Shown in pieces: positions 1-64,000 of a DNA stretch of 64,000 nucleotides. The stretch spans positions 6,386,001 through 6,450,000 of the forward strand of contig NZ_CP074371.1 of the NCBI RefSeq assembly GCF_018362975.1, given 5' to 3'. Source of the stretch: Nocardia tengchongensis (GTDB lineage Bacteria > Actinomycetota > Actinomycetes > Mycobacteriales > Mycobacteriaceae). The stretch's first letter is position 1, and every line of letters starts with the position of its first letter. Below the pieces are notes generated by a model. The model saw only the letters and a list, made by a program, of their open reading frames with translations. It searched no databases and was not told where the DNA came from. A program made the position numbers and the translations under genes.

Positions 1-1008
1 GAGCGGATCGCGCTGCGCTGGTCGAGCCGGACCGCACTGCGGATCGGGCTGGCATTGATCGCGGTGGCGGGCGTGGCGATCGCGGTATCACCGAACAAGA
101 TCGCGCTCTTCGCGGCGCTCGCGGTGTACGGCATCGCACTGGGCATCGTCGACGCCGGAACGAACATGCAGGCGGTGTTCATTCAGCACGGCTATGGCCG
201 CTTCGTGCTCGTCTCGTTCTATGCGGCCTGGAGCGCGGGATCGATCGCGGGCGCGCTGCTGGTATCGGCGTTCGAGACGCTGGACGTGCCGCTAACGATC
301 TCCATCCTGATCGCCGCCGCGGTGGTGCTGGCCGGGTGCCTGGCCGCCGGGCCGCGCCTGCTGGGCACCGACGAGGCCGAAGCCGGTCCGGCCGAACAGG
401 AAACGACCAGTTCGGTGCCAGTGCGCATCTTCTGGATCTTCGGCACGGTGATCGCGCTCGCTTTCGCCATCGACCTCGCGGTCGGCAACTGGTCGGCGCT
501 CTACCTGAAGGACGAACTGCTGTCGTCCTCCCGGACCGCCGCGCTCGCACTGGCCGCCTATCAGGGCGCTTCGATGCTCGGCCGCCTGACCGGCGATCTG
601 TGGGTGCGCCGCTTCGGCCCGCGCACCGTGGTGCGGACCGCCGCCGCGGTCGGCTCGATCGGCCTGGTGATCGTGGTGTCCGCGCCGGGACCAGCGGTGG
701 CGATCCTCGGATTCCTGGTCGCCGGAATCGGCTTGCCGGTGATTGCGCCGTTGTGCTTCAGCGAAGCCGGGCAACTCACCAGTGGCCGCGACCTCGACGC
801 GCTCATCGCGCGGCTCAACCTGTTCAACTACGCGGGCACCCTGGTCGGCGGCGCGGTGGTGGGCGTGCTCGCCGACGCCGTGAACATGCGGGCCGGATTC
901 GCGATTCCGCTCGCCTTCGCGGTGCTGCTGATCGGGTTCGCCCGCGTCTTCCACCCGCGCGCCACCACCGCCCCCTCACCCACCGAACCCGCGGCGGAGC
1001 CTGCTTGA
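1..1008 (+). CDS. MFS transporter, C-terminal part (5' end outside window)
   Basis: The reading frame is open from the first base, so this is the last 335 codons of a longer gene. The protein is highly hydrophobic, with about nine to ten membrane segments separated by short loops. One loop carries a D-L-W-V-R-R-F-G stretch resembling the loop 2-3/8-9 signature of major facilitator transporters. A charged loop near residues 120-135 probably separates the two six-helix halves. The tail is Pro/Thr/Ala-rich and cytoplasmic-looking. The substrate cannot be read from the sequence; efflux or sugar-type MFS are both possible. The next gene starts 8 bases after the stop, suggesting co-transcription. 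Confidence 0.8.
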   Translation, partial: ERIALRWSSRTALRIGLALIAVAGVAIAVSPNKIALFAALAVYGIALGIVDAGTNMQAVFIQHGYGRFVLVSFYAAWSAGSIAGALLVSAFETLDVPLTISILIAAAVVLAGCLAAGPRLLGTDEAEAGPAEQETTSSVPVRIFWIFGTVIALAFAIDLAVGNWSALYLKDELLSSSRTAALALAAYQGASMLGRLTGDLWVRRFGPRTVVRTAAAVGSIGLVIVVSAPGPAVAILGFLVAGIGLPVIAPLCFSEAGQLTSGRDLDALIARLNLFNYAGTLVGGAVVGVLADAVNMRAGFAIPLAFAVLLIGFARVFHPRATTAPSPTEPAAEPA

Positions 1009-1016
1009 CTGGAACC

Positions 1017-1553
1017 ATGAGCGACGCCGTAGCAATCGAACCGGCGGTCACCGACGATGCCGGCGAACTCGCCGCCGTCGCCGCCGTGACCTTCCCCCTG
1101 GCCTGCCCGCCCGGATCCACACCGCAGGACCAGGCCGAGTTCATCGCGGAGGTGCTGTCCGCGGACCGGTTCCGCGAATACCTCGCCGATGCCGACCGGA
1201 GCGTTCTCAAGGCGGTGCTCGACGGCGCGATCGTCGGCTACGCGCTGCTCAACGCCATGCCGCCCGCCGACCCGACCGTCGCCGCCCTCATCACCCAGCG
1301 CCCGGTCGCCGAGCTCAGCAAGATGTACGTGCTGCCGGGCCAGCACGGCAACGGAGCGTCCGCCGCCCTGATGCGCGCCGCGCTGGACGCGGCGCGCACC
1401 GGGGGCGACAGTGCGGTGTGGCTGGGCGTGAACCAGGAGAACGTGCGCGCCCAGCGCTTCTACGGCAAGCACGGCTTCACCGTCGCGGGCACCAAAACGT
1501 TCACCGTCGGCAGCCAGCTGCACCACGACTACGTCATGCTGCACCAGTTCTGA
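1017..1553 (+). CDS. GNAT-family N-acetyltransferase
   Basis: A 178-residue single-domain acetyltransferase. The acetyl-CoA pyrophosphate-binding motif A is visible as LSKMYVLPGQHGNGASAALM (roughly residues 100-119), with the Q/R-x-x-G-x-G/A pattern as GQHGNGA. The C-terminal N-x-x-A-Q-R-F-Y-x-K-x-G-F pattern is typical of the family's motif B. It transfers an acetyl group from acetyl-CoA to an amine; whether the substrate is a protein N-terminus, antibiotic or small amine is unknown. The ATG at 1017 was chosen because the conserved fold begins shortly after it. It is probably co-transcribed with the MFS gene and converges on the ABC-F gene 12 bases away. Confidence 0.85.
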   Translation: MSDAVAIEPAVTDDAGELAAVAAVTFPLACPPGSTPQDQAEFIAEVLSADRFREYLADADRSVLKAVLDGAIVGYALLNAMPPADPTVAALITQRPVAELSKMYVLPGQHGNGASAALMRAALDAARTGGDSAVWLGVNQENVRAQRFYGKHGFTVAGTKTFTVGSQLHHDYVMLHQF

Positions 1554-1565
1554 CCCACGGCCCGA

Positions 1566-3383
1566 TCACGAAGCGCCGGTCGGCAATTCGATACGGCGGC
1601 CCTGGAACCGCTGCCGCATCCGGCGATCGTGCGTCACCAGCACCACCGCGCCGGTGTAGCCGTCCAAGGCCTGCTCCAGATCCTCGACCAGGCCCGGGGA
1701 CAGGTGGTTGGTCGGCTCGTCGAGTAGGAGCAGATCCACCGGATCGGTGACCAGACGGGCCAATTCGACCCGGCGGCGCTGCCCGTAGGACAACTCCCCC
1801 AGCCGCAGACCCAGATCCGCGGGACGGAACAGCCCGAGCGCCAGCAACGCATCGGCATGCTCGTCCGGATAGCCCACCCGCCCGGCCGCGAACGCGTCCA
1901 GCACCGTCTGCTCGGCCGAACCCACCGACTCCTCCTGCCGCAGATGCCCGACCCGGCCGCGCACCGTGACCACACCCGAGTCGGCGGCCAGCTCACCGGC
2001 CAGCAACCGCAACAGCGTGGTCTTGCCCGCACCGTTGGGACCGGTCACCAGCACCCGATCGGCCGCACCGATCCGCAGGCCGTCCAGGCGCAGACGCCCG
2101 TGCACGACAACCGAACTCACCTCCGCGACCGGCGGCACGGCCGTCACGTTCGCCGCGTCCGGCTGGGCTTCGAGCGAACACGGCACGCCCGGCACGATGT
2201 CCGCCACTGCGGCCTGCGCGTCCGACAATGCCGCGTCGGCCGCGCCTCGAGTCCGCCCGTCGCCCGGTACGACGTGGGACAAGCCGTCGACCACACCGCT
2301 ATCCGCCGCGAAGGGCAGCGGGGCGGCGGGGACGAGACCGGCGAGGTCGGCGGTGAAGCGGAGCGGATACGCAGGCGGGGCAATGGGATTCGTGGTCAGG
2401 CGGGACACCCTTTCCTTGGCGTTGCGGATACGGGACTGCGCGCCGTGGCCGCGGCTGCGGGTCCGGAAGGGACCTGCGGCGAAGACCGCGAGCGGCAGCT
2501 TGCGCGGAATCGAATCCAGGCGAGCGACATTCGACTCCGCGAGGCGGCGACTGCGGGACAGCTCGGCGCGCCAGCGGTCGTACTCCAGTCGCTGCCGGTG
2601 GCGCTGGGCCGCCTTGGCGGTGAGGTAGCCGGCGTAGCCGTTGCCGTGGCGGGTCACCGCGCCCGCGTCCACCTCGAGCACGGTGTCGGTGATGCGCTCC
2701 AGGAAGACACGGTCGTGCGTCACCGCGACCACGGTGCCGCGGTGTTCACGCAGGTGACCCTCCAGCCATTCGACCGCGCCGTCGTCGAGATCGTTGGCGG
2801 GCTCGTCGAGCAGCAGGAGTTCCGGCGCGGCGGCCAGGGTGGCCGCCAGTGCCAGACGCCGCCGCTGACCACCGGACAGCGTGCCCAGCAGGCGATTCCG
2901 GTCCAGGCCCGGCAGGCCCAGGCCGTGCAGGCCCGCCTCCACCCGGGCGTCGACGGTGTAGCCGCCGCGGGCCTCGAAGCGGGACACCAGGTCGGTGTAC
3001 ACGTCCAGACGACGCCCGAGCGGTCCGGGCGCCACCAGATCGGCTTCGGCCGTGCGCATCCGGGACTCCAGATCCCGAATATCACTGAGCGCCATATCGA
3101 TTGCCGCGCCGACGGTGGCGGTGGGCGGCAGCTCCAAGGTTTGCGCCAGGTAGCCGATACCGCCCGCCGCCCGCACGACGATGTCACCGTTGTCCGGCTC
3201 GTCGCGACCGGCGATGAGCCGCAACAGCGTCGACTTCCCGGCGCCGTTGTCGCCGACGATGCCGACCTTCTCACCGGGCCGGATGGACAGGCTCACCGCG
3301 TCGAGCACCACGCGATCGACGTAGCGCTTGGTGACGGCGGACAGGGTCAGCTGGGATACAGCGGAGGGTTGGAGGGTGAGCAC
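1566..3383 (-). CDS. ABC-F family ATPase, probable antibiotic-resistance ribosome protection protein
   Basis: The 605-residue protein has two ABC ATPase domains and no membrane segments, the hallmark of ABC-F proteins. Domain 1 has Walker A GDNGAGKST (44-52), signature LSGGQ (169-173) and Walker B LLLLDEP (189-195). Domain 2 has GPNGAGKTT (448-456), LSYGQ (531-535) and LLLLDEPTNHLS. A basic, helical linker lies at about 255-335 (the P-site tRNA interaction motif in this family), followed by an Ala/Pro-rich spacer. Members displace macrolide, lincosamide or pleuromutilin-type drugs from ribosomes; the exact drug is not deducible. The GTG start at 3383 has AGGAG six bases upstream; an ATG further upstream in frame would run through the leader region. 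An upstream leader peptide suggests drug-inducible expression. Confidence 0.85.
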   Translation of the reverse strand: MLTLQPSAVSQLTLSAVTKRYVDRVVLDAVSLSIRPGEKVGIVGDNGAGKSTLLRLIAGRDEPDNGDIVVRAAGGIGYLAQTLELPPTATVGAAIDMALSDIRDLESRMRTAEADLVAPGPLGRRLDVYTDLVSRFEARGGYTVDARVEAGLHGLGLPGLDRNRLLGTLSGGQRRRLALAATLAAAPELLLLDEPANDLDDGAVEWLEGHLREHRGTVVAVTHDRVFLERITDTVLEVDAGAVTRHGNGYAGYLTAKAAQRHRQRLEYDRWRAELSRSRRLAESNVARLDSIPRKLPLAVFAAGPFRTRSRGHGAQSRIRNAKERVSRLTTNPIAPPAYPLRFTADLAGLVPAAPLPFAADSGVVDGLSHVVPGDGRTRGAADAALSDAQAAVADIVPGVPCSLEAQPDAANVTAVPPVAEVSSVVVHGRLRLDGLRIGAADRVLVTGPNGAGKTTLLRLLAGELAADSGVVTVRGRVGHLRQEESVGSAEQTVLDAFAAGRVGYPDEHADALLALGLFRPADLGLRLGELSYGQRRRVELARLVTDPVDLLLLDEPTNHLSPGLVEDLEQALDGYTGAVVLVTHDRRMRQRFQGRRIELPTGAS

Positions 3384-3516
3384 AGGGATCTCCTGTTCTG
3401 GCTCGGCCACGAGCCGATTCGATGGGGACCCCACGCCAAATACGGCCGCCGACAGGCGAATACGCGCTATCGACCAGCGGATATGCGTGGGGAGGGAATC
3501 GCGGCGGAGCAATTGC
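3384..3516 (-). promoter_or_regulatory. Candidate ribosome-mediated attenuator upstream of the ABC-F gene
   Basis: This 133-base leader lies between the stop of a 14-codon peptide and the ABC-F start. It can form competing structures: CCCCACGC (plus-strand 3429-3436) pairs with GCGTGGGG (3485-3492) across about 48 bases, TGGGGTCCCCA is self-complementary and overlaps the first arm, and GGCTCG-TGGC-CGAGCC forms a 6-bp hairpin just upstream of the ribosome binding site. Mutually exclusive hairpins after a short ORF are the layout of antibiotic-induced attenuation. The folding is inferred from visible complementarity only. Confidence 0.5.
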
Positions 3517-3561
3517 TCAACGCGGCGAAACGATCACAAGAAAAGGAAACCGAAACCCCAT
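3517..3561 (-). CDS. 14-residue leader peptide of the ABC-F gene
   Basis: An ATG-initiated ORF encodes MGFRFPFLVIVSPR and then TGA. It is the first ORF after a good promoter, begins about four bases after the expected transcription start, and is followed by the attenuator-like leader. A very short hydrophobic/aromatic peptide with an R-F-P-F stretch upstream of an ABC-F gene matches the architecture of known drug-sensing leader peptides, in which a stalled ribosome changes mRNA folding. No Shine-Dalgarno is visible, which fits near-leaderless initiation. Function is inferred. Confidence 0.55.
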   Translation of the reverse strand: MGFRFPFLVIVSPR

Positions 3562-3571
3562 GAGGATTGGA

Positions 3572-3601
3572 ACGGTATCGGGGAGGCTACGCGGCCGTCA
3601 A
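3572..3601 (-). promoter_or_regulatory. Promoter of the leader peptide/ABC-F transcript
   Basis: On the minus strand TTGACG (-35, plus 3596-3601) and TACCGT (-10, plus 3572-3577) are separated by 18 bases. Transcription would start near 3565, just before the leader ATG at 3561. The bases directly upstream of the -35 (ATCAAAGTGG) include a short A-run in roughly the position where WhiB7/WblC-dependent promoters carry AT-rich DNA; that link is speculative. Confidence 0.6.
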
Positions 3602-3640
3602 CCACTTTGATGGGGATCACATCGCCCCGCAGATACAGAA

Positions 3641-3671
3641 GAGCGCCGGGCGACTGTGTCGCCCGGCGCTC
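3641..3671 (-). terminator. Hairpin terminator after the phosphatase gene
   Basis: A perfect 14-bp inverted repeat (3641-3654 with 3658-3671) with a TGT loop lies 34 bases past the phosphatase stop. On the minus strand it is followed by the T-rich TTCTGTATCT. It also insulates the ABC-F promoter from upstream transcription. Confidence 0.75.
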
Positions 3672-3704
3672 TCCGTGGCACCGAATGAGCCGTGAAACGC
3701 CTTG

Positions 3705-4508
3705 TCAGGCGAGCATTTTCGCCTTCAGCGCGGCGATGTCGGCGTCGGTCAGCTTCAGCCCGTCGCGCACGTAGGCGTCGAAGCTGCCGTAGCTCTTGGT
3801 CGCCTGGTCGAAGGCCGAGTCCAGCGCCGAGGCGGTGACGCCGTTGAGCATGTCGCCGTCCTTGGCGCCCCGGTAGTGGTTGGACAGCAGGTAGTCGTAG
3901 TAGACCGTGTCCTTGTCCACGCCCAGGATGGTGAGCAGCACCGCCGAGGTCCAGCCGGTGCGGTCCTTGCCCGCGGTGCAGTGGAACAGCACGCCGCCGG
4001 GGTTGTAGGCGATGTCGCGCAGCACGTTCGCGAAACCCTCGTTCGCGCCGGGCGCGGTGATGAAGGCGCTGTAGAGGGCGGTGCCCGCGGACAGGGTGGA
4101 GGCCAGCACCTGCGGCGGGGCCTGGCCTATGATGTCGTCGTGGTGCTCGGTGGCGCCGGCGGGCACCTTGTCCTGACCCATCAGCTGCTCGTAGCTGGTG
4201 CGCAGGTCGTGGATGGAGACCACATTGTCTGCGGTGAGCTTGGCCAGATCGGCGTCGGTGGCCTTGCTCAGTTCGCCGGTGCGGAAGACCAGGCCGGTGC
4301 GCACGGTGTGGCCGTCGACGGTCCGGTAGCCGCCGGCGTCGCGAGCGTTGAGCACACCGGTCAGGCCGAGGGCGCGGTTGTCGGTGTTGACCAGCACGCT
4401 GCTGGTGGCGGCCGGCGGGTCGGCGGCGAAGGCGGTCGCCACCGAACCGAGACTCGCGGACAGGGCGATGGTGACCGCCGCGGCGGCCTGAACAGCACGG
4501 TTACGCAA
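3705..4508 (-). CDS. Secreted tyrosine-protein phosphatase
   Basis: The 267-residue protein begins with a signal peptide: a short basic start, a hydrophobic Ala/Leu run and an AFA-A cleavage site near residue 28. The phosphatase P-loop HC-x5-R is present as HCTAGKDRTGWTS, with nucleophile Cys177 and Arg183. An NARDAGGYRT motif near 54-63 is typical of the bacterial tyrosine/phosphoinositide phosphatases of Pfam Y_phosphatase3, the family of mycobacterial PtpB. Unlike PtpB it is predicted to be exported by Sec. The start is TTG at 4508, with GGAAGGGAG about six bases upstream. Natural substrates may be phosphotyrosine or phosphoinositides; this cannot be decided here. Confidence 0.85.
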   Translation of the reverse strand: MRNRAVQAAAAVTIALSASLGSVATAFAADPPAATSSVLVNTDNRALGLTGVLNARDAGGYRTVDGHTVRTGLVFRTGELSKATDADLAKLTADNVVSIHDLRTSYEQLMGQDKVPAGATEHHDDIIGQAPPQVLASTLSAGTALYSAFITAPGANEGFANVLRDIAYNPGGVLFHCTAGKDRTGWTSAVLLTILGVDKDTVYYDYLLSNHYRGAKDGDMLNGVTASALDSAFDQATKSYGSFDAYVRDGLKLTDADIAALKAKMLA

Positions 4509-4654
4509 GGTGGGGCTCCCTTCCGGGGCCGAAAACCGAATTCGACCCGGTTTTGGCTGACCACCGAAATCTATTACCCCGGCAAACTATGAAAGCCACC
4601 GGGGTGGGCGACGCCCGAGATCTCCACGGAGACCCCGAGCCCACCGGAACCGGA

Positions 4655-5677
4655 TCAGGCGTGAACCGGAGCCTCGAAACGCGACAGCGCCAGCAGACGC
4701 GAGATCGCGCGCAGGTACTTCTTGCGGTAGCCGCCGTCGAGCATCTCCTGGGTGAAGATCTCGTCCAGCTTCGCGCCCGACACCGTCACCGGGGTCCCGG
4801 CGTCGTAGAGCCGGTCGGCCAGCACCACGATGCGCAGCGCGACAGCCTGATCGGTGACCGCGTGCACGCCCGAGACGTACACCGCCGACACGCCGCTGAT
4901 CAGCGCGCCATAGCGGGACGGGTGCAGAGTGCTCAGGTGCTTGAGCAGCTCGTCGAATTCGTCGAGCGTGGAATCCGGTGTGGCCGCGGCCCGTTCGACC
5001 AGCAGCTCCTGCGAGGTCGGCTCCGGGGCGGGCGGCAGATCGCGGTGCCGGTAGTCGGGGCCGTCCACGCGGATCGGCTCGAACAGCGAACCCAGCTTCT
5101 TGATCTCGCGCAGGAAGTCCTGCGCCGCGAAACGACCCTCACCCAGCTGACCCGGCAGCGTATTCGAGGTCGCCACCACCGAGACGCCGCGCGCGGTCAG
5201 CTCGGTGAGCAGCCGCGAGACCAGCATGGTGTCGCCCGGATCGTCGAGCTCGAACTCGTCGATGCACAGCACGCTGTTGGCCGAGAGCCGCTCCACCGCA
5301 TTGTTGAAGCCCAGCGCGCCAACCAGATTGGTGAGCTCACCGAAGGTGCCGAACGACTTCGGGTTCGGCACGCTGTGGAAGATCGAGGCCAGCAGGTGGG
5401 TCTTGCCCACACCGAAACCGCCGTCGAGATACAGGCCGATACCCTGCACCGGCTTCTTCTTGCCGAACAGGCCCTTCTTGTCCGCGGCCTTGCGCAACTT
5501 GGTGACCTGATCGGCGAACAGCTCGGCCTTCAGCACCGCCGCGGCCTGCGAAGGCTCCTTCGGATCCGGGATGTAGGAACCGAAGCTCACCTCGTCGAAG
5601 GTGGGCGGCGGAACCATCTGGGCCACGAGCTGGTCGGCCGGAACCTCCGGGTGGCTGTCGACGAGGCGTTTCTGCAC
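4655..5677 (-). CDS. zapE: AFG1/ZapE-family ATPase
   Basis: A 340-residue P-loop ATPase. Walker A is GGFGVGKT (86-93) and Walker B is VLCIDEFEL (from 136), where FxxDP-like residues follow, as in AFG1/ZapE proteins. The family acts at the Z-ring in Gram-negatives and in mitochondrial protein quality control; in actinobacteria the role is less defined. The GTG start at 5677 lies six bases after a TAGGCT -10 box, indicating a leaderless message. It is divergent from the secreted hydrolase gene, as Rv2670c is from Rv2672. The gene is the usual length and looks intact. Confidence 0.85.
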   Translation of the reverse strand: MQKRLVDSHPEVPADQLVAQMVPPPTFDEVSFGSYIPDPKEPSQAAAVLKAELFADQVTKLRKAADKKGLFGKKKPVQGIGLYLDGGFGVGKTHLLASIFHSVPNPKSFGTFGELTNLVGALGFNNAVERLSANSVLCIDEFELDDPGDTMLVSRLLTELTARGVSVVATSNTLPGQLGEGRFAAQDFLREIKKLGSLFEPIRVDGPDYRHRDLPPAPEPTSQELLVERAAATPDSTLDEFDELLKHLSTLHPSRYGALISGVSAVYVSGVHAVTDQAVALRIVVLADRLYDAGTPVTVSGAKLDEIFTQEMLDGGYRKKYLRAISRLLALSRFEAPVHA

Positions 5678-5816
5678 TGCGTCAGCCTAGATCCGGCCCC
5701 GCGTGGGGCTTTACGCAGCGTATGCCGAATGCGATTCAGCTCACAGATCCCAGCCGATGAGAACGCGCCCGCACCCGAGGCTGAAACCGCGTGCCCGACC
5801 TGGCAGGCTGTAACGC

Positions 5817-7380
5817 ATGCGCTGGACTCGGGCCGCTCTGCTGGCGTCGACACTGTCGATATTGGTGACCACCGCCTGCGGGGCCGGGCCGTCCGACCGG
5901 CCCGCCGTCGCCGTGGAACACCCGCACCAGGGCGGCGTCGGTCCCAGCACCGCGCCCGCCGACACGCCCCCGCCCGCACCCGAGGTGCCGAAGGTCGAAT
6001 TGCAGTGGAAAGACTGCACCACACCGACGTTCAACCTGCTCTCCCTCGGTGCGCCGCCGCAGGGGCTGGTGCTCGAATGCGCCGAATACCCCGCGCAGAT
6101 CGACACCGGCGGCAACGTGGCCGGCATGTTCAAGAACGCGGTGGTGCGCGCCCGCTACGACCGGACGCCCAAAGACGCCGCGCCGCTGATCCTCACCTCC
6201 GGATCCGACCGGTCCTCCACCGCCACCCTCGCCGGACTCGCGGCCGGGCCCGCCAGCGCACTGCTGGCCGCGCGACCCATCATCGCGGTGGACCGGCGCG
6301 GCATCGGCAGTTCGGTGCCGGTCAGCTGCATGACCGACCCGCAACGCCGGATCCTGGCCGACCAGGCCCAGTTCACGCGCGGCGCAACCGATCCCGTGGA
6401 CGCCATGGCCAACGCCGGCCGCGAAGCCACCGTGGCCTGCCTGGACTTCCTGGCCCCGGGGCAAGGCATGTACGACGCGCCGCACGCCGCCGCCGACATC
6501 GAACAACTGCGCAAGCAGTTGCAGGTGGAGCACCTCGCGCTGCTGGGCTCGGGCACCGGCGCGAACGTGGCACTCAACTACGCGCGCATGTACGGACCGC
6601 ACCTGGCCCGGCTGATCCTCGACTCGCCGCAGGCGATCGGGCTCGACGCCAACGGGCGCGCCGAACAGCGCGTCAGGGGCCAGGAGGCCGCGCTCACCGC
6701 CTGGGCGCAGCGCTGCGCCTCGCTGAACTGCTCACTCGGACCCGATCCGCGCGCGACCGTCATCGACCTCACCAACCGCGCCGCGGCCGGCCAGCTCCCC
6801 GACCTGTCCGCCGCCGCCTTCGTGACCACCCTCAACGGCTACCTGGGTGACTCCCGCACCCAGGGCAACCAGCAGATCACCGAATTCGCCGACGCCCTCA
6901 CCGCGCTCGGCAAGGGCGACCGCGGCCCGATCACCCCGTTCGTGCTGCGCGCCGCCGCCGCGATCGCCACCGACGGCCAATTCGTCAACCGCTGCACCGA
7001 CAACCACGAGCCCTCCACCCCCGACCGGGCCAAGGAACGCGAAACCACCTGGGCCACCCAATATCCGATCTTCGGCAAGGTCGCCGCCATCGACCTGATG
7101 GCCTGCTCGGCCTGGCCCGCCGCCTCCCCCATGGCCCTGCCCGACAAACTGAACCTGCCCGTCCTGGTGATGGCGCGGCAGCGCCGACCCGGTCACCGGC
7201 CAGGACGGCCGCCCCACCGTCACCGGCGCCCTCGGCACCGCCGGCGCCCGCACCGCCACCGTCGTCTGGCAAGGCTGGGGCCACCCCACCGTCGCCCACT
7301 CCGGCTGCGCCCAGCAGGCCCTCGCCGACTACCTGAAGGACGCCAAGCTCCCCGCCGACGGCACCGCCTGCCCGGCCTGA
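5817..7380 (+). pseudogene. Exported alpha/beta hydrolase (tripeptidyl-aminopeptidase-like), frameshifted near its C-terminus
   Basis: The N-terminus has an exported or lipoprotein-like signal (LVTTAC, Cys21, a weak lipobox). The body is an alpha/beta hydrolase of the Rv2672/SlpD-like protease group. The nucleophile region reads LLGSGTGANVALNYA (Ser245), not a canonical G-x-S-x-G. About 450 codons in, the frame changes: after VLVM the protein turns into Arg/Pro/His-rich nonsense, while the neighbouring frame encodes DPVTGQDG..., a GWGHPTVAHSG catalytic-His segment, and a stop at 7378-7380. One extra base in the stretch 7173-7186, for example the C at 7174, explains this. Restored length is about 520 residues. 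Real mutation and sequencing error are both possible. Confidence 0.75.
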
Positions 7381-7529
7381 GCAACCGCCCCTGACGGCCA
7401 GGGGCGGCACGCCCGAGCTCGGGGTGCGTAGACGGGGACCGATCCGACCGGTCGACCTGGCGTGGGGCACGCGACGCGAAGTGCGGGTCGGCGCATGTGT
7501 GACGCGGGGATTCGGTGTACCGTGCCCGA

Positions 7530-8816
7530 GTGTTCCTTCGCCAGCTCGAGCCCCGCACCGCTCGCACCACATCCGAAGTATTGAGCTTCGCCCTGTGGCC
7601 GTTCGCGATACTGACCGTGCTGAACCGGGTGTTCATCAAGGCTGTCAACGGGTTCATCACCGACGACTTCCGTCCGGTGTACAACGCCTCGCTGGCGTTC
7701 CTCAACCATCACGCCATCTACGGCGAGAACTACGACACCACCGACCCCCACTACCTGTACCCGCCGAGCGGGACGCTGCTGATCTCGCCGCTGGCCATCC
7801 TGGACCCGGAGAAGTCGCGGTGGGGGTTCATCCTGGTCAACGCGATCGCCATCCTGCTGGCCTGGTACCTGCTGCTCAAGCTGTTCGACTACACGCTGAA
7901 GTCGGTCGCCGCGCCCGCGCTGCTGCTGGCCATGTTCGCCTCCGAGACGGTGACGAACACGCTGGTGTTCACCAACATCAACGGCTGCCTGTTCCTGTCG
8001 ATGATGGTGTTCATCCACCTCATCCTGAAACGCAAGGACCTGTGGGCCGGTGTGGCGCTGGGGCTGGCGATCGCGGTCAAGGGGCCACTGCTGGCGCCGC
8101 TGCTGCTGATCCCCCTGGTGCGCGGGCAGTGGAAGGTGTTCATCACCGCGCTCGGAATCCCGGTGGCACTCAACCTGATCGCCTGGCCGCTGATCGTGGA
8201 CTTCAAGCAGTTCTGGTCGCACACGCTGCCCTACCTGACCGAGTCGCGCGACTACTTCAACAGCGCGATCGTCGGCAACGGCGCGTACTACGGCGTGGCC
8301 GACTGGCTGGTCTGGACCATCCGGATCACCATGGCCGTCATCGTGGCGCTGACGCTGTGGCTGCTGTACCGCTACTACCGCGACGACGAGGTGTTCTTCG
8401 TGTGCACCTCGGCGGGCATCATGATCACCGCGACGCTGCTGCTGGGCTCGCTGGGCCAGATGTACTACTCGATGTACCTGTTCCCGCTGCTGATGACGGT
8501 GGTGCTGCCGAACTCGGTGATGCGCAACTGGCCCGCCTGGGTCGCGGTGTTCGGCTTCATGTCCTACGACAAGTGGCTCTCGGACCGCTGGCAGCACCCC
8601 GGCCGCGTGGTCGAGTACCTGCGCACCACCTTCGGCTGGGGCCTGCTGCTCATCGTCGCGTTCTGCGTGCTCGGCGACCGCTACCTGGCCGCCAAGCGGG
8701 AGGGCCGGCTCCAGGTCGGCAAGTCCCTGGACCCGGCCTGGATGCACCCCGAACGGGACACCACCGAACCCGAGCCGGTGCTCGCCCCCCGGACGAAGGC
8801 GACCGCCTCGTACTAG
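7530..8816 (+). CDS. aftC: Alpha-(1->3)-arabinofuranosyltransferase AftC (GT-C fold)
   Basis: A polytopic membrane glycosyltransferase with about ten to twelve hydrophobic segments. It matches mycobacterial AftC (Rv2673) through the ITDDFRPVY loop with its catalytic-type Asp-Asp pair, DPHYLYPPSGTLL, NTLVFTNINGC, YFNSAIVGNGAYYG and MTVVLPNSV. AftC uses decaprenyl-phosphoryl-arabinose to add alpha-(1->3) branches to cell-wall arabinan and lipoarabinomannan. The GTG at 7530 lies six bases after TACCGT (7518-7523) and suits a leaderless start; an in-frame GTG at 7515 would add five residues and give the familiar 433-residue length. Its position before msrB is conserved in mycobacteria. Confidence 0.9.
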   Translation: MFLRQLEPRTARTTSEVLSFALWPFAILTVLNRVFIKAVNGFITDDFRPVYNASLAFLNHHAIYGENYDTTDPHYLYPPSGTLLISPLAILDPEKSRWGFILVNAIAILLAWYLLLKLFDYTLKSVAAPALLLAMFASETVTNTLVFTNINGCLFLSMMVFIHLILKRKDLWAGVALGLAIAVKGPLLAPLLLIPLVRGQWKVFITALGIPVALNLIAWPLIVDFKQFWSHTLPYLTESRDYFNSAIVGNGAYYGVADWLVWTIRITMAVIVALTLWLLYRYYRDDEVFFVCTSAGIMITATLLLGSLGQMYYSMYLFPLLMTVVLPNSVMRNWPAWVAVFGFMSYDKWLSDRWQHPGRVVEYLRTTFGWGLLLIVAFCVLGDRYLAAKREGRLQVGKSLDPAWMHPERDTTEPEPVLAPRTKATASY

Positions 8817-8826
8817 CGTGGAGCCC

Positions 8827-9285
8827 ATGAGTTCCGACGCCGAACCCACCACGGACGCGACCGGCACGCCGGTTCCGCGGATCCAGCTCACGCCGCAGGA
8901 GTGGCGGACCAAGCTGACCCCCGACGAATACCGGGTGCTGCGCGAAGCGGGCACCGAGCGCGCGTTCACCGGCGAATACACCGACACCGAGACCGAGGGC
9001 GTCTACTCCTGCCGGGCCTGCGGCTCCGAATTGTTCCGCAGCAGCGAGAAATTCCATTCGCACTGCGGCTGGCCGTCGTTCTTCGATCCGGCGCAGTCGG
9101 ACGCGGTGGTGCTGGTGGAGGACAACTCCCTAGGTATGCGACGCGTCGAGGTGGTGTGCGCCAACTGCCACAGCCACCTCGGGCACGTGTTCGAGGGCGA
9201 GGGTTACCCCACGCCCACGGACAAGCGCTACTGCATCAACTCGATCTCCCTGCGTCTGCAGCCTTCGGAGGGTTCCGCCGGCTGA
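8827..9285 (+). CDS. msrB: Peptide-methionine (R)-S-oxide reductase MsrB
   Basis: The 152-residue protein has the complete MsrB fold. Zinc ligands are C62-x2-C65 and C111-x2-C114, the SEKFHSHCGWPSFFDP substrate region is intact, and the catalytic cysteine is C136 in RYCINSISL. It reduces methionine-R-sulfoxide in oxidised proteins using thioredoxin. The ATG lies seven bases after TAGCGT (8814-8819), which overlaps the aftC stop region, suggesting a separate leaderless start. The final 100 bases of this gene recur in altered form at 11631-11685 and 13615-13710. Confidence 0.95.
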   Translation: MSSDAEPTTDATGTPVPRIQLTPQEWRTKLTPDEYRVLREAGTERAFTGEYTDTETEGVYSCRACGSELFRSSEKFHSHCGWPSFFDPAQSDAVVLVEDNSLGMRRVEVVCANCHSHLGHVFEGEGYPTPTDKRYCINSISLRLQPSEGSAG

Positions 9286-9297
9286 GGCCGGTGCCGT

Positions 9298-11451
9298 TCA
9301 GACGACGCTGGGCTGCGGCGCGACCTGCTCGTCGCGGTCGGCCAGCTCCGGTTCGGTCGCGGAGGGACCGGACCGGAAGAGCTTGCTGGGCCACCACAGG
9401 TAGCGATCGAAATCGAGGGCGAGTGCGGTCACCACGACCGACCGCACGATGAAGGTGTCGATCAGCACGCCCAGCGCGACGGTGAATCCGAGCTCCGCCG
9501 CGAAGGTCATCGGGATCGATCCCAGCGCCGCGAAGGTGCCCGCGAGCACGAGCCCGGCCGAGGTGATCACCCCACCGGTCGCCGACAGCCCGATCAGGGC
9601 GCCGCGCCGGGTGCCGTGCCGCTCCGTCTCCTCCCGGATCCGCGTGACGAGGAAGATGTTGTAGTCGACCCCGAGCGCCACCAGGAACGTGAAAGCCATG
9701 AGCGGGAACGAGGCGTCCGCGCCGGCGAAGTGGAAGACGTGGTTGAAGACCAGCGCGCTGATGCCCATGGTCGCCGCGAACGACACCACGACCGTGGCGA
9801 TCAACAGCAGCGGCGCCACGATCGCCCGCAGCAGCAGCGCGAGGATGAGGAACACCACGAGCAGGATCACCGGCACCAGTACCCGGGAATCGCGCGCGGC
9901 GGCATCCTCCATGTCCTTCTTCACCGCCGTACTGCCACCGACTTCGGCCTCGGCGCCCGGAATTCGATGGACGACGTCGCGCATCTCGCCGACGGTCGCG
10001 ATCGCGGCGGCACTGTCCGGGCTGTCGGTGAGGGTGACGGCGATCATCGCGGTGCCGTCCTTCACCAAAGGCGGTGTCGCGGGCACGATCACACCGTTGA
10101 CGGTCGCCACTGCGGCCCGCACCTGGTCGGCCGCGTCGGCCCTGGTCAGGATGTAGACCGGATCGCCCGCGCCGGCGACGAAATGCTGGTCCAGCACGTC
10201 GGCGCCCACCATCGCCTGGGTGGTCTTGGTGAGGCTGTGCCGGTCGGGGACACCGTTCGCGCGCAGCCCGGTAATGCCCAGGGCGAGAGCCACCAGCACC
10301 AGCGTCGCCGCGATCCACACGCGCCGCGGTCGCACCGCGACCCAGTCGCCGATCTTGGCCCACAGCCCGCTCTCGGTGGGATCGACGCTGCCGTACTCGG
10401 GCATGGCGGGCCAGAACACCCAGCGGCCGTTGGTCTTTCGCCACAGCGTCCACATCCACGGACCGCGCACCAGCCGGGCCGGCAGCAAGGTGGTCATCAC
10501 CAGCACCGAGCTGAGGATGCCGACCGCGCACACGGGCCCGAGGCCCTGCGTGGAACCTAGGTGCGCGAACAACAGCACCAGCATGCTCACGGTCACGGTC
10601 GCCGCGCTGGCCAGGATGGCCTCGGCCGAGCGGTACCAGGCTTCCGCCATCGCCGCGTTCGGGTTCTCCCGTCGACGCAGCTCCTGCCGGTAGCGAGCGA
10701 TCAGCAGCAACGCGTAGTCGGTGGCCGCGCCGAACACGAGAACCGTGAGGATGAAACTGCTCTGGGCGTTGACGGTCAGGCCCGCGTGCTTCGCCAGCAG
10801 ATAGACGACACCTTGGGCGACAACGAGGGCGACACCGGCCGCGAACAGCGGCCGCAGCACCAGGACCGGACTGCGGTATGCCGCCAGCAGAATCACGATC
10901 ACGATCAGCAGGGTGATCAGCATGAGGCTGCCGCCCTGCGTGAACACCTTGCCCGAGTCCGCCGCATAGCCACCCGCACCGGTGACATGCACCGACAATC
11001 CCTGATCGTCGTGTTTCGCCAGCTCGATCATTCGATCGACGCTCTTCCCGAGACCGGCCCAGCCGTCCTGCGGCACATGAAGATTCACCACGAGCTGGAT
11101 CGCCTGGCCGTCGCCGGAACGCACCGGCGGCGAGATCTCGCCGGTCACGTTCTCCACGCTGCGGAACGCTGCCGCGTCGGCGTTCACCTTGGCGAGGTCG
11201 GCGTCGGAAAGAGCCTGTCCGCCACGGTCGTACACCACGACGCCGGGCACCGTCTCGTTCGGCAGTAGCGCCGCGGCGCGATGCAGCACGCTCACCGATT
11301 CGGCGTTCTTGGGCAGCCACGCCGACGCCTCGTTCGACTCGACATCGGTCAGTTTCTGAAACGGTAAGAGCGCCGCGACGACGATGAGCCAGAAGCCCAC
11401 CACCACCCACCTCGTCCGCCGGCCGCTCAGGAAGGCCGCCACCTTGGACAT
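9298..11451 (-). CDS. MMPL/RND-family lipid transporter
   Basis: A 717-residue protein with twelve predicted membrane helices in the RND arrangement: one helix, a large external loop (about 40-175), five helices, a middle region, one helix (near 395), a second external loop, then five helices. GAATDYALLLIARYR and FLVALGVDYNIFLVTRIREE are the two typical MMPL Asp-Tyr helices. MMPL proteins export lipids, siderophores or drugs in mycolata; the cargo is unknown. The ATG at 11451 has GGGGGG eight bases upstream; an adjacent GTG at 11454 is an alternative. An ATCAA-N5-TTGAT palindrome at 11469-11483 could be an operator. It converges on msrB and is absent from this position in M. tuberculosis. Confidence 0.88.
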   Translation of the reverse strand: MSKVAAFLSGRRTRWVVVGFWLIVVAALLPFQKLTDVESNEASAWLPKNAESVSVLHRAAALLPNETVPGVVVYDRGGQALSDADLAKVNADAAAFRSVENVTGEISPPVRSGDGQAIQLVVNLHVPQDGWAGLGKSVDRMIELAKHDDQGLSVHVTGAGGYAADSGKVFTQGGSLMLITLLIVIVILLAAYRSPVLVLRPLFAAGVALVVAQGVVYLLAKHAGLTVNAQSSFILTVLVFGAATDYALLLIARYRQELRRRENPNAAMAEAWYRSAEAILASAATVTVSMLVLLFAHLGSTQGLGPVCAVGILSSVLVMTTLLPARLVRGPWMWTLWRKTNGRWVFWPAMPEYGSVDPTESGLWAKIGDWVAVRPRRVWIAATLVLVALALGITGLRANGVPDRHSLTKTTQAMVGADVLDQHFVAGAGDPVYILTRADAADQVRAAVATVNGVIVPATPPLVKDGTAMIAVTLTDSPDSAAAIATVGEMRDVVHRIPGAEAEVGGSTAVKKDMEDAAARDSRVLVPVILLVVFLILALLLRAIVAPLLLIATVVVSFAATMGISALVFNHVFHFAGADASFPLMAFTFLVALGVDYNIFLVTRIREETERHGTRRGALIGLSATGGVITSAGLVLAGTFAALGSIPMTFAAELGFTVALGVLIDTFIVRSVVVTALALDFDRYLWWPSKLFRSGPSATEPELADRDEQVAPQPSVV

Positions 11452-11630
11452 CACGAGAATCCCCCCGTATCAACGCAATTGATGTTTTCGCAGGGGGTCT
11501 TCGCGCTTCGCAGCGTCTCCTTGCGAGGTCCCGGGCCCCCGGGTCCACGATGCATCGGGAGGTGGCGTCGACGGAAGGTGTTGTGATCAAGGCGACGGCC
11601 GCCGCGGACGGCCGCCGGCACGGATCGGGC

Positions 11631-11685
11631 TGTTCGAGGGCGAGGGTTACCCCACGCCCACGGACAACTGCATCAACTCGATCTC
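11631..11685 (+). repeat. Duplicated 3'-end fragment of msrB, copy 2
   Basis: Bases 11631-11667 are identical to msrB 9189-9225, then six bases present in msrB are missing, and 11668-11685 are again identical to the corresponding msrB stretch. Outside this the flanks are unrelated. Translated, it gives the MsrB C-terminal residues FEGEGYPTPTD-N-CINSIS with Lys-Arg-Tyr lost. It sits 8 bases past the desaturase stop, between the desaturase and MmpL genes. Near-identity means a recent copy event. The rest of the 11452-11692 spacer shows only the possible MmpL operator. Confidence 0.85.
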
Positions 11686-11692
11686 ACCGCGT

Positions 11693-12655
11693 TCACAGTA
11701 CGGGTGCGAGACCGTCGTCGGCCCTGGCCGCCTCGCGCGCGAGTAACCGGGCGCGCTGCTCCTCGAATCGGATGACATCCTTTTCGAGCTTCTCGAGGTA
11801 GTTACCGATTTCCTCGCGGATCTCTTCACCGTGGGCGGTGAAATCGTCGCGCTCGAATACCTTCCAGACCTTCAGCACCGGCCGCAGGACTTCGTCGAGG
11901 TGCTGGCGCAGATCGTAGATACCGTGCTTGACCATCAGCACGCCGTTGCGACGCCAGTTCGGCATGCCGTAGCCGGGCATCGCGAAGTTCAGCACCACAT
12001 TCCGGACGGCTTCGACGGCCTGGTCGGGCGCCAGGTCCATCGCCGCACCGGTGACATTCCGGTAGAAGATCATGTGCAGGTTCTCGTCGGTGGCGATGCG
12101 CGCCAGCATGCGATCGGCGACCGGGTCGTTGCAGACCCGGCCGGTGCTGCGGTGGCTGACGCGGGTGGCGAGCTCCTGGAACGTCACATAGGCGACCTGG
12201 TCGAGCACGCCGCCGAAACCCTCGGGTGCGTTCACACCCCGGGTCATGTGGACCATCCGGTCGGCTTCCAGGGCAACGGGATCGACGCTCCGGGTGACGA
12301 TCAGATAATCGCGCATGGCGATGGCGTGGCGGTTCTCCTCGGCGGTCCACCGGCCCACCCAGGTACCCCACGCACCCTCCATCGAGAAATTCTCGGCGAT
12401 GGTGCGGTGGTAGGAAGGCAGATTGTCTTCGGTGAGCAGATTCGTCACCATCGCGACTTTCGCCACTTCCGACAATCCGGATTGTTCGGGATCCCAGTCG
12501 ATTCCGCCCATCGCGGCGAAGTTACGACCCTCGTCCCACGGCACGTAGTCGTGCGGATTCCATTCCTTCGCGATGGACAGGTGCCGGTCGATGTTTTGAC
12601 CGACGACCGGTTCCAGCTCGGTCAGCAGCTCGAGTTGAGTCAAATCTTTCGCCAT
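11693..12655 (-). CDS. Acyl-ACP desaturase (DesA family)
   Basis: A 320-residue di-iron desaturase of the soluble acyl-ACP type. The iron ligands are visible as EENRH (106-110), a Glu near 161 in FQELATRVSH, and DENLH (190-194), giving the two E-x-x-H motifs. It introduces a cis double bond into ACP-bound fatty acids using ferredoxin and oxygen; mycobacterial DesA1/DesA2 feed mycolic acid precursors. The start is ATG at 12655. It lies head-to-tail behind the truncated symporter (56 bases) and upstream of the MmpL gene, inside a block flanked by msrB fragments. A lipid-export partnership with the MmpL is a guess from position. Confidence 0.9.
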   Translation of the reverse strand: MAKDLTQLELLTELEPVVGQNIDRHLSIAKEWNPHDYVPWDEGRNFAAMGGIDWDPEQSGLSEVAKVAMVTNLLTEDNLPSYHRTIAENFSMEGAWGTWVGRWTAEENRHAIAMRDYLIVTRSVDPVALEADRMVHMTRGVNAPEGFGGVLDQVAYVTFQELATRVSHRSTGRVCNDPVADRMLARIATDENLHMIFYRNVTGAAMDLAPDQAVEAVRNVVLNFAMPGYGMPNWRRNGVLMVKHGIYDLRQHLDEVLRPVLKVWKVFERDDFTAHGEEIREEIGNYLEKLEKDVIRFEEQRARLLAREAARADDGLAPVL

Positions 12656-12711
12656 GCAAAGCCCTCCGATGTCGGTGAGACCAACTTGCAGAACAATCGA
12701 TCGCGCTCACA

Positions 12712-13536
12712 CTAGTCCGTTGTCTCCGATGCCGATTCACGCGTCCGCGATTCCTGCCAGCATTCGATTCCGGATGCGTCCGCTATATCCGGGTTGTGCA
12801 CATATACCGGATCATTCCCGGCCCGCCGCTGCCGCTGATAATCGTCGAGCAGCCGGAACGCGACAGCGCCCAGCGGAATGATCGCGGCGAGGTTGACCAG
12901 CGCCATCACCCCCATGAACACATCCGCGAGATTCCACACCAGCGTCAGCGAGCCCAGCGCCCCGCCGAAAACCGCCACCAGCACCAGTGCCGACAGCGAC
13001 CGCTTGCCGGTGGCCACGATGGTGTTGGACTGCACCGCGTTGAAGACGAACCCGAAGGTCAAGGTGATGACCACCGCGAACAGCGCACCCATCCAGCGGC
13101 GGCCCAGCCCGCGCTCCATGTAGTAGGCGGGCCCGCCGCGGAAGGTGCCCGGCTCGCGGTCACGGACCTTGTAGAGCTGCGCCAGCGTCGATTCCACGAA
13201 GGCCGAGGCCGAACCCACGATGGCCATCAGCCACATCCAGAACACCGCGCCGGAACCGCCAAGGGTGATGGCCGCGGCCACGCCCGCGATATTGCCGGTC
13301 CCGACCCGGGCCGCGGCGGAGATGGTGAACGCTCCGAACGCCGACACCGGGCGTTTGCCGTCCTCGCCCGCTTCGGTGCGCTCGGTGATGGAACGAAACA
13401 TCTCCGGCAGCAGGCTCAGCTGCACTATCCGGCTGCGCCAGGTGAAGTACAACCCGGCCGCGATCACGATGGGGATCAGCAACCACGTCCAGAAGACGTC
13501 ATTGATATGCACGATGGCGGAATCGAGTGCGTCCAC
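12712..13536 (-). pseudogene. Sodium:alanine symporter (AGCS family) with a large internal in-frame deletion
   Basis: The N-terminal 175 residues match AGCS symporters, with AFGAFTISAAARVGTGNIAGVAAAI and GGPAYYMERGLG. Directly after TIVATGKR the sequence jumps to the C-terminal family end, LGSLTLVWNLADVFMGVMALVNL and a charged tail. Family members are about 480-500 residues long; this one has 274, so roughly 200 residues covering several central helices are missing without loss of frame. The product could not form the usual transport core. I read it as a decayed gene left by an internal deletion. Its 5' side is next to msrB fragment copy 3. Confidence 0.8.
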
Positions 13537-13614
13537 ACAATCAGGCTATCGACTGGCAACCGTCAGATGCGGATACTCAATACCGGCCAGTCGCATTAAT
13601 TGGCAGCGTATCCT

Positions 13615-13710
13615 GCACGTTGTCGAGGGCGCGGGACATCCCGCGCCCACGGACAAGCGCTACTGCAGCAACTCGAACGCACTCCGGCTGCACCCCTCGG
13701 GCAGCGCAAC
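13615..13710 (+). pseudogene. msrB: Diverged msrB 3' fragment, copy 3
   Basis: In one frame this reads HVVEGAGHPAPTDKRYC followed by SNSNALRLHPSGS, matching the MsrB C-terminus HVFEGEGYPTPTDKRYC / INSISLRLQPSEGS, including the catalytic-cysteine context RYC. At DNA level roughly three quarters of bases match over about 95 bases, so it is older or from another lineage than copy 2. No MsrB sequence is seen upstream. It lies in the 275-base gap between the symporter relic and hemQ, exactly where msrB would meet hemQ if the block were absent. Nothing else is recognisable in this gap. Confidence 0.75.
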
Positions 13711-13811
13711 AGATCGAATCGCAGAAACATTAAGCGGCAGACCCGTTTCCGCGCATGCCCCGAATTCTGCGGGCAAGCGATCAGCCACCGCCCGGCGAAC
13801 CCACCCCGAAA

Positions 13812-14507
13812 TCAGGGCAGCGCGTTGATCAGCTGCTCGAGCTCCACCCGCGGACCGGTGAAGAACGGAATCTCCTCGCGCACATGCCGGCGTGCCTCGG
13901 TAGCGCGCAGATCACGCATGAGATCCACGATGCGGTGCAGTTCGGGGGCCTCGAAGGCGAGGATCCACTCGTAATCGCCCAGGGCGAAGGAGGCCACGGT
14001 GTTGGCGCGCACGTCCGGGTAGTCGCGGGCGGCCTTGCCGTGATCGGCGAGCATCTTGCGACGGTCCTCGTCGGGCAGCAGGTACCAGTCGTAGGAGCGC
14101 ACGAACGGGTACACGCAGATGTAGTTGCCCGCCTCCTCGCCCGCCAGGAACGCGGGGATGTGGGACTTGTTGAACTCGGCCGGGCGGTGCAGCGCGGCCT
14201 GGCTCCACACCGGGTTCGAGATCTGACCCAGCTCGGTGACGCGACGGAAGTCGGCGTACGCGGCCTGCAGATCCTCGATCTTCTCCGCGTGCCACCAGAT
14301 CATGAAGTCGGCGTCGGCGCGCAGACCGGCGACATCGTAGATGCCGCGGACCACCACGCCGCGCTCCTCCAGCGACTCGAAGAAGGCGGTCGCCTCCTTG
14401 ACCGCGGCCTTGCGGTCCTCGCCGAGCACGCCGGGCTCCACCTGGAACACCGAGAACATGAGGTAGCGGATGGTGTCGTTGAGGGCCTTGAAGTCGAGTC
14501 GCGCCAT
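13812..14507 (-). CDS. hemQ: Coproheme decarboxylase HemQ
   Basis: The 231-residue protein is a chlorite-dismutase-fold HemQ, closely matching M. tuberculosis Rv2676c through [30 protein letters not shown] residues, [36 protein letters not shown] and [13 protein letters not shown]. The Tyr in the [10 protein letters not shown] stretch is the expected catalytic residue. It oxidatively decarboxylates coproheme to haem b, the last step of the coproporphyrin-dependent pathway of Gram-positives. The ATG at 14507 (MARLDF) was chosen because it matches mycobacterial HemQ and has GGGG just upstream; an ATG nine bases earlier lacks a site. hemY and hemE follow in the same orientation beyond a TetR/PLP insertion. 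Confidence 0.95.
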
Positions 14508-14567
14508 GAACCCCATCGTGCCACTGCGCCCGAACCCGCCCTGAATCGGGCAGGGCGGACACGGGGG

Positions 14568-15218
14568 TCAGGGTACGGACGCGGCCCAGGACTCGATCAG
14601 GCGGCGCAGGCCGTCGTGGAACACCTCGTCGCTGGTGAGCAATCCGCTCATGGTGTCCAGATGGGTTGCCATGACCGGAAATTCATCCGGGTCCAGCGCC
14701 GCAAGCGCGGCGCGGGTGCGCAATTGCGTCGGCTTCCGATCACGGAATTCGACCAGGCCCGCGCAGCCCAGGGTGTAGAGATAGAGCTCGCGGTAAGCGT
14801 AGAAGGCTTGTTCGGGGCCCAATCCGAGCGAAATGTTGTCGGCCAGTTGCGGTTCGGTGAGACGGGCCAGCAGGCGGCGGCCCAGCCAGGGGCGGGGGCC
14901 ACGCAGCATCACCAGGCCCGGATAGGCGGTGAGCAAGGTGTACCAGGCCACGAAACGCCGTTCGGTGGAGTGCGCCCAAGCCCCGGAACCGGGCGCGATC
15001 ACGGGCAGCTCCAGGGCCAGCACGTCGGCGACCAATTCGACCAGGCCGTTGAAATCGCCGCCGCCCCTGCGCACCACGGTGGTGTGGGAGACCCGCAGGC
15101 GGGAGGCGATGCTGCGAAAACTCAGCTCGCCCGCACCACGGGACCGGATGATCTCCAACCCGGCCCGGGCGATCGCCTCGGGCGTCGCCTCGGCGAGCGA
15201 CTGGGAGTTCCTGGGCAT
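14568..15218 (-). CDS. TetR-family transcriptional regulator
   Basis: A 216-residue regulator. The N-terminal helix-turn-helix (about 10-55) contains ARAGLEIIRSRGAGELSFRSIASRLRVSHTTVVRR, typical of TetR DNA-binding domains, followed by a helical ligand-binding domain. The ATG at 15218 fits the domain start and sits 12 bases from a perfect 15-bp palindrome, so the gene is probably autoregulated. It diverges from the PLP-dependent dehydratase gene, its likely second target. The effector is unknown. Confidence 0.85.
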   Translation of the reverse strand: MPRNSQSLAEATPEAIARAGLEIIRSRGAGELSFRSIASRLRVSHTTVVRRGGGDFNGLVELVADVLALELPVIAPGSGAWAHSTERRFVAWYTLLTAYPGLVMLRGPRPWLGRRLLARLTEPQLADNISLGLGPEQAFYAYRELYLYTLGCAGLVEFRDRKPTQLRTRAALAALDPDEFPVMATHLDTMSGLLTSDEVFHDGLRRLIESWAASVP

Positions 15219-15230
15219 GCGTCCAGCGTA

Positions 15231-15245
15231 AGTTACAGTGTAACT
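15231..15245. promoter_or_regulatory. Palindromic operator between tetR and the dehydratase gene
   Basis: AGTTACA-G-TGTAACT is a perfect 7-bp inverted repeat around one central base. It lies in the divergent spacer 12 bases upstream of the tetR start, where a self-binding TetR dimer would act. Confidence 0.75.
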
Positions 15246-15335
15246 AGGGGGTCGATCGGGCCGGGGTTTCCCGCAGGCCGTGCCGCGCGCAGCCGCGGAC
15301 CGATCGAGACAAGCGACCGAACGAAAAGAGCGCAC

Positions 15336-16286
15336 GTGCATCCGAACCATGCCGACGTGACTGCGGCAGCCGAACGAATCTCCAGCTACATCCGGCCGGT
15401 GGTCCTCGCGCGGGCGGACTCCGACACCGTTCCGGTCGCCGGGGACGTCTGGTTCGCGCTCGAGCACATGCAGCACACGGGCAGCTTCAAAGCGCGCGGG
15501 GCCGCGAATTTCGTCCTCGCGCAACAGGAGCAGGGGCGCTTGCCGAAGGTCGGGATCACCCTCGCCTCCGGCGGCAACGCGGGCGTGGCGGGCGCGTGGG
15601 CGGCACGTCTGGCCGGGTCCACGGCCACCGTGTTCCTGCCCGACTCCACCCCCGCCGTCAAACTGGCTCGGCTGCAGGCGCTCGGCGCGCAGGTGCTGTG
15701 CGGCGGCGCACGGTACGCCGATGCCGCCGCCGAATGCGAACGCTATGCCGCGGCCTCCGGCGCGCTCCGCTCACACGCCTACGACGACCCCTACATCGCC
15801 GCCGGCGCGGGCACCCTGCTCGACGAGATCGCCGCCCAGCTGCCCGAACTCGACACCGTGCTGGTCGCGGTCGGCGGCGGCGGACTGCTCACCGGAATCA
15901 CCGTGTCCGCCAATCACCACGGCATCCGGGTGGTGGCCGTCGAACCCGAGAACTGCCGCGCCTTCAACGCCGCTCTCGCCGCCGGCGCGCCCGTCGATGT
16001 CGATGTCGACTCCATCGCCGCCGATTCCCTCGGCGCGCGCCGCATCACCCCGATGGCCCTGACCGCCGCCGCCGAGGGCGACGTCCGCTCGGTCCTGGTC
16101 ACCGACAAACAGATCAGCGCCGCCCGCCAAATCCTGTGGGACTGCCGCCGTCTCGCCGTCGAACACGGCGCGGCGACCGCCTTCGCGGCCCTGCTGTCCG
16201 GCGCGTACGTCCCCGCCCCCGGCGAACGGGTGGCGGTCATCGTCTGCGGCGCGAACACCGACCCGACAGACCTCGTCGCCCGCTGA
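15336..16286 (+). CDS. PLP-dependent threonine/serine dehydratase-like enzyme
   Basis: A 316-residue fold-type II PLP enzyme. The cofactor lysine is in TGSFKARGA (about residue 53), the Asn-containing phosphate/carboxylate loop is ASGGNAGVAGAWAA, and the glycine-rich phosphate loop is GGGGLLTG. Members deaminate threonine or serine to 2-oxo acids, or act as serine racemases; the short length without an ACT domain suggests a catabolic, non-allosteric form. GTG at 15336 is the start. It is divergent from the TetR gene with an operator between, so it may be induced by that regulator's ligand. It converges on hemY. Confidence 0.85.
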   Translation: MHPNHADVTAAAERISSYIRPVVLARADSDTVPVAGDVWFALEHMQHTGSFKARGAANFVLAQQEQGRLPKVGITLASGGNAGVAGAWAARLAGSTATVFLPDSTPAVKLARLQALGAQVLCGGARYADAAAECERYAAASGALRSHAYDDPYIAAGAGTLLDEIAAQLPELDTVLVAVGGGGLLTGITVSANHHGIRVVAVEPENCRAFNAALAAGAPVDVDVDSIAADSLGARRITPMALTAAAEGDVRSVLVTDKQISAARQILWDCRRLAVEHGAATAFAALLSGAYVPAPGERVAVIVCGANTDPTDLVAR

Positions 16287-16420
16287 CCCCGGCCTTACCG
16301 ACCTAGACGCCCGGCTTCGGCCGATGGCGGTCCGGCCGACCATCGCAAGGCAGCAGCCCGCTACGCCGCTCGATATCACCGGTGGCGCACAAGTTTTCGG
16401 CGACCGGACCAGGGCTCCGG

Positions 16421-17767
16421 TCAGCCGAGATGGGCGGCGATGAGAGCGGCGGCCTTGGCGCCGGTGGCGGCGCAGGCGGGGACGCCGACGCCGTCGAGAT
16501 AGGAGCCGGCCAGGGCCAGGCCAGGGAGATCGGTTGTGGCGGAGCGCAGCTCGAGGATCCGGGAGACGTGGCCGGGGGCGTATTGGGGCAGGCCGCCGGG
16601 CCAGCGTTGGACGACTGCGCGCACGGGGCGGATATCGGCGCCGGTCACCGTGGTGAGGTCTTGGACGGCGGCGGTGACGAGGTCGTCGTCGGACCAGGCC
16701 TGGGTGGAGTCGTCGCCATAACGGCCGAAGGAAGCGCGGACCAGGGCCACGTCGCGGCCGGCGAGGTGGGGCCACTTACGGCTGGAAAGAGTGAAGGCCT
16801 TGGCGCGCAACGGTTCACCGGTGGCGACGAGGATGCCGGAGTTGTCGGGGAGGGCGGTGTCGACGGGGAGGGCCAGGGCCACCACGGCCGAGGAAGCCAA
16901 CTCGATGCCGCCGGCGAGCGCGGCGGCGAAGGGAGCGACGTCGTGGAGCAGTCGCGCGGCCTCCGGGGCGGGAGTCGCGAGGATCACCGCGTCGACATCA
17001 CCGATCGGGTCGATGTGCCAGCCGGATGCGGTCCGCGTGAGGCGGGTTGCGGCGGTGCCGGTTTCGGCCTTCACGTCGGCGGCGGCGCGCAGGGCTTCCA
17101 ACAGGACCCGATAGCCGTCGCGGATGCCACCGAAGACCGGGGTCGTGCTCGGCGGGGGCAGGGCCTCCGATACCGCCTGAGTCAGGCTCGCCGCTCCGCG
17201 ATCCAGGGCTGCCGCCAGTGTCGGCAAGGCAGCTCGCACCCCGATCGAATCTGCCAGTCCCGCATACACTCCGCCGAGCAGCGGATCGACGCTGCGGCGA
17301 ACGACCTGCTCGCCGAACCGATCCCGCACCAGCTCCCCCACCGAGACATCCGCGCCCGGAGTCCAGTTCAGCGGCCGCGACGGCTCCGTCGCCACAAAAT
17401 CGAGGGTCTGCGCATCCACCAGTCCCGCAACCGATTCCGGCGCGGCGGGAATCCCCATCAACGTCCGCTCGGGCAGGCGATGCCCGGCCTCTTCCGACCA
17501 CACCAGCGGCCGCTTCCCCGCCGGGAACACGAGCTGATCCTCGATCCCCAATTCCCGCATCAATTCCGGGATCTCGGGGCGACGGCCCACGAACGCCTCG
17601 GCCCCCAGATCGACCGGATCGCCCTCGATGTCGACGGTCCGCAGAATGCCGCCGACCCGATCACGCCGCTCGACGAGAATCAGCTCCGCCGACTCCCCCA
17701 GCGCCTGCCGCAACCGGTAGGCGGCCACTAGCCCGCTGATCCCACCACCGACCACCGCGACCCGCAT
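16421..17767 (-). CDS. hemY: Protoporphyrinogen/coproporphyrinogen III oxidase HemY
   Basis: A 448-residue FAD enzyme. The N-terminal dinucleotide-binding motif is VVGGGISGLVAAYRL, and the C-terminal family motif appears as LPGLALAGSYLDGVGVPACAATGAKAA. In actinobacteria HemY (CgoX) oxidises coproporphyrinogen III to coproporphyrin III for ferrochelatase and HemQ. The ATG at 17767 has GAGGAG seven bases upstream; an upstream in-frame start would add an unconserved Arg-rich tail. It is in the same orientation as hemE and hemQ, as in mycobacteria, though separated from hemE by 328 bases. Confidence 0.93.
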   Translation of the reverse strand: MRVAVVGGGISGLVAAYRLRQALGESAELILVERRDRVGGILRTVDIEGDPVDLGAEAFVGRRPEIPELMRELGIEDQLVFPAGKRPLVWSEEAGHRLPERTLMGIPAAPESVAGLVDAQTLDFVATEPSRPLNWTPGADVSVGELVRDRFGEQVVRRSVDPLLGGVYAGLADSIGVRAALPTLAAALDRGAASLTQAVSEALPPPSTTPVFGGIRDGYRVLLEALRAAADVKAETGTAATRLTRTASGWHIDPIGDVDAVILATPAPEAARLLHDVAPFAAALAGGIELASSAVVALALPVDTALPDNSGILVATGEPLRAKAFTLSSRKWPHLAGRDVALVRASFGRYGDDSTQAWSDDDLVTAAVQDLTTVTGADIRPVRAVVQRWPGGLPQYAPGHVSRILELRSATTDLPGLALAGSYLDGVGVPACAATGAKAAALIAAHLG

Positions 17768-18095
17768 CGACCACTCCTCGTCACCTGATGGGCGCCGCGG
17801 CGACACCCGTCGGCGCACCCACGACAGCGACCCGCTTCTCGACGTCGAGCCGCTCCAGCCAACCTACCCCCGCCGTTCACAGCCGCCCGCGACAGGGATC
17901 GACGGGCCCTGGGACTACGGCTCGAGCTGGGGATATCCCCTCACCTCGGACGTCAGCCGCACGGCCCGCACCGCTGTCGTCGCGGCATGCTCGCGGCCTG
18001 GGTCCACACCCTGGTCGCGACGGATTCCGGCTACACGCGCGCCGAAATGACGGCGCGGGCCGCCGCATCCCGGGTGTTCCGTGCCGATCGTCGGC
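17768..18095. other. hemE-hemY spacer, possible gene fragment
   Basis: This 328-base gap holds no intact gene. On the plus strand from about 17989 one frame encodes MLAAWVHTLVATDSGYTRAE and an Ala/Arg-rich continuation up to the hemE end, which looks like a helical protein C-terminus and could be a relic. The hemY ribosome binding site lies at its left edge. I see no clear terminator or promoter. Confidence 0.3.
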
Positions 18096-19163
18096 TCAGA
18101 GCGGGGTGGGGAGGCTGTGGATCAGGGCGACGGTGTCGGTGATGACCGACGGGTCGGTGTTGGGGAGCACGCCGTGGCCCAGGTTGAAGATGTGACCCTT
18201 CGCGCCCAGGGTGATGGCCTCGTCGGCCTCACGGGCGATGCGGCGGACCTCGGCGTCAATGGCAGCCGGACCCGCGAACAGCACGGCCGGATCGAGGTTG
18301 CCCTGCAACGCTTTTCCGGGACCGACCCGACGCGCCGCCTCGTTCAACGGGATTCGCCAGTCGACGCCCACCACATCGGCGCCCGCCTCACCCATGGCGC
18401 CCAGCAGCTCGCCGGTGCCGACACCGAAGTGGATGCGCGGCACGCCCGCGTCGGCGACCTCGGCGAACACCCGCTCCGAGTGCGGCAGAACGTATTCGCG
18501 GTACTGGGCCAGCGACAACGCGCCCGCCCAGGAGTCGAACAGCTGCACGGCGTCGACGCCGGCGGCGATCTGCGCGCGCAGGAATTCGATGGTGATGTCG
18601 GTGAGCGCACCCAGCAGGTGATGCCAGGTCTCGGGGTCGGCGAGCATCATCGCCTTGGTGCGCTCGTGGTTCTTGCTGGGCCCGCCCTCGACCAGGTAGG
18701 ACGCCAAAGTGAACGGGGCACCGGCGAATCCGATGAGCGGGGTCTCGCCCAAGGCGTCGAGCAGCAGCTTCACGCCCGCGGTGACCGCGCCCACGTCCTC
18801 GGCGCGCAGGCGGGGCAGGGCGCGCACGTCGGCGACGGTGCGCACCGGGTTCGCGACGACCGGGCCGACACCGGGCACGATGTCCAGGTCGATGCCCGCG
18901 GCCTTGAGCGGAACCACGATGTCGGAGAACAGGATTGCCGCGTCCACCTGATGGCGGCGGATCGGCTGCATGGTGATCTCGCACACCAGCTCCGGATCGA
19001 AACACGATTCCAGCATGCCGATTCCGGCACGCACCTCCCGGTACTCCGGAAGGGACCGGCCGGCCTGTCGCATGAACCACACCGGACGCCGATGCGGCAC
19101 GCCGCCGGTGGCGGCGGCGAGGAACGGGGCATCGGTCAGCTGGCGGCGGGCGTGAGTACTCAT
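18096..19163 (-). CDS. hemE: Uroporphyrinogen decarboxylase HemE
   Basis: A 355-residue enzyme with the family signatures [19 protein letters not shown] (near 25-45), [20 protein letters not shown] and the late [20 protein letters not shown]. It removes four acetate carboxyls from uroporphyrinogen III to give coproporphyrinogen III, the substrate of HemY. The ATG at 19163 matches family starts. It is divergent from the DUF3000 gene, sharing a 74-base promoter region, and precedes hemY and hemQ on the same strand, forming the coproporphyrin-pathway group. Confidence 0.95.
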
Positions 19164-19237
19164 CACCGCCCATCGTAAAGGGGCGCGGCGGCGCGCCTCG
19201 CACTGCTGGGTGCCCGAGAGGTCTACGGTTGCGTTTC

Positions 19238-19864
19238 GTGACACCGCTCGACTTCCGCGACGGCGCTGCCCCGACCCCGGAGCCCGAAGAACCAGCTCGG
19301 TTCCGCGCCGCGGTCGAGGCCATGGGAACCGCATCAGTGCATCCCCGCATCGAACTCGCACCGATCCGCCCGCCCCAGCGTCTCGCTCCGTACTCCTACG
19401 CCCTCGGCGCGGAAGTCACGCGACCCGACAGCAACGTGGTACCCGTCGACTCCGACGGGGACGCGTTCGGCCGCCTGATCCTGCTGCACGATCCGGCCGG
19501 GCAGGAGGCCTGGCACGGAGTGTTCCGGCTGGTCGCCTATTGCCAGGCCGACATCGACTCCGCGCTCGCCGCCGACCCGCTGCTGCCCGAGGTGGCGTGG
19601 AGCTGGCTGGTCGACGCCCTCGACTCGCGCACCCCGTTCACCGCGCTCGGCGGCACGGTCACCGCGACCAGCTCGGTGCGCTACGGCGACATCGCCGGGC
19701 CGCCGCGTGCCCACCAGCTCGAGGTGCGGGCCTCCTGGACCGTCACCGATACCAACCTGCGCCCGCACGTGGAGGCGTTCTGCGAGGTGCTCGCCTACGC
19801 GGCCGGACTGCCGCCCGCGGGGGTAACCCGGCTGGACGTGCGCCGGGGCGAGGGCGCCGAATAA
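19238..19864 (+). CDS. DUF3000 family protein
   Basis: A protein of about 208 residues matching the actinobacterial DUF3000 family by position (next to hemE, as Rv2680 is close to Rv2678c) and by its compact acidic make-up with FRAAVEAM and the [17 protein letters not shown] core. No catalytic motif, membrane segment or signal is visible; function is unknown. GTG at 19238 lies eight bases after a TACGGT -10 box (19224-19229), suggesting a leaderless start. An in-frame TTG at 19229 with AGAGG upstream is the alternative and would add three residues. Confidence 0.75.
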
Positions 19865-20066
19865 TTGCTGCCCGGATCGGATCCGCTGATCGTCGAATTC
19901 CCGCCCGCCAGGGCGGGAAACCCCCTCCCGCCTGCCAGAACATCTGTACTGCAACGAAATCGGCACCCGGTGAGTACGATTCCCCATGGCCCGACGCAGT
20001 GTCACGGCCGGTCGTTTCACCGACGTGACGCGGCTCGCCCTTGCCCAACCCGTAGAGTTCAAGACC

Positions 20067-21311
20067 ATGTCCGTACCAGATGAACCCGAAGCCACTGCCG
20101 CGGTACCGTTGCTCGCGCCAGTGGACGGTGTACCGCCGGTACTGGACTCTGCCTCCGATGTGGCCGCGGCCGCCCGCCGCCTCGCCGCCGGCACCGGCCC
20201 GCTCGCGGTCGACGCCGAGCGCGCCTCCGGCTTCCGCTACTCCAATCGCGCCTACCTGATCCAGCTGCGCCGGGAGGGCGCGGGCAGCTTCCTCATCGAC
20301 CCGATTCCGGTCGACGGCGACCTGGCCCCGCTCGCGGACGCCATCAACGGCCTGGAGTGGGTGCTGCACTCCGCCGACCAGGATCTGCCCGGGCTGGCCG
20401 AGCTGGGGCTGTACCCGGCCGAGCTGTTCGACACCGAGCTGGGCGGGCGCCTGGCCGGATACGAGCGGGTCGGGCTGGCCGCCATGGTGGAGAAGCTGCT
20501 GGGCCGCGAACTGAAGAAGGGCCACGGCGCGGCCGACTGGTCCACCCGCCCCCTGCCCGACGACTGGCTGAACTACGCCGCCCTCGATGTCGAGTTACTC
20601 CTCGAACTGCGCGCCGCCGTCGCCGCCGACCTGTCCGACCAGGGCAAATCCGAGTGGGCCGCACAGGAATTCGAGCACGTCCGCACCGCCGAGCCGTCCG
20701 GCCCCAAGGCCGACCGCTGGCGCCGCACCTCCGGCATCCACACCCTGCGCCGCACCCGCCAGCTCGCCACCGTCCGCGAACTATGGACCACCCGCGACCG
20801 CCTCGCCCGGCTGCGCGACGTGGCACCGGCCCGCATCCTCCCGGATTCGGCCATCGTGGCCGCCGCGACCAGCGAGCCCAAGTCCATCGCCGCCCTGCGC
20901 GCCCTGCCGATCTTCGGCGGGCCCCGCCAGCGCCGCTACTCGCGCGAATGGCTCGGCGCGGTCGAACGCGCCCGCGCCCTGCCCGACAACGAGCTGCCCC
21001 CGCTCACCCAGCCCTTCGACGGCCCGCCCCCGGTCAATCGCTGGGAACGCCGCGACCCGGCCGCCGCCGCCCGCCTGCAACGCGCCCGCGCGGCCATGAG
21101 CGAGCTGTCGACCGAGGTGTCGGTCCCGGTCGAGAACCTCCTCACCCCCGACCTGCTGCGCCGCATGTGCTGGGACGGGCTGCCCAAGTCGGTCACCAAC
21201 GGCGAGGCCCCGGCCCTCATCGAGGACTATCTGGCCGCGGGCGGCGCCCGGCCCTGGCAGCGCGAGCTGACGGTGCCCCGCCTGAGCGAAGCCCTCTACC
21301 CGAAGGCCTGA
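20067..21311 (+). CDS. rnd: Ribonuclease D-like 3'-5' exonuclease with HRDC domain
   Basis: About 414 residues. The DEDD exonuclease domain shows Exo I as PLAVDAERASGFRY, Exo II as VLHSADQDLPGL and Exo III as LNYAALDVELLLEL, giving the expected acidic residues. An HRDC nucleic-acid-binding domain (about 215-300) follows, with RLARLRDVAPARILPDSAIV. It trims 3' ends of stable RNA. The ATG at 20067 lies eight bases after TAGAGT (20053-20058); an ATG at 19986 in frame would add 27 residues and cannot be ruled out. The gene matches Rv2681 in position, before dxs. Confidence 0.88.
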   Translation: MSVPDEPEATAAVPLLAPVDGVPPVLDSASDVAAAARRLAAGTGPLAVDAERASGFRYSNRAYLIQLRREGAGSFLIDPIPVDGDLAPLADAINGLEWVLHSADQDLPGLAELGLYPAELFDTELGGRLAGYERVGLAAMVEKLLGRELKKGHGAADWSTRPLPDDWLNYAALDVELLLELRAAVAADLSDQGKSEWAAQEFEHVRTAEPSGPKADRWRRTSGIHTLRRTRQLATVRELWTTRDRLARLRDVAPARILPDSAIVAAATSEPKSIAALRALPIFGGPRQRRYSREWLGAVERARALPDNELPPLTQPFDGPPPVNRWERRDPAAAARLQRARAAMSELSTEVSVPVENLLTPDLLRRMCWDGLPKSVTNGEAPALIEDYLAAGGARPWQRELTVPRLSEALYPKA

Positions 21312-21590
21312 CCCAACCCCCGTTGCCCCGAGAAGTCCGTGGCCGCCGCACTCGCAGGCTCCACCCCCGCCCAACCACCGGCCCGGGGCAGCTGCGGCAT
21401 CAACACCGGCCAGCGCCAACCTGTTCGGCTCCGGCAGCGCGGGCAACCGAGCTTCCATCTGCTTCAGCCCCTAGCTCTCTTGCCCAAAGAACCTGGGGCA
21501 CATGGGTTTTACGCTTCGTCTTCGTCGCGGGGTCGCGCGGGATAGATTCTGCCGACCGCCACACCCAGGGGATGCAGAAGGAGCTCACGA

Positions 21591-21761
21591 ATGGCGACCG
21601 AGAACCGGACGCTGCGATATATCGGCTGGGGCGCAACTACTTTGGCCGTCGGCGCGGCGGTCACCGCATTGACCGCGCCCACCGCCCTCGCGGACGTCGG
21701 TCCGGTCCAGGTCTTGGCTTGCCCGTCGGACCCGGCAGCGTCGACACCGTGCGGCCGGTGA
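21591..21761 (+). CDS. Small secreted protein, 56 residues
   Basis: AAGGAG at 21578-21583, seven bases before ATG, marks a well-initiated small gene. The product starts with TENRTLRY, then a hydrophobic segment GWGATTLAVGAAVTALTA and an ALA-D cleavage site, leaving a mature peptide of about 22 residues with two cysteines (VLACPSDPAASTPCGR). A TAGATT box at about 21543 could be its promoter. A strong terminator follows five bases after the stop. The rest of the 280-base gap after rnd holds nothing I recognise. A truncated remnant of a longer secreted protein is also possible. Confidence 0.55.
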   Translation: MATENRTLRYIGWGATTLAVGAAVTALTAPTALADVGPVQVLACPSDPAASTPCGR

Positions 21762-21765
21762 TCCT

Positions 21766-21795
21766 GTCCCTCGGCTCGGCAGGGAGCCGAGGGAC
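21766..21795. terminator. Bidirectional hairpin terminator
   Basis: GTCCCTCGGCTC (21766-21777) pairs perfectly with GAGCCGAGGGAC (21784-21795) across a six-base loop. It lies between the 3' ends of the small secreted-protein gene and echA, which converge. Confidence 0.75.
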
Positions 21796-21828
21796 CCGCG
21801 CCGCCGCTCACCGATTCCCGGGGAGTTC

Positions 21829-22633
21829 TCAGTCCAGGAAGTTGGGTGGGCGGCGGTCGCGGCGGGCGCGGACGGCCTCGTCGAAGTTCTCGGTGGTGAG
21901 GCGGACGTAGAGCTGGGCCATGCCCTCGGTCTGCATGTGGGATTCGAAGCTGCCCGCCTCGAGGCCGCTCCACAGCAGGCGCTTGGTGAGTTCGCCGCCA
22001 CTGCGACTCCAGCGCAGGATCTGGTCGGCGGTGTCGTAGGCGGCCTCGAGGAGTTTGTCGCCGGGGACGACGCGGGAGACGATGCCGATGCGTTCGGCCT
22101 CGGCGGCATCGACGTCACGGCCGGTGAGCATGATCTCGAAAGCGCGGGTGGAACCGATGGCGCGCGGCAGGGTGTAGCTGATGCCGAGTTCGGCGGCGGT
22201 GAGGCCGTTGTTGATGCCCGCGGCGCGGAAGTACGCGTCTTCCGAGGCGATTCGGATATCGGTGCCCATGGCCAGGCAGAAGCCGCCACCGATGGCAGCA
22301 CCGTTGATGGCGCTGATCACCGGCTGATGCATGCGCTTGATCGTGAGCATCACATTGTCGAGCAGTTCCATCGAGCGGCGGCCGATGGGGTGTGCGCGTC
22401 AAGCCCTCTACACCGGGTACCCGGCCCGCGTGCTGCAGATCCGCGCCCGAGCAGAAGCCGTGCCCGGCGCCGGTGAGCACCACCACGCGCACCTCGTTGT
22501 CGGCGGACACCTCCTCGAGGGTCTCGCGCAGCGGCACCATGACGTCGAACGCCATGGCGTTCATCCGGTCGGGCCGGTTCAACGTGACCAGCGCGATCTG
22601 GGGACGCGGCTTCTCGACCAGCACAAAGGACAT
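21829..22633 (-). pseudogene. Enoyl-CoA hydratase (EchA15-like) with a frameshift
   Basis: The 5' part encodes MSFVLVEKPRPQIALVTLNR through GHGFCSGADLQHAGRVPGVEGLT. The rest (SMELLDNVMLTIKRMHQPV, INGAAIGGGFCLAMGTDIR, AAGINNGLTAAELG, ESHMQTEGMAQLYVRL) lies in another frame. A single missing base near 22393-22399 accounts for it, and restored length is about 268 residues. Crotonase features are present: the oxyanion-hole CSGAD and AIGGGFCLA stretches and the catalytic-type E in AAELG. It would hydrate enoyl-CoA in fatty-acid beta-oxidation. CAGGAG lies six bases before the ATG and a palindromic operator is just upstream. Mutation versus sequencing error cannot be decided here. Confidence 0.75.
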
Positions 22634-22653
22634 CCGAACTCCTGACCAGAAAA

Positions 22654-22669
22654 CTGTAACCTGTTACAG
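22654..22669. promoter_or_regulatory. Palindromic operator upstream of echA
   Basis: CTGTAAC-CT-GTTACAG is a perfect 7-bp inverted repeat 21 bases upstream of the echA start. Its half-sites TGTAAC/GTTACA are the same as those of the TetR operator at 15231-15245, but arranged in the opposite order around the centre. A TetR-type regulator of fatty-acid genes is the likely ligand. Confidence 0.65.
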
Positions 22670-22703
22670 AATCTACGCGAGGAGTCCGGCCCCGAAAAGC
22701 AGA

Positions 22704-22735
22704 ACGGACCCGCGACCGAATGATCGCGGGTCCGT
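22704..22735 (-). terminator. Terminator after dxs
   Basis: ACGGACCCGCGA (22704-22715) and TCGCGGGTCCGT (22724-22735) form a perfect 12-bp stem 13 bases past the dxs stop. On the minus strand it is followed by TTCTGCTTTT. Confidence 0.85.
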
Positions 22736-22748
22736 GAGGTCGAACCGA

Positions 22749-24707
22749 TTACTCGGCGGCGGGCAGCAGCGCCTCGGCGAGATCCTCACCCGAGGCCGAC
22801 AGCTCATCGCTCGACACACCACCGAGCCAGCCGTGCACGCGCTGCGCGACCTCACCGGGAACGAGACCGAGATCCTGGTGGATCTTGCCGCGCGCGGAAT
22901 GATCCAGGAAATGCTGCGGCACACCGAGATCGCGAGCGGGCACATCCACGCCCGCACCGCGCAGCCGCGCCGAGACCGTCGAACCGATACCGCCGTGCAG
23001 GCCACTGTCCTCGAGAGTGACCACCAGGCGGTGGTTCCCGGCCAGCTTGACCAGCGTGTCCGAGACCGGCAGCACCCAGCGCGGATCCACCACGGTCACC
23101 GAAACACCTTCAGCCTCCAGCAGATCCGCCACCTCGAGCGCGAGCCCGGCGAACGCGCCGACCGCGACCAGCAGGACGTCGGCGCGCACGGAGTACGCGG
23201 GGTCACCCGCCTCGGGCAGACGCAGCACGTCCACGCCCTCGAAACGCTCCACCGCCGGAATCTCCTCGACGGCAGCGCCCTTCGGGAAGCGGATCGCGGT
23301 GGGACCGTCGCTGATGTGCAGGGCCTCCCCCAGCTCCTCGCGCAGCCGGACCGCGTCACGCGGGGCGGCGACCCGGATACCGGGAACGATGCCCAGCACC
23401 GACAGATCCCACATGCCGTTGTGCGACGCGCCGTCGTCACCGGTGATGCCGGCGCGGTCGAGCACCAGGGTCACCGGGAGTTTCAGCAGCGCCACATCCA
23501 TGAGCAGCTGATCGAAGGCCCGGTTGAGGAAGGTGGAGTAGATGGCGACCACCGGGTGCAGACCACCCAGGGCCATCCCGGCCGCGGAGGTCATGGCGTG
23601 CTGTTCGGCGATGCCGACATCGAACATGCGGTCCGGGAACCGATCACCGAACGGCGTCAGACCGGTCGGCCCGGGCATGGCGGCGGTGATCGCCACGATG
23701 TCGTCGCGCTGCTCGGCCTGCGCGATCAGTTCCGAGGAGAACACCGAGGTCCAGCTCGGACCGGACGGACCACCCACCGGCACACCGGTCTCCGGGTCGA
23801 TCCGGTTGATGGCGTGCATCTGATCGGCCTCGTGGTCCTCGGCCGGCTTGTAGCCGCGGCCCTTCTGCGTCACCGCGTGCACGATGACCGGACCGCCGAA
23901 GTCCTTGGCGCGCCGCAACGCGGCCTCCAACGCGACCTGATCGTGCCCGTCCACCGGGCCCACGTACTTGACCCCGAGATCGCTGAACAGCTCCTGCGGC
24001 GCGACCGCGTCCTTGATGCCGGTCTTGATCGCGTGCAGCATCGAGTACGCCGAATCACCCACGCCCGGAATGCTCTGCACGATCCGCTTGGTGGCGTCGA
24101 GCGCGTGCTCGTAGGCCGGCTGGGTGCGCAGCCCCGCGAGCCGCTCGGCGAGACCGCCGATGGTCGGGGCATAGGAACGGCCGTTGTCGTTGACCACCAC
24201 GATCACCGAGCGGTCCTGCCCGGCGGCGATATTGTTCAACGCCTCCCAGCACATGCCGCCGGTCAGCGCACCGTCCCCGACGACCGCGACCACGTGCCGC
24301 TTCTGCCGGGTCAGCGCGAACGCCTTGGCCAGACCGTCCGCGTAGGACAGCGAGGCCGAGGCGTGCGAGGACTCCACCCAGTCGTGTGCGCTCTCGGCTC
24401 GGCACGGATAGCCCGACAGCCCGCCCTCTTTGCGCAGCGTGTCGAACCCGTCCTTGCGGCCGGTGAGGATCTTGTGCACGTAGGCCTGATGCCCGGTGTC
24501 GAAGATGATCGGGTCGGCAGGCGAGTCGAAGACTCGGTGCAACGCGATGGTCAGCTCCACGACGCCGAGATTCGGTCCGAGGTGCCCGCCGGTGACGGCG
24601 ACCTTCCGCACCAGGAACTCGCGGATCTCCTCGGCCAGCTCATGCAGCTCCGGTACCGACAGCCGGCGCAGGTCCTCGGGCATGTCGACCCGGGAAAGCA
24701 CTCCCAC
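22749..24707 (-). CDS. dxs: 1-deoxy-D-xylulose-5-phosphate synthase
   Basis: A 652-residue thiamine-diphosphate enzyme of normal length. The ThDP/Mg site is [17 protein letters not shown] (GDG at 144-146) running to VIVVVNDN. Catalytic His73 lies in [11 protein letters not shown]. The central GHDQ and KGRGYKPAE and the C-terminal transketolase regions ([23 protein letters not shown]) are intact. It condenses pyruvate and glyceraldehyde-3-phosphate, the first step of the MEP isoprenoid pathway. The GTG at 24707 has AGGGAG eight bases upstream. It diverges from the glutaminase gene and ends at a strong terminator. Confidence 0.95.
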
Positions 24708-24852
24708 GGCTATTGCTCCCTCCGGATGTCTCCTGTGTTTGCAACAGTCTACGGAGCCCTTTCCGGCCCCCGATGCCAGGAACGAAACGCCACCTGCGAC
24801 ATCCGTAACAGATGTGAGGCTCAACACAGATTACGCCCGTTACGCTGGGCCT

Positions 24853-26688
24853 GTGGTCCCCTCCGGCGGCGTCGTGGCCCGCATCATCGACGAAGTGTAC
24901 GAGCTCTGCCGGGCTGACACGTCGGGAACGCTCGCCGACTACATTCCCGAACTCTCCGCCGTGCAACCCGATTCGTTCGGCATCTGCCTGGCAACCGCGG
25001 ACGGGAGCATCTACGGCAGCGGAGATCTGGACGCCGCGTTCACGATTCAATCGATCTCCAAGCCCTTCACCTACGCGCTCGCACTGGCCGATCGCGGGGT
25101 CGCCGAAGTCGCCCGGCACATCGATGTGGAACCGACCGGCGAGCCGTTCAACGAGATCAGCCTCGACCCGCAGACCCAGCGGCCGCGCAATCCGATGATC
25201 AACGCCGGGGCCATCGCGGCGGCCGGACTGATCAAGGGCACCGACGCCGCCGACCGCTTCGCCCGAATCCGGCGCAGCTACAGCCGATTCGCCGGACGCG
25301 AACTCACCATGAACGACGCCGTCTACGCCTCCGAGGCGCGCACCGGATTCCGCAATCGCGCCATCGGATACCTGCTGCGCGGCGCGAACATCATCGACGT
25401 CGACCCCGACGAGGCGGTGGACCGCTACTTCCGGCAGTGCTCGATCGACGTCACCTGCCGCGACCTGGCCGTCATGGCCGCCACCCTGGCCAACAACGGG
25501 GTGAACCCGCTCACCCGGGAACGAGCGCTGACCGGACCACTGGTCGAACAGGTGCTGTCGGTCATGACCACCTGCGGCATGTACGACGCCGCCGGGGACT
25601 GGGTGACCACGGTCGGGCTGCCCGCCAAAAGCGGTGTGGGCGGCGGCATCCTGGCGGTGCTGCCGGGGCAGATCGGGATCGCCGTGTACTCGCCGCGACT
25701 GGACGCGCACGGTAGCAGCGTGCGCGGGGTCAAGGCGTGCCGGGAGCTGTCGAGCCGGCTGGGACTGCACTTCCTGCACGTGACCCGGGCCGCGCACACC
25801 GCGATCCGGACCGCCTACACCGTCGGCGACGCACCCTCCCGGCTGCGCCGCGACGCCGAGGAACTGGCGGTGCTGGGCGAATTCGGCGACCACGCGCGCA
25901 TCTTCGAACTACACGGCGACCTGCTCTTTTCCGGAGCCGAATCCACGGTGCGCGCCGTCGAGGACACCCCCGGTGAACTCGAGGCCCTGGTCCTGGATCT
26001 GCGCGAGGTCGGCGACGTCAGCCCGATCGCCGTGCGCATGCTCGAGGACCTGCGCACCGAACTGGCCGCCGCCGGTTGCCCTGTGGGACTGGTCGATCCG
26101 GACGGCAAGCTCGGACAGCTCGCCTCCAGCCTGGACCCGGCCGACGTGCACGGACGTGTGTTCATCGACCGCGACGCCGCCACCGAATGGTGCGAACAAC
26201 TCGTGCTCGACCGGCATCGGCCCGCCGGACAGGAGTGCCCCGCCGCCCTCACCGTCGACGAACATCCCGCGCTCGCCGCGATGCCCGACGACGAGCGGGA
26301 GCGGCTGGCAAAGGAATTCGAGACCCGCACCATCGCGCGCGGCGAGCTCATCGTGCCGCGTGACAGTCCGCGCTGCGGACTGTTCCTCATCCTCGACGGA
26401 CGCGTCCGCTTCACCTTCACCGATCGCGACAATCGGCGGCACCGGCTGATCACCCTCACCCCGGGCATGTCCTTCGGCGAGACCTCGATGCTGGCGGACA
26501 TGCGATACGCCAACGACGTGTACGCCGAGACCACGGTCCGGGTGGCCGTACTGCCGCCCGCGCGGTTCGACGAACTCACCAACGCCGCCCCGCAGCTCAA
26601 ACTGGCGCTGCTGGAACGGCTGGCGGCCGCCGCCTACGCGCAGGCCGACGCCGCCGTGCGCGCGGTCGCCGCCCACGGCGGGGTCTGA
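24853..26688 (+). CDS. glsA: Glutaminase fused to STAS and cyclic-nucleotide-binding domains
   Basis: A 611-residue three-domain protein. Residues 1-310 form a serine-dependent glutaminase with the S-x-x-K pair Ser67/Lys70 in QSISKPF, NPMINAGAI and AKSGVGGGI. Residues 345-440 form a STAS domain with the LVLDLREVGDVSPIAVRML core. Residues 485-600 form a CRP/cNMP-type domain with GELIVPRDS, GLFLILDGRVRF and GMSFGETSML. It hydrolyses glutamine to glutamate and ammonia, presumably under allosteric control by the added domains. GTG at 24853 lies six bases after TACGCT (24841-24846), a leaderless layout. No DNA-binding helix-turn-helix follows, so it is not a transcription factor. Confidence 0.9.
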   Translation: MVPSGGVVARIIDEVYELCRADTSGTLADYIPELSAVQPDSFGICLATADGSIYGSGDLDAAFTIQSISKPFTYALALADRGVAEVARHIDVEPTGEPFNEISLDPQTQRPRNPMINAGAIAAAGLIKGTDAADRFARIRRSYSRFAGRELTMNDAVYASEARTGFRNRAIGYLLRGANIIDVDPDEAVDRYFRQCSIDVTCRDLAVMAATLANNGVNPLTRERALTGPLVEQVLSVMTTCGMYDAAGDWVTTVGLPAKSGVGGGILAVLPGQIGIAVYSPRLDAHGSSVRGVKACRELSSRLGLHFLHVTRAAHTAIRTAYTVGDAPSRLRRDAEELAVLGEFGDHARIFELHGDLLFSGAESTVRAVEDTPGELEALVLDLREVGDVSPIAVRMLEDLRTELAAAGCPVGLVDPDGKLGQLASSLDPADVHGRVFIDRDAATEWCEQLVLDRHRPAGQECPAALTVDEHPALAAMPDDERERLAKEFETRTIARGELIVPRDSPRCGLFLILDGRVRFTFTDRDNRRHRLITLTPGMSFGETSMLADMRYANDVYAETTVRVAVLPPARFDELTNAAPQLKLALLERLAAAAYAQADAAVRAVAAHGGV

Positions 26689-26813
26689 CCTCGACACCCG
26701 GCATACGCCCGCAGGCGTAGCCCGGTTTACGCCTTCGCGTGCAGGCGCGCCGCAGCGAACGCGCCTACGCTGGCGGACAACGAGATTGCTTCCCTCCCAC
26801 CAGGCGGATTGTC

Positions 26814-27230
26814 ATGACCGATTTCGATCCCGCGGTCTACGGGCCGCCCACCGTGCGCGTCGGCACCACCGAACGCGAACAGGCCGCCGCCGCGCTCGGC
26901 GAGCATTTCGCGGCCGGCCGCCTCGACCTCACCGAATACGACGACCGGGTGAGCCGGGCCTACGCCGCCAAGACCGCGGGTGAACTGGCGGTCCTGTTCG
27001 GCGACCTGCCCCGCCCGCAACCACCGGCCCCGCAGACTCCCACTCCGCCCGCGCCACGCCGCGCGCTACCGCTGGTTCCGGTGGGCGTGGGGGCATTGGT
27101 GCTGCTCGCCTTCGTGTTCGCCATCGTCACCCACATCTTCCCGTTCTTCTTGTTCCCGGTGCTGTTCTTCGCGTTCGCGCGAGGTCGGCGCGGTTACGGG
27201 TTCCAGGGTCCGCGCTACCACCGCGGCTGA
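26814..27230 (+). CDS. DUF1707 (SHOCT-like) membrane protein
   Basis: A 138-residue protein. The N-terminal 20-75 region, RVGTTEREQAAAALGEHFAA and GRLDLTEYDDRVSRAYAAKT, is the DUF1707 domain common at the start of actinobacterial membrane proteins. A Pro-rich linker follows, then two hydrophobic segments (about 90-125) and a basic Arg/Gly tail. The domain may mediate protein contacts; no enzymatic role is known. ATG at 26814 has AGGCGG upstream. It precedes a small acidic-protein gene by 16 bases. Confidence 0.8.
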   Translation: MTDFDPAVYGPPTVRVGTTEREQAAAALGEHFAAGRLDLTEYDDRVSRAYAAKTAGELAVLFGDLPRPQPPAPQTPTPPAPRRALPLVPVGVGALVLLAFVFAIVTHIFPFFLFPVLFFAFARGRRGYGFQGPRYHRG

Positions 27231-27246
27231 CGGTTATGGTGGATTC

Positions 27247-27432
27247 GTGGGTGTCATAGGTGAACTGTTCCCCGGCAAGAAGCTCGAGGACGACGGCAGC
27301 GAAGACAGCGGCGGCCAGATGCATCGGCCGCGCGTCAGCCTCGACCTCGACGCCGGGGTGATCCGGGTGTCCCCCGTCGCGACCCCGCCCGCCGCCGGCG
27401 CCGAACCGGACGCGCCCGACGAGCACGCCTGA
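27247..27432 (+). CDS. Small conserved-looking hypothetical protein, 61 residues
   Basis: A 61-residue hydrophilic protein starting MGVIGELFPGKKLEDD, with an internal RPRVSLDLDAGVIRVSP strand-like stretch and an acidic Ala/Pro-rich tail. There is no signal or membrane segment. GTG at 27247 lies six bases after TATGGT (27235-27240); GGTGG could alternatively serve as ribosome binding site. The ordered, codon-biased composition suggests a real gene. Function unknown. Confidence 0.55.
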   Translation: MGVIGELFPGKKLEDDGSEDSGGQMHRPRVSLDLDAGVIRVSPVATPPAAGAEPDAPDEHA

Positions 27433-27494
27433 AACGCACCCGATAGGGTGGGCCCCGAGCGGCGGAAGCACGCCGGGGACAGGGGCGAAACAGC

Positions 27495-28883
27495 GTGACC
27501 GACAACCATGATCAGTGGCGGAACCCCCAGGACCCCGCGAGTTCCGGTGCGCCCGGCGCACATTCGCCGCAGGACCCGAACCAGCAGGCCTGGGGACAGC
27601 AGCCGACGACGAATTACGCTGGGCAGCAGCCGATGCCGCCGGACGCGACGATGGTCCACCCCGGCTACAACCCGACCCCGGGGCAACCGGGACAAGCCCC
27701 CGTCCCGCATCAGCCCGGCTACGAGCCGACCGCGGTCTACCCGGGACAGACGCCCGCCCCGAACCACCCCGGCTATGAACCGACCGCGGTCTACCCAGGC
27801 CAGACGCCCGTCCCGAACCACCCTGGGTACGAACCGACCGCGGTCTACCCCGGCCAAACACCCGCCTCGAACTACCCGGGGTACGAGCCGACCGCCGTTT
27901 ACCCAGGCCAGACGCCCGCCCCGAACCACCCCGGCTATGAACCGACCGCGGTCTACCCCGGCCAAACACCCGCCTCGAACTACCCGGGATACGAGCCGAC
28001 CGCGACCTACGCCGGGCAAACACCCGTGCAGGGATTCCCCGGGCAGGACCCCTCGGCGATGTACCCCGGACAGTATCCGGGCCAGCAGGTTCCCCCGAAT
28101 TACCCTGGGCAGCCGCCGATTCCGGGTTACGGGCAGCCGATGCCCGCGCCCGGTGGCGGACCCAATCGCACCTGGCTGATCGTGGCGGCCATCGTCGGCG
28201 TGATCGTGCTGGTCGGCGGCGGGATCGCGGCGTACGCGCTGACCCGCGACTCGTCGGGCGGCACCACCGCCGCACCCACCAGCACCGTGGGCTCGGCCCC
28301 GACCAGCCGCCCGGGCAGCCCGTCGGCGACCGGTCCGTCCAAGCCCGGGGCGCCGAAGCCCGGCGGCAACACCGTGACCGTCCCGGACTACGGGATCAGC
28401 TACGACGTGCCCAACGGCTGGACCATCGCCGACCGGTCCGACACCGAACTGCAGACCGGCGCCGACGGCTCCTTCGTCGGGCACGGCAAGGCCACCGAGG
28501 GCAACGGCTACTGCCCCGGCTCGGCCTACCGGACCCTCGCGTTCGTCACCCGCGCCGAGGGCGGCGATCCGGGCGCGGCCGCCACCAAGGTCGCGCGAAT
28601 CTCGGCGCAGGGCGGCTACTCGGATGCCTCGGGCGGCAAGCCGGGCGCGCCGGCCGCGGTCACCACCAAGAGCGGCATCGCCGGTCAGCAGGTCGAGTCC
28701 GCGGGCACGTGGAAGCCGTCGCTGTCGGGCTGCGCCACGACCTCCTACTCGATCTACACCTTCGCCTTCACCGGCCCCAAGAACGCGCTGCTGGTGCTGG
28801 CCGTCCTCGTCGACCGCGGTACGCCGGGCGAGCTGCCGGCCGACCAGGCCAAGCAGATCATCGCGAGCGTCCGCACCTCCTGA
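27495..28883 (+). CDS. Proline-rich repeat protein with single membrane anchor
   Basis: A 462-residue protein in three parts. Residues 1-215 are Pro/Gln/Tyr/Gly-rich and include seven 18-residue repeats of the PGYEPTAVYPGQTP type. One membrane helix follows (about 225-248, WLIVAAIVGVIVLVGGGIAAYAL). Residues 300-462 form an extracellular domain with PDYGISYDVPNGWTIADRS and two to three cysteines. The repeat half is probably cytoplasmic and unstructured; the outer part resembles the sensor-type domains of mycobacterial anchored proteins. GTG at 27495 is the start. Function is unknown; it does not match a named family I can be sure of. Confidence 0.75.
   Translation: MTDNHDQWRNPQDPASSGAPGAHSPQDPNQQAWGQQPTTNYAGQQPMPPDATMVHPGYNPTPGQPGQAPVPHQPGYEPTAVYPGQTPAPNHPGYEPTAVYPGQTPVPNHPGYEPTAVYPGQTPASNYPGYEPTAVYPGQTPAPNHPGYEPTAVYPGQTPASNYPGYEPTATYAGQTPVQGFPGQDPSAMYPGQYPGQQVPPNYPGQPPIPGYGQPMPAPGGGPNRTWLIVAAIVGVIVLVGGGIAAYALTRDSSGGTTAAPTSTVGSAPTSRPGSPSATGPSKPGAPKPGGNTVTVPDYGISYDVPNGWTIADRSDTELQTGADGSFVGHGKATEGNGYCPGSAYRTLAFVTRAEGGDPGAAATKVARISAQGGYSDASGGKPGAPAAVTTKSGIAGQQVESAGTWKPSLSGCATTSYSIYTFAFTGPKNALLVLAVLVDRGTPGELPADQAKQIIASVRTS
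27660..28037 (+). repeat. Seven tandem 54-bp repeats in the proline-rich gene
   Basis: Seven consecutive 54-base units encode 18-residue repeats. Units 2-6 are most alike, and units 4 and 6 (ending ASNY) and units 2 and 5 (ending APNH) pair off, which suggests recent duplication of a two-unit block. The first and last units are the most diverged. Confidence 0.9.
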
Positions 28884-28909
28884 TCGCGCGGACACCCTAG
28901 GCTGAGCCC

Positions 28910-29050
28910 ATGGCCACCATGGACGACGACGCCATCGCCGACGCGTTCGTCGTCCAGGTGCCGCCGTTCTACGCGAACGCCAAGGGCGAGGTGATCGAGG
29001 AGATCCTCGCCCGCGCGCTCGAAACCCGGAAATCAAGCCCCATAGACTGA
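28910..29050 (+). CDS. Small acidic protein, 46 residues
   Basis: The ATG follows TAGGCT (28898-28903) after six bases, a leaderless pattern. The product, MATMDDDAIADAFVVQVPPF then an EVIEEILARALE helix, has a basic end and no export signal. The stop is four bases before the next ATG, so the two are co-transcribed. Function unknown; the tight linkage suggests a partner of the following gene. Confidence 0.5.
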   Translation: MATMDDDAIADAFVVQVPPFYANAKGEVIEEILARALETRKSSPID

Positions 29051-29054
29051 GGCG

Positions 29055-29402
29055 ATGCCCCTCGTCGAGGTGACCTACAAGCCGGAACTCCCCGAGACCG
29101 TGCTGCGCGAACTGGGTGAATGGCTGCCGCACCTGGTATCGACCGCGGTCGAATGCCCCGAGGAACCCTACGACGGCGACCTGCAACCCGGCGATGTGGA
29201 GATCCGCTTCCGCCCGCTCGGCAAATTCGACCGATCCGGCCTGGACCTGCTCATCGAGATCCGCTCGAAGTACTTCGCGAGCCGTGCAGAGAACCGGCAG
29301 GAGCGCTGTGACCGGCTGCTCGCCGATGTCGAGAAGTTCGTCGAGGGCAGCATCGGCGTCTACCTGACCCTGCCGATCGCGGCCTGGGCGCAATCCGACT
29401 GA
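29055..29402 (+). CDS. Hypothetical protein, possibly tautomerase-superfamily
   Basis: A 115-residue protein beginning MPLVEVTYKPELPE. A proline directly after the start Met, followed by a beta strand, is the hallmark of tautomerase-superfamily enzymes, in which Pro1 is the catalytic base. The mid-region IEIRSKYFASRAENRQERCD is charged and helical. No further diagnostic residues were identified, so the assignment is tentative. It follows the 46-residue ORF by four bases and ends before a regulated tetR operon. Confidence 0.5.
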   Translation: MPLVEVTYKPELPETVLRELGEWLPHLVSTAVECPEEPYDGDLQPGDVEIRFRPLGKFDRSGLDLLIEIRSKYFASRAENRQERCDRLLADVEKFVEGSIGVYLTLPIAAWAQSD

Positions 29403-29431
29403 CCGTTCACCGGGACCCTTTCCATCAGTAT

Positions 29432-29448
29432 TTCAATCACTGATTGAA
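29432..29448. promoter_or_regulatory. Palindromic operator of the tetR-ene reductase-SDR operon
   Basis: TTCAATCA-C-TGATTGAA is a perfect 8-bp inverted repeat around one base, 31 bases before the tetR start. A further half-site, TGATTGA, follows at about 29453, suggesting cooperative binding. It lies where the operon promoter must be. Confidence 0.75.
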
Positions 29449-29479
29449 TTACTGATTGAGACGTGTTTCACTGCTTGGC

Positions 29480-30058
29480 ATGGTCGAGAAAGCACCCGTC
29501 GCGGGAACCCGCGAACGGCTGATCGCCGCCGCGGAGCAGTTGCTGCTCACCGAGCCGTACGACGAGGTGTCCGTGCGTGCGGTCTGCGCGGCCGCCGGGG
29601 CCAATCCGGCGGCGGTCCACTACCACTTCGGCTCGAAAGAAGCGCTGGTCGGCGCGCTCATCGAGGATCGGCTCGGACCGCTGTGGGCCGAAGGGCTGGC
29701 CGGGGCCAGCGGCGGCCGGGACTCGGTGCCCGCGGTGGTGGACACCATCCTCGCGCCGTTCGTCGAACTGGCCGCCGATCCCCTGGGGCGCTTGCACTTA
29801 CGGCTGCTGGCGCGCTTCGTGCTGGGCCGGCACCTGACCACCTGGCAGGGGCCGTGGTTCCAGATGGATTCCTGGGCACCACTACTGCCCGAACTGAAAC
29901 GGAGCCAGGCCGCCCAGCGCTGGATGCTGGCTTTCGACCTGATCATCATGCGATTCGGCGCACCCGAGATCGAAGATCACGGCATGTCCGAATCGGCGCT
30001 CACGGCCCTGCGCACCTTCGTGGTGGCCGGACTCACCGCACCGGGAGAACAACCATGA
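29480..30058 (+). CDS. TetR-family transcriptional regulator
   Basis: A 192-residue regulator. The DNA-binding domain (about 8-55) contains RERLIAAAEQLLLTEPYDEV then SVRAVCAAAGANPAAVHYHF, a typical TetR helix-turn-helix. The C-terminal part includes a WxxxL/FDLIIMRFG segment as in TetR_C-type ligand domains. The ATG at 29480 fits the family. The stop overlaps the next start (ATGA), so it is the first gene of a three-gene operon and probably represses it through the palindrome at 29432-29448. Confidence 0.88.
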   Translation: MVEKAPVAGTRERLIAAAEQLLLTEPYDEVSVRAVCAAAGANPAAVHYHFGSKEALVGALIEDRLGPLWAEGLAGASGGRDSVPAVVDTILAPFVELAADPLGRLHLRLLARFVLGRHLTTWQGPWFQMDSWAPLLPELKRSQAAQRWMLAFDLIIMRFGAPEIEDHGMSESALTALRTFVVAGLTAPGEQP

Positions 30059-31254
30059 ACGACATCTTCGCACCCGCGAAACTCGGCCCGATCACCTTGC
30101 GCAACAGGGTGATCAAGGCCGCCACCTTCGAGGGCCGCACCCCCGAAGCCCTGGTCACCCCCGAACTGATCGAGTTCCACCGCGAGGTCGCCGCGGGCGG
30201 GGTCGGCATGACCACCGTCGCCTACTGCGCGGTCGCGCCGGGCGGGCGCACCGACCGCCACCAGATCTGGATGCGACCCGAAGCGGTGGCGGGACTGCGC
30301 GAACTGACCGACGCGGTGCACGCCGAGGGCGCGGCCGCCAGCGCCCAGATCGGGCACGCCGGGCCGGTCGCCAACGCCGCCTCCAACCGGGTGCCCGCGC
30401 TCGCGCCCAGCCGCATGTTCAGCCCGCTCAGCATGCAGGCCATGAAGGTGCCCACCGACGCCGAGATCCGGGAACTCGTCGCCGCGCACGCGAACGCGGC
30501 GCTGCTCGCCGAGCAGGCCGGATTCGACGCGGTCGAAATCCATTTCGGCCACAACTATCTGGTCAGCTCGTTCCTGAGCCCGCTGCTCAACCGCCGCCGC
30601 GACCGCTGGGGGGGCGCCCTGGTCAACCGGGCGCGGCTGGCCCGCGAAATCGCCTGCGCGGTGCGCGAAGCCGTCGGCGACCGGCTCGCGGTGACCGCCA
30701 AACTGAACATGGAGGACGGCCGCCGCGGCGGACTGACCATCCCCGAGAGCGTGCAGGTGGCCGCCTGGCTGGAGGCCGACGGCGCACTCGACGCCCTCGA
30801 ATTGACCGCGGGCAGTTCACTGCTCAACCCGATGCTGCTGTTCCACGGCGACGCGCCCCGCGCCGACTTCGCGAAAGTCCTGCCCGGCCCGGCGCGGCTG
30901 GGCTTCAAGGTCGTCGGGCGCGCCTTCCTCAAGGAGTACCCGTATCAGGAGGCGTACCTGCTGGAGCGGGCCCGCCAGTTCCGCCGCGAACTGTCCATGC
31001 CGCTGATCCTGCTGGGCGGCATCACCAATCTCGACACCATGAACCTGGCCCGCACCGAGGGCTTCGAATTCGTCGCCATGGGACGGGCGCTGCTGCGCGA
31101 ACCGAACCTGTTGCGGCGCATCCAATCCGATGCGGCCACGCAATCGGCGTGCGTGCACTGCAACAAGTGCATGCCCACCATCTACACCTCCACCCGCTGC
31201 GTGTTCCGGCCGGAGCGGACCATCATCGATCTCGACGGAAGGCAGCGGGCATGA
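30055..31254 (+). CDS. NADH:flavin oxidoreductase of the old-yellow-enzyme family with C-terminal cysteine cluster
   Basis: A 399-residue FMN TIM-barrel enzyme. It starts FAPAKLGPITLRNRVIKAATFEG, with AEQAGFDAVEIHFGHNYLVSSFLSPLLNRRRDRWGG carrying the His/Asn substrate site, and FxVVGRAFL and GFEFVAMGRALL for phosphate binding. The C-terminus has CVHCNKC-x9-C, like the 4Fe-4S cluster of 2,4-dienoyl-CoA reductases, but the second FAD/NAD domain of those enzymes is absent. It probably reduces activated alkenes. It overlaps its neighbours by four bases on both sides, so translation is coupled with tetR and the SDR. Confidence 0.88.
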   Translation: MNDIFAPAKLGPITLRNRVIKAATFEGRTPEALVTPELIEFHREVAAGGVGMTTVAYCAVAPGGRTDRHQIWMRPEAVAGLRELTDAVHAEGAAASAQIGHAGPVANAASNRVPALAPSRMFSPLSMQAMKVPTDAEIRELVAAHANAALLAEQAGFDAVEIHFGHNYLVSSFLSPLLNRRRDRWGGALVNRARLAREIACAVREAVGDRLAVTAKLNMEDGRRGGLTIPESVQVAAWLEADGALDALELTAGSSLLNPMLLFHGDAPRADFAKVLPGPARLGFKVVGRAFLKEYPYQEAYLLERARQFRRELSMPLILLGGITNLDTMNLARTEGFEFVAMGRALLREPNLLRRIQSDAATQSACVHCNKCMPTIYTSTRCVFRPERTIIDLDGRQRA

Positions 31255-31994
31255 GTGGACGGCTCGACGGGCGGGTAGCCCTGATCAGTGGCGGCGCATC
31301 GGGAATGGGCGCGTCGCACGCGCGCGCGTTCGTGGCGGAAGGGGCCTCGGTGCTGATCGGGGACATCTCCGATGAGGCGGGCCAGAAGCTGGCCGCCGAA
31401 CTCGGGGAGGCCGCGGCGTTCATCCACCTGGACGTGACCAGCGTCGAGGACTGGCGGGCCGCGGTGGACGCGGCGGTGGAGCGGTTCGGGAAACTCGATG
31501 TGCTGGTGAACAATGCGGGCATCCTCGACTTCGGACCGCTTGGCGCCTACACCGAGGAGCAGTGGCAGCGGACGCTGTCGATCAACCTCACCGGCCCGTT
31601 CCTGGGTCTGACCGCCGCCCGCGACGCCCTGGTGGCGGCCCGGCCGGCGTCGGTGGTGAACATCTCCTCGGCCGCCGGGATCCAGGGCGTGCCCGGCGCG
31701 CACGCCTACACCGCCTCCAAGTTCGGGGTGCGCGGACTCACCAAGTCCGCGGCGCTGGAACTGGCCCCGCACGGGGTGCGCGTGAATTCCGTTCACCCGG
31801 GCGGGATCCTGACCCCGATGATCGGCGTGCCCGAGGGTTCGACCGCCGATCGCACCGCCAACACCTTGGGCCGGTTGGGCATGGCGGAGGAGGTCACGGC
31901 GGTCGTCGTGTTCCTCGCCAGCCACGAATCCAGCTACTGCAATGCCGCCGAGTTCGTCGTCGACGGCGGCATGACCGCGGGCCGCCCGGTCTGA
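31251..31994 (+). CDS. Short-chain dehydrogenase/reductase
   Basis: A 247-residue classical SDR. The NAD(P) motif is SGGASGMG (about 13-20), an Asp at the end of beta 2 (GDISD) suggests NAD preference, the NNAG motif is present, and the catalytic Ser-Tyr-Lys is in NISSAAG and YTASK. The C-terminus resembles 3-alpha/20-beta-hydroxysteroid dehydrogenases. It is the last gene of the tetR-ene reductase-SDR operon, which together could reduce an enone and oxidise or reduce the neighbouring hydroxyl, for example in steroid or terpenoid metabolism; this substrate idea is inference. Confidence 0.9.
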   Translation: MSGRLDGRVALISGGASGMGASHARAFVAEGASVLIGDISDEAGQKLAAELGEAAAFIHLDVTSVEDWRAAVDAAVERFGKLDVLVNNAGILDFGPLGAYTEEQWQRTLSINLTGPFLGLTAARDALVAARPASVVNISSAAGIQGVPGAHAYTASKFGVRGLTKSAALELAPHGVRVNSVHPGGILTPMIGVPEGSTADRTANTLGRLGMAEEVTAVVVFLASHESSYCNAAEFVVDGGMTAGRPV

Positions 31995-31995
31995 C

Positions 31996-33207
31996 CTACT
32001 GCTTGTAGGTCGCCAGGAAACGTCCGATGCGCTCGATGATCGCTTCGAGCTCATCGGCGTGCGGCAGCGTCACGATCCGGAAGTGGTCGGGGCGCGGCCA
32101 GTTGAAGCCGGTGCCCTGCACGATGTGGATCTTCTCGCGTAGCAGCAGGTCCAGGACGAACTGTTCGTCGTCGTGGATCGGGTACATGTCCAGGTCGATG
32201 CGCGGGAAGGCGTACAGCGCGCCCTTGGGTTTCACGCACGAGATGCCCGGGATCGCGTTGAGCGCCTCCCACGCGCGGTCGCGCTGTTCGCGCAGGCGGC
32301 CGCCGGGCAGGGTCAGGTCGTAGATGCTCTGGTGCCCGCCGAGGGCGGCCTGGATCGCCTGCTGGGCGGGGACATTCGCGCACAGGCGCAGCCCGGCCAG
32401 CATGGTCAGGCCCTCCAGGTAGTTCTCGGCGTGCTCGATCGGGCCCGAGACCACGAGCCAGCCGCCGCGGAAACCGGCCGCACGGTAGGACTTCGAGAGC
32501 CCGGAGAAGGTCAGGCACAGCACATCCGGGGCCAGGGCGGCGGTGGCGGTGTGGACCATGTCGTCGTAGAGGATCTTGTCGTAGATCTCGTCGGAGAACA
32601 CCACCAGGTTGTGGCGGCGCGCGATCTCCAGCATCTGGCGCACCACTTCGGGCGAGTACACCGCGCCGGTCGGGTTGTTCGGGTTGATGATGACCAGCGC
32701 GCGGGTGCGGTCGGTGATCTTGGACTCGATATCGGCCAGATCCGGCATCCAGTCCGCTTGCTCGTCACAGATGTAGTGCACCGGGCGGCCGCCGTTGAGC
32801 GCGGTGGCCGCGGTCCAGAGCGGGAAATCCGGTGCGGGGACCAGGACTTCGTCACCGGTCTCGAGCAGCGCGGTCATCGCCATCATGATCAGCTCGGAGA
32901 CGCCGTTGCCGAGGAAGACCTGCTCGACGTCGATCTCGGACAGACCCAGGGTCTGGTAGTACTGCACGACCGCGCGGCGCGCGGACAACAGGCCCTTGGA
33001 CGAGGAGTAGCCGCTGGACTGCGGCAGATTGCGCACCATGTCCTGCAGGAGCTCGGCGGGCGCCTCGAAGCCGAAGGTCAGCGGGTTGCCGGTATTGAGC
33101 TTCACGACGTGATGCCCCTCGGACTCGAGCCGTGCGGCATGCTCGGCGACCGGCCCGCGGATCTCGTAGGACACGCCCGCCAGCTTGCTCGACTGCTTCA
33201 CCTGCAT
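31996..33207 (-). CDS. Class I pyridoxal-phosphate aminotransferase (AlaA/AspB type)
   Basis: A 403-residue fold-type I aminotransferase. The cofactor lysine lies in FSGLSKSYRAAGFRGGW, the PLP-contacting Asn in IINPNNPTGAVYS, Asp-Tyr in VFSDEIYDKILYDD, and the carboxylate-binding Arg in DHFRIVTLP. It resembles alanine-2-oxoglutarate aminotransferases of the AlaA group. ATG at 33207 has AAGGGG six bases upstream. It converges on the SDR gene with one base between stops, and diverges from an HxlR regulator across two operator-like sites, so it may be that regulator's target. Confidence 0.92.
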   Translation of the reverse strand: MQVKQSSKLAGVSYEIRGPVAEHAARLESEGHHVVKLNTGNPLTFGFEAPAELLQDMVRNLPQSSGYSSSKGLLSARRAVVQYYQTLGLSEIDVEQVFLGNGVSELIMMAMTALLETGDEVLVPAPDFPLWTAATALNGGRPVHYICDEQADWMPDLADIESKITDRTRALVIINPNNPTGAVYSPEVVRQMLEIARRHNLVVFSDEIYDKILYDDMVHTATAALAPDVLCLTFSGLSKSYRAAGFRGGWLVVSGPIEHAENYLEGLTMLAGLRLCANVPAQQAIQAALGGHQSIYDLTLPGGRLREQRDRAWEALNAIPGISCVKPKGALYAFPRIDLDMYPIHDDEQFVLDLLLREKIHIVQGTGFNWPRPDHFRIVTLPHADELEAIIERIGRFLATYKQ

Positions 33208-33243
33208 GAACGACCCCTTCTCGGTGTGGTTGCCGCACACTCT

Positions 33244-33281
33244 ACTTGGAAATTCCAAGTTTGCACTTTGTTTTTCCAAGT
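33244..33281. promoter_or_regulatory. Two operator sites between the aminotransferase and HxlR genes
   Basis: Site 1 (33244-33260) is a perfect palindrome, ACTTGGAA-A-TTCCAAGT. Site 2 (33265-33281) has the same right half, TTCCAAGT, and a degenerate left half, ACTTTGTT. They start 21 bases apart, two helical turns, so a dimeric HxlR protein could bind both on one face. Site 2 precedes a TACAGT -10 box at 33289. Confidence 0.75.
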
Positions 33282-33300
33282 TGTTGGTTACAGTGGGATC

Positions 33301-33924
33301 GTGCCACGCCGAAGCTACGACCACTACTGCACCGTGAGCCGCGCCCTCGACATCGTCGGCGACCGGTGGAGCCTGCTGGTGGTCCGCGAATTGTGTTCGG
33401 GCCCGCGCCGCTACAGCGACCTGTTCGCCGACCTGCCCGGCATCAGCACCGACGTGCTCGCCGCGCGACTCAAGGACCTCGAGCGTGACGGGATTCTCAT
33501 CAAACGCCGCCCACCCGCCGCAGCGCCCGGTCGCACCGGAGCCCGCGCCGGCACCGCCCTCTACGAACTCACCGACGCCGGCGCGGCCCTGCGCCCGGTC
33601 CTCGACACCCTCTCCGCCTGGGGCACCACCCAGCTCGGCGAGCAGCGCGCCACCGACGCCGTGCGCGCCCACTGGTTCGCACTGCCCCTCGGCCGCGCCG
33701 TCGCCGAAATCGTCCACACCGGCACCGTGACCGTCCGCATCGGCGACACCGCCTTCCACTACGTCATCACCGACACCGGCCTCACCCACCACGACGGCCC
33801 CGCCGACGCACCCGACCTCGACCTGCGCCTCGACCTGGCCGCCGCGAGCGAGATCGCCACGGGGGCACGCACACTCGCCGAGACACTCTCCGAATCCGCC
33901 GACTCCACACACCCGGCGGGATGA
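33301..33924 (+). CDS. HxlR-family transcriptional regulator with C-terminal sterol-carrier-like domain
   Basis: A 207-residue regulator. Residues 1-105 form a winged-helix HxlR domain: YCTVSRALDIVGDRWSLLVV, RYSDLFADLPGISTDVLAARLKDLE and LYELTDAG. The remainder, with WFALPLGRAVAEIVHTGTVTVRI and DLRLDLAAASEIATG, resembles the SCP2-like domain often attached in actinobacteria. GTG at 33301 lies six bases after TACAGT (33289-33294), so the message is leaderless. Autoregulation through the sites upstream is likely, with the divergent aminotransferase as probable target. Effector unknown. Confidence 0.85.
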   Translation: MPRRSYDHYCTVSRALDIVGDRWSLLVVRELCSGPRRYSDLFADLPGISTDVLAARLKDLERDGILIKRRPPAAAPGRTGARAGTALYELTDAGAALRPVLDTLSAWGTTQLGEQRATDAVRAHWFALPLGRAVAEIVHTGTVTVRIGDTAFHYVITDTGLTHHDGPADAPDLDLRLDLAAASEIATGARTLAETLSESADSTHPAG

Positions 33925-34035
33925 ACCCGGACCCGGTGCCCAGCGCGGCCGACCGGTCCGCGCGGCACGGACGGGGAGTCGGCGGGCGTCGGTAGCATCG
34001 GCTGGGTTGCGCCCGCACCGACCGAGGAGGACCCC

Positions 34036-34722
34036 GTGACCAGTGATAACGCCGGCGGCACCATCACGATGATCGGATCCGGCAGCGCCGGGGCCACACC
34101 GGACATCATGCGGGTATCCATCTCCGTGGAGACCCGCGCCGACACCGTGGCCATCGCCTACGCGCGGGCCGGGGAACGCGCGGACGCGGTCATCGCGGCC
34201 CTGCGCGGGGATGGTGTGCAGGGGCGCGACATCAGCACCAGCGGGCTCAGCGTGCGCGCGGAAACCGTTTGGACGGACGGGAATCGGGAGAAGCTGGTCG
34301 GGTACACGGCCGGGACCTCGCTGACCGTGACGCTGCGCGACGTCGCGGGGCCCGATGGAGAAGCCAAGGGGGGCAACGACGGCGGGCCCGCGGCGACCAT
34401 CGCGCACGCGGTCGCGGCCGGAGGCGACGACGTGCGGCTGGGCGGGCTCACCCTGACCGTGGCCGACGAGGAATCGCTGATGATCCGCGCCCGCGACGCA
34501 GCCTGGGACCACGCGGTCAGCAAAGCCGAACAGTACGTCTCACGCGCGGGCCGCAAGCTCGGGCCCGTACTGGAGATCACAGAGAACATCTCCGGACCCA
34601 CCCCGGCGCCGCGCATCGCCTTCGCCGCTGACATGAAGGCCGCCGCACCCCGCGCGGTACCCGTGGAACTCGGCGAGAGCGAGATGACCGCGAGCATCCG
34701 CGTCACCTGGCAACTGGGCTAG
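34036..34722 (+). CDS. SIMPL-domain (DUF541) protein
   Basis: A 228-residue protein with the DUF541/SIMPL pattern: GSGSAGATPDIMRVSISVET at the start, YARAGERADAVIAALRGDGV, the ISTSGLSVR strand, and KAEQYVSRAGRKLGPVLEI near the end. Homologues include periplasmic and immune-signalling-related proteins of unknown biochemical role. No signal peptide is visible here, so it may be cytoplasmic. The GTG at 34036 has GAGGAGG six bases upstream, a strong site. It converges on a frameshifted unknown gene. Confidence 0.82.
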   Translation: MTSDNAGGTITMIGSGSAGATPDIMRVSISVETRADTVAIAYARAGERADAVIAALRGDGVQGRDISTSGLSVRAETVWTDGNREKLVGYTAGTSLTVTLRDVAGPDGEAKGGNDGGPAATIAHAVAAGGDDVRLGGLTLTVADEESLMIRARDAAWDHAVSKAEQYVSRAGRKLGPVLEITENISGPTPAPRIAFAADMKAAAPRAVPVELGESEMTASIRVTWQLG

Positions 34723-34738
34723 CAACGACACTCGGCGC

Positions 34739-35547
34739 TCAGTGCTGGACCTGGGCCAGCAGCGCGGTCGCGTGGATCAGGGTCAGCTGAATACGGAATC
34801 GGCCGGCGTCCGCGCGGGTTCGGTGCGGGTAGGGGTCCGCGGCGGTCAGGGCACGCAGGTCGTGCAGCAGGCGGGTGCCCTCGGCGATGGTGAGGCGGCC
34901 GGTGTCGACCAGGTGGCGGACATTGCGGGTGCCATCGAGGTCGCCGGTGCCGGTGGCGTAGGCGGTCACCTGCAGCAAGGCCGCGCGCAGACGCTTCTCG
35001 CAGGCCGGAAAGCGGCCCCGGCCATAGTGTTTGACGGCGGCGCGGAGATGGTCGAGGGCGGTCTGCTGGCCGCGCACCTCCAGTTCGGTCTCGAGCAGGG
35101 CGACCCGGTCGGCGAAACGGACCGGCAGGGTCGCGGTGGGTTTGAGGCGGCAGCGCACCGTTCCGTCCAGCCCCTCCCCCGGACCCGATCAACTTTCACG
35201 CGATAGCCGTCGGCCAGCAGCGCCTCCCGCAGCCGCGGCATCCACGCCGGAAGCAGCTTGCGCTGCAACGACTCCCCCTGCAGGAACCGCGCCACCGTCA
35301 CCTCGACCAGATCCAGCAGCGCCCGATCCGCCTCCGCGTTCCCACCCAGCGCCGCCATCCGCGCCCCGTACACCGGACCCACCAACCGGCCCCAATAGCT
35401 GTCCGCGTTCACCCACAGTTCGACCTGATACTCGGGCCGCTTGAGATCCACCCCCAGCAGCAGCGCCTCGAGCGAGTGGAACTTCGACTGATCGGCGTAG
35501 ATCAGCTCCAGGACCGACGCCAGCGTCGGGTCCGACAACGTACTCAT
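34739..35547 (-). pseudogene. Unknown protein, split by a frameshift in a homopolymer
   Basis: The first part (MSTLSDPTLASVLELIYADQ to LLADGYRVKVDRVRG) and the second (LDGTVRCRLKPTATLPVRFA to HATALLAQVQH) are in different frames. Both show native codon bias, and they join cleanly if one G is added to the G run (plus-strand C run 35171-35180). Restored length is about 269 residues. The protein is helical and cytoplasmic-looking, with no motif I recognise. The change is in a homopolymer, so sequencing error is a serious alternative to mutation. The C-terminus converges on the SIMPL gene with 16 bases between. Confidence 0.65.
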
Positions 35548-35647
35548 GGGCCACATCTTGGCGCACACGCCGAATCCCGTACCCGCCAGCCCATCCGGCC
35601 GACGGGCCACGCCGATTCCGCGCCGCGGTTGTGCCACAACAAGATCA

Positions 35648-35696
35648 GGGAGCCGTCGGCGCGGGAATCCGACGACATCCCGCGCGAACGGCTCCC
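35648..35696 (-). terminator. Terminator of the APC permease-methyltransferase operon
   Basis: Two stacked stems, GGGAGCCGT/ACGGCTCCC (35648-35656 with 35688-35696) and CGCGGGA/TCCCGCG (35660-35666 with 35678-35684), are separated by a 3x3 internal loop. It begins 15 bases past the methyltransferase stop, and the minus strand then continues CTGATCTTGTTGTGG. Confidence 0.75.
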
Positions 35697-35711
35697 CGAT
35701 CAAGAAGCCCG

Positions 35712-37328
35712 TCAGCGCTCGAACGCGGCCACACATTCGACGTGGTGAGTGCCCGGGAACGCATCGAAGACGCGCAACGCGACCGGGTGATATCCGGCCG
35801 CCTTGTAGAGGCCGACATCGCGGGCGAAAGAGGCCGGGTCACAACCGATGTGGACGATACGGCGCGGAGATCGCTCACTCAACGCGCTGATCACGTCCCT
35901 GCCCGCGCCCGCCCGCGGCGGGTCCAGCACCACGACGTCCGGCGCGGCCTCGGGCTGTTCGACGATCCACCGCTCGACCCGCTCAGCGGTCAGGTCCAGC
36001 CACGGCAGGTCCCGCAGGGCCGCGCGGCCTTCGGCGACCGCGGTGCGCGCGAACTCCACACCGTGCACCGCACCGGTTTGGCCCACCTGATCCGCGAGCC
36101 GAGCCGCGAATACACCCACACCGCAATACAAGTCCCACACCAGCGATCCGGGCGCGGCGTCGGCCCACTCGGCCACGACATCCGAATAGCACTGCGCCGC
36201 ACCGTAATGCGGCTGCCAGAACCCCGTCGCCGACAACTCCCAACGCCGCCCGGACACATACTGCACCGCCCGGCCGGTCCCATCGACCACGCGCTCGGTC
36301 CGCGCACTGTGCGCCGCCGCCCGCCGCGCCGCCGTACTACGCCGATCACCCTTGCCCCGGCCGGAACCGCCTGCGCCGCTGCCCCGCTCACGCCGCTCAG
36401 ACCCTCCGCCGTGACGGTCCTCGGCGGGCGCGAGCTCCACGAGATGCCGCATCCCGTCCCCGTCGACAGCCACCATGAGATCGGCTCCCGGAGTCCACCG
36501 CCGCTCGGCGATCCCCTCCAAGGCCCCCGCCATCGGCTGCGGACACCGCAGATCCGCCATCACCTCGGTACTCCGATACCGGTGCACCCCGGCCCGCCCT
36601 TCGGCGTCGACCACGAGTCGCACCCGGCTCCGCCACCCACCGGCATACGCATCGGCTGACCATCCGGCGCCCGGCAGTTCCGCCGACTCCGGGTCGGGCT
36701 TTCCGACGACACCCGGCCGCGCGAGCAGGTCGCTCGCCACATGCGTGGCCACGCTGCCGATGCGGCCCGGTGCGACACCGCCCACCGGATGCACCGCAGC
36801 AGCGCGCGAGCCGGATTCGGCAGGATTGGCGAGCAAGGCCGCGCTGAGGTTGGTCGTCACGCGGCCGGCGCGGCCGGGACTGCCGGGCGGTGCGATCAGG
36901 CCGGTGCGGGAATCCTGGTGTGCTGCCGCACCGGTCGGCAGGCCGAACGGGACCGGGATCGGTTCGACGGTGAACTCGGGTTCCCAGTCGGCCAGGCGGC
37001 GGAGCTGGTCGGCGACGACCTGGTGTTTGAGGGCGCGCTGGGCTTCGGGGGTGGCGAAGGTGAAGTCGCAGCAGCCGGCGCCGCCCGGGCCGGAGACCGG
37101 GCAGGTGGCGTCGATGCGGTCGGGTGACGGGTCGAGGATGTCGATGGCGTCGGCGCGGCAGAAGGAGCCGCCGCGATCCTCGGTGACCAAGGCGCGGACC
37201 AATTCGCCGGGCAGGCCGTGGCGAACGAACAGGACGCGGCCCTCGTGGCGGGCCACGCAGAAACCGCCATGGCCGGGCGGGCCCAGCCGGACCTCGAAAA
37301 CCTCGCCGTACCAGTCGGGTCCGCTCAT
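35712..37328 (-). CDS. TRAM-domain class I SAM-dependent RNA methyltransferase (TrmA/RumA type)
   Basis: A 538-residue uridine-C5-methyltransferase-family protein, homologue of Rv2689c. An N-terminal TRAM/OB domain (1-60) is followed by a Cys-containing segment, CPVSGPGGAGCCDF. The SAM site is VWDLYCGVGVFAARLADQVG, and the catalytic region is VLDPPRAGAGRDVI, continuing to HIGCDPASFARDV, where the Cys would attack uridine C6. Two Arg/Gly/Ala-rich insertions (about 150-215 and 300-350) make it longer than typical homologues of about 400 residues. It overlaps the permease gene by four bases, so translation is coupled. tRNA or rRNA specificity cannot be told. Confidence 0.88.
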   Translation of the reverse strand: MSGPDWYGEVFEVRLGPPGHGGFCVARHEGRVLFVRHGLPGELVRALVTEDRGGSFCRADAIDILDPSPDRIDATCPVSGPGGAGCCDFTFATPEAQRALKHQVVADQLRRLADWEPEFTVEPIPVPFGLPTGAAAHQDSRTGLIAPPGSPGRAGRVTTNLSAALLANPAESGSRAAAVHPVGGVAPGRIGSVATHVASDLLARPGVVGKPDPESAELPGAGWSADAYAGGWRSRVRLVVDAEGRAGVHRYRSTEVMADLRCPQPMAGALEGIAERRWTPGADLMVAVDGDGMRHLVELAPAEDRHGGGSERRERGSGAGGSGRGKGDRRSTAARRAAAHSARTERVVDGTGRAVQYVSGRRWELSATGFWQPHYGAAQCYSDVVAEWADAAPGSLVWDLYCGVGVFAARLADQVGQTGAVHGVEFARTAVAEGRAALRDLPWLDLTAERVERWIVEQPEAAPDVVVLDPPRAGAGRDVISALSERSPRRIVHIGCDPASFARDVGLYKAAGYHPVALRVFDAFPGTHHVECVAAFER

Positions 37329-39313
37329 GCCTCATCTCCGAAACCGCGACGCACCGAACCGGGGGCGTTGACGACGCGGGCGGGCTGGGCGCGGCCCGCG
37401 GAGGACGACAGCTGCCAGGGGACGCTGGTCACCATCACACCGGGCTCGAACAGCAGGCGGCCCTTCAGCCGCAACGCACTCTGGTTGTGCAGCAGCTGTT
37501 CCCACCAGTGGCCTACCACGTATTCGGGGATGAACACGGTGACCACGTCGCGCGGGGACGCCTTGCGGACGCGCTTCACGTAATCCATCACCGGCTTGGT
37601 GATCTCGCGGTACGGCGATTCGATCACCTTGAGCGGCACCGCGATATCGCTGGCCTCCCACTCCCGCACCAGCGCGCGGGTATCGGGCTCGTCGACGTTG
37701 ACCGTGATGGCCTCGATGGTGTCGGGGCGGGTGGCGCGCGCGTAGGCGATGGCGCGCCGGGTCGGCATGTGCAGCTTGGACACCAGCACGATGGAATGGG
37801 TGCGGCTGGGCAGCACCCCGTCCCACTCGGCCTCGTGGAGTTCCCGCGACACCGAGTCGTAGTGGCGGCGAATCAGTTTCATCAGGCCGAAGATCGCCGC
37901 CATGGTGATGATCGCGATCCACGCGCCCGCCAGGAACTTCGTGACCAGCACGATGATCAGCACGGTCGCGGTCATGGTCAGGCCGATGGCGTTGATCACC
38001 CGCGAACGCTTCATGCGGTTGCGCTGCGCGGGATCGGTCTCGGTGCGCAGCAGCCGGGTCCAGTGCCGCAGCATGCCGGTCTGGCTCAGCACGAACGACA
38101 CGAACACGCCCACGATGTAGAGCTGGATCAGGCGCGTCACCTCCGCGCCGAACAACACCACGAACGCGATCGCCGCACCCGCCAGGAACAGGATGCCGTT
38201 GCTGAACGCCAGCCGGTCACCGCGGGTGTGCAGCTGACGCGGCAGGAAACGGTCCTGCGCCAGAATCGAACCCAGCACCGGGAAGCCGTTGAAGGCGGTG
38301 TTGGCCGCCAGCACCAGGATCAGCGCGGTGACGATGGTGATGAAGTAGAACCCGGCCGGGAAACCGGAGAACACCGCGCCCGCCAGCTGCGCGACCAGGG
38401 TCTTCTGCTCGTAGCCGGCCGGCGCGCCGATCAGGTCGGCGGTGTCGTGGGCGTAGACGATGCCGACCTTCTGGGTGAGCACGATCATGCCCATGAACAG
38501 CGTCACCGCGATGCAGCCCAGCAGCAGCAGGGTGGTCGCGGCATTGCGAGACTTGGGCTTGCGGAAGGCGGGCACACCATTGCTGATCGCCTCGACACCG
38601 GTCAACGCCGCACAGCCGGAGGAGAAGGCGCGGGCGATGAGGAACACGAACGCCAGCCCGAACAGATGCTCGTCCTCGGCTTTCAGCCCGAACCCGTAGG
38701 ACTCGGCGTGCACGGTCTGCCCCAGGAAGATCCGGACGAAACCCCAGATCAGCATGATGAACATGCCGATCATGAACGCATAGGTGGGAATCGCGAACGC
38801 CGTGCCGGACTCACGCACGCCACGCAGGTTGATGGCGGTGAGGATCACAATCGCCGATACCGCGAACAGCACCTTGTGCGTCGAGACGAACGGCACCGCC
38901 GACCCGATATTGGACGCCGCCGAAGAGATCGACACCGCCACCGTGAGCACGTAGTCGACCAGCAGCGCGCTGCCGACCGTCAAGCCCGCGGTGGGTCCCA
39001 GGTTCTTGGTGGCGACCTCGTAGTCGCCGCCACCCGAGGGATAGGCGTGCACGTTCTGCCGGTAGCTGGCCACCACGACCGCCATCACCAGGGCGACCGC
39101 CAGGCCGATCCAGGGGGCGTAGACGTAGGCGGACAGCCCGGCCACCGACAGCACCAGGAAGATCTCCTCGGGGGCGTATGCCACCGAGGACAGGGCGTCC
39201 GAGGCGAAGACCGGGAGGGCGATCCGCTTGGGTAGCAGCGTATGACCGAGCGAATCACTGCGGAATGGGCGGCCGACCAGCATGCGCTTGGCGGCCGTCG
39301 TCAACTTCGACAC
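37325..39313 (-). CDS. APC-superfamily permease (Rv2690c-like)
   Basis: A 662-residue protein with about twelve membrane helices in the first 450 residues and a large cytoplasmic C-terminal domain. SDSLGHTLLPKRIALPVFAS, SSVAYAPEEIFLVLS and PSGGGDYEVATKNLGPTAGL match the family. It resembles amino-acid/potassium-type APC carriers of the KUP/GadC-like side; the substrate is unknown, but the neighbouring ceoB-ceoC K+ regulators make an ion-related role possible. GTG at 39313 (MSKLTT) lies seven bases after TATGCT (39321-39326) and matches the mycobacterial N-terminus; an ATG at 39325 is the alternative. Confidence 0.88.
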   Translation of the reverse strand: MSKLTTAAKRMLVGRPFRSDSLGHTLLPKRIALPVFASDALSSVAYAPEEIFLVLSVAGLSAYVYAPWIGLAVALVMAVVVASYRQNVHAYPSGGGDYEVATKNLGPTAGLTVGSALLVDYVLTVAVSISSAASNIGSAVPFVSTHKVLFAVSAIVILTAINLRGVRESGTAFAIPTYAFMIGMFIMLIWGFVRIFLGQTVHAESYGFGLKAEDEHLFGLAFVFLIARAFSSGCAALTGVEAISNGVPAFRKPKSRNAATTLLLLGCIAVTLFMGMIVLTQKVGIVYAHDTADLIGAPAGYEQKTLVAQLAGAVFSGFPAGFYFITIVTALILVLAANTAFNGFPVLGSILAQDRFLPRQLHTRGDRLAFSNGILFLAGAAIAFVVLFGAEVTRLIQLYIVGVFVSFVLSQTGMLRHWTRLLRTETDPAQRNRMKRSRVINAIGLTMTATVLIIVLVTKFLAGAWIAIITMAAIFGLMKLIRRHYDSVSRELHEAEWDGVLPSRTHSIVLVSKLHMPTRRAIAYARATRPDTIEAITVNVDEPDTRALVREWEASDIAVPLKVIESPYREITKPVMDYVKRVRKASPRDVVTVFIPEYVVGHWWEQLLHNQSALRLKGRLLFEPGVMVTSVPWQLSSSAGRAQPARVVNAPGSVRRGFGDEA

Positions 39314-39547
39314 TCCTGGCAGCATAAGGCAGTCCGGGAGCGGCCGTGTTCGCGGCGCGACGGGGGCGCCCCGCGACCGTAGGGTGACGTCGGAGCGTGT
39401 GAGGTTTTCCCGGTTCCGGTTTGAACATGTTCCGGAGGGGGAAAGTGCCCGCAGTGAAACTCGAGCGGTACGGTTGCCACCCGGCCGAAGTTTTCCAGCA
39501 GGTGGCAACCAGACCGCACCACGGTTTTCGGGAATGGGGTTCGTACG

Positions 39548-40213
39548 GTGTACGTCGTGATCATGGGATGTGGGCGGGTCGGTTCCTCGCTCGCCCGCGC
39601 CCTCGTACGCATCGGCCATGAGGTCGCGGTGATCGATCAGAACTCGAGCGCCTTCCTGCGCCTGGGCCGCGATTTCCCGGGCCTGTGCATCACCGGCGTC
39701 GGGTTCGATCGAGATGTGCTGACCCGGGCCGGAATCGAACGCGCCGGAGCCTTCGCCGCGGTGTCCTCCGGCGACAACTCCAACATCATCTCCGCCCGCG
39801 TGGCCCGCGAGACCTTCGGCGTCGAGCGCGTGGTCGCCCGCATCTACGACGCCAAGCGCGCCGCGGTGTACGAACGCCTGGGCATCCCCACCATCGCCAC
39901 CGTGCCGTGGACCACCGACCGGTTCCTGCGCACCCTGGTCGCCGACCAGTCCACCACCACCTGGCGCGACCCCACCGGCACCGTCGCGGTCACCGAACTC
40001 GACGTGCACGAGAACTGGTACGGGCGTTCGGTGCACGACCTCGAAGAGGCCATCGGAGCACGCGTGGCCTTCGTGATCCGCTTCGGGCAGGGCGTATTGC
40101 CCACCGGCAAGTCCATGCTGCAGGCCGACGACCTGGTCTACATCGCCGCCACCTCCGGCACCGTGGGCGAAGCCGTCGCCCTGGCCGCCAATCCCCCTGC
40201 CCCCGAGCACTGA
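39548..40213 (+). CDS. ceoB: TrkA-type K+ uptake regulatory protein CeoB
   Basis: A 221-residue RCK protein. The TrkA_N Rossmann domain starts VIMGCGRVGSSLARALVRIG with an acidic VIDQ at beta 2, so NAD(H) binding is expected, and the TrkA_C domain follows at about 140-215. SSGDNSNIISARVARETFGV and RIYDAKRAAVYERLGIPT match Rv2691. Such proteins gate Trk/Ktr potassium channels in response to nucleotides. GTG at 39548 gives the mycobacterial N-terminus. It is followed by ceoC after 16 bases, forming a two-gene operon divergent from the APC permease. Confidence 0.92.
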   Translation: MYVVIMGCGRVGSSLARALVRIGHEVAVIDQNSSAFLRLGRDFPGLCITGVGFDRDVLTRAGIERAGAFAAVSSGDNSNIISARVARETFGVERVVARIYDAKRAAVYERLGIPTIATVPWTTDRFLRTLVADQSTTTWRDPTGTVAVTELDVHENWYGRSVHDLEEAIGARVAFVIRFGQGVLPTGKSMLQADDLVYIAATSGTVGEAVALAANPPAPEH

Positions 40214-40229
40214 TCGTGAAGGAAGCCCG

Positions 40230-40916
40230 ATGAAGGTAGCCATCGCCGGGGCCGGAGCCGTCGGACGCTCCATCGCCCAGGAACTGCTGCGCGGCGGCCA
40301 TCAGGTCATGCTGCTCGAACGCCGCCTCGACCACATCGACCCCAACAGCGCGCCCGCCGCCATCTGGACCCACGCCGACGCCTGCGAGCTGGAAACGCTC
40401 GAAGAGGCCGGGCTGGAAACCTACGACGTGGTCATCGCCGCCACCGGCGACGACAAGGTGAACCTGGTGTTCTCGCTGCTCGCCAAGACCGAATTCGGGG
40501 CCGATCGGGTGGTCGCCCGCGTCAACGATCCCCGCAACGAGTGGCTCTTCGACTCCTCGTGGGGCGTCGACGTCGCGGTGTCCACGCCGCGGCTGCTGGC
40601 CTCGCTGGTCGAGGAAGCGGTGTCGGTCGGCGATCTGGTGCGGCTGATGACGCTGCGGCAGGGTCAGGCCAACCTGGTCGAGATCACCCTGCCCACCGAT
40701 ACCCCCTTGGCCGGCAAGGCCGTTCGCACCCTCACCCTGCCCCGGGACGCCGCCCTGGTCACCATCCTGCGCGGCGGGCGCGTCATCGTCCCGCAGGGCG
40801 ACGACCCGCTCGAAGGCGAGGACGAACTGTTGTTCGTCACCTCCGTGGAAGCAGAGGACGACCTACGCAAGGCGCTCGGCGCCAACGGCTTCGGCTCGAC
40901 CGCCACCCCCGCCTGA
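40230..40916 (+). CDS. ceoC: TrkA-type K+ uptake regulatory protein CeoC
   Basis: A 228-residue paralogue of CeoB. The Rossmann motif is VAIAGAGAVGRSIAQELLRG with E-R at the end of beta 2, and a TrkA_C domain follows with VEITLPTDTPLAGKAVRTLT. It matches Rv2692. CeoB and CeoC probably form a hetero-octameric ring controlling potassium import; no channel gene is in the window apart from the APC permease. AAGGA lies eight bases before the ATG. A strong terminator follows. Confidence 0.92.
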   Translation: MKVAIAGAGAVGRSIAQELLRGGHQVMLLERRLDHIDPNSAPAAIWTHADACELETLEEAGLETYDVVIAATGDDKVNLVFSLLAKTEFGADRVVARVNDPRNEWLFDSSWGVDVAVSTPRLLASLVEEAVSVGDLVRLMTLRQGQANLVEITLPTDTPLAGKAVRTLTLPRDAALVTILRGGRVIVPQGDDPLEGEDELLFVTSVEAEDDLRKALGANGFGSTATPA

Positions 40917-40950
40917 TCGCACGCGAAGCGACAGAGCTCCGCATACGGCA

Positions 40951-40983
40951 ATGGGCCGGGCGCACCCCCTGCGCCCGGCCCAT
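40951..40983. terminator. Terminator between ceoC and the sigma factor gene
   Basis: ATGGGCCGGGCGCA (40951-40964) pairs perfectly with TGCGCCCGGCCCAT (40970-40983) around CCCCC; ACGGC/GCCGT just outside extends it past a mismatch. It lies between convergent 3' ends, and the plus strand continues into ATTTCAT. Confidence 0.85.
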
Positions 40984-41008
40984 TCGCCGTATTTCATCCC
41001 CCGCACTC

Positions 41009-41710
41009 TCAGGACGCCTCCCGCAGCTCGGCGCGCAGCCGGTTGAGCGCGCGGTGCTGCATGACCCGCACCACGCCCGGACTGGTGCCGATGGCCTCGG
41101 CGGTCTCGGCGGCCGTCCACCCCAGCACGATCCGCATGACCAGCACCTCACGGTGGGTCGAGGACAGCACCTGCATGAGGTCGCGGGTCGCGCGGCGGGT
41201 CTCCATCGCCAGCGCCCGCTCCTCCGGGCCCGCCTCGGTGTTCGGGGCGTCAGGGAACTCCGCGACCGGGTAGGCCGGGTGCAGCTGCGCCCGCCGGAAC
41301 GCGTCGGCCACCTTGTTCGCGGAGATGCCGTAGACGAAGGCCAGGAAGGACTTGCCCTGGTCGCGGTAGCGCGGGATGGCCTGCACCGTCGCCAGGCAGA
41401 TCTCCTGCGCCACATCGTCCGCGGTCACGTGCAGGTGACCGGCCCCGCCCAGGCGAGCCGCGCAGTAGCGGCGCACCAGCGGGTACACGATCTTGAGAAT
41501 CTCGGAGACGGCCGCGCGGTCACCGGCGGCGGCCGGGCCGATCAGCTTCTCCAATTCCGCTGCGGCACGCCGGGACTCCGATGTCGCCACACTGCCGGAC
41601 TTGCTGCCTCCCCGCCCCACCGGGTGCCGGCGCGAGGCTGCCGTCTGCACCGCGATCGCGAGCCCCTCGCCCCGATCCTGCGCTGCCACTGCCTTGCCGT
41701 CGGTAACCAC
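41009..41710 (-). CDS. SigD/ShbA-like group IV sigma factor
   Basis: A 233-residue sigma factor. Region 2 is ADDVAQEICLATVQAIPRYRDQGKSFLAFVYGISANKVADAFRR and region 4 is LMQVLSSTHREVLVMRIVLG followed by WTAAETAEAIGTSPGVVRVMQHRALNRLR. It closely resembles mycobacterial SigD and Streptomyces ShbA, which direct transcription of housekeeping and stringent-response genes; ShbA drives hrdB, the principal sigma gene. A 55-residue variable N-terminus precedes region 2. GTG at 41710 has AAAGGA seven bases upstream. No anti-sigma gene adjoins it. sigA lies 8 kb away, so regulation of sigA is possible but only inferred. Confidence 0.85.
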   Translation of the reverse strand: MVTDGKAVAAQDRGEGLAIAVQTAASRRHPVGRGGSKSGSVATSESRRAAAELEKLIGPAAAGDRAAVSEILKIVYPLVRRYCAARLGGAGHLHVTADDVAQEICLATVQAIPRYRDQGKSFLAFVYGISANKVADAFRRAQLHPAYPVAEFPDAPNTEAGPEERALAMETRRATRDLMQVLSSTHREVLVMRIVLGWTAAETAEAIGTSPGVVRVMQHRALNRLRAELREAS

Positions 41711-41886
41711 TCCGCGTTCCTTTCTCCGTAGCCTGTTAAAGCTTCTGAGAAAGATCGTGCTCGCCGGGGGGCCGCCGAAATAGGCACCCCAGGGGTGGGT
41801 TGGTCACCCCCTCCCGTCCCCCGATGGCCCCGAAGGTGTTGCGCGGCGAAGGTTTAGCGCGATAAGTGCCCGAATCGGACGACTGT

Positions 41887-42762
41887 CTAGACGGTGGAAT
41901 CGGGGGCGGCGCCCCGGCCCTGACCGGCCTCGGCCTGGTCTTTAGCGGCCTTCGCGGCGGAAGAGGGCAGGTGACCGGCCTTGCGCACCGCCCAGAACGT
42001 CACCAGCGCCGCCACCGCGGTCAACGGCCAGCCCATGCCAATCCGCGCCACGGCCAGCAGACCGGTGCTGTTGGCCGCGTACAGGTGGTTCTGGACCAGG
42101 TAGCGGGCCACGAACACCAGCGCCCACACCGCCGTCGCGATGTCGTAGAGACGCATCGCGCGCTTGTCGGAGCGCCACCCGGAGCCGTGCCCGTTCAGCG
42201 CACCCCAGATCACGCCCGCCAACGGCCACCGCACCACCAGGGACAGCAGGAACGCGCCGCCGTACACCAGGCTCGCGTAGATGCCGAACAGGAAGAAACC
42301 CTTCGCCTCACCCATCCGGTAGGCGATGAACGCGCACAGGCCCACACCCAGGAAACCCGAGATGGCGGGCTGGATCGGACCGCGACGCACCAAGCGCCAC
42401 ACCAGGATCGCCGCGGCCACGCCGAGTGACGCCCAGATGGCGGCGGTCAGGCCGCGCAGCGAGTTCACCGGCACGAACACCAGTACCGGCAGGGAGGAGT
42501 AGATCAGGCCGGACAGGCCGCCCATCTGCTCGAGCAGGGTGGGTTCGGGCTCGTCGGCGCCGTCACCGTGCTCGGTGTCGGCGGCACGCTCGGCGTCGAC
42601 CAGCGCCTGCATATCGTCGTCCAGCAGCGCGTTCTCCAGGCGAAACGGCGGCTCGTCGGCCGCTGCGGCCGGATCGATGCGAACCGTCGGTGGATCGAAG
42701 GCCGCCGCACCGTAGGGCTCGGCGGGATCGCGGCCCTCGCCGCTGCTGGTGGGGTTCGGCAT
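41887..42762 (-). CDS. DUF3159 integral membrane protein
   Basis: A 291-residue protein with an acidic, Asp/Glu-rich N-terminal 85 residues, then about six membrane helices, and a short charged tail. LLEQMGGLSGLIYSSLPVLVF, followed by VPVNSLRGLTAAIWASLGVA, is the DUF3159 signature. The family is confined to actinobacteria (Rv2693c in this synteny) and has no known function. ATG at 42762 lies six bases after the OB-fold gene stop, so the two are co-transcribed. The 176 bases upstream of the sigma gene on its left carry no other gene. Confidence 0.85.
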   Translation of the reverse strand: MPNPTSSGEGRDPAEPYGAAAFDPPTVRIDPAAAADEPPFRLENALLDDDMQALVDAERAADTEHGDGADEPEPTLLEQMGGLSGLIYSSLPVLVFVPVNSLRGLTAAIWASLGVAAAILVWRLVRRGPIQPAISGFLGVGLCAFIAYRMGEAKGFFLFGIYASLVYGGAFLLSLVVRWPLAGVIWGALNGHGSGWRSDKRAMRLYDIATAVWALVFVARYLVQNHLYAANSTGLLAVARIGMGWPLTAVAALVTFWAVRKAGHLPSSAAKAAKDQAEAGQGRGAAPDSTV

Positions 42763-42767
42763 GAGTG

Positions 42768-43160
42768 TCAGGAATTCCCGCGCAGTTCGTAGTAGGGGTT
42801 GTAGATGACCTTGCCGCCGTCACGTTCACCGACACGGCCGCGGACCAGAATACGACGGCCCGGTTCGATTCCGGGGATACGACGCCTGCCGATGAAGACC
42901 AGCTCGACGCTGTCGGTGCCGTCGAAGAATTCGGCGGCCACCTCGGCGCCGCCGGCCTTGGGACAGGCCTCCACGCTCCGGAGCCGGCCGACCATGGTGA
43001 CTTCCTCACCACGCCGACATTCCGATGCCCGGCACGCTCCCGACGCCTCCGACGTCTCGGCGAGCTCCTCGGCATCCAAACGATCCAGGTCCTCCGTCAG
43101 TCGGCGGCCGAGCCGCCGGAAATAGCCTGACGGGGTGTCCTTCCCACCCGCGGATGGCAT
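42768..43160 (-). CDS. OB-fold nucleic-acid-binding domain protein
   Basis: A 130-residue protein. The N-terminal helix, GYFRRLGRRLTEDLDRLDAE, precedes an OB-fold beta barrel: GEEVTMVGRLRSVEACPK, AEFFDGTDSVELVFIGRRRI, PGIEPGRRILVRGRVGERDG and a terminal IYNPYYELR. It matches Rv2694c and resembles the anticodon-type OB domains of RecG/tRNA-binding proteins. ATG at 43160 has AGGAGAG eight bases upstream. It is divergent from a small hydrolase gene. Confidence 0.88.
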   Translation of the reverse strand: MPSAGGKDTPSGYFRRLGRRLTEDLDRLDAEELAETSEASGACRASECRRGEEVTMVGRLRSVEACPKAGGAEVAAEFFDGTDSVELVFIGRRRIPGIEPGRRILVRGRVGERDGGKVIYNPYYELRGNS

Positions 43161-43325
43161 CTCGCACGCTCTCCTGTAGAGCTCGACGGCGTGGGTCTCA
43201 CGTCGTTCGTTCCTTCCACGGCAACCGGACGGTTTGCCACCCGGGCGCTCGTGGCCGTACAAGGGCCACTGTAGATGGGACGGGCTGCACCCGCCACGCG
43301 CGCCCGCCCCCGCTACAGTCGGCCG

Positions 43326-44042
43326 GTGCCCGATCTTCCACGTCCGGCGGTCGCCGTCGCCCTGCCCGGGACCGGTTCCGACGCCCAATTCGCCCGCCGC
43401 GCCTTCGGATCCGCCTGCGCCGCACTGGATCTGCCGTTCCTGGCGGTCGAACCGGACCCGCGCCGGGTGATCGACAGCTACCGGGCCGCCCTCGACGCCG
43501 CCGCCCGCTCCGGGCCCGTCCTGGTCACCGGGATCTCCCTCGGCGCGGCCGTCGCCGTCGACTGGGCCGCCCAGCACCCCGGGTCGGTGTACGGCGTGGT
43601 CGCCGCGTTGCCCGCCTGGACCGGCGCCGACACCACCGGCTGCCCCGCGGCCCTGTCCGCCGCCGCCACCGCCGCCCAGCTGCGCGCCGACGGCCTCGAC
43701 GCCGTCATCACCCGCATGCGCGAATCCAGCCCCGCCTGGCTCGCCGACGCGTTGACCCGCTCGTGGACCTCCCAGTGGCCCGACCTGCCCGCGGCGCTCG
43801 AAGAGGCCGCGAACTACGCCTGGCCCGAACCCGAACTCCTGGCCCGGGTCACCGCCCCGGTCGAGATCATCGCCGCGGCCGACGACCCCGTGCACCCCTT
43901 CGCCGTGGCCGAACGCTGGACCGCTCTGCTCCCGCACGCCACCCTGCACACCATCACCCTCGACGAACTCGGCGCGGACCCGTCGATCCTCGGCGCCCGC
44001 GGCATCAACGCCCTGCTCCCCCGCCGCATCCCCGCACCCTGA
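43326..44042 (+). CDS. Alpha/beta hydrolase-fold protein (Rv2695-like)
   Basis: A 238-residue protein. It starts with the strand AVAVALPGTGSD (oxyanion region), then the nucleophile elbow VTGISLGAAVAVDWAAQHP (G-x-S-x-G with Ser near 75), and a late APVEIIAAADDPVHPFAVAE acid region. A catalytic His is not obvious near the C-terminus, so activity may be lost or altered. GTG at 43326 lies six bases after TACAGT (43314-43319), a leaderless start. It sits between the OB-fold and DUF3710 genes as Rv2695 does. Confidence 0.8.
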   Translation: MPDLPRPAVAVALPGTGSDAQFARRAFGSACAALDLPFLAVEPDPRRVIDSYRAALDAAARSGPVLVTGISLGAAVAVDWAAQHPGSVYGVVAALPAWTGADTTGCPAALSAAATAAQLRADGLDAVITRMRESSPAWLADALTRSWTSQWPDLPAALEEAANYAWPEPELLARVTAPVEIIAAADDPVHPFAVAERWTALLPHATLHTITLDELGADPSILGARGINALLPRRIPAP

Positions 44043-44185
44043 CCCGAATCCTGGCCCGGCACAGCGCAACTCCCGCACGCCCGGGCCGAGCGGCATCGGG
44101 TCCAGGGTCCGGGCCCGACTTCTGCAATCGCAGCGCTGCGACACCATCCCGAGTACCGATCGCCACCCGATTCAGCCGATAGCGA

Positions 44186-44220
44186 AAATGGGGCGCCGCC
44201 ACAGTGGCGGCGCCCCATTT
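44186..44220. terminator. Bidirectional terminator between the hydrolase and DUF3710 genes
   Basis: A 17-bp perfect inverted repeat (44186-44202 with 44204-44220) has G+C-rich inner and A/T outer pairs: A-rich 5' flank and ATTT at the 3' end. It lies between convergent genes. The left part of the 44043-44272 gap shows nothing else. Confidence 0.85.
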
Positions 44221-44272
44221 CGTTGCGCGCTACAGCCGAATCCGGGCCGGAGTCCCGGCCCGGAGAGTTCGG

Positions 44273-45121
44273 TCAGTTCAAGCCCAGCTGCTGCATGGCC
44301 GAGCCCTCCGCGCCGCGGCGCGGTTCGGTGGGGGCGGCCTCGGGCTGGTAGGCCGGACCGCCCTGCATGGCGTCCATCTGGGCCTGCATGGCCTGCTGCT
44401 GGGCGGCCAACTGCTGCTGGTGGGCGGCGGCGAGCTGGTCGGCCAGCTCCTGAGGTAGGACCACCGGGAGGGGTTCGCGCACCGGTAGCGGCTCGTCACC
44501 ACGCCGGACCACGGTCTCGCCCATGACCGCGCGGGCGGCGGCGACCAGCGGGGTGTTCTCGTCGGCCGCGCCGGTCGGGCCGGCCGCGACCAGGCGGACC
44601 ATCCAGCGGTGCCCGTCCACGCCGATGAAGCGCAGATCCGCGCCCTGGGTGACGGCGTGCAGCTCACGACCCCACGGGCCCTGCACCACCGACACCTGCG
44701 CGCCGTCCTTGCGCAGCGTCTCGGCCAGATCGGCTGCCACCGAACGCCATTGGCCCGCCGACTTCGGCGCGGCGTAGGCCGCCACCGTGATCCGGCCGTG
44801 CTGGGTGGCCAGGTGCACCGCCTGCGGGGTGCCGTCGGGGGTCATCTCGACCTGCAGCTGCCCGCCCGGCGGCACCGGCACGATGACCGAACCCAGGTCC
44901 AGTCGCTGCTCGGCGATCGCCTCGAGGCGGTCGGCCACGTCCTCGTAGTCGTAGGGGCCGATCTCCGGGCCGCGCGCGGGGGCCGGCTCGTCACCGAATT
45001 CGTCTGCCTCGTCGACTGTTTCGTCGTACTCCTCGTACTCGTCGTACTCGGTGTACTCGTCGTCGTACTGCGGCGCGTCGTCTCTGTCGCCGCCCTTGCT
45101 CTTCTTGCGTCCGAACACCAT
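44273..45121 (-). CDS. DUF3710 family protein
   Basis: A 282-residue protein. The first 55 residues are basic, then strongly acidic and Tyr-rich (repeats of EYDEY). The central domain, GPYDYEDVADRLEAIAEQRLDLGSVIVPVP, HLATQHGRITVAAYAAPKS and LRFIGVDGHRWMVRLVA, is DUF3710 (Rv2696c). The C-terminal 60 residues are Gln/Ala-rich. Function is unknown; linkage to dut is conserved in actinobacteria. The ATG at 45121 is preferred over one at 45127 because AAGGAGG ends seven bases before it. It follows dut by three bases. Confidence 0.88.
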   Translation of the reverse strand: MVFGRKKSKGGDRDDAPQYDDEYTEYDEYEEYDETVDEADEFGDEPAPARGPEIGPYDYEDVADRLEAIAEQRLDLGSVIVPVPPGGQLQVEMTPDGTPQAVHLATQHGRITVAAYAAPKSAGQWRSVAADLAETLRKDGAQVSVVQGPWGRELHAVTQGADLRFIGVDGHRWMVRLVAAGPTGAADENTPLVAAARAVMGETVVRRGDEPLPVREPLPVVLPQELADQLAAAHQQQLAAQQQAMQAQMDAMQGGPAYQPEAAPTEPRRGAEGSAMQQLGLN

Positions 45122-45123
45122 CG

Positions 45124-45621
45124 TCATGCCTCCTTGCCGGTCGCCTGACCCGCCCCACCGGACTGCGCGAGGCTGGCATGCCCACCGCTGGATCCGTATC
45201 CTCCCGCGCCGCGCGCGGTGTCGTCGAGGGCCTGGACCTCGACGAAGTCCACCAATTCGACCTTCTGCACGAGCAACTGGGCGATGCGATCGCCCCGCCG
45301 GAGCTCGATGGCGGTGCGCGGATCGTGATTGATCAGGCACACCTTGATCTCACCGCGGTAGCCCGCGTCGACCGTGCCGGGGGTATTGACAACCGACAGG
45401 CCCGCCTTGGCGGCCAGACCCGACCGCGGATGGATCAACCCGACCGTGCCGATCGGCAGCGCCACCGCGATGCCGGTGCCGACCAGCACCCGCTCGCCCG
45501 GTTCGATGATGATGTCCTCGGTAGTGCACAGGTCCACGCCCGCGTCGCCCTCGTGAGCACGCGTCGGTACGGGGATGCCGGGATCGAGCCGCAGCAGGGG
45601 AATAGGTGGAATACCGGTCAC
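45124..45621 (-). CDS. dut: dUTP diphosphatase
   Basis: A 165-residue trimeric dUTPase with all five motifs: DAGVDL (I), HPRSGLA (II), [15 protein letters not shown] (III), RGDRIAQL (IV) and [10 protein letters not shown] (V). Motif III holds the catalytic Asp and stacking Tyr. It hydrolyses dUTP to dUMP, protecting DNA from uracil and feeding thymidylate synthesis. GTG at 45621 lies eight bases after TAGGCT on the minus strand (plus 45630-45635). It is the first gene of a dut-DUF3710 operon. Confidence 0.97.
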
Positions 45622-45673
45622 GTGGGCCGAGCCTACGCGTTCGACCGCTCAGTCATTGACCTAGTCTGATGTC

Positions 45674-46195
45674 GTGTCCGACCAGCCCCCTCAGGTGACC
45701 ATGGAACCTCAGCCGCAGACCAAGCCCCTCTACACCGAGCGCCTCTGGGTGCCGCTGTGGTGGTGGCCGGCCGCGCTCGTCGTGACCGGGCTGCTGGCAG
45801 CCGAGATCCACATGGGCGCACCGGGTGTGCGGGCCTGGCTGCCGTATGTGCTGCTGTTCCCGGTCGCGGTGTGGGTGCTGCTGTGGTTCTCGCGCCATCG
45901 CCTGTACGTGACTCCCGACTCCGACGGCGTGCCGGAACTGCGCACCGATCGCGCGCATCTGCCCGCGACCTTCGTCAAGCGGGCGGCGCCGGTTCCCACC
46001 AGCGCGAAGAGTGCGGCGTTGGGTCGACAACTCGACCCCGCCGCCTTCGTCCAGCATCGGGCCTGGATCGGGCCCATGGTGTTGCTCGTCCTCGACGATC
46101 CCGAGGATCCGACGCCGTACTGGCTGGTCAGTACTCGCCGCCCGGAACGCGTGATTGCCGCGCTCGGCCTGGAGAACGCGGCCGAATCGGCCTGA
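45674..46195 (+). CDS. DUF3093 membrane protein
   Basis: A 173-residue protein with a 20-residue hydrophilic start, two adjacent membrane helices (about 27-72, WWWPAALVVTGLLAAEIHMG and YVLLFPVAVWVLLWF) and a C-terminal basic/beta domain ending DDPEDPTPYWLVSTRRPERV, the DUF3093 signature (Rv2698). Function unknown. GTG at 45674 lies six bases after TAGTCT (45662-45667), a leaderless start. It is divergent from dut. Confidence 0.88.
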   Translation: MSDQPPQVTMEPQPQTKPLYTERLWVPLWWWPAALVVTGLLAAEIHMGAPGVRAWLPYVLLFPVAVWVLLWFSRHRLYVTPDSDGVPELRTDRAHLPATFVKRAAPVPTSAKSAALGRQLDPAAFVQHRAWIGPMVLLVLDDPEDPTPYWLVSTRRPERVIAALGLENAAESA

Positions 46196-46224
46196 TCTCC
46201 CGAAACCATCTACTGAGAAGTACT

Positions 46225-46263
46225 GCGCGGTCCGGTCCGGACCGCGCTCGGCGAACCGAGCGC
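46225..46263. terminator. Overlapping hairpins between DUF3093 and DUF4193 genes
   Basis: GCGCGGTCC (46225-46233) pairs with GGACCGCGC (46239-46247), and GCGCTCGG (46244-46251) pairs with CCGAGCGC (46256-46263) around CGAA. The two share four bases, so they are mutually exclusive; each could serve one of the two convergent transcripts. Confidence 0.6.
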
Positions 46264-46294
46264 GGGCTGGCCGGACACGCTCTGCGAACCTTGC

Positions 46295-46597
46295 CTAGGC
46301 GGCGCAGTCCATGCAGATCAGCTGACCGCCGGCCTCACTGGCCAGACGGCTGCGGTGGTGCACCAGGAAGCAGCTGGAACAAGTGAACTCGTCCGCCTGC
46401 TTCGGGATGACCCGGACCGAGAGCACTTCCTCGGAAAGGTCCGCGCCGGGAAGCTCGAACGACTCCGCGGTATCGGATTCGTCGATATCCACGACGGCGG
46501 ACGCGGCCTCGTTGCGGCGAGCCTTCAGCTCCTCCAGCGAGTCCTCCGAAACATCGTCGGATTCATTGCGCCGCGGTGCGTCATAGTCGGTTGCCAT
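46295..46597 (-). CDS. DUF4193 zinc-ribbon-like protein
   Basis: A 100-residue acidic protein of the DUF4193 family (Rv2699c). The C-terminus carries two CxxC pairs, CSSC and CMDC (about 73-98), a probable zinc site. The N-terminal half, MATDYDAPRRNESDDVSEDS, is acidic and helical (LEELKARRNEA). It is among the most conserved small actinobacterial proteins, with unknown function. It converges on the DUF3093 gene and has a long upstream region. Confidence 0.92.
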   Translation of the reverse strand: MATDYDAPRRNESDDVSEDSLEELKARRNEAASAVVDIDESDTAESFELPGADLSEEVLSVRVIPKQADEFTCSSCFLVHHRSRLASEAGGQLICMDCAA

Positions 46598-46694
46598 GTC
46601 GTCTTCCCCTCGTCCTCACTCCGTGTATCCCGGACCGGCACCCGTCCGCCCGACTCCTCGCGGAGCCGGATCGGCTGGAATGCCGCCCGCCCGT

Positions 46695-46715
46695 GGTGTA
46701 CGTCACGCGTACACC
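46695..46715. promoter_or_regulatory. 21-bp palindrome in the DUF4193-cei spacer
   Basis: GGTGTACG-TCACG-CGTACACC is a perfect 8-bp inverted repeat 98 bases upstream of the DUF4193 start, in the 453-base divergent spacer before cei. It could be an operator. The rest of the spacer holds the cei -10 box (47039-47044) and no gene that I recognise. Confidence 0.5.
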
Positions 46716-47050
46716 GGTCACAGATCCAGGCCGGATAGTCCTCATCCACACTGGATCGCGCTCGGTCAACGCAGGACATGCCCTTGTTGTTCCCGAAATC
46801 GAACCCCAGATTCCCCTGGGTTGTACGATCTGGGCCGCCAGACAATAGCGGACCCCGGGACCAAAGTCGCAATCAAAACCCGCGCGAGTTGAAAAAGAGG
46901 GTTAATCGTCACCGCCGGGGGTACTGATCGAGACCTTCCGCACCGTCTCGAGACCTGTCCGCCACCCCGGCGCGACCCTCCCGCCACACCGATGCCCGAC
47001 TTGCCGAGACCGTTCACACGGTAGTCCCGGCGTTTTCGTAGAGTGTGGTC

Positions 47051-47728
47051 GTGGTTTCACTGATCACCCAAGGCAAAACGACCGATCCCACGGGACGGAA
47101 CTTCATTCGCCGACGCTGGGAACCCTGGGCGGCCATGGTCGGGGTCATCGCCCTGATCTGCGTCGTCGTGTGGTTCAAGGCGCTGACGACCAGCGAGGGT
47201 GACCAGGGCGCGATGGCCTGCAACTCCCCCAGCCCGGCCTCGAGCACGTCGGCGGCCGCGCCAGCACCGCTCGGCGAACGGGTGGGGGCGTCGCGGCTGC
47301 GCGATGTGCAGCCGGCCGCCCTGGCCGCGTCGAAGGTGCGGGTGTTCAACGCCAACAACCAGCGCGGTCAGGCCGCGCATGTGGCCTCCGAGCTGGGCGA
47401 TCTCGGTTTCGCGAGCGCACCGGACGTGCAGATCGGCAATGACCCGGTCTATGTGAACGGTGATCTGGAGTGCACCGGGCAGATCCGGTTCGGCGTCAAG
47501 GGACGGCCCGCCGCGGCCGCGGTCCAGCTGGTCGCGCCGTGCGCCGAGCTGATCGAGGATCAGCGGCAGGACGAGACCGTGGACATGGTCCTGGGCTCGC
47601 TGTTCCGTGACATCCGGCCCGGTACCGACGCCGAAGAGGTGCTGCGGGCGCTGAAGAATCCGACGCCGGGCACCGCGCCCGCCGTCGACCCGAGGCTGTT
47701 GGAAGCCGCCCGGCACGCGAAGTGTTGA
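47051..47728 (+). CDS. cei: Cell envelope integrity protein Cei
   Basis: A 225-residue single-pass membrane protein. Residues 1-30 are cytoplasmic and basic, about 32-50 is a membrane helix (AAMVGVIALICVVVW), and the rest is extracytoplasmic. A LytR_C domain is recognisable: KVRVFNANNQRGQAAHVASE, then LGFASAP and [20 protein letters not shown]. Mycobacterial Cei (Rv2700) is needed for envelope integrity and virulence. GTG at 47051 lies six bases after TAGAGT (47039-47044), a leaderless start. It converges on suhB. Confidence 0.88.
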   Translation: MVSLITQGKTTDPTGRNFIRRRWEPWAAMVGVIALICVVVWFKALTTSEGDQGAMACNSPSPASSTSAAAPAPLGERVGASRLRDVQPAALAASKVRVFNANNQRGQAAHVASELGDLGFASAPDVQIGNDPVYVNGDLECTGQIRFGVKGRPAAAAVQLVAPCAELIEDQRQDETVDMVLGSLFRDIRPGTDAEEVLRALKNPTPGTAPAVDPRLLEAARHAKC

Positions 47729-47815
47729 GAATCTCTTTTCCGGGGTCGCGGCTCTGACCGCTCGGGCGCCGTCGCGAAACTCGTGCCGTCACAGTCGAAT
47801 AGATGTCTCCGGATG

Positions 47816-47854
47816 AACGAACCGCCGCGACCCTCTCGGTCGCGGCGGTTCGTT
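47816..47854. terminator. Terminator between cei and suhB
   Basis: A 17-bp perfect inverted repeat (47816-47832 with 47838-47854) around CTCTC lies between the convergent cei and suhB genes, with AACGAA/TTCGTT at its base. It can serve both strands. Confidence 0.88.
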
Positions 47855-47905
47855 CTGTCTGGCTCGCGGCCGGTCTTCCGGGCCGCGACGCCGTCCAGCC
47901 CGCTG

Positions 47906-48847
<942 letters not shown>

Positions 48848-48933
48848 CGCAGCACAGATCCGGCATCGCGCGCATTAGGCTTGTCGTGCACGACACAGGG
48901 CGCAGGTCGAAGGGGAAGAACGAGGTGTGGTCC

Positions 48934-49692
48934 ATGTCCGATCCCGGGCACGCGTTCGGCATCGATATCGGTGGCAGCGGCGTGAAGGGTGCCGAGGTCG
49001 ATCTCGCGACCGGTGAGCTGGTGTACGAGCGGATCAAGATCGCCACCCCGCATCCGGCCACCCCGAACGCGGTCGCCGAGGCGGTGGCCAAGCTGGTCGC
49101 CCAGGCCGGCTGGGAGGGCCCGGTCGGGATCACCATGCCGAGCGTGGTGCTGCACGGCCAGGTGCGCACGGCCGCCAATATCGACAAGACCTGGATCGGC
49201 ATCGACGCCCGGCATCTGTTCTCGGTGGCGCTGGGCGGCCGTGAGGTGACGGTGCTCAACGACGCGGACGCCGCGGGCATGGCCGAGGACCGCTACGGCG
49301 CGGCAAAGGATCTCACCGGTCTGGTCGTGCTGCTCACCTTCGGCACCGGTATCGGCTCGGCGGTCATGTACAACGGCGTGCTGGTGCCCAACAGCGAGCT
49401 CGGGCACATCGAGGTGGACGGCCGTGAGGCCGAGCATCGGGCCGCGGCGTCGGTGAAGGATCGGGTCGGCATGAGCTACCCGGAGTGGGCGTTGGAGGTG
49501 TCCAAGGTGCTGGTCACCTTGGAGAACCTGTTCTGGCCGAACGTGTTCGTCGCCGGTGGCGGCATCAGCCGCGATTATCAGGAGTGGATTCCGTTGCTCA
49601 CCAACAGAACCCCCGTGGTGCCTGCCGCGTTGCGCAATACCGCGGGCATCGTCGGGGCGGCCATGGCGGTGTCAGCCGGTATCGCACCGTAA
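48934..49692 (+). CDS. ppgK: Polyphosphate glucokinase
   Basis: A 252-residue ROK-type sugar kinase. The phosphate-1 motif is [16 protein letters not shown], the catalytic Asp is in [16 protein letters not shown], and the adenosine/phosphate-2 loop is [28 protein letters not shown] closes it. It phosphorylates glucose using polyphosphate or ATP and feeds glucose-6-phosphate to glycolysis and, here, to the F420-dependent pathway encoded 9 kb downstream. ATG at 48934 has GAGG eight bases upstream; a TAGGCT box at 48876-48881 is the likely promoter, leaving a leader of about 45 bases. Confidence 0.94.
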
Positions 49693-49710
49693 GTAAGCTG
49701 GTTCGATCGT

Positions 49711-49716
49711 TACAAT
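49711..49716 (+). promoter_or_regulatory. Likely -10 element upstream of sigA
   Basis: TACAAT matches the consensus at five of six positions and lies about 19 bases past the ppgK stop. No good -35 is present at 17 bases, as often for promoters read by alternative sigma factors. Transcription from here would leave a leader of about 125 bases before the sigA start. Confidence 0.45.
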
Positions 49717-49846
49717 GGAACGCATGCCCGGCGGTGAGCCGGAAACCGACACCGGCACGAGAGCCGGCTTATCCCCCCGACAGAACCGCTCCGCCGGATG
49801 ATCACTCTGGCGTGACGCCGCACGAGACCGTCACGAAAGGGCGTAC

Positions 49847-51277
<1,431 letters not shown>

Positions 51278-51285
51278 CGATCACC

Positions 51286-51327
51286 CGAGATTGGGCCGCT
51301 GAGCTGCAGCTCAGCGGCCCAATCTCG
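51286..51327 (+). terminator. sigA terminator, copy 1 of a repeated hairpin
   Basis: The 42 bases form a perfect palindrome with 21-base arms (51286-51306 and 51307-51327), centred on AGCTGCAGCT. Related copies occur at 52013-52052 and 53797-53828. Outer sequence before it (ACCCGAGATTGGGCCG) is shared with copy 2. Confidence 0.88.
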
Positions 51328-51356
51328 TATCACGACCCCGCACCGCGCCACCAGTC

Positions 51357-51383
51357 CTGAACAGCAGCAATAGAATTCAGCGT
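51357..51383 (+). repeat. 27-bp dispersed repeat, left copy
   Basis: This 27-base element (containing AACAGCAGCAATAGAATTC, bounded by CTGAA/TTCAG ends) recurs at 55013-55039 with two mismatches. The two direct copies bracket the 3.6-kb accessory stretch after sigA. Confidence 0.7.
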
Positions 51384-51513
51384 CCCGCACCCTCGACAAA
51401 GCAGTGCGCTACCTACTCGCCAATTCCAATCCGTCTGACGTGGGGTTCGGCAGGAGGGCGCGTTCCGCGCGTAATGTCGGGGCGGGTCGGGAACGAGCTT
51501 CGAGGGAGAACGA

Positions 51514-51960
51514 ATGAAAATGCGTGCCTTCGCTGGTATGGCTGTGGCCGCGGCGGCAATTTCGCTGGTCGGGACTGGTACCGCGAGCGCGGATGCGGTG
51601 AATCCTGGCGACTACTTGATCGGGGACACTGCTTATTTCAACGTGGGGCCTGCACAGTGTTCGATCAAAGCGGATGGGAGTGCCGGGTGTGACATCGCGG
51701 CCGGGATCGCCAAGTGGCTGAACATCATTCCGGTGACCGATCTCGCCATCGATATGGCCTTCCTGCCCGCACACCCGACCTTCGGGGTGTTCGGGCATTA
51801 CGGGCGCGCCGACGCCAATACCCTTCCGCAGGGCAACGGGTACGGCTCGACCATCACCTACGCGGGCGCCACGTGCAGTGGTGGCGGGCGCGGCGCGATC
51901 CAATGCACTTCCAAGGGACACAGTTTCAGCTTCGGATGGTCGGGCACCACAACCACCTAG
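51514..51960 (+). CDS. Small secreted protein, 148 residues
   Basis: A Sec signal peptide is clear: MKMRAFAGMAVAAAAISLVG and an ASA-D cleavage site near residue 27. The mature part (about 121 residues) has four cysteines, which could form two disulfides, and many Gly residues. It contains GDYLIGDTAYFNVG and HPTFGVFGHYGRADANTLPQ. AGGGAG lies six bases before the ATG. I do not recognise the family; secreted, disulfide-stabilised proteins of this size are common in Nocardia. It ends 52 bases before terminator copy 2. Confidence 0.75.
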   Translation: MKMRAFAGMAVAAAAISLVGTGTASADAVNPGDYLIGDTAYFNVGPAQCSIKADGSAGCDIAAGIAKWLNIIPVTDLAIDMAFLPAHPTFGVFGHYGRADANTLPQGNGYGSTITYAGATCSGGGRGAIQCTSKGHSFSFGWSGTTTT

Positions 51961-52012
51961 CGGAATCGTCGCAGGGGACCTACTGCGCGACTAGCTGGAT
52001 TGGTTCGAACCC

Positions 52013-52052
52013 GAGATTGGGCCGTTGAGCTGATGCTCAGCGGCCCAATCTC
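52013..52052. terminator. Repeated hairpin terminator, copy 2
   Basis: Arms 52013-52030 and 52035-52052 pair over 18 positions with one G-T wobble around TGAT. It is closely related to the sigA terminator and lies between the secreted-protein gene and the convergent TetR gene. Confidence 0.85.
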
Positions 52053-52100
52053 ATATCCGGACATGGGCGCTATCAGGGGTGCGGGTTCAGGCGATCGCGA

Positions 52101-52724
52101 TCATGTCGGATGCACCGGCGTGCGCTGGGATGCTGTGCTCTTGAGCTGTTCGATGGCCGTGTCGATGACTGAGCCGATGTGGGAGTCGGTTCCTGTTGCG
52201 AGTTGCAGCAAGGTCGCGCCGTGAATACCGGCTACCAGTGAATGGGCGATGGCGTCGGCGTCGACGTGCGCACCGACGAGCCCCTTGGCCTGCATCTGGT
52301 GGATCCCGGTCCGGATGCGGCTTTGGAGTCGTGCGGCAGTCTCCGCGATCAATGCCCGGGCCCCTGGCCCGGCTCGATGCAGGTCGACGACCAAAGTGGT
52401 CATGGGACAGTCGTTTCCCTGTATGTCGTACTCGCCGACCAACTGGTCGCGCCATTGACTCCACGCCGACCAGGACGACAGCTCCGGCATCCGCTCGTCC
52501 ATGCCCGCGTGAACCCGGTCGGCCTCGTATTGCGCTACAGCAAGCAACAATTCGTCCTTGCCGCCGGGAAAGTAGTGGAACACTTGCCCTTTGCTGGTTC
52601 CCGACGCGGCAACGACATCATCGAGAGTGGTCGCGGACAGGCCGTGGCGGCTGATGAGTTCTGCGGTGGCCTCGACAATCCGGTTCATCGCGGACTCGCC
52701 CTTGGCTGTGCGTGGTCTGACCAT
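52101..52724 (-). CDS. TetR-family transcriptional regulator
   Basis: A 207-residue regulator. The helix-turn-helix domain (about 8-55) contains ISRHGLSATTLDDVVAASGT followed by SKGQVFHYFPGGKDELLLAV. The C-terminal domain, with TTLVVDLHRAGPGARALI, resembles the TetR_C group found with steroid or quinone-responsive regulators. ATG at 52724 is the start. It diverges from a ketosteroid isomerase homologue 67 bases away, its likely target. Confidence 0.85.
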   Translation of the reverse strand: MVRPRTAKGESAMNRIVEATAELISRHGLSATTLDDVVAASGTSKGQVFHYFPGGKDELLLAVAQYEADRVHAGMDERMPELSSWSAWSQWRDQLVGEYDIQGNDCPMTTLVVDLHRAGPGARALIAETAARLQSRIRTGIHQMQAKGLVGAHVDADAIAHSLVAGIHGATLLQLATGTDSHIGSVIDTAIEQLKSTASQRTPVHPT

Positions 52725-52791
52725 CTGGGCGGCTGCCTTCCCACAGAGATTGAACTTGCCAGTCTATTTCAGAAGTCCGAATCTGGAGTGC

Positions 52792-53223
52792 ATGGCCTCA
52801 GCAGACCAAATCACCGCGGTGATGCACGAGTACCTCGACGCGATCAACAGCGGCGACAACCTCGCCGTCCTGCGGCTGTTCGCGGCGGACGCAACCGTCG
52901 AGGATCCAGTCGGAAGTGAAACCAAATCGGCTCACGAGTTCTTCGCCGCACCGTTCCCCAGCCGTCCTCGTGTCGAACTCGTTTCGCCGGTATCGGCCAC
53001 TGACGACGGCAGCGCGGCGGCGATGGCGTTCACATTGCGGATGATGTTGCACGGTAGGCCGGCGACCATCGACGTCGTCGATGTCATGAGGTTCGACCGC
53101 GCCGGCAACATCATCCAAATGCGGGCACATTGGGGTTCGACCAACATCACCCTCTCCGACGCCGACAGCATCACATCGACCAGGTCGACCGAGCCGCACG
53201 AGACCGCAAGAACAACGGTGTAA
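52792..53223 (+). CDS. Steroid delta-isomerase (ketosteroid isomerase) homologue
   Basis: A 143-residue SnoaL/NTF2-fold protein that matches bacterial ketosteroid isomerase: Tyr14 in MHEYLDAINSGD, Asp38 in ATVEDPVGSE, and Asp97 in VVDVMRF correspond to the catalytic Tyr14, Asp38 and Asp99 of the Comamonas enzyme. KSI shifts a 5-ene double bond to 4-ene in 3-oxosteroids. All three catalytic residues are kept, which supports real isomerase activity, though the natural substrate may differ. ATG at 52792 has a weak GGAG site. It diverges from a TetR gene and precedes a membrane-protein gene. Confidence 0.8.
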   Translation: MASADQITAVMHEYLDAINSGDNLAVLRLFAADATVEDPVGSETKSAHEFFAAPFPSRPRVELVSPVSATDDGSAAAMAFTLRMMLHGRPATIDVVDVMRFDRAGNIIQMRAHWGSTNITLSDADSITSTRSTEPHETARTTV

Positions 53224-53275
53224 CTCCGAATCAAGGAGTGGCACATGATATCTGATACGACGGAGGGAAAAGATA

Positions 53276-53731
53276 GTGGGACAGATTGAGGCAGCGGTGA
53301 GCTTCGAGCTCGGGATCGATACCCGGGTTACCTTGGTGGCGGCGGGATTGCTGTTCATTTTGGCGTTGCTGCTCGGAGTGTGGAAATATCAGCAGGTCAG
53401 CGCATCTCCGGACGCCAGTGCACATGTGTATGTCGACATCGCGCATCGGGCCACCCTGCTGTACACGTTCGCGACCTTGCTGCTCGCCGTGTTCACCGAG
53501 CTGAGTGCCTGGTCGACGGCAGTGAACCTGACTGCCGATGTGGTGGTCCTCTTCTTCTTCGTCGCCGCGATCGCGGCATACATCTATCACGGGTGGCGGC
53601 GCGATACTACGAATCAGTTCCATGGGCAGACGGACAAGCTCGGCACTCGAGTATCGATGGGGTTGCTGATCGTGGGTGAGGTCGGCGGTTTCCTGGTGCT
53701 GTTCAGTGGGTTTCTCGCCGGGCAGTTCTGA
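53276..53731 (+). CDS. Four-helix membrane protein, unknown
   Basis: A 151-residue protein with about four membrane helices (near 20-38, 58-78, 83-105 and 127-147) and small hydrophilic loops. HRATLLYTFATLLLAVFTEL and YIYHGWRRDTTNQFHGQTDK mark two of them. No family recognised. GTG at 53276 has GGAGGG nine bases upstream. It follows the ketosteroid isomerase gene by 52 bases in the same orientation and may be part of its operon. Confidence 0.7.
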   Translation: MGQIEAAVSFELGIDTRVTLVAAGLLFILALLLGVWKYQQVSASPDASAHVYVDIAHRATLLYTFATLLLAVFTELSAWSTAVNLTADVVVLFFFVAAIAAYIYHGWRRDTTNQFHGQTDKLGTRVSMGLLIVGEVGGFLVLFSGFLAGQF

Positions 53732-53796
53732 CAGCGAGCCGAACGTCTACCAAGCTTCCACTTCTCAAAGATATCGGCATTAGTTCCAACCCAAGA

Positions 53797-53828
53797 ATGG
53801 GCCGCTGAGCTGTAGCTCGGCGGCCCAT
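53797..53828. terminator. Repeated hairpin terminator, copy 3
   Basis: Arms 53797-53811 and 53814-53828 pair over 15 bases with one G-T wobble. This diverged copy of the sigA-type hairpin shares with copy 2 the upstream pattern TTxGTTCxAACCC. It ends the ketosteroid isomerase-membrane protein unit. Confidence 0.8.
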
Positions 53829-53878
53829 ACTGGTGTCCGATCCCGGGCAACCTGCGAATGCCCGTTCTCACCGGTCTG

Positions 53879-54106
53879 TCAGCAGAACGGAACACCCACG
53901 GATCCATCCAGGCTGGTGTGGAACAGCACGCAGACCAGATGGTTCAAGCTCTGATAGGCAGACCCACTACGCGGCCCGAGAATCCCCGACCCCGAATCAG
54001 CCGACCCCATAGGAATCCCCGAGTCAACGGGCTGCACCCCACCGACCGGCGTCGCCTGCGCAGGCCCAGCCAGCACCGCCACCGGCGAACACAACGCTGC
54101 CGCCAC
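53879..54106 (-). CDS. Possible small secreted protein or remnant, 75 residues
   Basis: From GTG at 54106 the product runs AALCSPVAVLAGPAQATPVG, a signal-peptide-like end with an AQA-T cleavage site, then a Gly/Ser-rich part and SLNHLVCVLFHTSLDGSVG. It lacks the usual basic N-terminus, which an in-frame TAG upstream prevents, and lies directly after an intrinsic terminator with no obvious promoter. A decayed gene is as likely as a real one. Confidence 0.35.
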   Translation of the reverse strand: MAAALCSPVAVLAGPAQATPVGGVQPVDSGIPMGSADSGSGILGPRSGSAYQSLNHLVCVLFHTSLDGSVGVPFC

Positions 54107-54108
54107 AG

Positions 54109-54132
54109 CAAAAGCCCCGATCTCCGGGGGCT
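54109..54132 (-). terminator. Intrinsic terminator after the 217-residue unknown gene
   Basis: On the minus strand AGCCCC (plus 54127-54132) and GGGGCT (plus 54113-54118) form a 6-bp stem around an eight-base loop, directly followed by TTTT, a textbook rho-independent terminator 84 bases past the stop of the upstream gene. Confidence 0.75.
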
Positions 54133-54215
54133 AGTCGAGGTAGCGGATGGCACCGTCCGCGGTCATCTGCGTGAGTGTGCGTTCAACAGCGATTGTGGTC
54201 GCAGCCGACCGGAAG

Positions 54216-54869
54216 TCATTGGCGCAGTATCGGACGCCCGTCGAGCGCGGCTGCCCAGAGCTTCTCCGCGACATCCTCATTGTCGCCGCCCAGGAATTCG
54301 GGGAACAGGATGTCGGCCGCATCATCCGCGTCGGCGTCTTCGAGGTAGTGGCCCTCGGATACGCGCAGCCGGCGGGCCTTCAGATCCCCGGCGAATATGA
54401 CGTCACCCCTGTCCCAGGTCTCGAGCCACGCGCCCGCTGATGTGGCACCGTGTACGACGAGCATTCCCATGTCGGAAAGTTCTGTCATCAGGAGGCCTTC
54501 GACAGTGAGCGAGCCGCCGATGAACAGATTGCTGTCCATCAGGCACATCACGTGCTGTGCGGTGACCGAACCGGTGACATAGAGCGGCGTGTAGACGTCT
54601 GCGTTCACGAAGCGCATCGGCCCGTTGACCGTCAGGTCGCCATCGATGACGTAAACGGTGTCCGGCGCCAGACCAGGGTCGTTCCCGATCACCAAAGGCC
54701 CGTCGATGGTGAGGTCACCCTCGTGAACGAAGAAGCACTCCGGTTCGTCCCCGAAGAGTTCTTCCAGGTCCTCTACGCGGGTGTCGCTGGCTTCGCCGAT
54801 GTCATAGCGGTCTGCCGCCTCGGCCAGCGGGACTGATTCCCAACCCGTGCACCACTCTTCGAAGGACAC
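54216..54869 (-). CDS. Unknown protein with beta-helix-like repeats
   Basis: A 217-residue acidic cytoplasmic protein. Its centre is a series of short strand-turn units (VHEGDLTIDGPLVIGN, YVIDGDLTVNGPMRF, LYVTGSVTAQHVMC, FIGGSLTVEGLLM), as in bactofilin-like right-handed beta helices. An N-terminal amphipathic part and an acidic C-terminal DADADDAADI stretch flank it. GTG at 54869 has AGGAG four bases upstream. Similar proteins occur in toxin-immunity neighbourhoods, but no toxin gene is nearby, so function is unassigned. Confidence 0.7.
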   Translation of the reverse strand: MSFEEWCTGWESVPLAEAADRYDIGEASDTRVEDLEELFGDEPECFFVHEGDLTIDGPLVIGNDPGLAPDTVYVIDGDLTVNGPMRFVNADVYTPLYVTGSVTAQHVMCLMDSNLFIGGSLTVEGLLMTELSDMGMLVVHGATSAGAWLETWDRGDVIFAGDLKARRLRVSEGHYLEDADADDAADILFPEFLGGDNEDVAEKLWAAALDGRPILRQ

Positions 54870-55012
54870 CTGACTCCTCGCGTTCTATCTGATCCCGGTT
54901 GCTGTGCAGCACAGCAAAACTCACCCAACGAGTCTTGCATACGCCGACGCTCGATCGCCCGGCTTCGACATGCCAGCCGAACCCGCATCCGGCACCGAGG
55001 CGTACGCGAGCA

Positions 55013-55039
55013 CTGAACAGCAGCAACAGAATTCAGCAT
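55013..55039 (+). repeat. 27-bp dispersed repeat, right copy
   Basis: Direct repeat of 51357-51383 with two mismatches. It lies in the 221-base spacer between two minus-strand unknown genes, outside any gene, so its conservation is not due to coding. Confidence 0.7.
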
Positions 55040-55090
55040 CGCCGTGGTTCGACCGCGTTGGTACGTTCGATCTGGTCGACGAGTATCGGC

Positions 55091-55516
55091 TCACGATCCC
55101 CAGAAGATTCTCCAGGTGCCGTCCTCCTGCTGGTCGATCCCTTCGAAGAAGACGTGATGCACGTCGATACCGCCGAACCACTGCGACTGGGGGCGGGTAC
55201 GCCGTTCTGTCTCGGCGATAGCGGCCACAAGGTCACGGACGGTGAACCATTTGTCATTCGGTGCTCGGTGGGCGATGGGTTCGCCCTCCCCCTGCAGGTT
55301 CAGCAGGGTCGATTCCAGAACCACACGGTCGAGTTCGTCGGCGGTAAGGTCACGAAAGCTGTTGTCCTGGAATACCTGCGGTGTGAACGAGAGGGCTTTG
55401 ATCTCCGCAGTCGCTTCGGCCCGCTTATTCGAGAGGTTCGCCGCGATGTCTACTGTCGGCTCGGACAGTTCGATCGACAGCGCTCCGGACAACCCGTTGA
55501 AGAACTCCAATGACAT
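55091..55516 (-). CDS. Unknown protein, 141 residues
   Basis: Starts at ATG 55516. The product, with LSGALSIELSEPTVDIAANL, DLTADELDRVVLESTLLNLQ and FTVRDLVAAIAETERRTRPQ, ends in aromatic-rich SQWFGGIDVHHVFFEGIDQQ. It is acidic, without signal or membrane segment. The FTVRDL-x6-I-x-ETERRTR part resembles a motif seen in actinobacterial unknowns close to immunity-type genes. Function unknown. It is in the same orientation as the two unknown genes around it. Confidence 0.65.
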   Translation of the reverse strand: MSLEFFNGLSGALSIELSEPTVDIAANLSNKRAEATAEIKALSFTPQVFQDNSFRDLTADELDRVVLESTLLNLQGEGEPIAHRAPNDKWFTVRDLVAAIAETERRTRPQSQWFGGIDVHHVFFEGIDQQEDGTWRIFWGS

Positions 55517-55562
55517 GCGGGCATAGTCGCATGGCGCACCGACATATGCTCGGGTTAATGCC

Positions 55563-55919
55563 TCATCGCCGTAGGGGTCTGGAGTCGGTGGTGTCCGCGG
55601 TGGCCAATGATTCCGCGATCGGGATGCCCCGGCGTTCGGACAGCAGTAGCCGCTCGCGAACCTCGCGCGGAGTACGCGGGCGGTAGCCGGGACCGGTGCC
55701 GCAGCAACCGCCGTAGAAGGTCAGGCCGGAGTCTAGGACAGCGGTGAGGGCTCTCCACCCGGCCGCGTCGCCCCTTCTGGGAATCTCGAGGTGCGGCCCC
55801 GCATCGATGAGCTCCCCGGCACAACGCACACACCAGCCCGAACCGACTCCGATCGAGCCCTTATAGGAAACTCGGCAGTGCAGGCAGACGCGATGTGTCC
55901 GGCTCGGATAGATGCACAT
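55563..55919 (-). CDS. Small CxxC protein of unknown function
   Basis: A 118-residue protein with C-x2-C pairs VCLHCRVSYKG and WCVRCAGELI (about 12-35), a likely zinc ribbon, followed by a basic PRRGDAAGWRALTAVLDSG segment and PRTPREVRERL. This is the small actinobacterial family often mislabelled deoxyxylulose-5-phosphate synthase; it has no such domain. Function unknown. ATG at 55919 was chosen as the first Met before the CxxC motif. Confidence 0.65.
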   Translation of the reverse strand: MCIYPSRTHRVCLHCRVSYKGSIGVGSGWCVRCAGELIDAGPHLEIPRRGDAAGWRALTAVLDSGLTFYGGCCGTGPGYRPRTPREVRERLLLSERRGIPIAESLATADTTDSRPLRR

Positions 55920-56016
55920 GTCGGCAGCGTACGCAGCCGGGTCCGGCCTGGTCGAGCCATTTCCTATCGCGCAACCGAGTCCGTCGCAGCGGGGTTGTTT
56001 CCGAATGGCGAACCGC

Positions 56017-56514
56017 TCATCCCTTTGGCGGAGCGTCCTTGTCGTCGATGATGGGGAACAGGTGGTCGAAGCCGATGGCGAAGGAGTTGTCGGTGGGCTC
56101 GACCATGAGGTTGAAGGTGTGGCCGACTTTCATGCCGGAGTGGTTCTCCAGGCTGCATTCCGCGGTGAAGGTGTCGAACGTCGGGCCGGTGATGCGGATC
56201 GTCAGGTCGGCCATGTCCGGGTTCTCGCCGCCGGGGCGAATCTGGTTGACGGAGAGAACTTCTCCGGTGCCGGGGACGCCGACCGCCTGGAATCGTCGTT
56301 CTGCCCTACGCCATTCATACGCGCTGGCGACCAGGGCGAGTCCGATGGGGAATGTGAAGACGCCGGCGCACAGACCGTCGAACCAACCGTCGCCGGTCAG
56401 AGCGAGGAGTGGACCGATCAACGTCAGGCACGCTCCGGTGGCGTAGGCGAATACGCCAGCATATGGACCGATGAGTTCGACCTGCCTCGGTCCTTCATTC
56501 TCGCTGCGAACCAT
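56017..56514 (-). CDS. Membrane-anchored unknown protein (DUF3592-like)
   Basis: A 165-residue protein with two membrane helices in its first 65 residues (YAGVFAYATGACLTLIGPLL and GVFTFPIGLALVASAYEW), then a soluble beta-rich domain, GTGEVLSVNQI, LTIRITGPTFDTFTAECSLE and FNLMVEPTDNSFAIGFDHLF. The layout recalls DUF3592 proteins. ATG at 56514 is used; an upstream in-frame ATG at 56559 would add 15 residues. Divergent from the next unknown gene. Confidence 0.6.
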   Translation of the reverse strand: MVRSENEGPRQVELIGPYAGVFAYATGACLTLIGPLLALTGDGWFDGLCAGVFTFPIGLALVASAYEWRRAERRFQAVGVPGTGEVLSVNQIRPGGENPDMADLTIRITGPTFDTFTAECSLENHSGMKVGHTFNLMVEPTDNSFAIGFDHLFPIIDDKDAPPKG

Positions 56515-56582
56515 TTCAGTAGCAGCGTAGCCCGCGGGGCGTATGTGTCGTAGGGGCACGCTTGGATGGTGGGGTGGACGAA

Positions 56583-57179
56583 ATGATGCGTGGGCTGCCC
56601 GAGATTCAGGTGCTTCGTGACCGCTGCCGGGCGATGGCGATGCTGGACGCGATCCTCAGCCCGGACTGGGAGTCGAGGTACTACTCCTTCGACTCCAAAT
56701 GGGGTGAGGGCGAAGAGGTTGCGTCGATGCGGACCGGCTCTGGTGATGACTGGTTCATTGTCTTCAGCGGTGCAGGCGTCTATGGGCGCGGGTTCGATCA
56801 CGAAGCCCCGAATGCATCGCAGGTGCTGCAGGCTGTTCCGGCAGTCTTCGAAATGTATGTCGGGGAGCCTGCTTTCGCCGACCACGACGGGTCACCACGC
56901 GCGACCTTGTGCTTCTGGCGTGAAGCCACCGATGCCGAGTGGGGTGTGTCGGTAGCCGATCACGGCGGGCATGGCCTATTCGAGTTACTGATCGAAGGGA
57001 CGCCACAGGCATATCAGCGATGGGCTGAGGACTACTACGAAACCGCCGTCGGCCTGGCTGAGGTGGAGCATGTGTATGCACTGCGACCTTTGACCCCGGC
57101 CGTCGTAGCCCGGCTCAATCCCGGGCTCGAGCCGGCCGATCTCGAAGGCGATATCGACGAAATCGGCTACCCGCGCTGA
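56583..57179 (+). CDS. Unknown protein, 198 residues
   Basis: An acidic, aromatic-rich cytoplasmic protein: SRYYSFDSKWGEGEEVASMR, GDDWFIVFSGAGVYGRGFDH and VFEMYVGEPAFADHDGSP. Tryptophan and acidic-residue-rich composition of this sort is frequent among immunity-type proteins, but no toxin is adjacent. GGTGG five bases before the ATG at 56583 favours this start; an in-frame codon at 56562 is the alternative. Function unknown. Confidence 0.65.
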   Translation: MMRGLPEIQVLRDRCRAMAMLDAILSPDWESRYYSFDSKWGEGEEVASMRTGSGDDWFIVFSGAGVYGRGFDHEAPNASQVLQAVPAVFEMYVGEPAFADHDGSPRATLCFWREATDAEWGVSVADHGGHGLFELLIEGTPQAYQRWAEDYYETAVGLAEVEHVYALRPLTPAVVARLNPGLEPADLEGDIDEIGYPR

Positions 57180-57224
57180 CCGGGATCGCCTCCGCTGTCA
57201 GGAGACGCGGCTAGGGTGCCGGAC

Positions 57225-57644
57225 ATGGGATACGAGTTTCAGGTCGTCGTGGACTGTTCCGACCCGCATACCCAAGCCGACTGGTGGGCGGAGGCGCTCG
57301 GGTGGGAGGTCGAGCCGCAGGATGAGGGGTTCATTCGGAGCATGGTCGAGCAGGGGCATGCGACTGAGGGTGAGACCACCACTCATCGGGGGAAGCTCGT
57401 GTGGAAGGTCGGGGGTGCGATCCGGCACTCTGATCGGCCACGCGTCTTGTTTCAGCTCGTACCCGAGGCGAAGACGGTGAAGAACCGGCTGCACCTTGAT
57501 ATTCGGGTCGGCGACGAGAAGCGGGCGGCGGAGGTCGAGCGGCTGATCGGGATGGGCGCGAAGGTGCTGCACGAGGGGCGGCAAGGGCCGTTCACGTGGG
57601 TGACAATGGCCGATCCCGAGGGCAACGAATTCTGCGTGGCCTGA
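57225..57644 (+). CDS. VOC-family (glyoxalase-like) protein
   Basis: A 139-residue protein with the paired beta-alpha-beta-beta-beta modules of the VOC fold: FQVVVDCSDPHTQADWWAEALGWEV at the start, RLHLDIRVGDEKRAAEVERL in the middle and FTWVTMADPEGNEFCVA at the end. The N-terminal metal-ligand position has Asp rather than His, while HLDI and the late Glu are present, so metal binding is uncertain. Members range from resistance proteins to isomerases. ATG at 57225 lies seven bases after TAGGGT (57212-57217). Confidence 0.8.
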   Translation: MGYEFQVVVDCSDPHTQADWWAEALGWEVEPQDEGFIRSMVEQGHATEGETTTHRGKLVWKVGGAIRHSDRPRVLFQLVPEAKTVKNRLHLDIRVGDEKRAAEVERLIGMGAKVLHEGRQGPFTWVTMADPEGNEFCVA

Positions 57645-57697
57645 GGCGCCGCCGGGGCTGACTCTGCAATGCACGGGCGGCCATGTCCGCGCGGTGA

Positions 57698-58714
57698 TTA
57701 CGTCATGGTTTTGACGGGTTCGGTGTGGCCGCCGAAGGCTTTTCGCATGGCGGACAACGACTTGTTGGCGTAGGCGGCGCCGTCGCGCGATGCGAAGCGG
57801 GAGTAGAGGGCGGTGGTGAGGACGGGGGCGGGGACGGCCAGGTCGATGGCGGCTCGAGCGGTCCAGCGGCCTTCGCCGGAATCGGGGACGTGGCCGGAGA
57901 ATTCGGTGAGGTCGGGGTCGGTGTGGACGGCTGTGGCGGTGAGGTCGAGGAGCCAGGAGGTGACGACGCTGCCTCGGCGCCAGAGTTCGAGGATGGCGGG
58001 GACGTCGAAGTCGTAGGTGTAGTGGGCGGCTTCGGTGGGTGCGGGCTGATCGGGATTGGTTGGGGTGGTGCCGATTCCGGCGGCGCGGAGGATGGACATG
58101 CCCTCGGCGAGGGCGGCCATTTGGCCGTATTCGATGCCGTTGTGGATCATCTTCGCGAAGTGGCCCGCGCCGGCGGGGCCGCAGTGGAGGTAGCCGTGTT
58201 CGGCGGGACCCGGGGCGCCGTCGCGGCCGGGGGTGCGGGGAGCCGCGTCGATGCCGGGGGCCAACGCTCGGAAGATGGGGTCGAGGCGTTCGACCGGTTC
58301 GGTGGGGCCGCCGATCATGAGGCAGAAGCCGCGGTCGAGGCCGGAGGTGCCGCCGCTGGTGCCCACGTCGAGATAGTGGATGCCGCGCTCGGACAAGGCG
58401 TGGGAACGGGTGACGGCGTCGCGGTAGAAGGAGTTGCCGCCGTCGATGACCACATCACCGGCGGTGAGCAGAGGGGTCAGGTCGTCGACTACCGTGCCGG
58501 TCAGGTCGGCGGGGACCATGATCCAGACCGCGCACGGTTTCGGCAGCGCCGCAACCAGTTCCGGGAGGGAACCAGCGGCGGGGATGCCGTCGGCGGTCAG
58601 GGTGGCGACGGCGGCGGGGTTGGGGTCGTAGACCGTGCAGGTGTGGCCCGCGCGGACCAGTCGGCGGGCCAGGCCGGAGCCCATTCGGCCCGCGCCGACC
58701 ATTCCGATGTGCAT
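57698..58714 (-). CDS. gnd: Short-type 6-phosphogluconate dehydrogenase (decarboxylating), probably NAD-dependent
   Basis: A 338-residue enzyme of the short Gnd class. The nucleotide-binding motif is IGMVGAGRMGSGLARRL and Asp30 (VYDPN) ends beta 2, which favours NAD over NADP. The substrate motifs are DGGNSFYRD, DVGTSGGTSGLDRGF and AKMIHNGIEYGQM with the catalytic Lys and Glu. It oxidatively decarboxylates 6-phosphogluconate to ribulose-5-phosphate. It is last in the tal-pgi-fgd-gnd operon, 39 bases after fgd. F420 use cannot be excluded from sequence but the Rossmann motif argues against it. Confidence 0.88.
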   Translation of the reverse strand: MHIGMVGAGRMGSGLARRLVRAGHTCTVYDPNPAAVATLTADGIPAAGSLPELVAALPKPCAVWIMVPADLTGTVVDDLTPLLTAGDVVIDGGNSFYRDAVTRSHALSERGIHYLDVGTSGGTSGLDRGFCLMIGGPTEPVERLDPIFRALAPGIDAAPRTPGRDGAPGPAEHGYLHCGPAGAGHFAKMIHNGIEYGQMAALAEGMSILRAAGIGTTPTNPDQPAPTEAAHYTYDFDVPAILELWRRGSVVTSWLLDLTATAVHTDPDLTEFSGHVPDSGEGRWTARAAIDLAVPAPVLTTALYSRFASRDGAAYANKSLSAMRKAFGGHTEPVKTMT

Positions 58715-58753
58715 GGAAGATCTTTCGAATCGGAGTCTGGGATCGGTTGTGGC

Positions 58754-59754
58754 TCAGCCGAGTTCGCGCAGGCGCGGGAGGAGGTCGGTGGCGAACTGGG
58801 TGAGGAAGCGTTCCTGGTCGTGGCCGGGGCCGTGGAAGACCAGGTGGTTGAGCCCGGCGTCGAGGTAGGGCTTGATGCCGGCGATGGCCTCGTCGGGGTC
58901 GGAGGCGACGATCCAGCGTTTGGCCACCTGCTCGATGGGGAGCTGGTCGGCGAGGGCTTCCATTTCGACGGTGGAGCCGACGCTGTGCTTCTGCTCGGGG
59001 GTCAGCGACAGTGGCGCCCAGAAGCGCGTATTGGCCAGGGCCAGTTCGGGATCGCGGTCGTAGGAGAGTTTGATCTCGATCATCTTGTCGATGGACGACG
59101 GGTCGCGCCGGGCGGCGGCCGCGCCTTCGGCGACAGCGGGCATGAGTTTGTCGTTGTAGAGGTCCATGCCCTTGCCGGAGGTGCAGATGAAGCCGTCACC
59201 GGCACGGCCGGCGTACTTGGCGACGACCGGGCCGCCGGCGGCGATGTAGACGGGGACGGGCTGGTCGGGGCGGTCGTAGATGTTGGCTTTGACGGTCGTG
59301 AAGTACTCCCCCTCGAACGACACGTCGGATTCGGTCCACAGCTTGCGCATCAAGCTGACGGCTTCGCGCAGGCGAGCGAATCGCTCCTTGAATTCCGGCC
59401 ATTCGCGCCCGGAGACGGCGATCTCGTTGAGGGCCTCACCGGTACCGACGCCCAGCATCACCCGACCTTCGGACAGCAAGGACATGGTGGCGAAAGCCTG
59501 GGCGATGACGGCGGGGTTGTAGCGGAAGGTCGGGGTGAGGACGCTGGTGCCGATCTGGACGCGGCTGGTGCGTTCGGTGACCGCCGGCATCCAGGACAGC
59601 GCGAAGGGAGCGTGGCCGCCGTTGTGCCGCCAGGGCAGGAAGTGGTCGGAGACGACGACGCTGTCCAGACCCAATTCTTCTGCGCGGACGGCATATTCGA
59701 CGAGGTCGCGAGGGCCGAACTGTTCGGCGGAGGCCTTGTAGCCGATCTTCAGGG

Positions 59755-59758
<4 letters not shown>
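58754..59758 (-). CDS. fgd: F420-dependent glucose-6-phosphate dehydrogenase
   Basis: A 334-residue TIM-barrel luciferase-like flavin-analogue enzyme that closely matches mycobacterial Fgd1: [20 protein letters not shown] with Asp38, His39 and Trp43 (Fgd1 Asp39, His40, Trp44), [20 protein letters not shown], and [10 protein letters not shown] with Glu108 (Fgd1 Glu109). It oxidises glucose-6-phosphate to 6-phosphogluconolactone and reduces cofactor F420. The product F420H2 serves nitroreductase-like and redox-defence enzymes. It overlaps pgi by four bases (ATGA). Confidence 0.95.
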
Positions 59759-61376
<1,618 letters not shown>

Positions 61377-61380
<4 letters not shown>

Positions 61381-62495
61381 GACACTGCCACGGAACCGCG
61401 TGCGGTCAGCGCCGATTCGACGCCCGCGATCAGCTCCCGCCAGGCCTGCTGGAATTTGGCGATGCCCTCACGCTCGAGCTTGGCCGAGATGTCGTTCATG
61501 TCGATGCCGAGCGCGTCGAGCTCACCGAAAACCCGGTGCGCGTCATCGTATTGACCGGTAACCCGGTCGCCGACGACCTTGCCGTGATCGATGACCGCCC
61601 GCAGCGTCCCCTCCGGAACGGTGTTCACGGTGCCGGGCGCGACCAGGTCCACCACGTAGCGGGTGTCGTCGTAGGCGGGATCCTTCACCCCGGTCGACGC
61701 CCACAACGGCCGCTGCGGCCGGGCGCCCGCCTCGGCCAATGCCGCCCACCGCTCGCCGCGCAGCGTCTGCTCGTAGGCCTCATACGCCAGTACGGCGTTC
61801 GCGATGGCGGCCCGGCCGCGCACCGCTCGCGCCGCGTCACTGCCCAGCGCGTCGAGCCGGACATCCACTTCGCTGTCCACCCGCGAGATGAAAAACGATG
61901 CCACAGAGGCGATTCGAGCGATGTCGTGCCCGTTCCGCCGGGCCAGTTCCAGTCCGGCCTGGAACGCGTCGAGCACGTCGCGGTAGCGCCCGAGCGAGAA
62001 GATCAGCGTCACGTTCACGCTGATGCCGTGTCCGAGGATGGCGGTGATCGCGGGCAGTCCGGCGGGTGTGGCCGGGACCTTGATCATCAGGTTGGGCCGG
62101 TCGACCAGCCACGACAGCAGTATCGCTTCGCTGACCGTGCGCTCGGTGTCGTGCGCCCAGGCCGGGTCGACCTCGAGGGATACGTATCCGTCGACGCCGT
62201 CGGTAGCGGTGTGCACCGGTCGCAGCACGTCGCAGGCGGCCCGGACGTCCCAGCTGGTGAGGATGCGCGCCGCGTCGGCGGTCCCCATCCCGAGCTGCGC
62301 GAATTCACGCAGCTGTGCGCCGTACTGCTCGGACTCGCGCAGCGCGGCCTCGAAGATCGCGGGATTCGTGGTCACGCCGACGATGCCGCGGTCGATCCAG
62401 CCGGCCAGTTCACCCGACTCGATTCGGTCCCGGCTCAGGTCGTCCAACCAGATGGAGACGCCCTCGTCGGCGAGGAGCTGCAATGGATCACTCAT
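61377..62495 (-). CDS. tal: Transaldolase
   Basis: A 372-residue class I aldolase-type transaldolase. [16 protein letters not shown] is the N-terminal signature and Lys139 in [12 protein letters not shown] is the Schiff-base residue. [24 protein letters not shown] and [18 protein letters not shown] complete it. It exchanges three-carbon units between pentose-phosphate and glycolytic sugars. It is first of the tal-pgi-fgd-gnd operon; ATG at 62495 follows the promoter/operator region and diverges from a DeoR-family gene. Confidence 0.95.
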
Positions 62496-62651
62496 AACGA
62501 ATACCTCTGCGATGCACAGTGCGGTTGCTCGTTTCCGAGCACATATTGCACGAAATCATGCAACCGGCGTGGATTACTGTCAATGTTTCGCGCAACGTGC
62601 CGTACCATCCGAGACAGCGACGATGGCTCGACAACCCACACAGGAGGTCCG
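62496..62651. promoter_or_regulatory. Divergent promoter/operator region between tal and the DeoR gene
   Basis: On the minus strand TTGACA (plus 62578-62583) and CATGAT (plus 62555-62560) are 17 bases apart, a good promoter for tal. Half-sites TTGCACGAAA (62546-62555, touching the -10) and TTTCGCGCAA (62586-62595, just upstream of the -35) form a 9-of-10 inverted repeat with a 30-base spacer, so they bracket the promoter. GTTTCCGAGC at 62531 is a weaker relative. A DeoR-family repressor could bind both and loop the DNA. AGGAGG near 62643-62648 is the DeoR gene's ribosome binding site. Confidence 0.65.
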
Positions 62652-63512
62652 TTGCTCTCCAGCACCCGCCGGCGTCAGATCCTCGACAGGCTGACCACCG
62701 ACGGCTACGTCGAGGCGAAGGAATTCGCCCGCGAGCTCGGAGTGGACACCTCGACCATCCGCCGCGACCTGGAGGCGCTCGAACGCGACGGCCAGATCCA
62801 GCGCACCCACGGCGGCGCGCGGCCGATCCCCGGGGTGACCTCGGATCTGCCGTATTCGGCGAAGAGAAACACACGGCTGCAAGAGAAGTCGGCCATCGCC
62901 CGGGTGGCCGCGACCCTCGTCGCCGACGGCGACACCGTGATCCTCGACAGCGGCTCGACCACCTACGAGGTCGCGGTCGCGCTGAGCCGCCGCGAGCATC
63001 TGACCGTCATCACCAACGACCTGCGCATCGCCGAGTACATCGCGGGCCTGCAGCGCTTCCGACTGCTTGTCGCCGGCGGCGAACTGCTCGGGTCCGTCTA
63101 CACCCTCGCCGGTGACCGCACCGTGGAGTTCTTGCGCGATTACGCGGCGGACTGGGCGTTCCTGGGCGCGGACGCGGTCGACCTCGCCGCCGGGATCACC
63201 AACACCAACACCCTCGAGGTCCCCGTCAAACGGGCCATGATCGCGACGGCCCGCGCCACCGCCGTCGTCGTCGACAGCTCGAAATTCGGCCACCGCGCCC
63301 TGGCCCGGGTCGCCGGACTCGACGAGATCCACACCCTCATCACCGATCACGGACTCGACGAGGACGCCGCGAAGCCCTTCGGCGATCACCTGATTCGCGC
63401 CGATGCCGCCAAGCCGCCGCAGAGCAAGCCGCGGCCGACGATCGCGGCGGCCTCCTCCCTGGCGGCCTCACGCGGCAAGCCCGCGCAGGATTCGGCCGAG
63501 TCGGAGCAGTAG
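62652..63512 (+). CDS. DeoR/GlpR-family transcriptional repressor
   Basis: A 286-residue regulator. The N-terminal winged helix is typical: STRRRQILDRLTTDGYVEAK and RELGVDTSTIRRDLEALERD, followed by QRTHGGARP. The C-terminal DeoR sensor domain, with GDTVILDSGSTTYEVAVALS and the effector-type AFLGADAVDLAAGITNTNTL, would bind a phosphorylated sugar. A 25-residue Lys/Ser/Ala tail is unusual. The TTG at 62652 has a perfect AGGAGG five bases upstream. It diverges from tal-pgi-fgd-gnd and is the likely regulator of that operon. Confidence 0.88.
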   Translation: MLSSTRRRQILDRLTTDGYVEAKEFARELGVDTSTIRRDLEALERDGQIQRTHGGARPIPGVTSDLPYSAKRNTRLQEKSAIARVAATLVADGDTVILDSGSTTYEVAVALSRREHLTVITNDLRIAEYIAGLQRFRLLVAGGELLGSVYTLAGDRTVEFLRDYAADWAFLGADAVDLAAGITNTNTLEVPVKRAMIATARATAVVVDSSKFGHRALARVAGLDEIHTLITDHGLDEDAAKPFGDHLIRADAAKPPQSKPRPTIAAASSLAASRGKPAQDSAESEQ

Positions 63513-63544
63513 CCCCGCGCTGCTCGGCTACTTCGGCGACGGGC

Positions 63545-63775
63545 TGTAGAAGGCGGCCGGTTCAGGCCGAGCGGCCGAGCGCGGGGTGAATAGCCGCGCG
63601 GGGTGCGAGCAATCGTGCGGTATCCGCGTTCGCGGAGGTGCCGGGCCAGTCGCGATCATTCGGCGGCGGTCTGAGGGAAACCGTGCAGCAACACGATGGA
63701 AGTGCCGTCGAGTGCCCCTCGTCGACGACGTCGAATGTGAGGCCGAGGTTCCCCGCAGCTCGTGAATGCAGGGCT
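63545..63775 (-). pseudogene. Degraded alpha/beta hydrolase fragment
   Basis: On the minus strand one frame reads RAAGNLGLTFDVVDEG, typical of the start of epoxide-hydrolase-like alpha/beta hydrolases. After a frameshift in the GGGGCACTCG stretch another frame gives GTSIVLLHGFPQTAAE, a TGA where the family has Trp, then SRLARHLRERGYRTIARTPR and GYSP. The HGFPQ oxyanion motif and RGYSP are recognisable, but the rest of the enzyme is missing. The fragment has at least a frameshift, a stop codon and a truncation. Confidence 0.7.
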
Positions 63776-64000
63776 ACCGAAACCGCACGGTAGGCGCACC
63801 GGTCTGTCTCGCAACCGAAAGCCGTTCGCCCACAAGACTGCCGAGTGATAACTGCGCCACAGATTTCAACCAGTCGTCATGCGCATGACACATGAATTGC
63901 TTACATTTCACATGCCGAACCCCCACGGAGACATGACATTTCGACAACCAGCCGGTTGCTAATCAGTCGGAAACTTCCCAGCCGGAATTAATTAAGATGA
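63776..64000. other. Low-GC end region with a 14-bp palindrome
   Basis: The last 150 bases are clearly less GC-rich than the window. They include the perfect palindrome GTCATGC-GCATGAC (63876-63889), and further CATG words at 63891 and 63911. No gene is visible. It could be the promoter/operator region of a gene beyond the window, or imported DNA. Confidence 0.45.

What the first reader, a model, noticed from the sequence alone, without database searches (positions are those of the whole stretch)
9186..13710. Three 3'-end copies of msrB bracket an inserted MmpL-desaturase-symporter block
The end of msrB (9186-9285) recurs at 11631-11685 (37 + 18 identical bases around a 6-base loss) and, diverged, at 13615-13710. 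Copy 2 separates the MmpL gene from the desaturase-symporter pair, and copy 3 lies against hemQ, the expected neighbour of msrB. Gene blocks ended by repeats of a host gene's 3' end are the footprint of elements that integrate there and restore the gene. No integrase remains, so it may be an old, degraded tandem insertion, or repeated local recombination.
Basis: partly seen in the sequence, partly recalled or inferred. Interest (0 to 1): 0.8.

Follow-up and report, generated by a model that had tools for sequence, protein, structure and literature searches.

The report
Mobile-DNA landing site at msrB's end
In Nocardia bacteria, foreign DNA blocks repeatedly insert at the very end of a repair gene (msrB) and rebuild that end as they arrive; the stretch examined here appears to hold two old, worn-down blocks side by side.

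Summary
Of 144 congeners (this one included) with msrB and hemQ on one contig, 116 have at most 300 bp between them; 23 have 1.35-133 kb. Beside hemQ, 18 of 25 genomes tested keep the displaced native msrB tail, while msrB carries a replacement tail (GS.S-like: 21 of 23 occupied, 0 of 116 empty; pattern chosen after viewing). One congener has a 133-kb island with an intact tyrosine integrase 53 bp from msrB, a TrwC relaxase and a TraG/TraD coupling protein; three others keep pieces of that integrase beside msrB. So msrB's 3' end is very probably the integration site of an ICE-type family. In the window, copy 3 is the old native end, copy 2 the former msrB junction of the desaturase unit (collinear with a one-unit congener), copy 1 is msrB with an imported tail: two stacked units, integrase lost. 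The kind of element is known; the papers I searched did not report this site.

The parts
8818..9285 (+). msrB (likely start ATG at 8827), target gene; SelR domain (residues 33-149 of 155) lies before most of the replaced tail (LRLQPSEGSAG*)
   Evidence: Pfam PF01641, TIGR00357; tail class
9183..9285 (+). copy 1: current 3' end of msrB with imported tail (attL-like side)
9298..11454 (-). unit 1 cargo: MmpL-family transporter, stop codon 12 bp from the msrB stop
   Evidence: PF03176 E 6e-115
11631..11692 (+). copy 2: junction between units; former msrB 3' end of the one-unit state
   Evidence: 37/37 identity; profile E 2e-13; window 11631 to about 12700 collinear with msrB end + desaturase of L039/G027, 83.7% over 1108 nt
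11693..12655 (-). unit 2 cargo: fatty acid desaturase (acyl-ACP type by family)
   Evidence: PF03405 E 4e-70; 87% orthologue at the same site in G027, 84% at the same site in G129, at other loci in other species
12712..13536 (-). unit 2 cargo: AGCS sodium:alanine symporter, internally shortened (probable pseudogene)
   Evidence: PF01235 in two stretches; TIGR00835 below its cut-off
13615..13775 (+). copy 3: displaced native msrB 3' end followed by native downstream sequence (attR-like side)
   Evidence: 83% to msrB, E 1e-17; aligns to msrB tail plus spacer of empty site G025, score 147 vs 33 best of 5 shuffles
13812..14516 (-). hemQ, the native convergent neighbour of msrB
   Evidence: PF06778; at most 300 bp from msrB in 116 of 144 genomes

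Best explanation
The 3' end of msrB is the chromosomal attachment site of a family of tyrosine-integrase elements (ICEs and their decayed derivatives) in Nocardia. On entry the element recombines inside the last ~60-100 nt of msrB, supplies a new tail so that msrB stays whole, and pushes the native tail with its downstream sequence out to the hemQ side. The window holds two such units in tandem. The desaturase-symporter unit came first (its outer end is copy 3, the more decayed copy). The MmpL unit then entered the rebuilt msrB end, leaving the former junction as copy 2. Both units lack integrase and transfer genes and would now move, if at all, only with a newly arriving element or an enzyme supplied from elsewhere (CIME-like). 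Shown: repeats, empty/one-unit/two-unit series, swapped tails, integrase beside msrB in relatives. Inferred: the act of integration, the order of events, the enzyme that made the window's own junctions.
For: Occupancy series: empty G060/G119/G001, one unit G027, two units here. 23 of 144 same-contig genomes have >1 kb between msrB and hemQ. Thirteen extra msrB-tail copies, all in the intervals of 10 occupied genomes; their left limits cluster at profile positions 87-92 (class I; one weak copy, G129 c3, at 102) or 46-53 (class II: window, G027, G024). Displaced native tail near hemQ in 18 of 25. Tail swap: residue before the tail's P is not H or N in 21 of 23 occupied vs 26 of 116 empty, Fisher P 5e-10, not corrected for relatedness; GS.S-like endings 21 of 23 vs 0 of 116. 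Window msrB body is nearest G027, G001, G119, but its last 36 nt are nearest G129, G076, G093, all occupied. Intact integrase at msrB in the 133-kb island of G011, with relaxase and coupling protein; integrase pieces at msrB in G019 (87%), G129 (87.5%), G090 (71%). Arms shared between inserts of different cargo: after the msrB stop among G011, G129, G126, G019, G090, G048; before the hemQ-side repeat in G011/G129 and G049/G100; the two units of G049 share 81 nt of att region but no cargo.
Against: No integrase or shared arm is seen in the window's insert. The window belongs to class II repeats (longer, starting ~40 nt further upstream), and I found no integrase in the three class II genomes' intervals (PF00589), so the enzyme may be another one, or homologous recombination may have acted. 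7 of 25 genomes show no clear displaced tail within 700 nt of hemQ (G076, G046, G128, G113, G093, G090, G068; G093 has a profile hit further out). G141 and G113 are occupied but lack the GS.S-like tail; G027 and G100 are occupied but keep H before the P (one search list). Only five mononucleotide shuffles per genome. Excision or circles cannot be seen in assemblies.
Confidence: 0.9

Rival explanations
1. Homologous or illegitimate recombination at short msrB-tail homologies, without any integrase, repeatedly put genes between msrB and hemQ (a passive convergent-gene hot spot).
For: The window's outer repeats are long (about 100 nt) and it has no integrase; no PF00589 match lies in the interval of 9 of 9 occupied genomes with full lists; the commonest families among insert ORFs are metabolic and regulatory (25 commonest listed).
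Against: Repeat limits fall at two narrow positions in inserts of different content; replaced tails are alike across species; integrase or its pieces adjacent to msrB in 4 genomes; attachment arms shared with different cargo.
Confidence: 0.08
2. Tandem duplication of msrB in the ancestor left partial paralogue remnants; the genes between are ancient residents.
For: Copies 2 and 3 are co-oriented with msrB.
Against: Close congeners G060, G119, G001 and G025 have 75-177 bp between msrB and hemQ and no second tail hit; only about the last 60-100 nt of msrB recur; inserts differ between species.
Confidence: 0.01
3. Assembly artefact.
For: Direct repeats can mislead short-read assembly (general knowledge).
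Against: Genome is one contig of 8.0 Mb; like architecture in separately assembled genomes, including the collinear G027.
Confidence: 0.01

Closest known systems
PAISt of Streptomyces turgidiscabies (PMC4057263; abstract and section list seen)
   Same: Actinobacterial ICE/island at the 3' end of a protein-coding gene (bacA), tyrosine recombinase, internal repeat allowing modular excision, relatives fixed by erosion of integrase and sites.
   Different: Target is bacA with an 8-bp palindrome; here msrB, repeats of ~60-100 nt, and the gene's tail is replaced.
CIMEs and tandem accretion in Streptococcus salivarius ICE/IME loci (PMC7563491; passages seen)
   Same: Decayed integrase-less cargo units of 1.2-13 kb and 130-220-bp microCIMEs, in composite structures at 3' ends of rpmG, rpsI, fda, rplL, able to move only with an element that integrates beside them.
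   Different: Other phylum and targets; the window array has no ICE beside it, and mobilisation is untested.
AICEs of actinobacteria (PMC3218068; passages seen)
   Same: Site-specific integrating conjugative elements of actinobacteria; Frankia ones with tyrosine recombinases use 3' ends of tRNA genes.
   Different: G011's island carries a TrwC-type relaxase and a TraG/TraD-type coupling protein, and its target is a protein gene; the word msrB occurs 0 times in that paper's main text.

Membership tests
Cis-mobilizable element (CIME), for the window's two units | retains flanking att-type repeats | tested here: met
   copies 1, 2, 3
Cis-mobilizable element (CIME), for the window's two units | lacks recombination and transfer genes | tested here: met
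   no PF00589 match in the interval in the full list for G000; its three genes are MmpL, desaturase, symporter
Cis-mobilizable element (CIME), for the window's two units | derives by deletion from an ICE/IME of the same site | tested here: inconclusive
   ICE-like island at the same site in G011, but the window has class II repeat limits and no arm shared with it
Cis-mobilizable element (CIME), for the window's two units | moves with an element that integrates next to it | not testable with these tools
   needs mating or excision assays
Tyrosine-integrase genomic island restoring the target's 3' end | target tail duplicated at the far edge, gene left whole | tested here: met
   SelR domain intact
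Tyrosine-integrase genomic island restoring the target's 3' end | integrase gene inside, next to att | tested here: not met
   absent in the window; present in G011, pieces in G019, G129, G090
ICE (island of G011, not the window) | integrase, relaxase and coupling protein | tested here: met
   PF00589, TrwC and TraG-D_C
ICE (island of G011, not the window) | complete type IV secretion set incl. VirB4-type ATPase | not tested
   only the 25 commonest of 115 families were listed for 70 of 84 called ORFs; ten large ORFs were listed in full

The most novel reading that the evidence does not exclude
The class II units (window, G027, G024) are a cassette-like system: one- or few-gene blocks without their own enzyme, each ending at an msrB-tail site, inserted and stacked at msrB by an integrase supplied from elsewhere, so that msrB works as a natural gene-capture site for the genus. 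The lone desaturase in G027 and the desaturase-then-MmpL series here would be successive captures rather than eroded ICEs.
Probability: 0.1. Interest if true: 0.75.

Novelty: new member of a known kind. Interest (0 to 1): 0.5.

Why it matters
It defines a recurrent integration site (msrB 3' end) in Nocardia, occupied in about one congener in six (23 of 144), with a candidate integrase and a simple read-out: the msrB tail sequence suggests whether the site is occupied. It explains how envelope and lipid genes (MmpL, desaturase) came to lie between msrB and hemQ, and it offers an integrase/attB pair that could be tested for actinobacterial vectors.

Tried and rejected
Rejected: chance similarity; paralogue remnants (empty relatives); assembly artefact (single contig; G027 collinear). 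Gene conversion between copies 1 and 2 as the cause of their 37/37 identity is not needed: G027 msrB has the same 37 bases.

Led nowhere: PDB sequence search with the integrase, no match at E <= 0.01; phage and plasmid collections, one 28% Thermus phage match and none; first scan of genome contigs with the single integrase, no relative; ARAGORN and Rfam scans for RNA targets of the sister integrases: one tRNA match in L136 by Rfam, and one tRNA-Met in L045 by ARAGORN, neither taken as a target.

Limits: Pfam scans of alignments A1 and A2 covered 196 of the 202 ORFs called in 27 loci of 20 occupied genomes (five long ones and one duplicate left out) and list only the 25 commonest families, so a singleton recombinase could be hidden. 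A4 held 70 of 84 ORFs of the G011 island. Serine recombinase families were not searched on their own. The ORF caller was my own GC-based script. The tail pattern was written after seeing the tails and includes variants (SPTS, ESTS, DSTS, GSPG endings). One search scores for G092, G099 and G041 had no shuffles of their own. Of the four genomes left out of the 144 (G055, G066, G068, G069), two have the GS.S-like tail (G066 and G068 by the printed tails).
Full report
OBSERVATION. The three copies exist as described, and in the whole genome the msrB end has no other strong match. The window is part of an 8.0-Mb single-contig genome (G000:C1:6386001-6450000).

POPULATION OF THE SITE. msrB was found in 148 of 148 genomes of the genus (this one included) and hemQ in 147 of 148; a search asking for up to 400 genomes of the genus covered 150. 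They lie on one contig in 144 (G066, G068 and G069 are split, G055 has no hemQ hit). Of the 144, 116 have at most 300 bp between the genes, 5 have 456-964 bp (all with native-type tails), and 23 have more than 1 kb, from 1.35 kb (G027) to 133 kb (G011) (with distances).

REPEATS. A profile built from 61 msrB ends (60 loci and the window) was run on the window plus L039-L128. Besides msrB itself it found 13 tail copies, all in msrB-hemQ intervals of 10 occupied genomes (G000, G129 and G049 two each; G027, G024, G107, G100, G048, G093 and G011 one each), plus one stray hit at E 0.1 (L091, beyond hemQ). The left ends of the copies fall at profile positions 87-92 (class I; the weak G129 c3 at 102) or 46-53 (class II: G000, G027, G024). 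Narrow limits in inserts of different content are what site-specific recombination leaves.

WHICH END IS NATIVE. In one search the hemQ-most copies go on into sequence like that which follows msrB in empty genomes. One search tested 700 nt beside hemQ in 25 genomes (all 23 occupied ones plus split G066 and G068) against the msrB tail plus spacer of genomes with under 300 bp: 18 of 25 matched far above five shuffles (scores 82-235; best shuffle of any genome 37); G076, G046, G128, G113, G093, G090 and G068 did not. For G019 the best match was the displaced tail of G092. So in most occupied genomes the native 3' end has been pushed toward hemQ, and the tail now on msrB is imported. In line with that, 21 of 23 occupied genomes end msrB in a GS.S-like tail against 0 of 116 empty ones (exceptions G141, G113). 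I wrote that pattern after seeing the tails. The simpler rule (residue before P not H or N) gives 21 of 23 (exceptions G027, G100) vs 26 of 116, Fisher P 5e-10, without correction for relatedness. The window's msrB body is closest to G027, G001 and G119, but its last 36 nt are closest to G129, G076 and G093, all occupied; the first empty genome (G078) shares a lower rank, 0.81 against 0.89 for the best. G092 and G099, with 231 bp between the genes, keep a displaced native-like tail about 100 bp after msrB, like a micro-footprint; G041 did not.

THE ENZYME. In G011 (Nocardia sp. NBC_01327 by source name and contig length) an intact tyrosine integrase (P0001, 479 aa as called, 418 aa in the public record; PF00589, E 3e-11) lies tail to tail with msrB, 53 bp between the stops. 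Arg229, Lys303, Arg371, His393 and Tyr404 (numbering of P0002) are invariant in the 10 aligned sequences; that these are the catalytic residues is my reading from the recalled motif. Pieces of the same integrase lie beside msrB in G019 (87%), G129 (87.5%) and G090 (71%). Among the matches found, those with at least 70% identity over at least 45 residues are next to msrB. Two shorter pieces are not: 30 residues (73%) in G129's second unit and 41 residues (73%) in L251. Homologues of 61% or less lie elsewhere. Protein hits P0003-P0008 (66-90%) have no genome context here and were not placed. The 133-kb island also has a TrwC relaxase with helicase, a TraG/TraD-type coupling protein and a primase-polymerase, so it is ICE-like.

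ARMS. The 120 nt after the msrB stop are linked by pairwise similarity above shuffles in G011, G129, G126, G019, G090 and G048, and separately in G046/G128. A 24-mer at +32 is identical in G011, G129 and G126, with 2 mismatches in G019 and no match within 6 mismatches in G090. The 110 nt before the hemQ-side repeat are alike in G011/G129 and in G049/G100, with a weaker link between these pairs. The two tandem units of G049 share 81 nt of att region at 95% but no cargo. The window shares neither arm.

THE WINDOW. Window 11631 to about 12700 is collinear, 83.7% over 1108 nt, with the msrB end plus desaturase of G027, the closest relative by msrB body. G027 is thus the one-unit state: msrB, desaturase, displaced tail, hemQ. 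In the window the MmpL unit sits between msrB and that old junction. Copy 3 (83%) is more decayed than copy 2 (37/37 plus a 6-base loss), as the order predicts. In a tree of 12 desaturases the window pairs with G027 (support 0.955); G129, which also has one at this site, pairs with G072, where the gene is elsewhere (0.923), so the gene may have arrived more than once. The symporter is shortened inside, a sign of decay.

MECHANISM AND LIMITS. Best account: integrase-mediated entry into the msrB 3' end with tail replacement, loss of integrase and transfer genes, and stacking of a second unit. The enzyme of the class II junctions in the window is not identified; homologous recombination or an integrase acting in trans remain open. 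No PF00589 match lies in the interval of 9 of 9 genomes with full lists.

KNOWN OR NEW. Stacked integrase-less units at 3' ends of genes are known in streptococci as CIMEs (PMC7563491, passages), and a tyrosine-recombinase island at a protein gene's 3' end is known in Streptomyces (PMC4057263, abstract). The search 'msrB' + 'attB' gave 0 papers; the listings (titles and abstract starts; three papers opened) showed no report of msrB as such a site. The library holds open-licence papers only. So: a known kind of element at a site that I did not find in print.

Noticed in passing
window 12712-13536: AGCS sodium:alanine symporter reading frame of 274 aa that matches its family in two separate stretches: an in-frame internal deletion, probably non-functional.
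   Followed up: partly
L235:10928-14005 and other G011 island loci (L234-L238, L108, L128): The 133-kb ICE-like island carries a fused glycyl-tRNA synthetase alpha-beta gene; families found once among its scanned ORFs include cyclodipeptide synthase and halogenase.
   Followed up: no
L100:69-734 (G126): Mutator-type transposase piece about 0.35 kb from msrB, where the integrase would be expected; it may have removed it while the arm stayed.
   Followed up: no
L045:3051-3125 (G129): A tRNA-Met gene inside the insert, about 0.4 kb from the internal msrB-tail repeat.
   Followed up: no
L241-L247, about 100-200 nt past the integrase stop: Sister integrases (50-54% identical) in 7 of 9 loci looked at lie beside a conserved reading-frame end 'Y[TI]EPILHRRRRE..', apparently the 3' end of another, unidentified gene: a possible second protein-gene target in this integrase family.
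   Followed up: partly
L115-L119 (G115, G053, G095, G134, G063): Five genomes with 456-964 bp between native-tailed msrB and hemQ: extra sequence that does not show this element's replaced tail.
   Followed up: no
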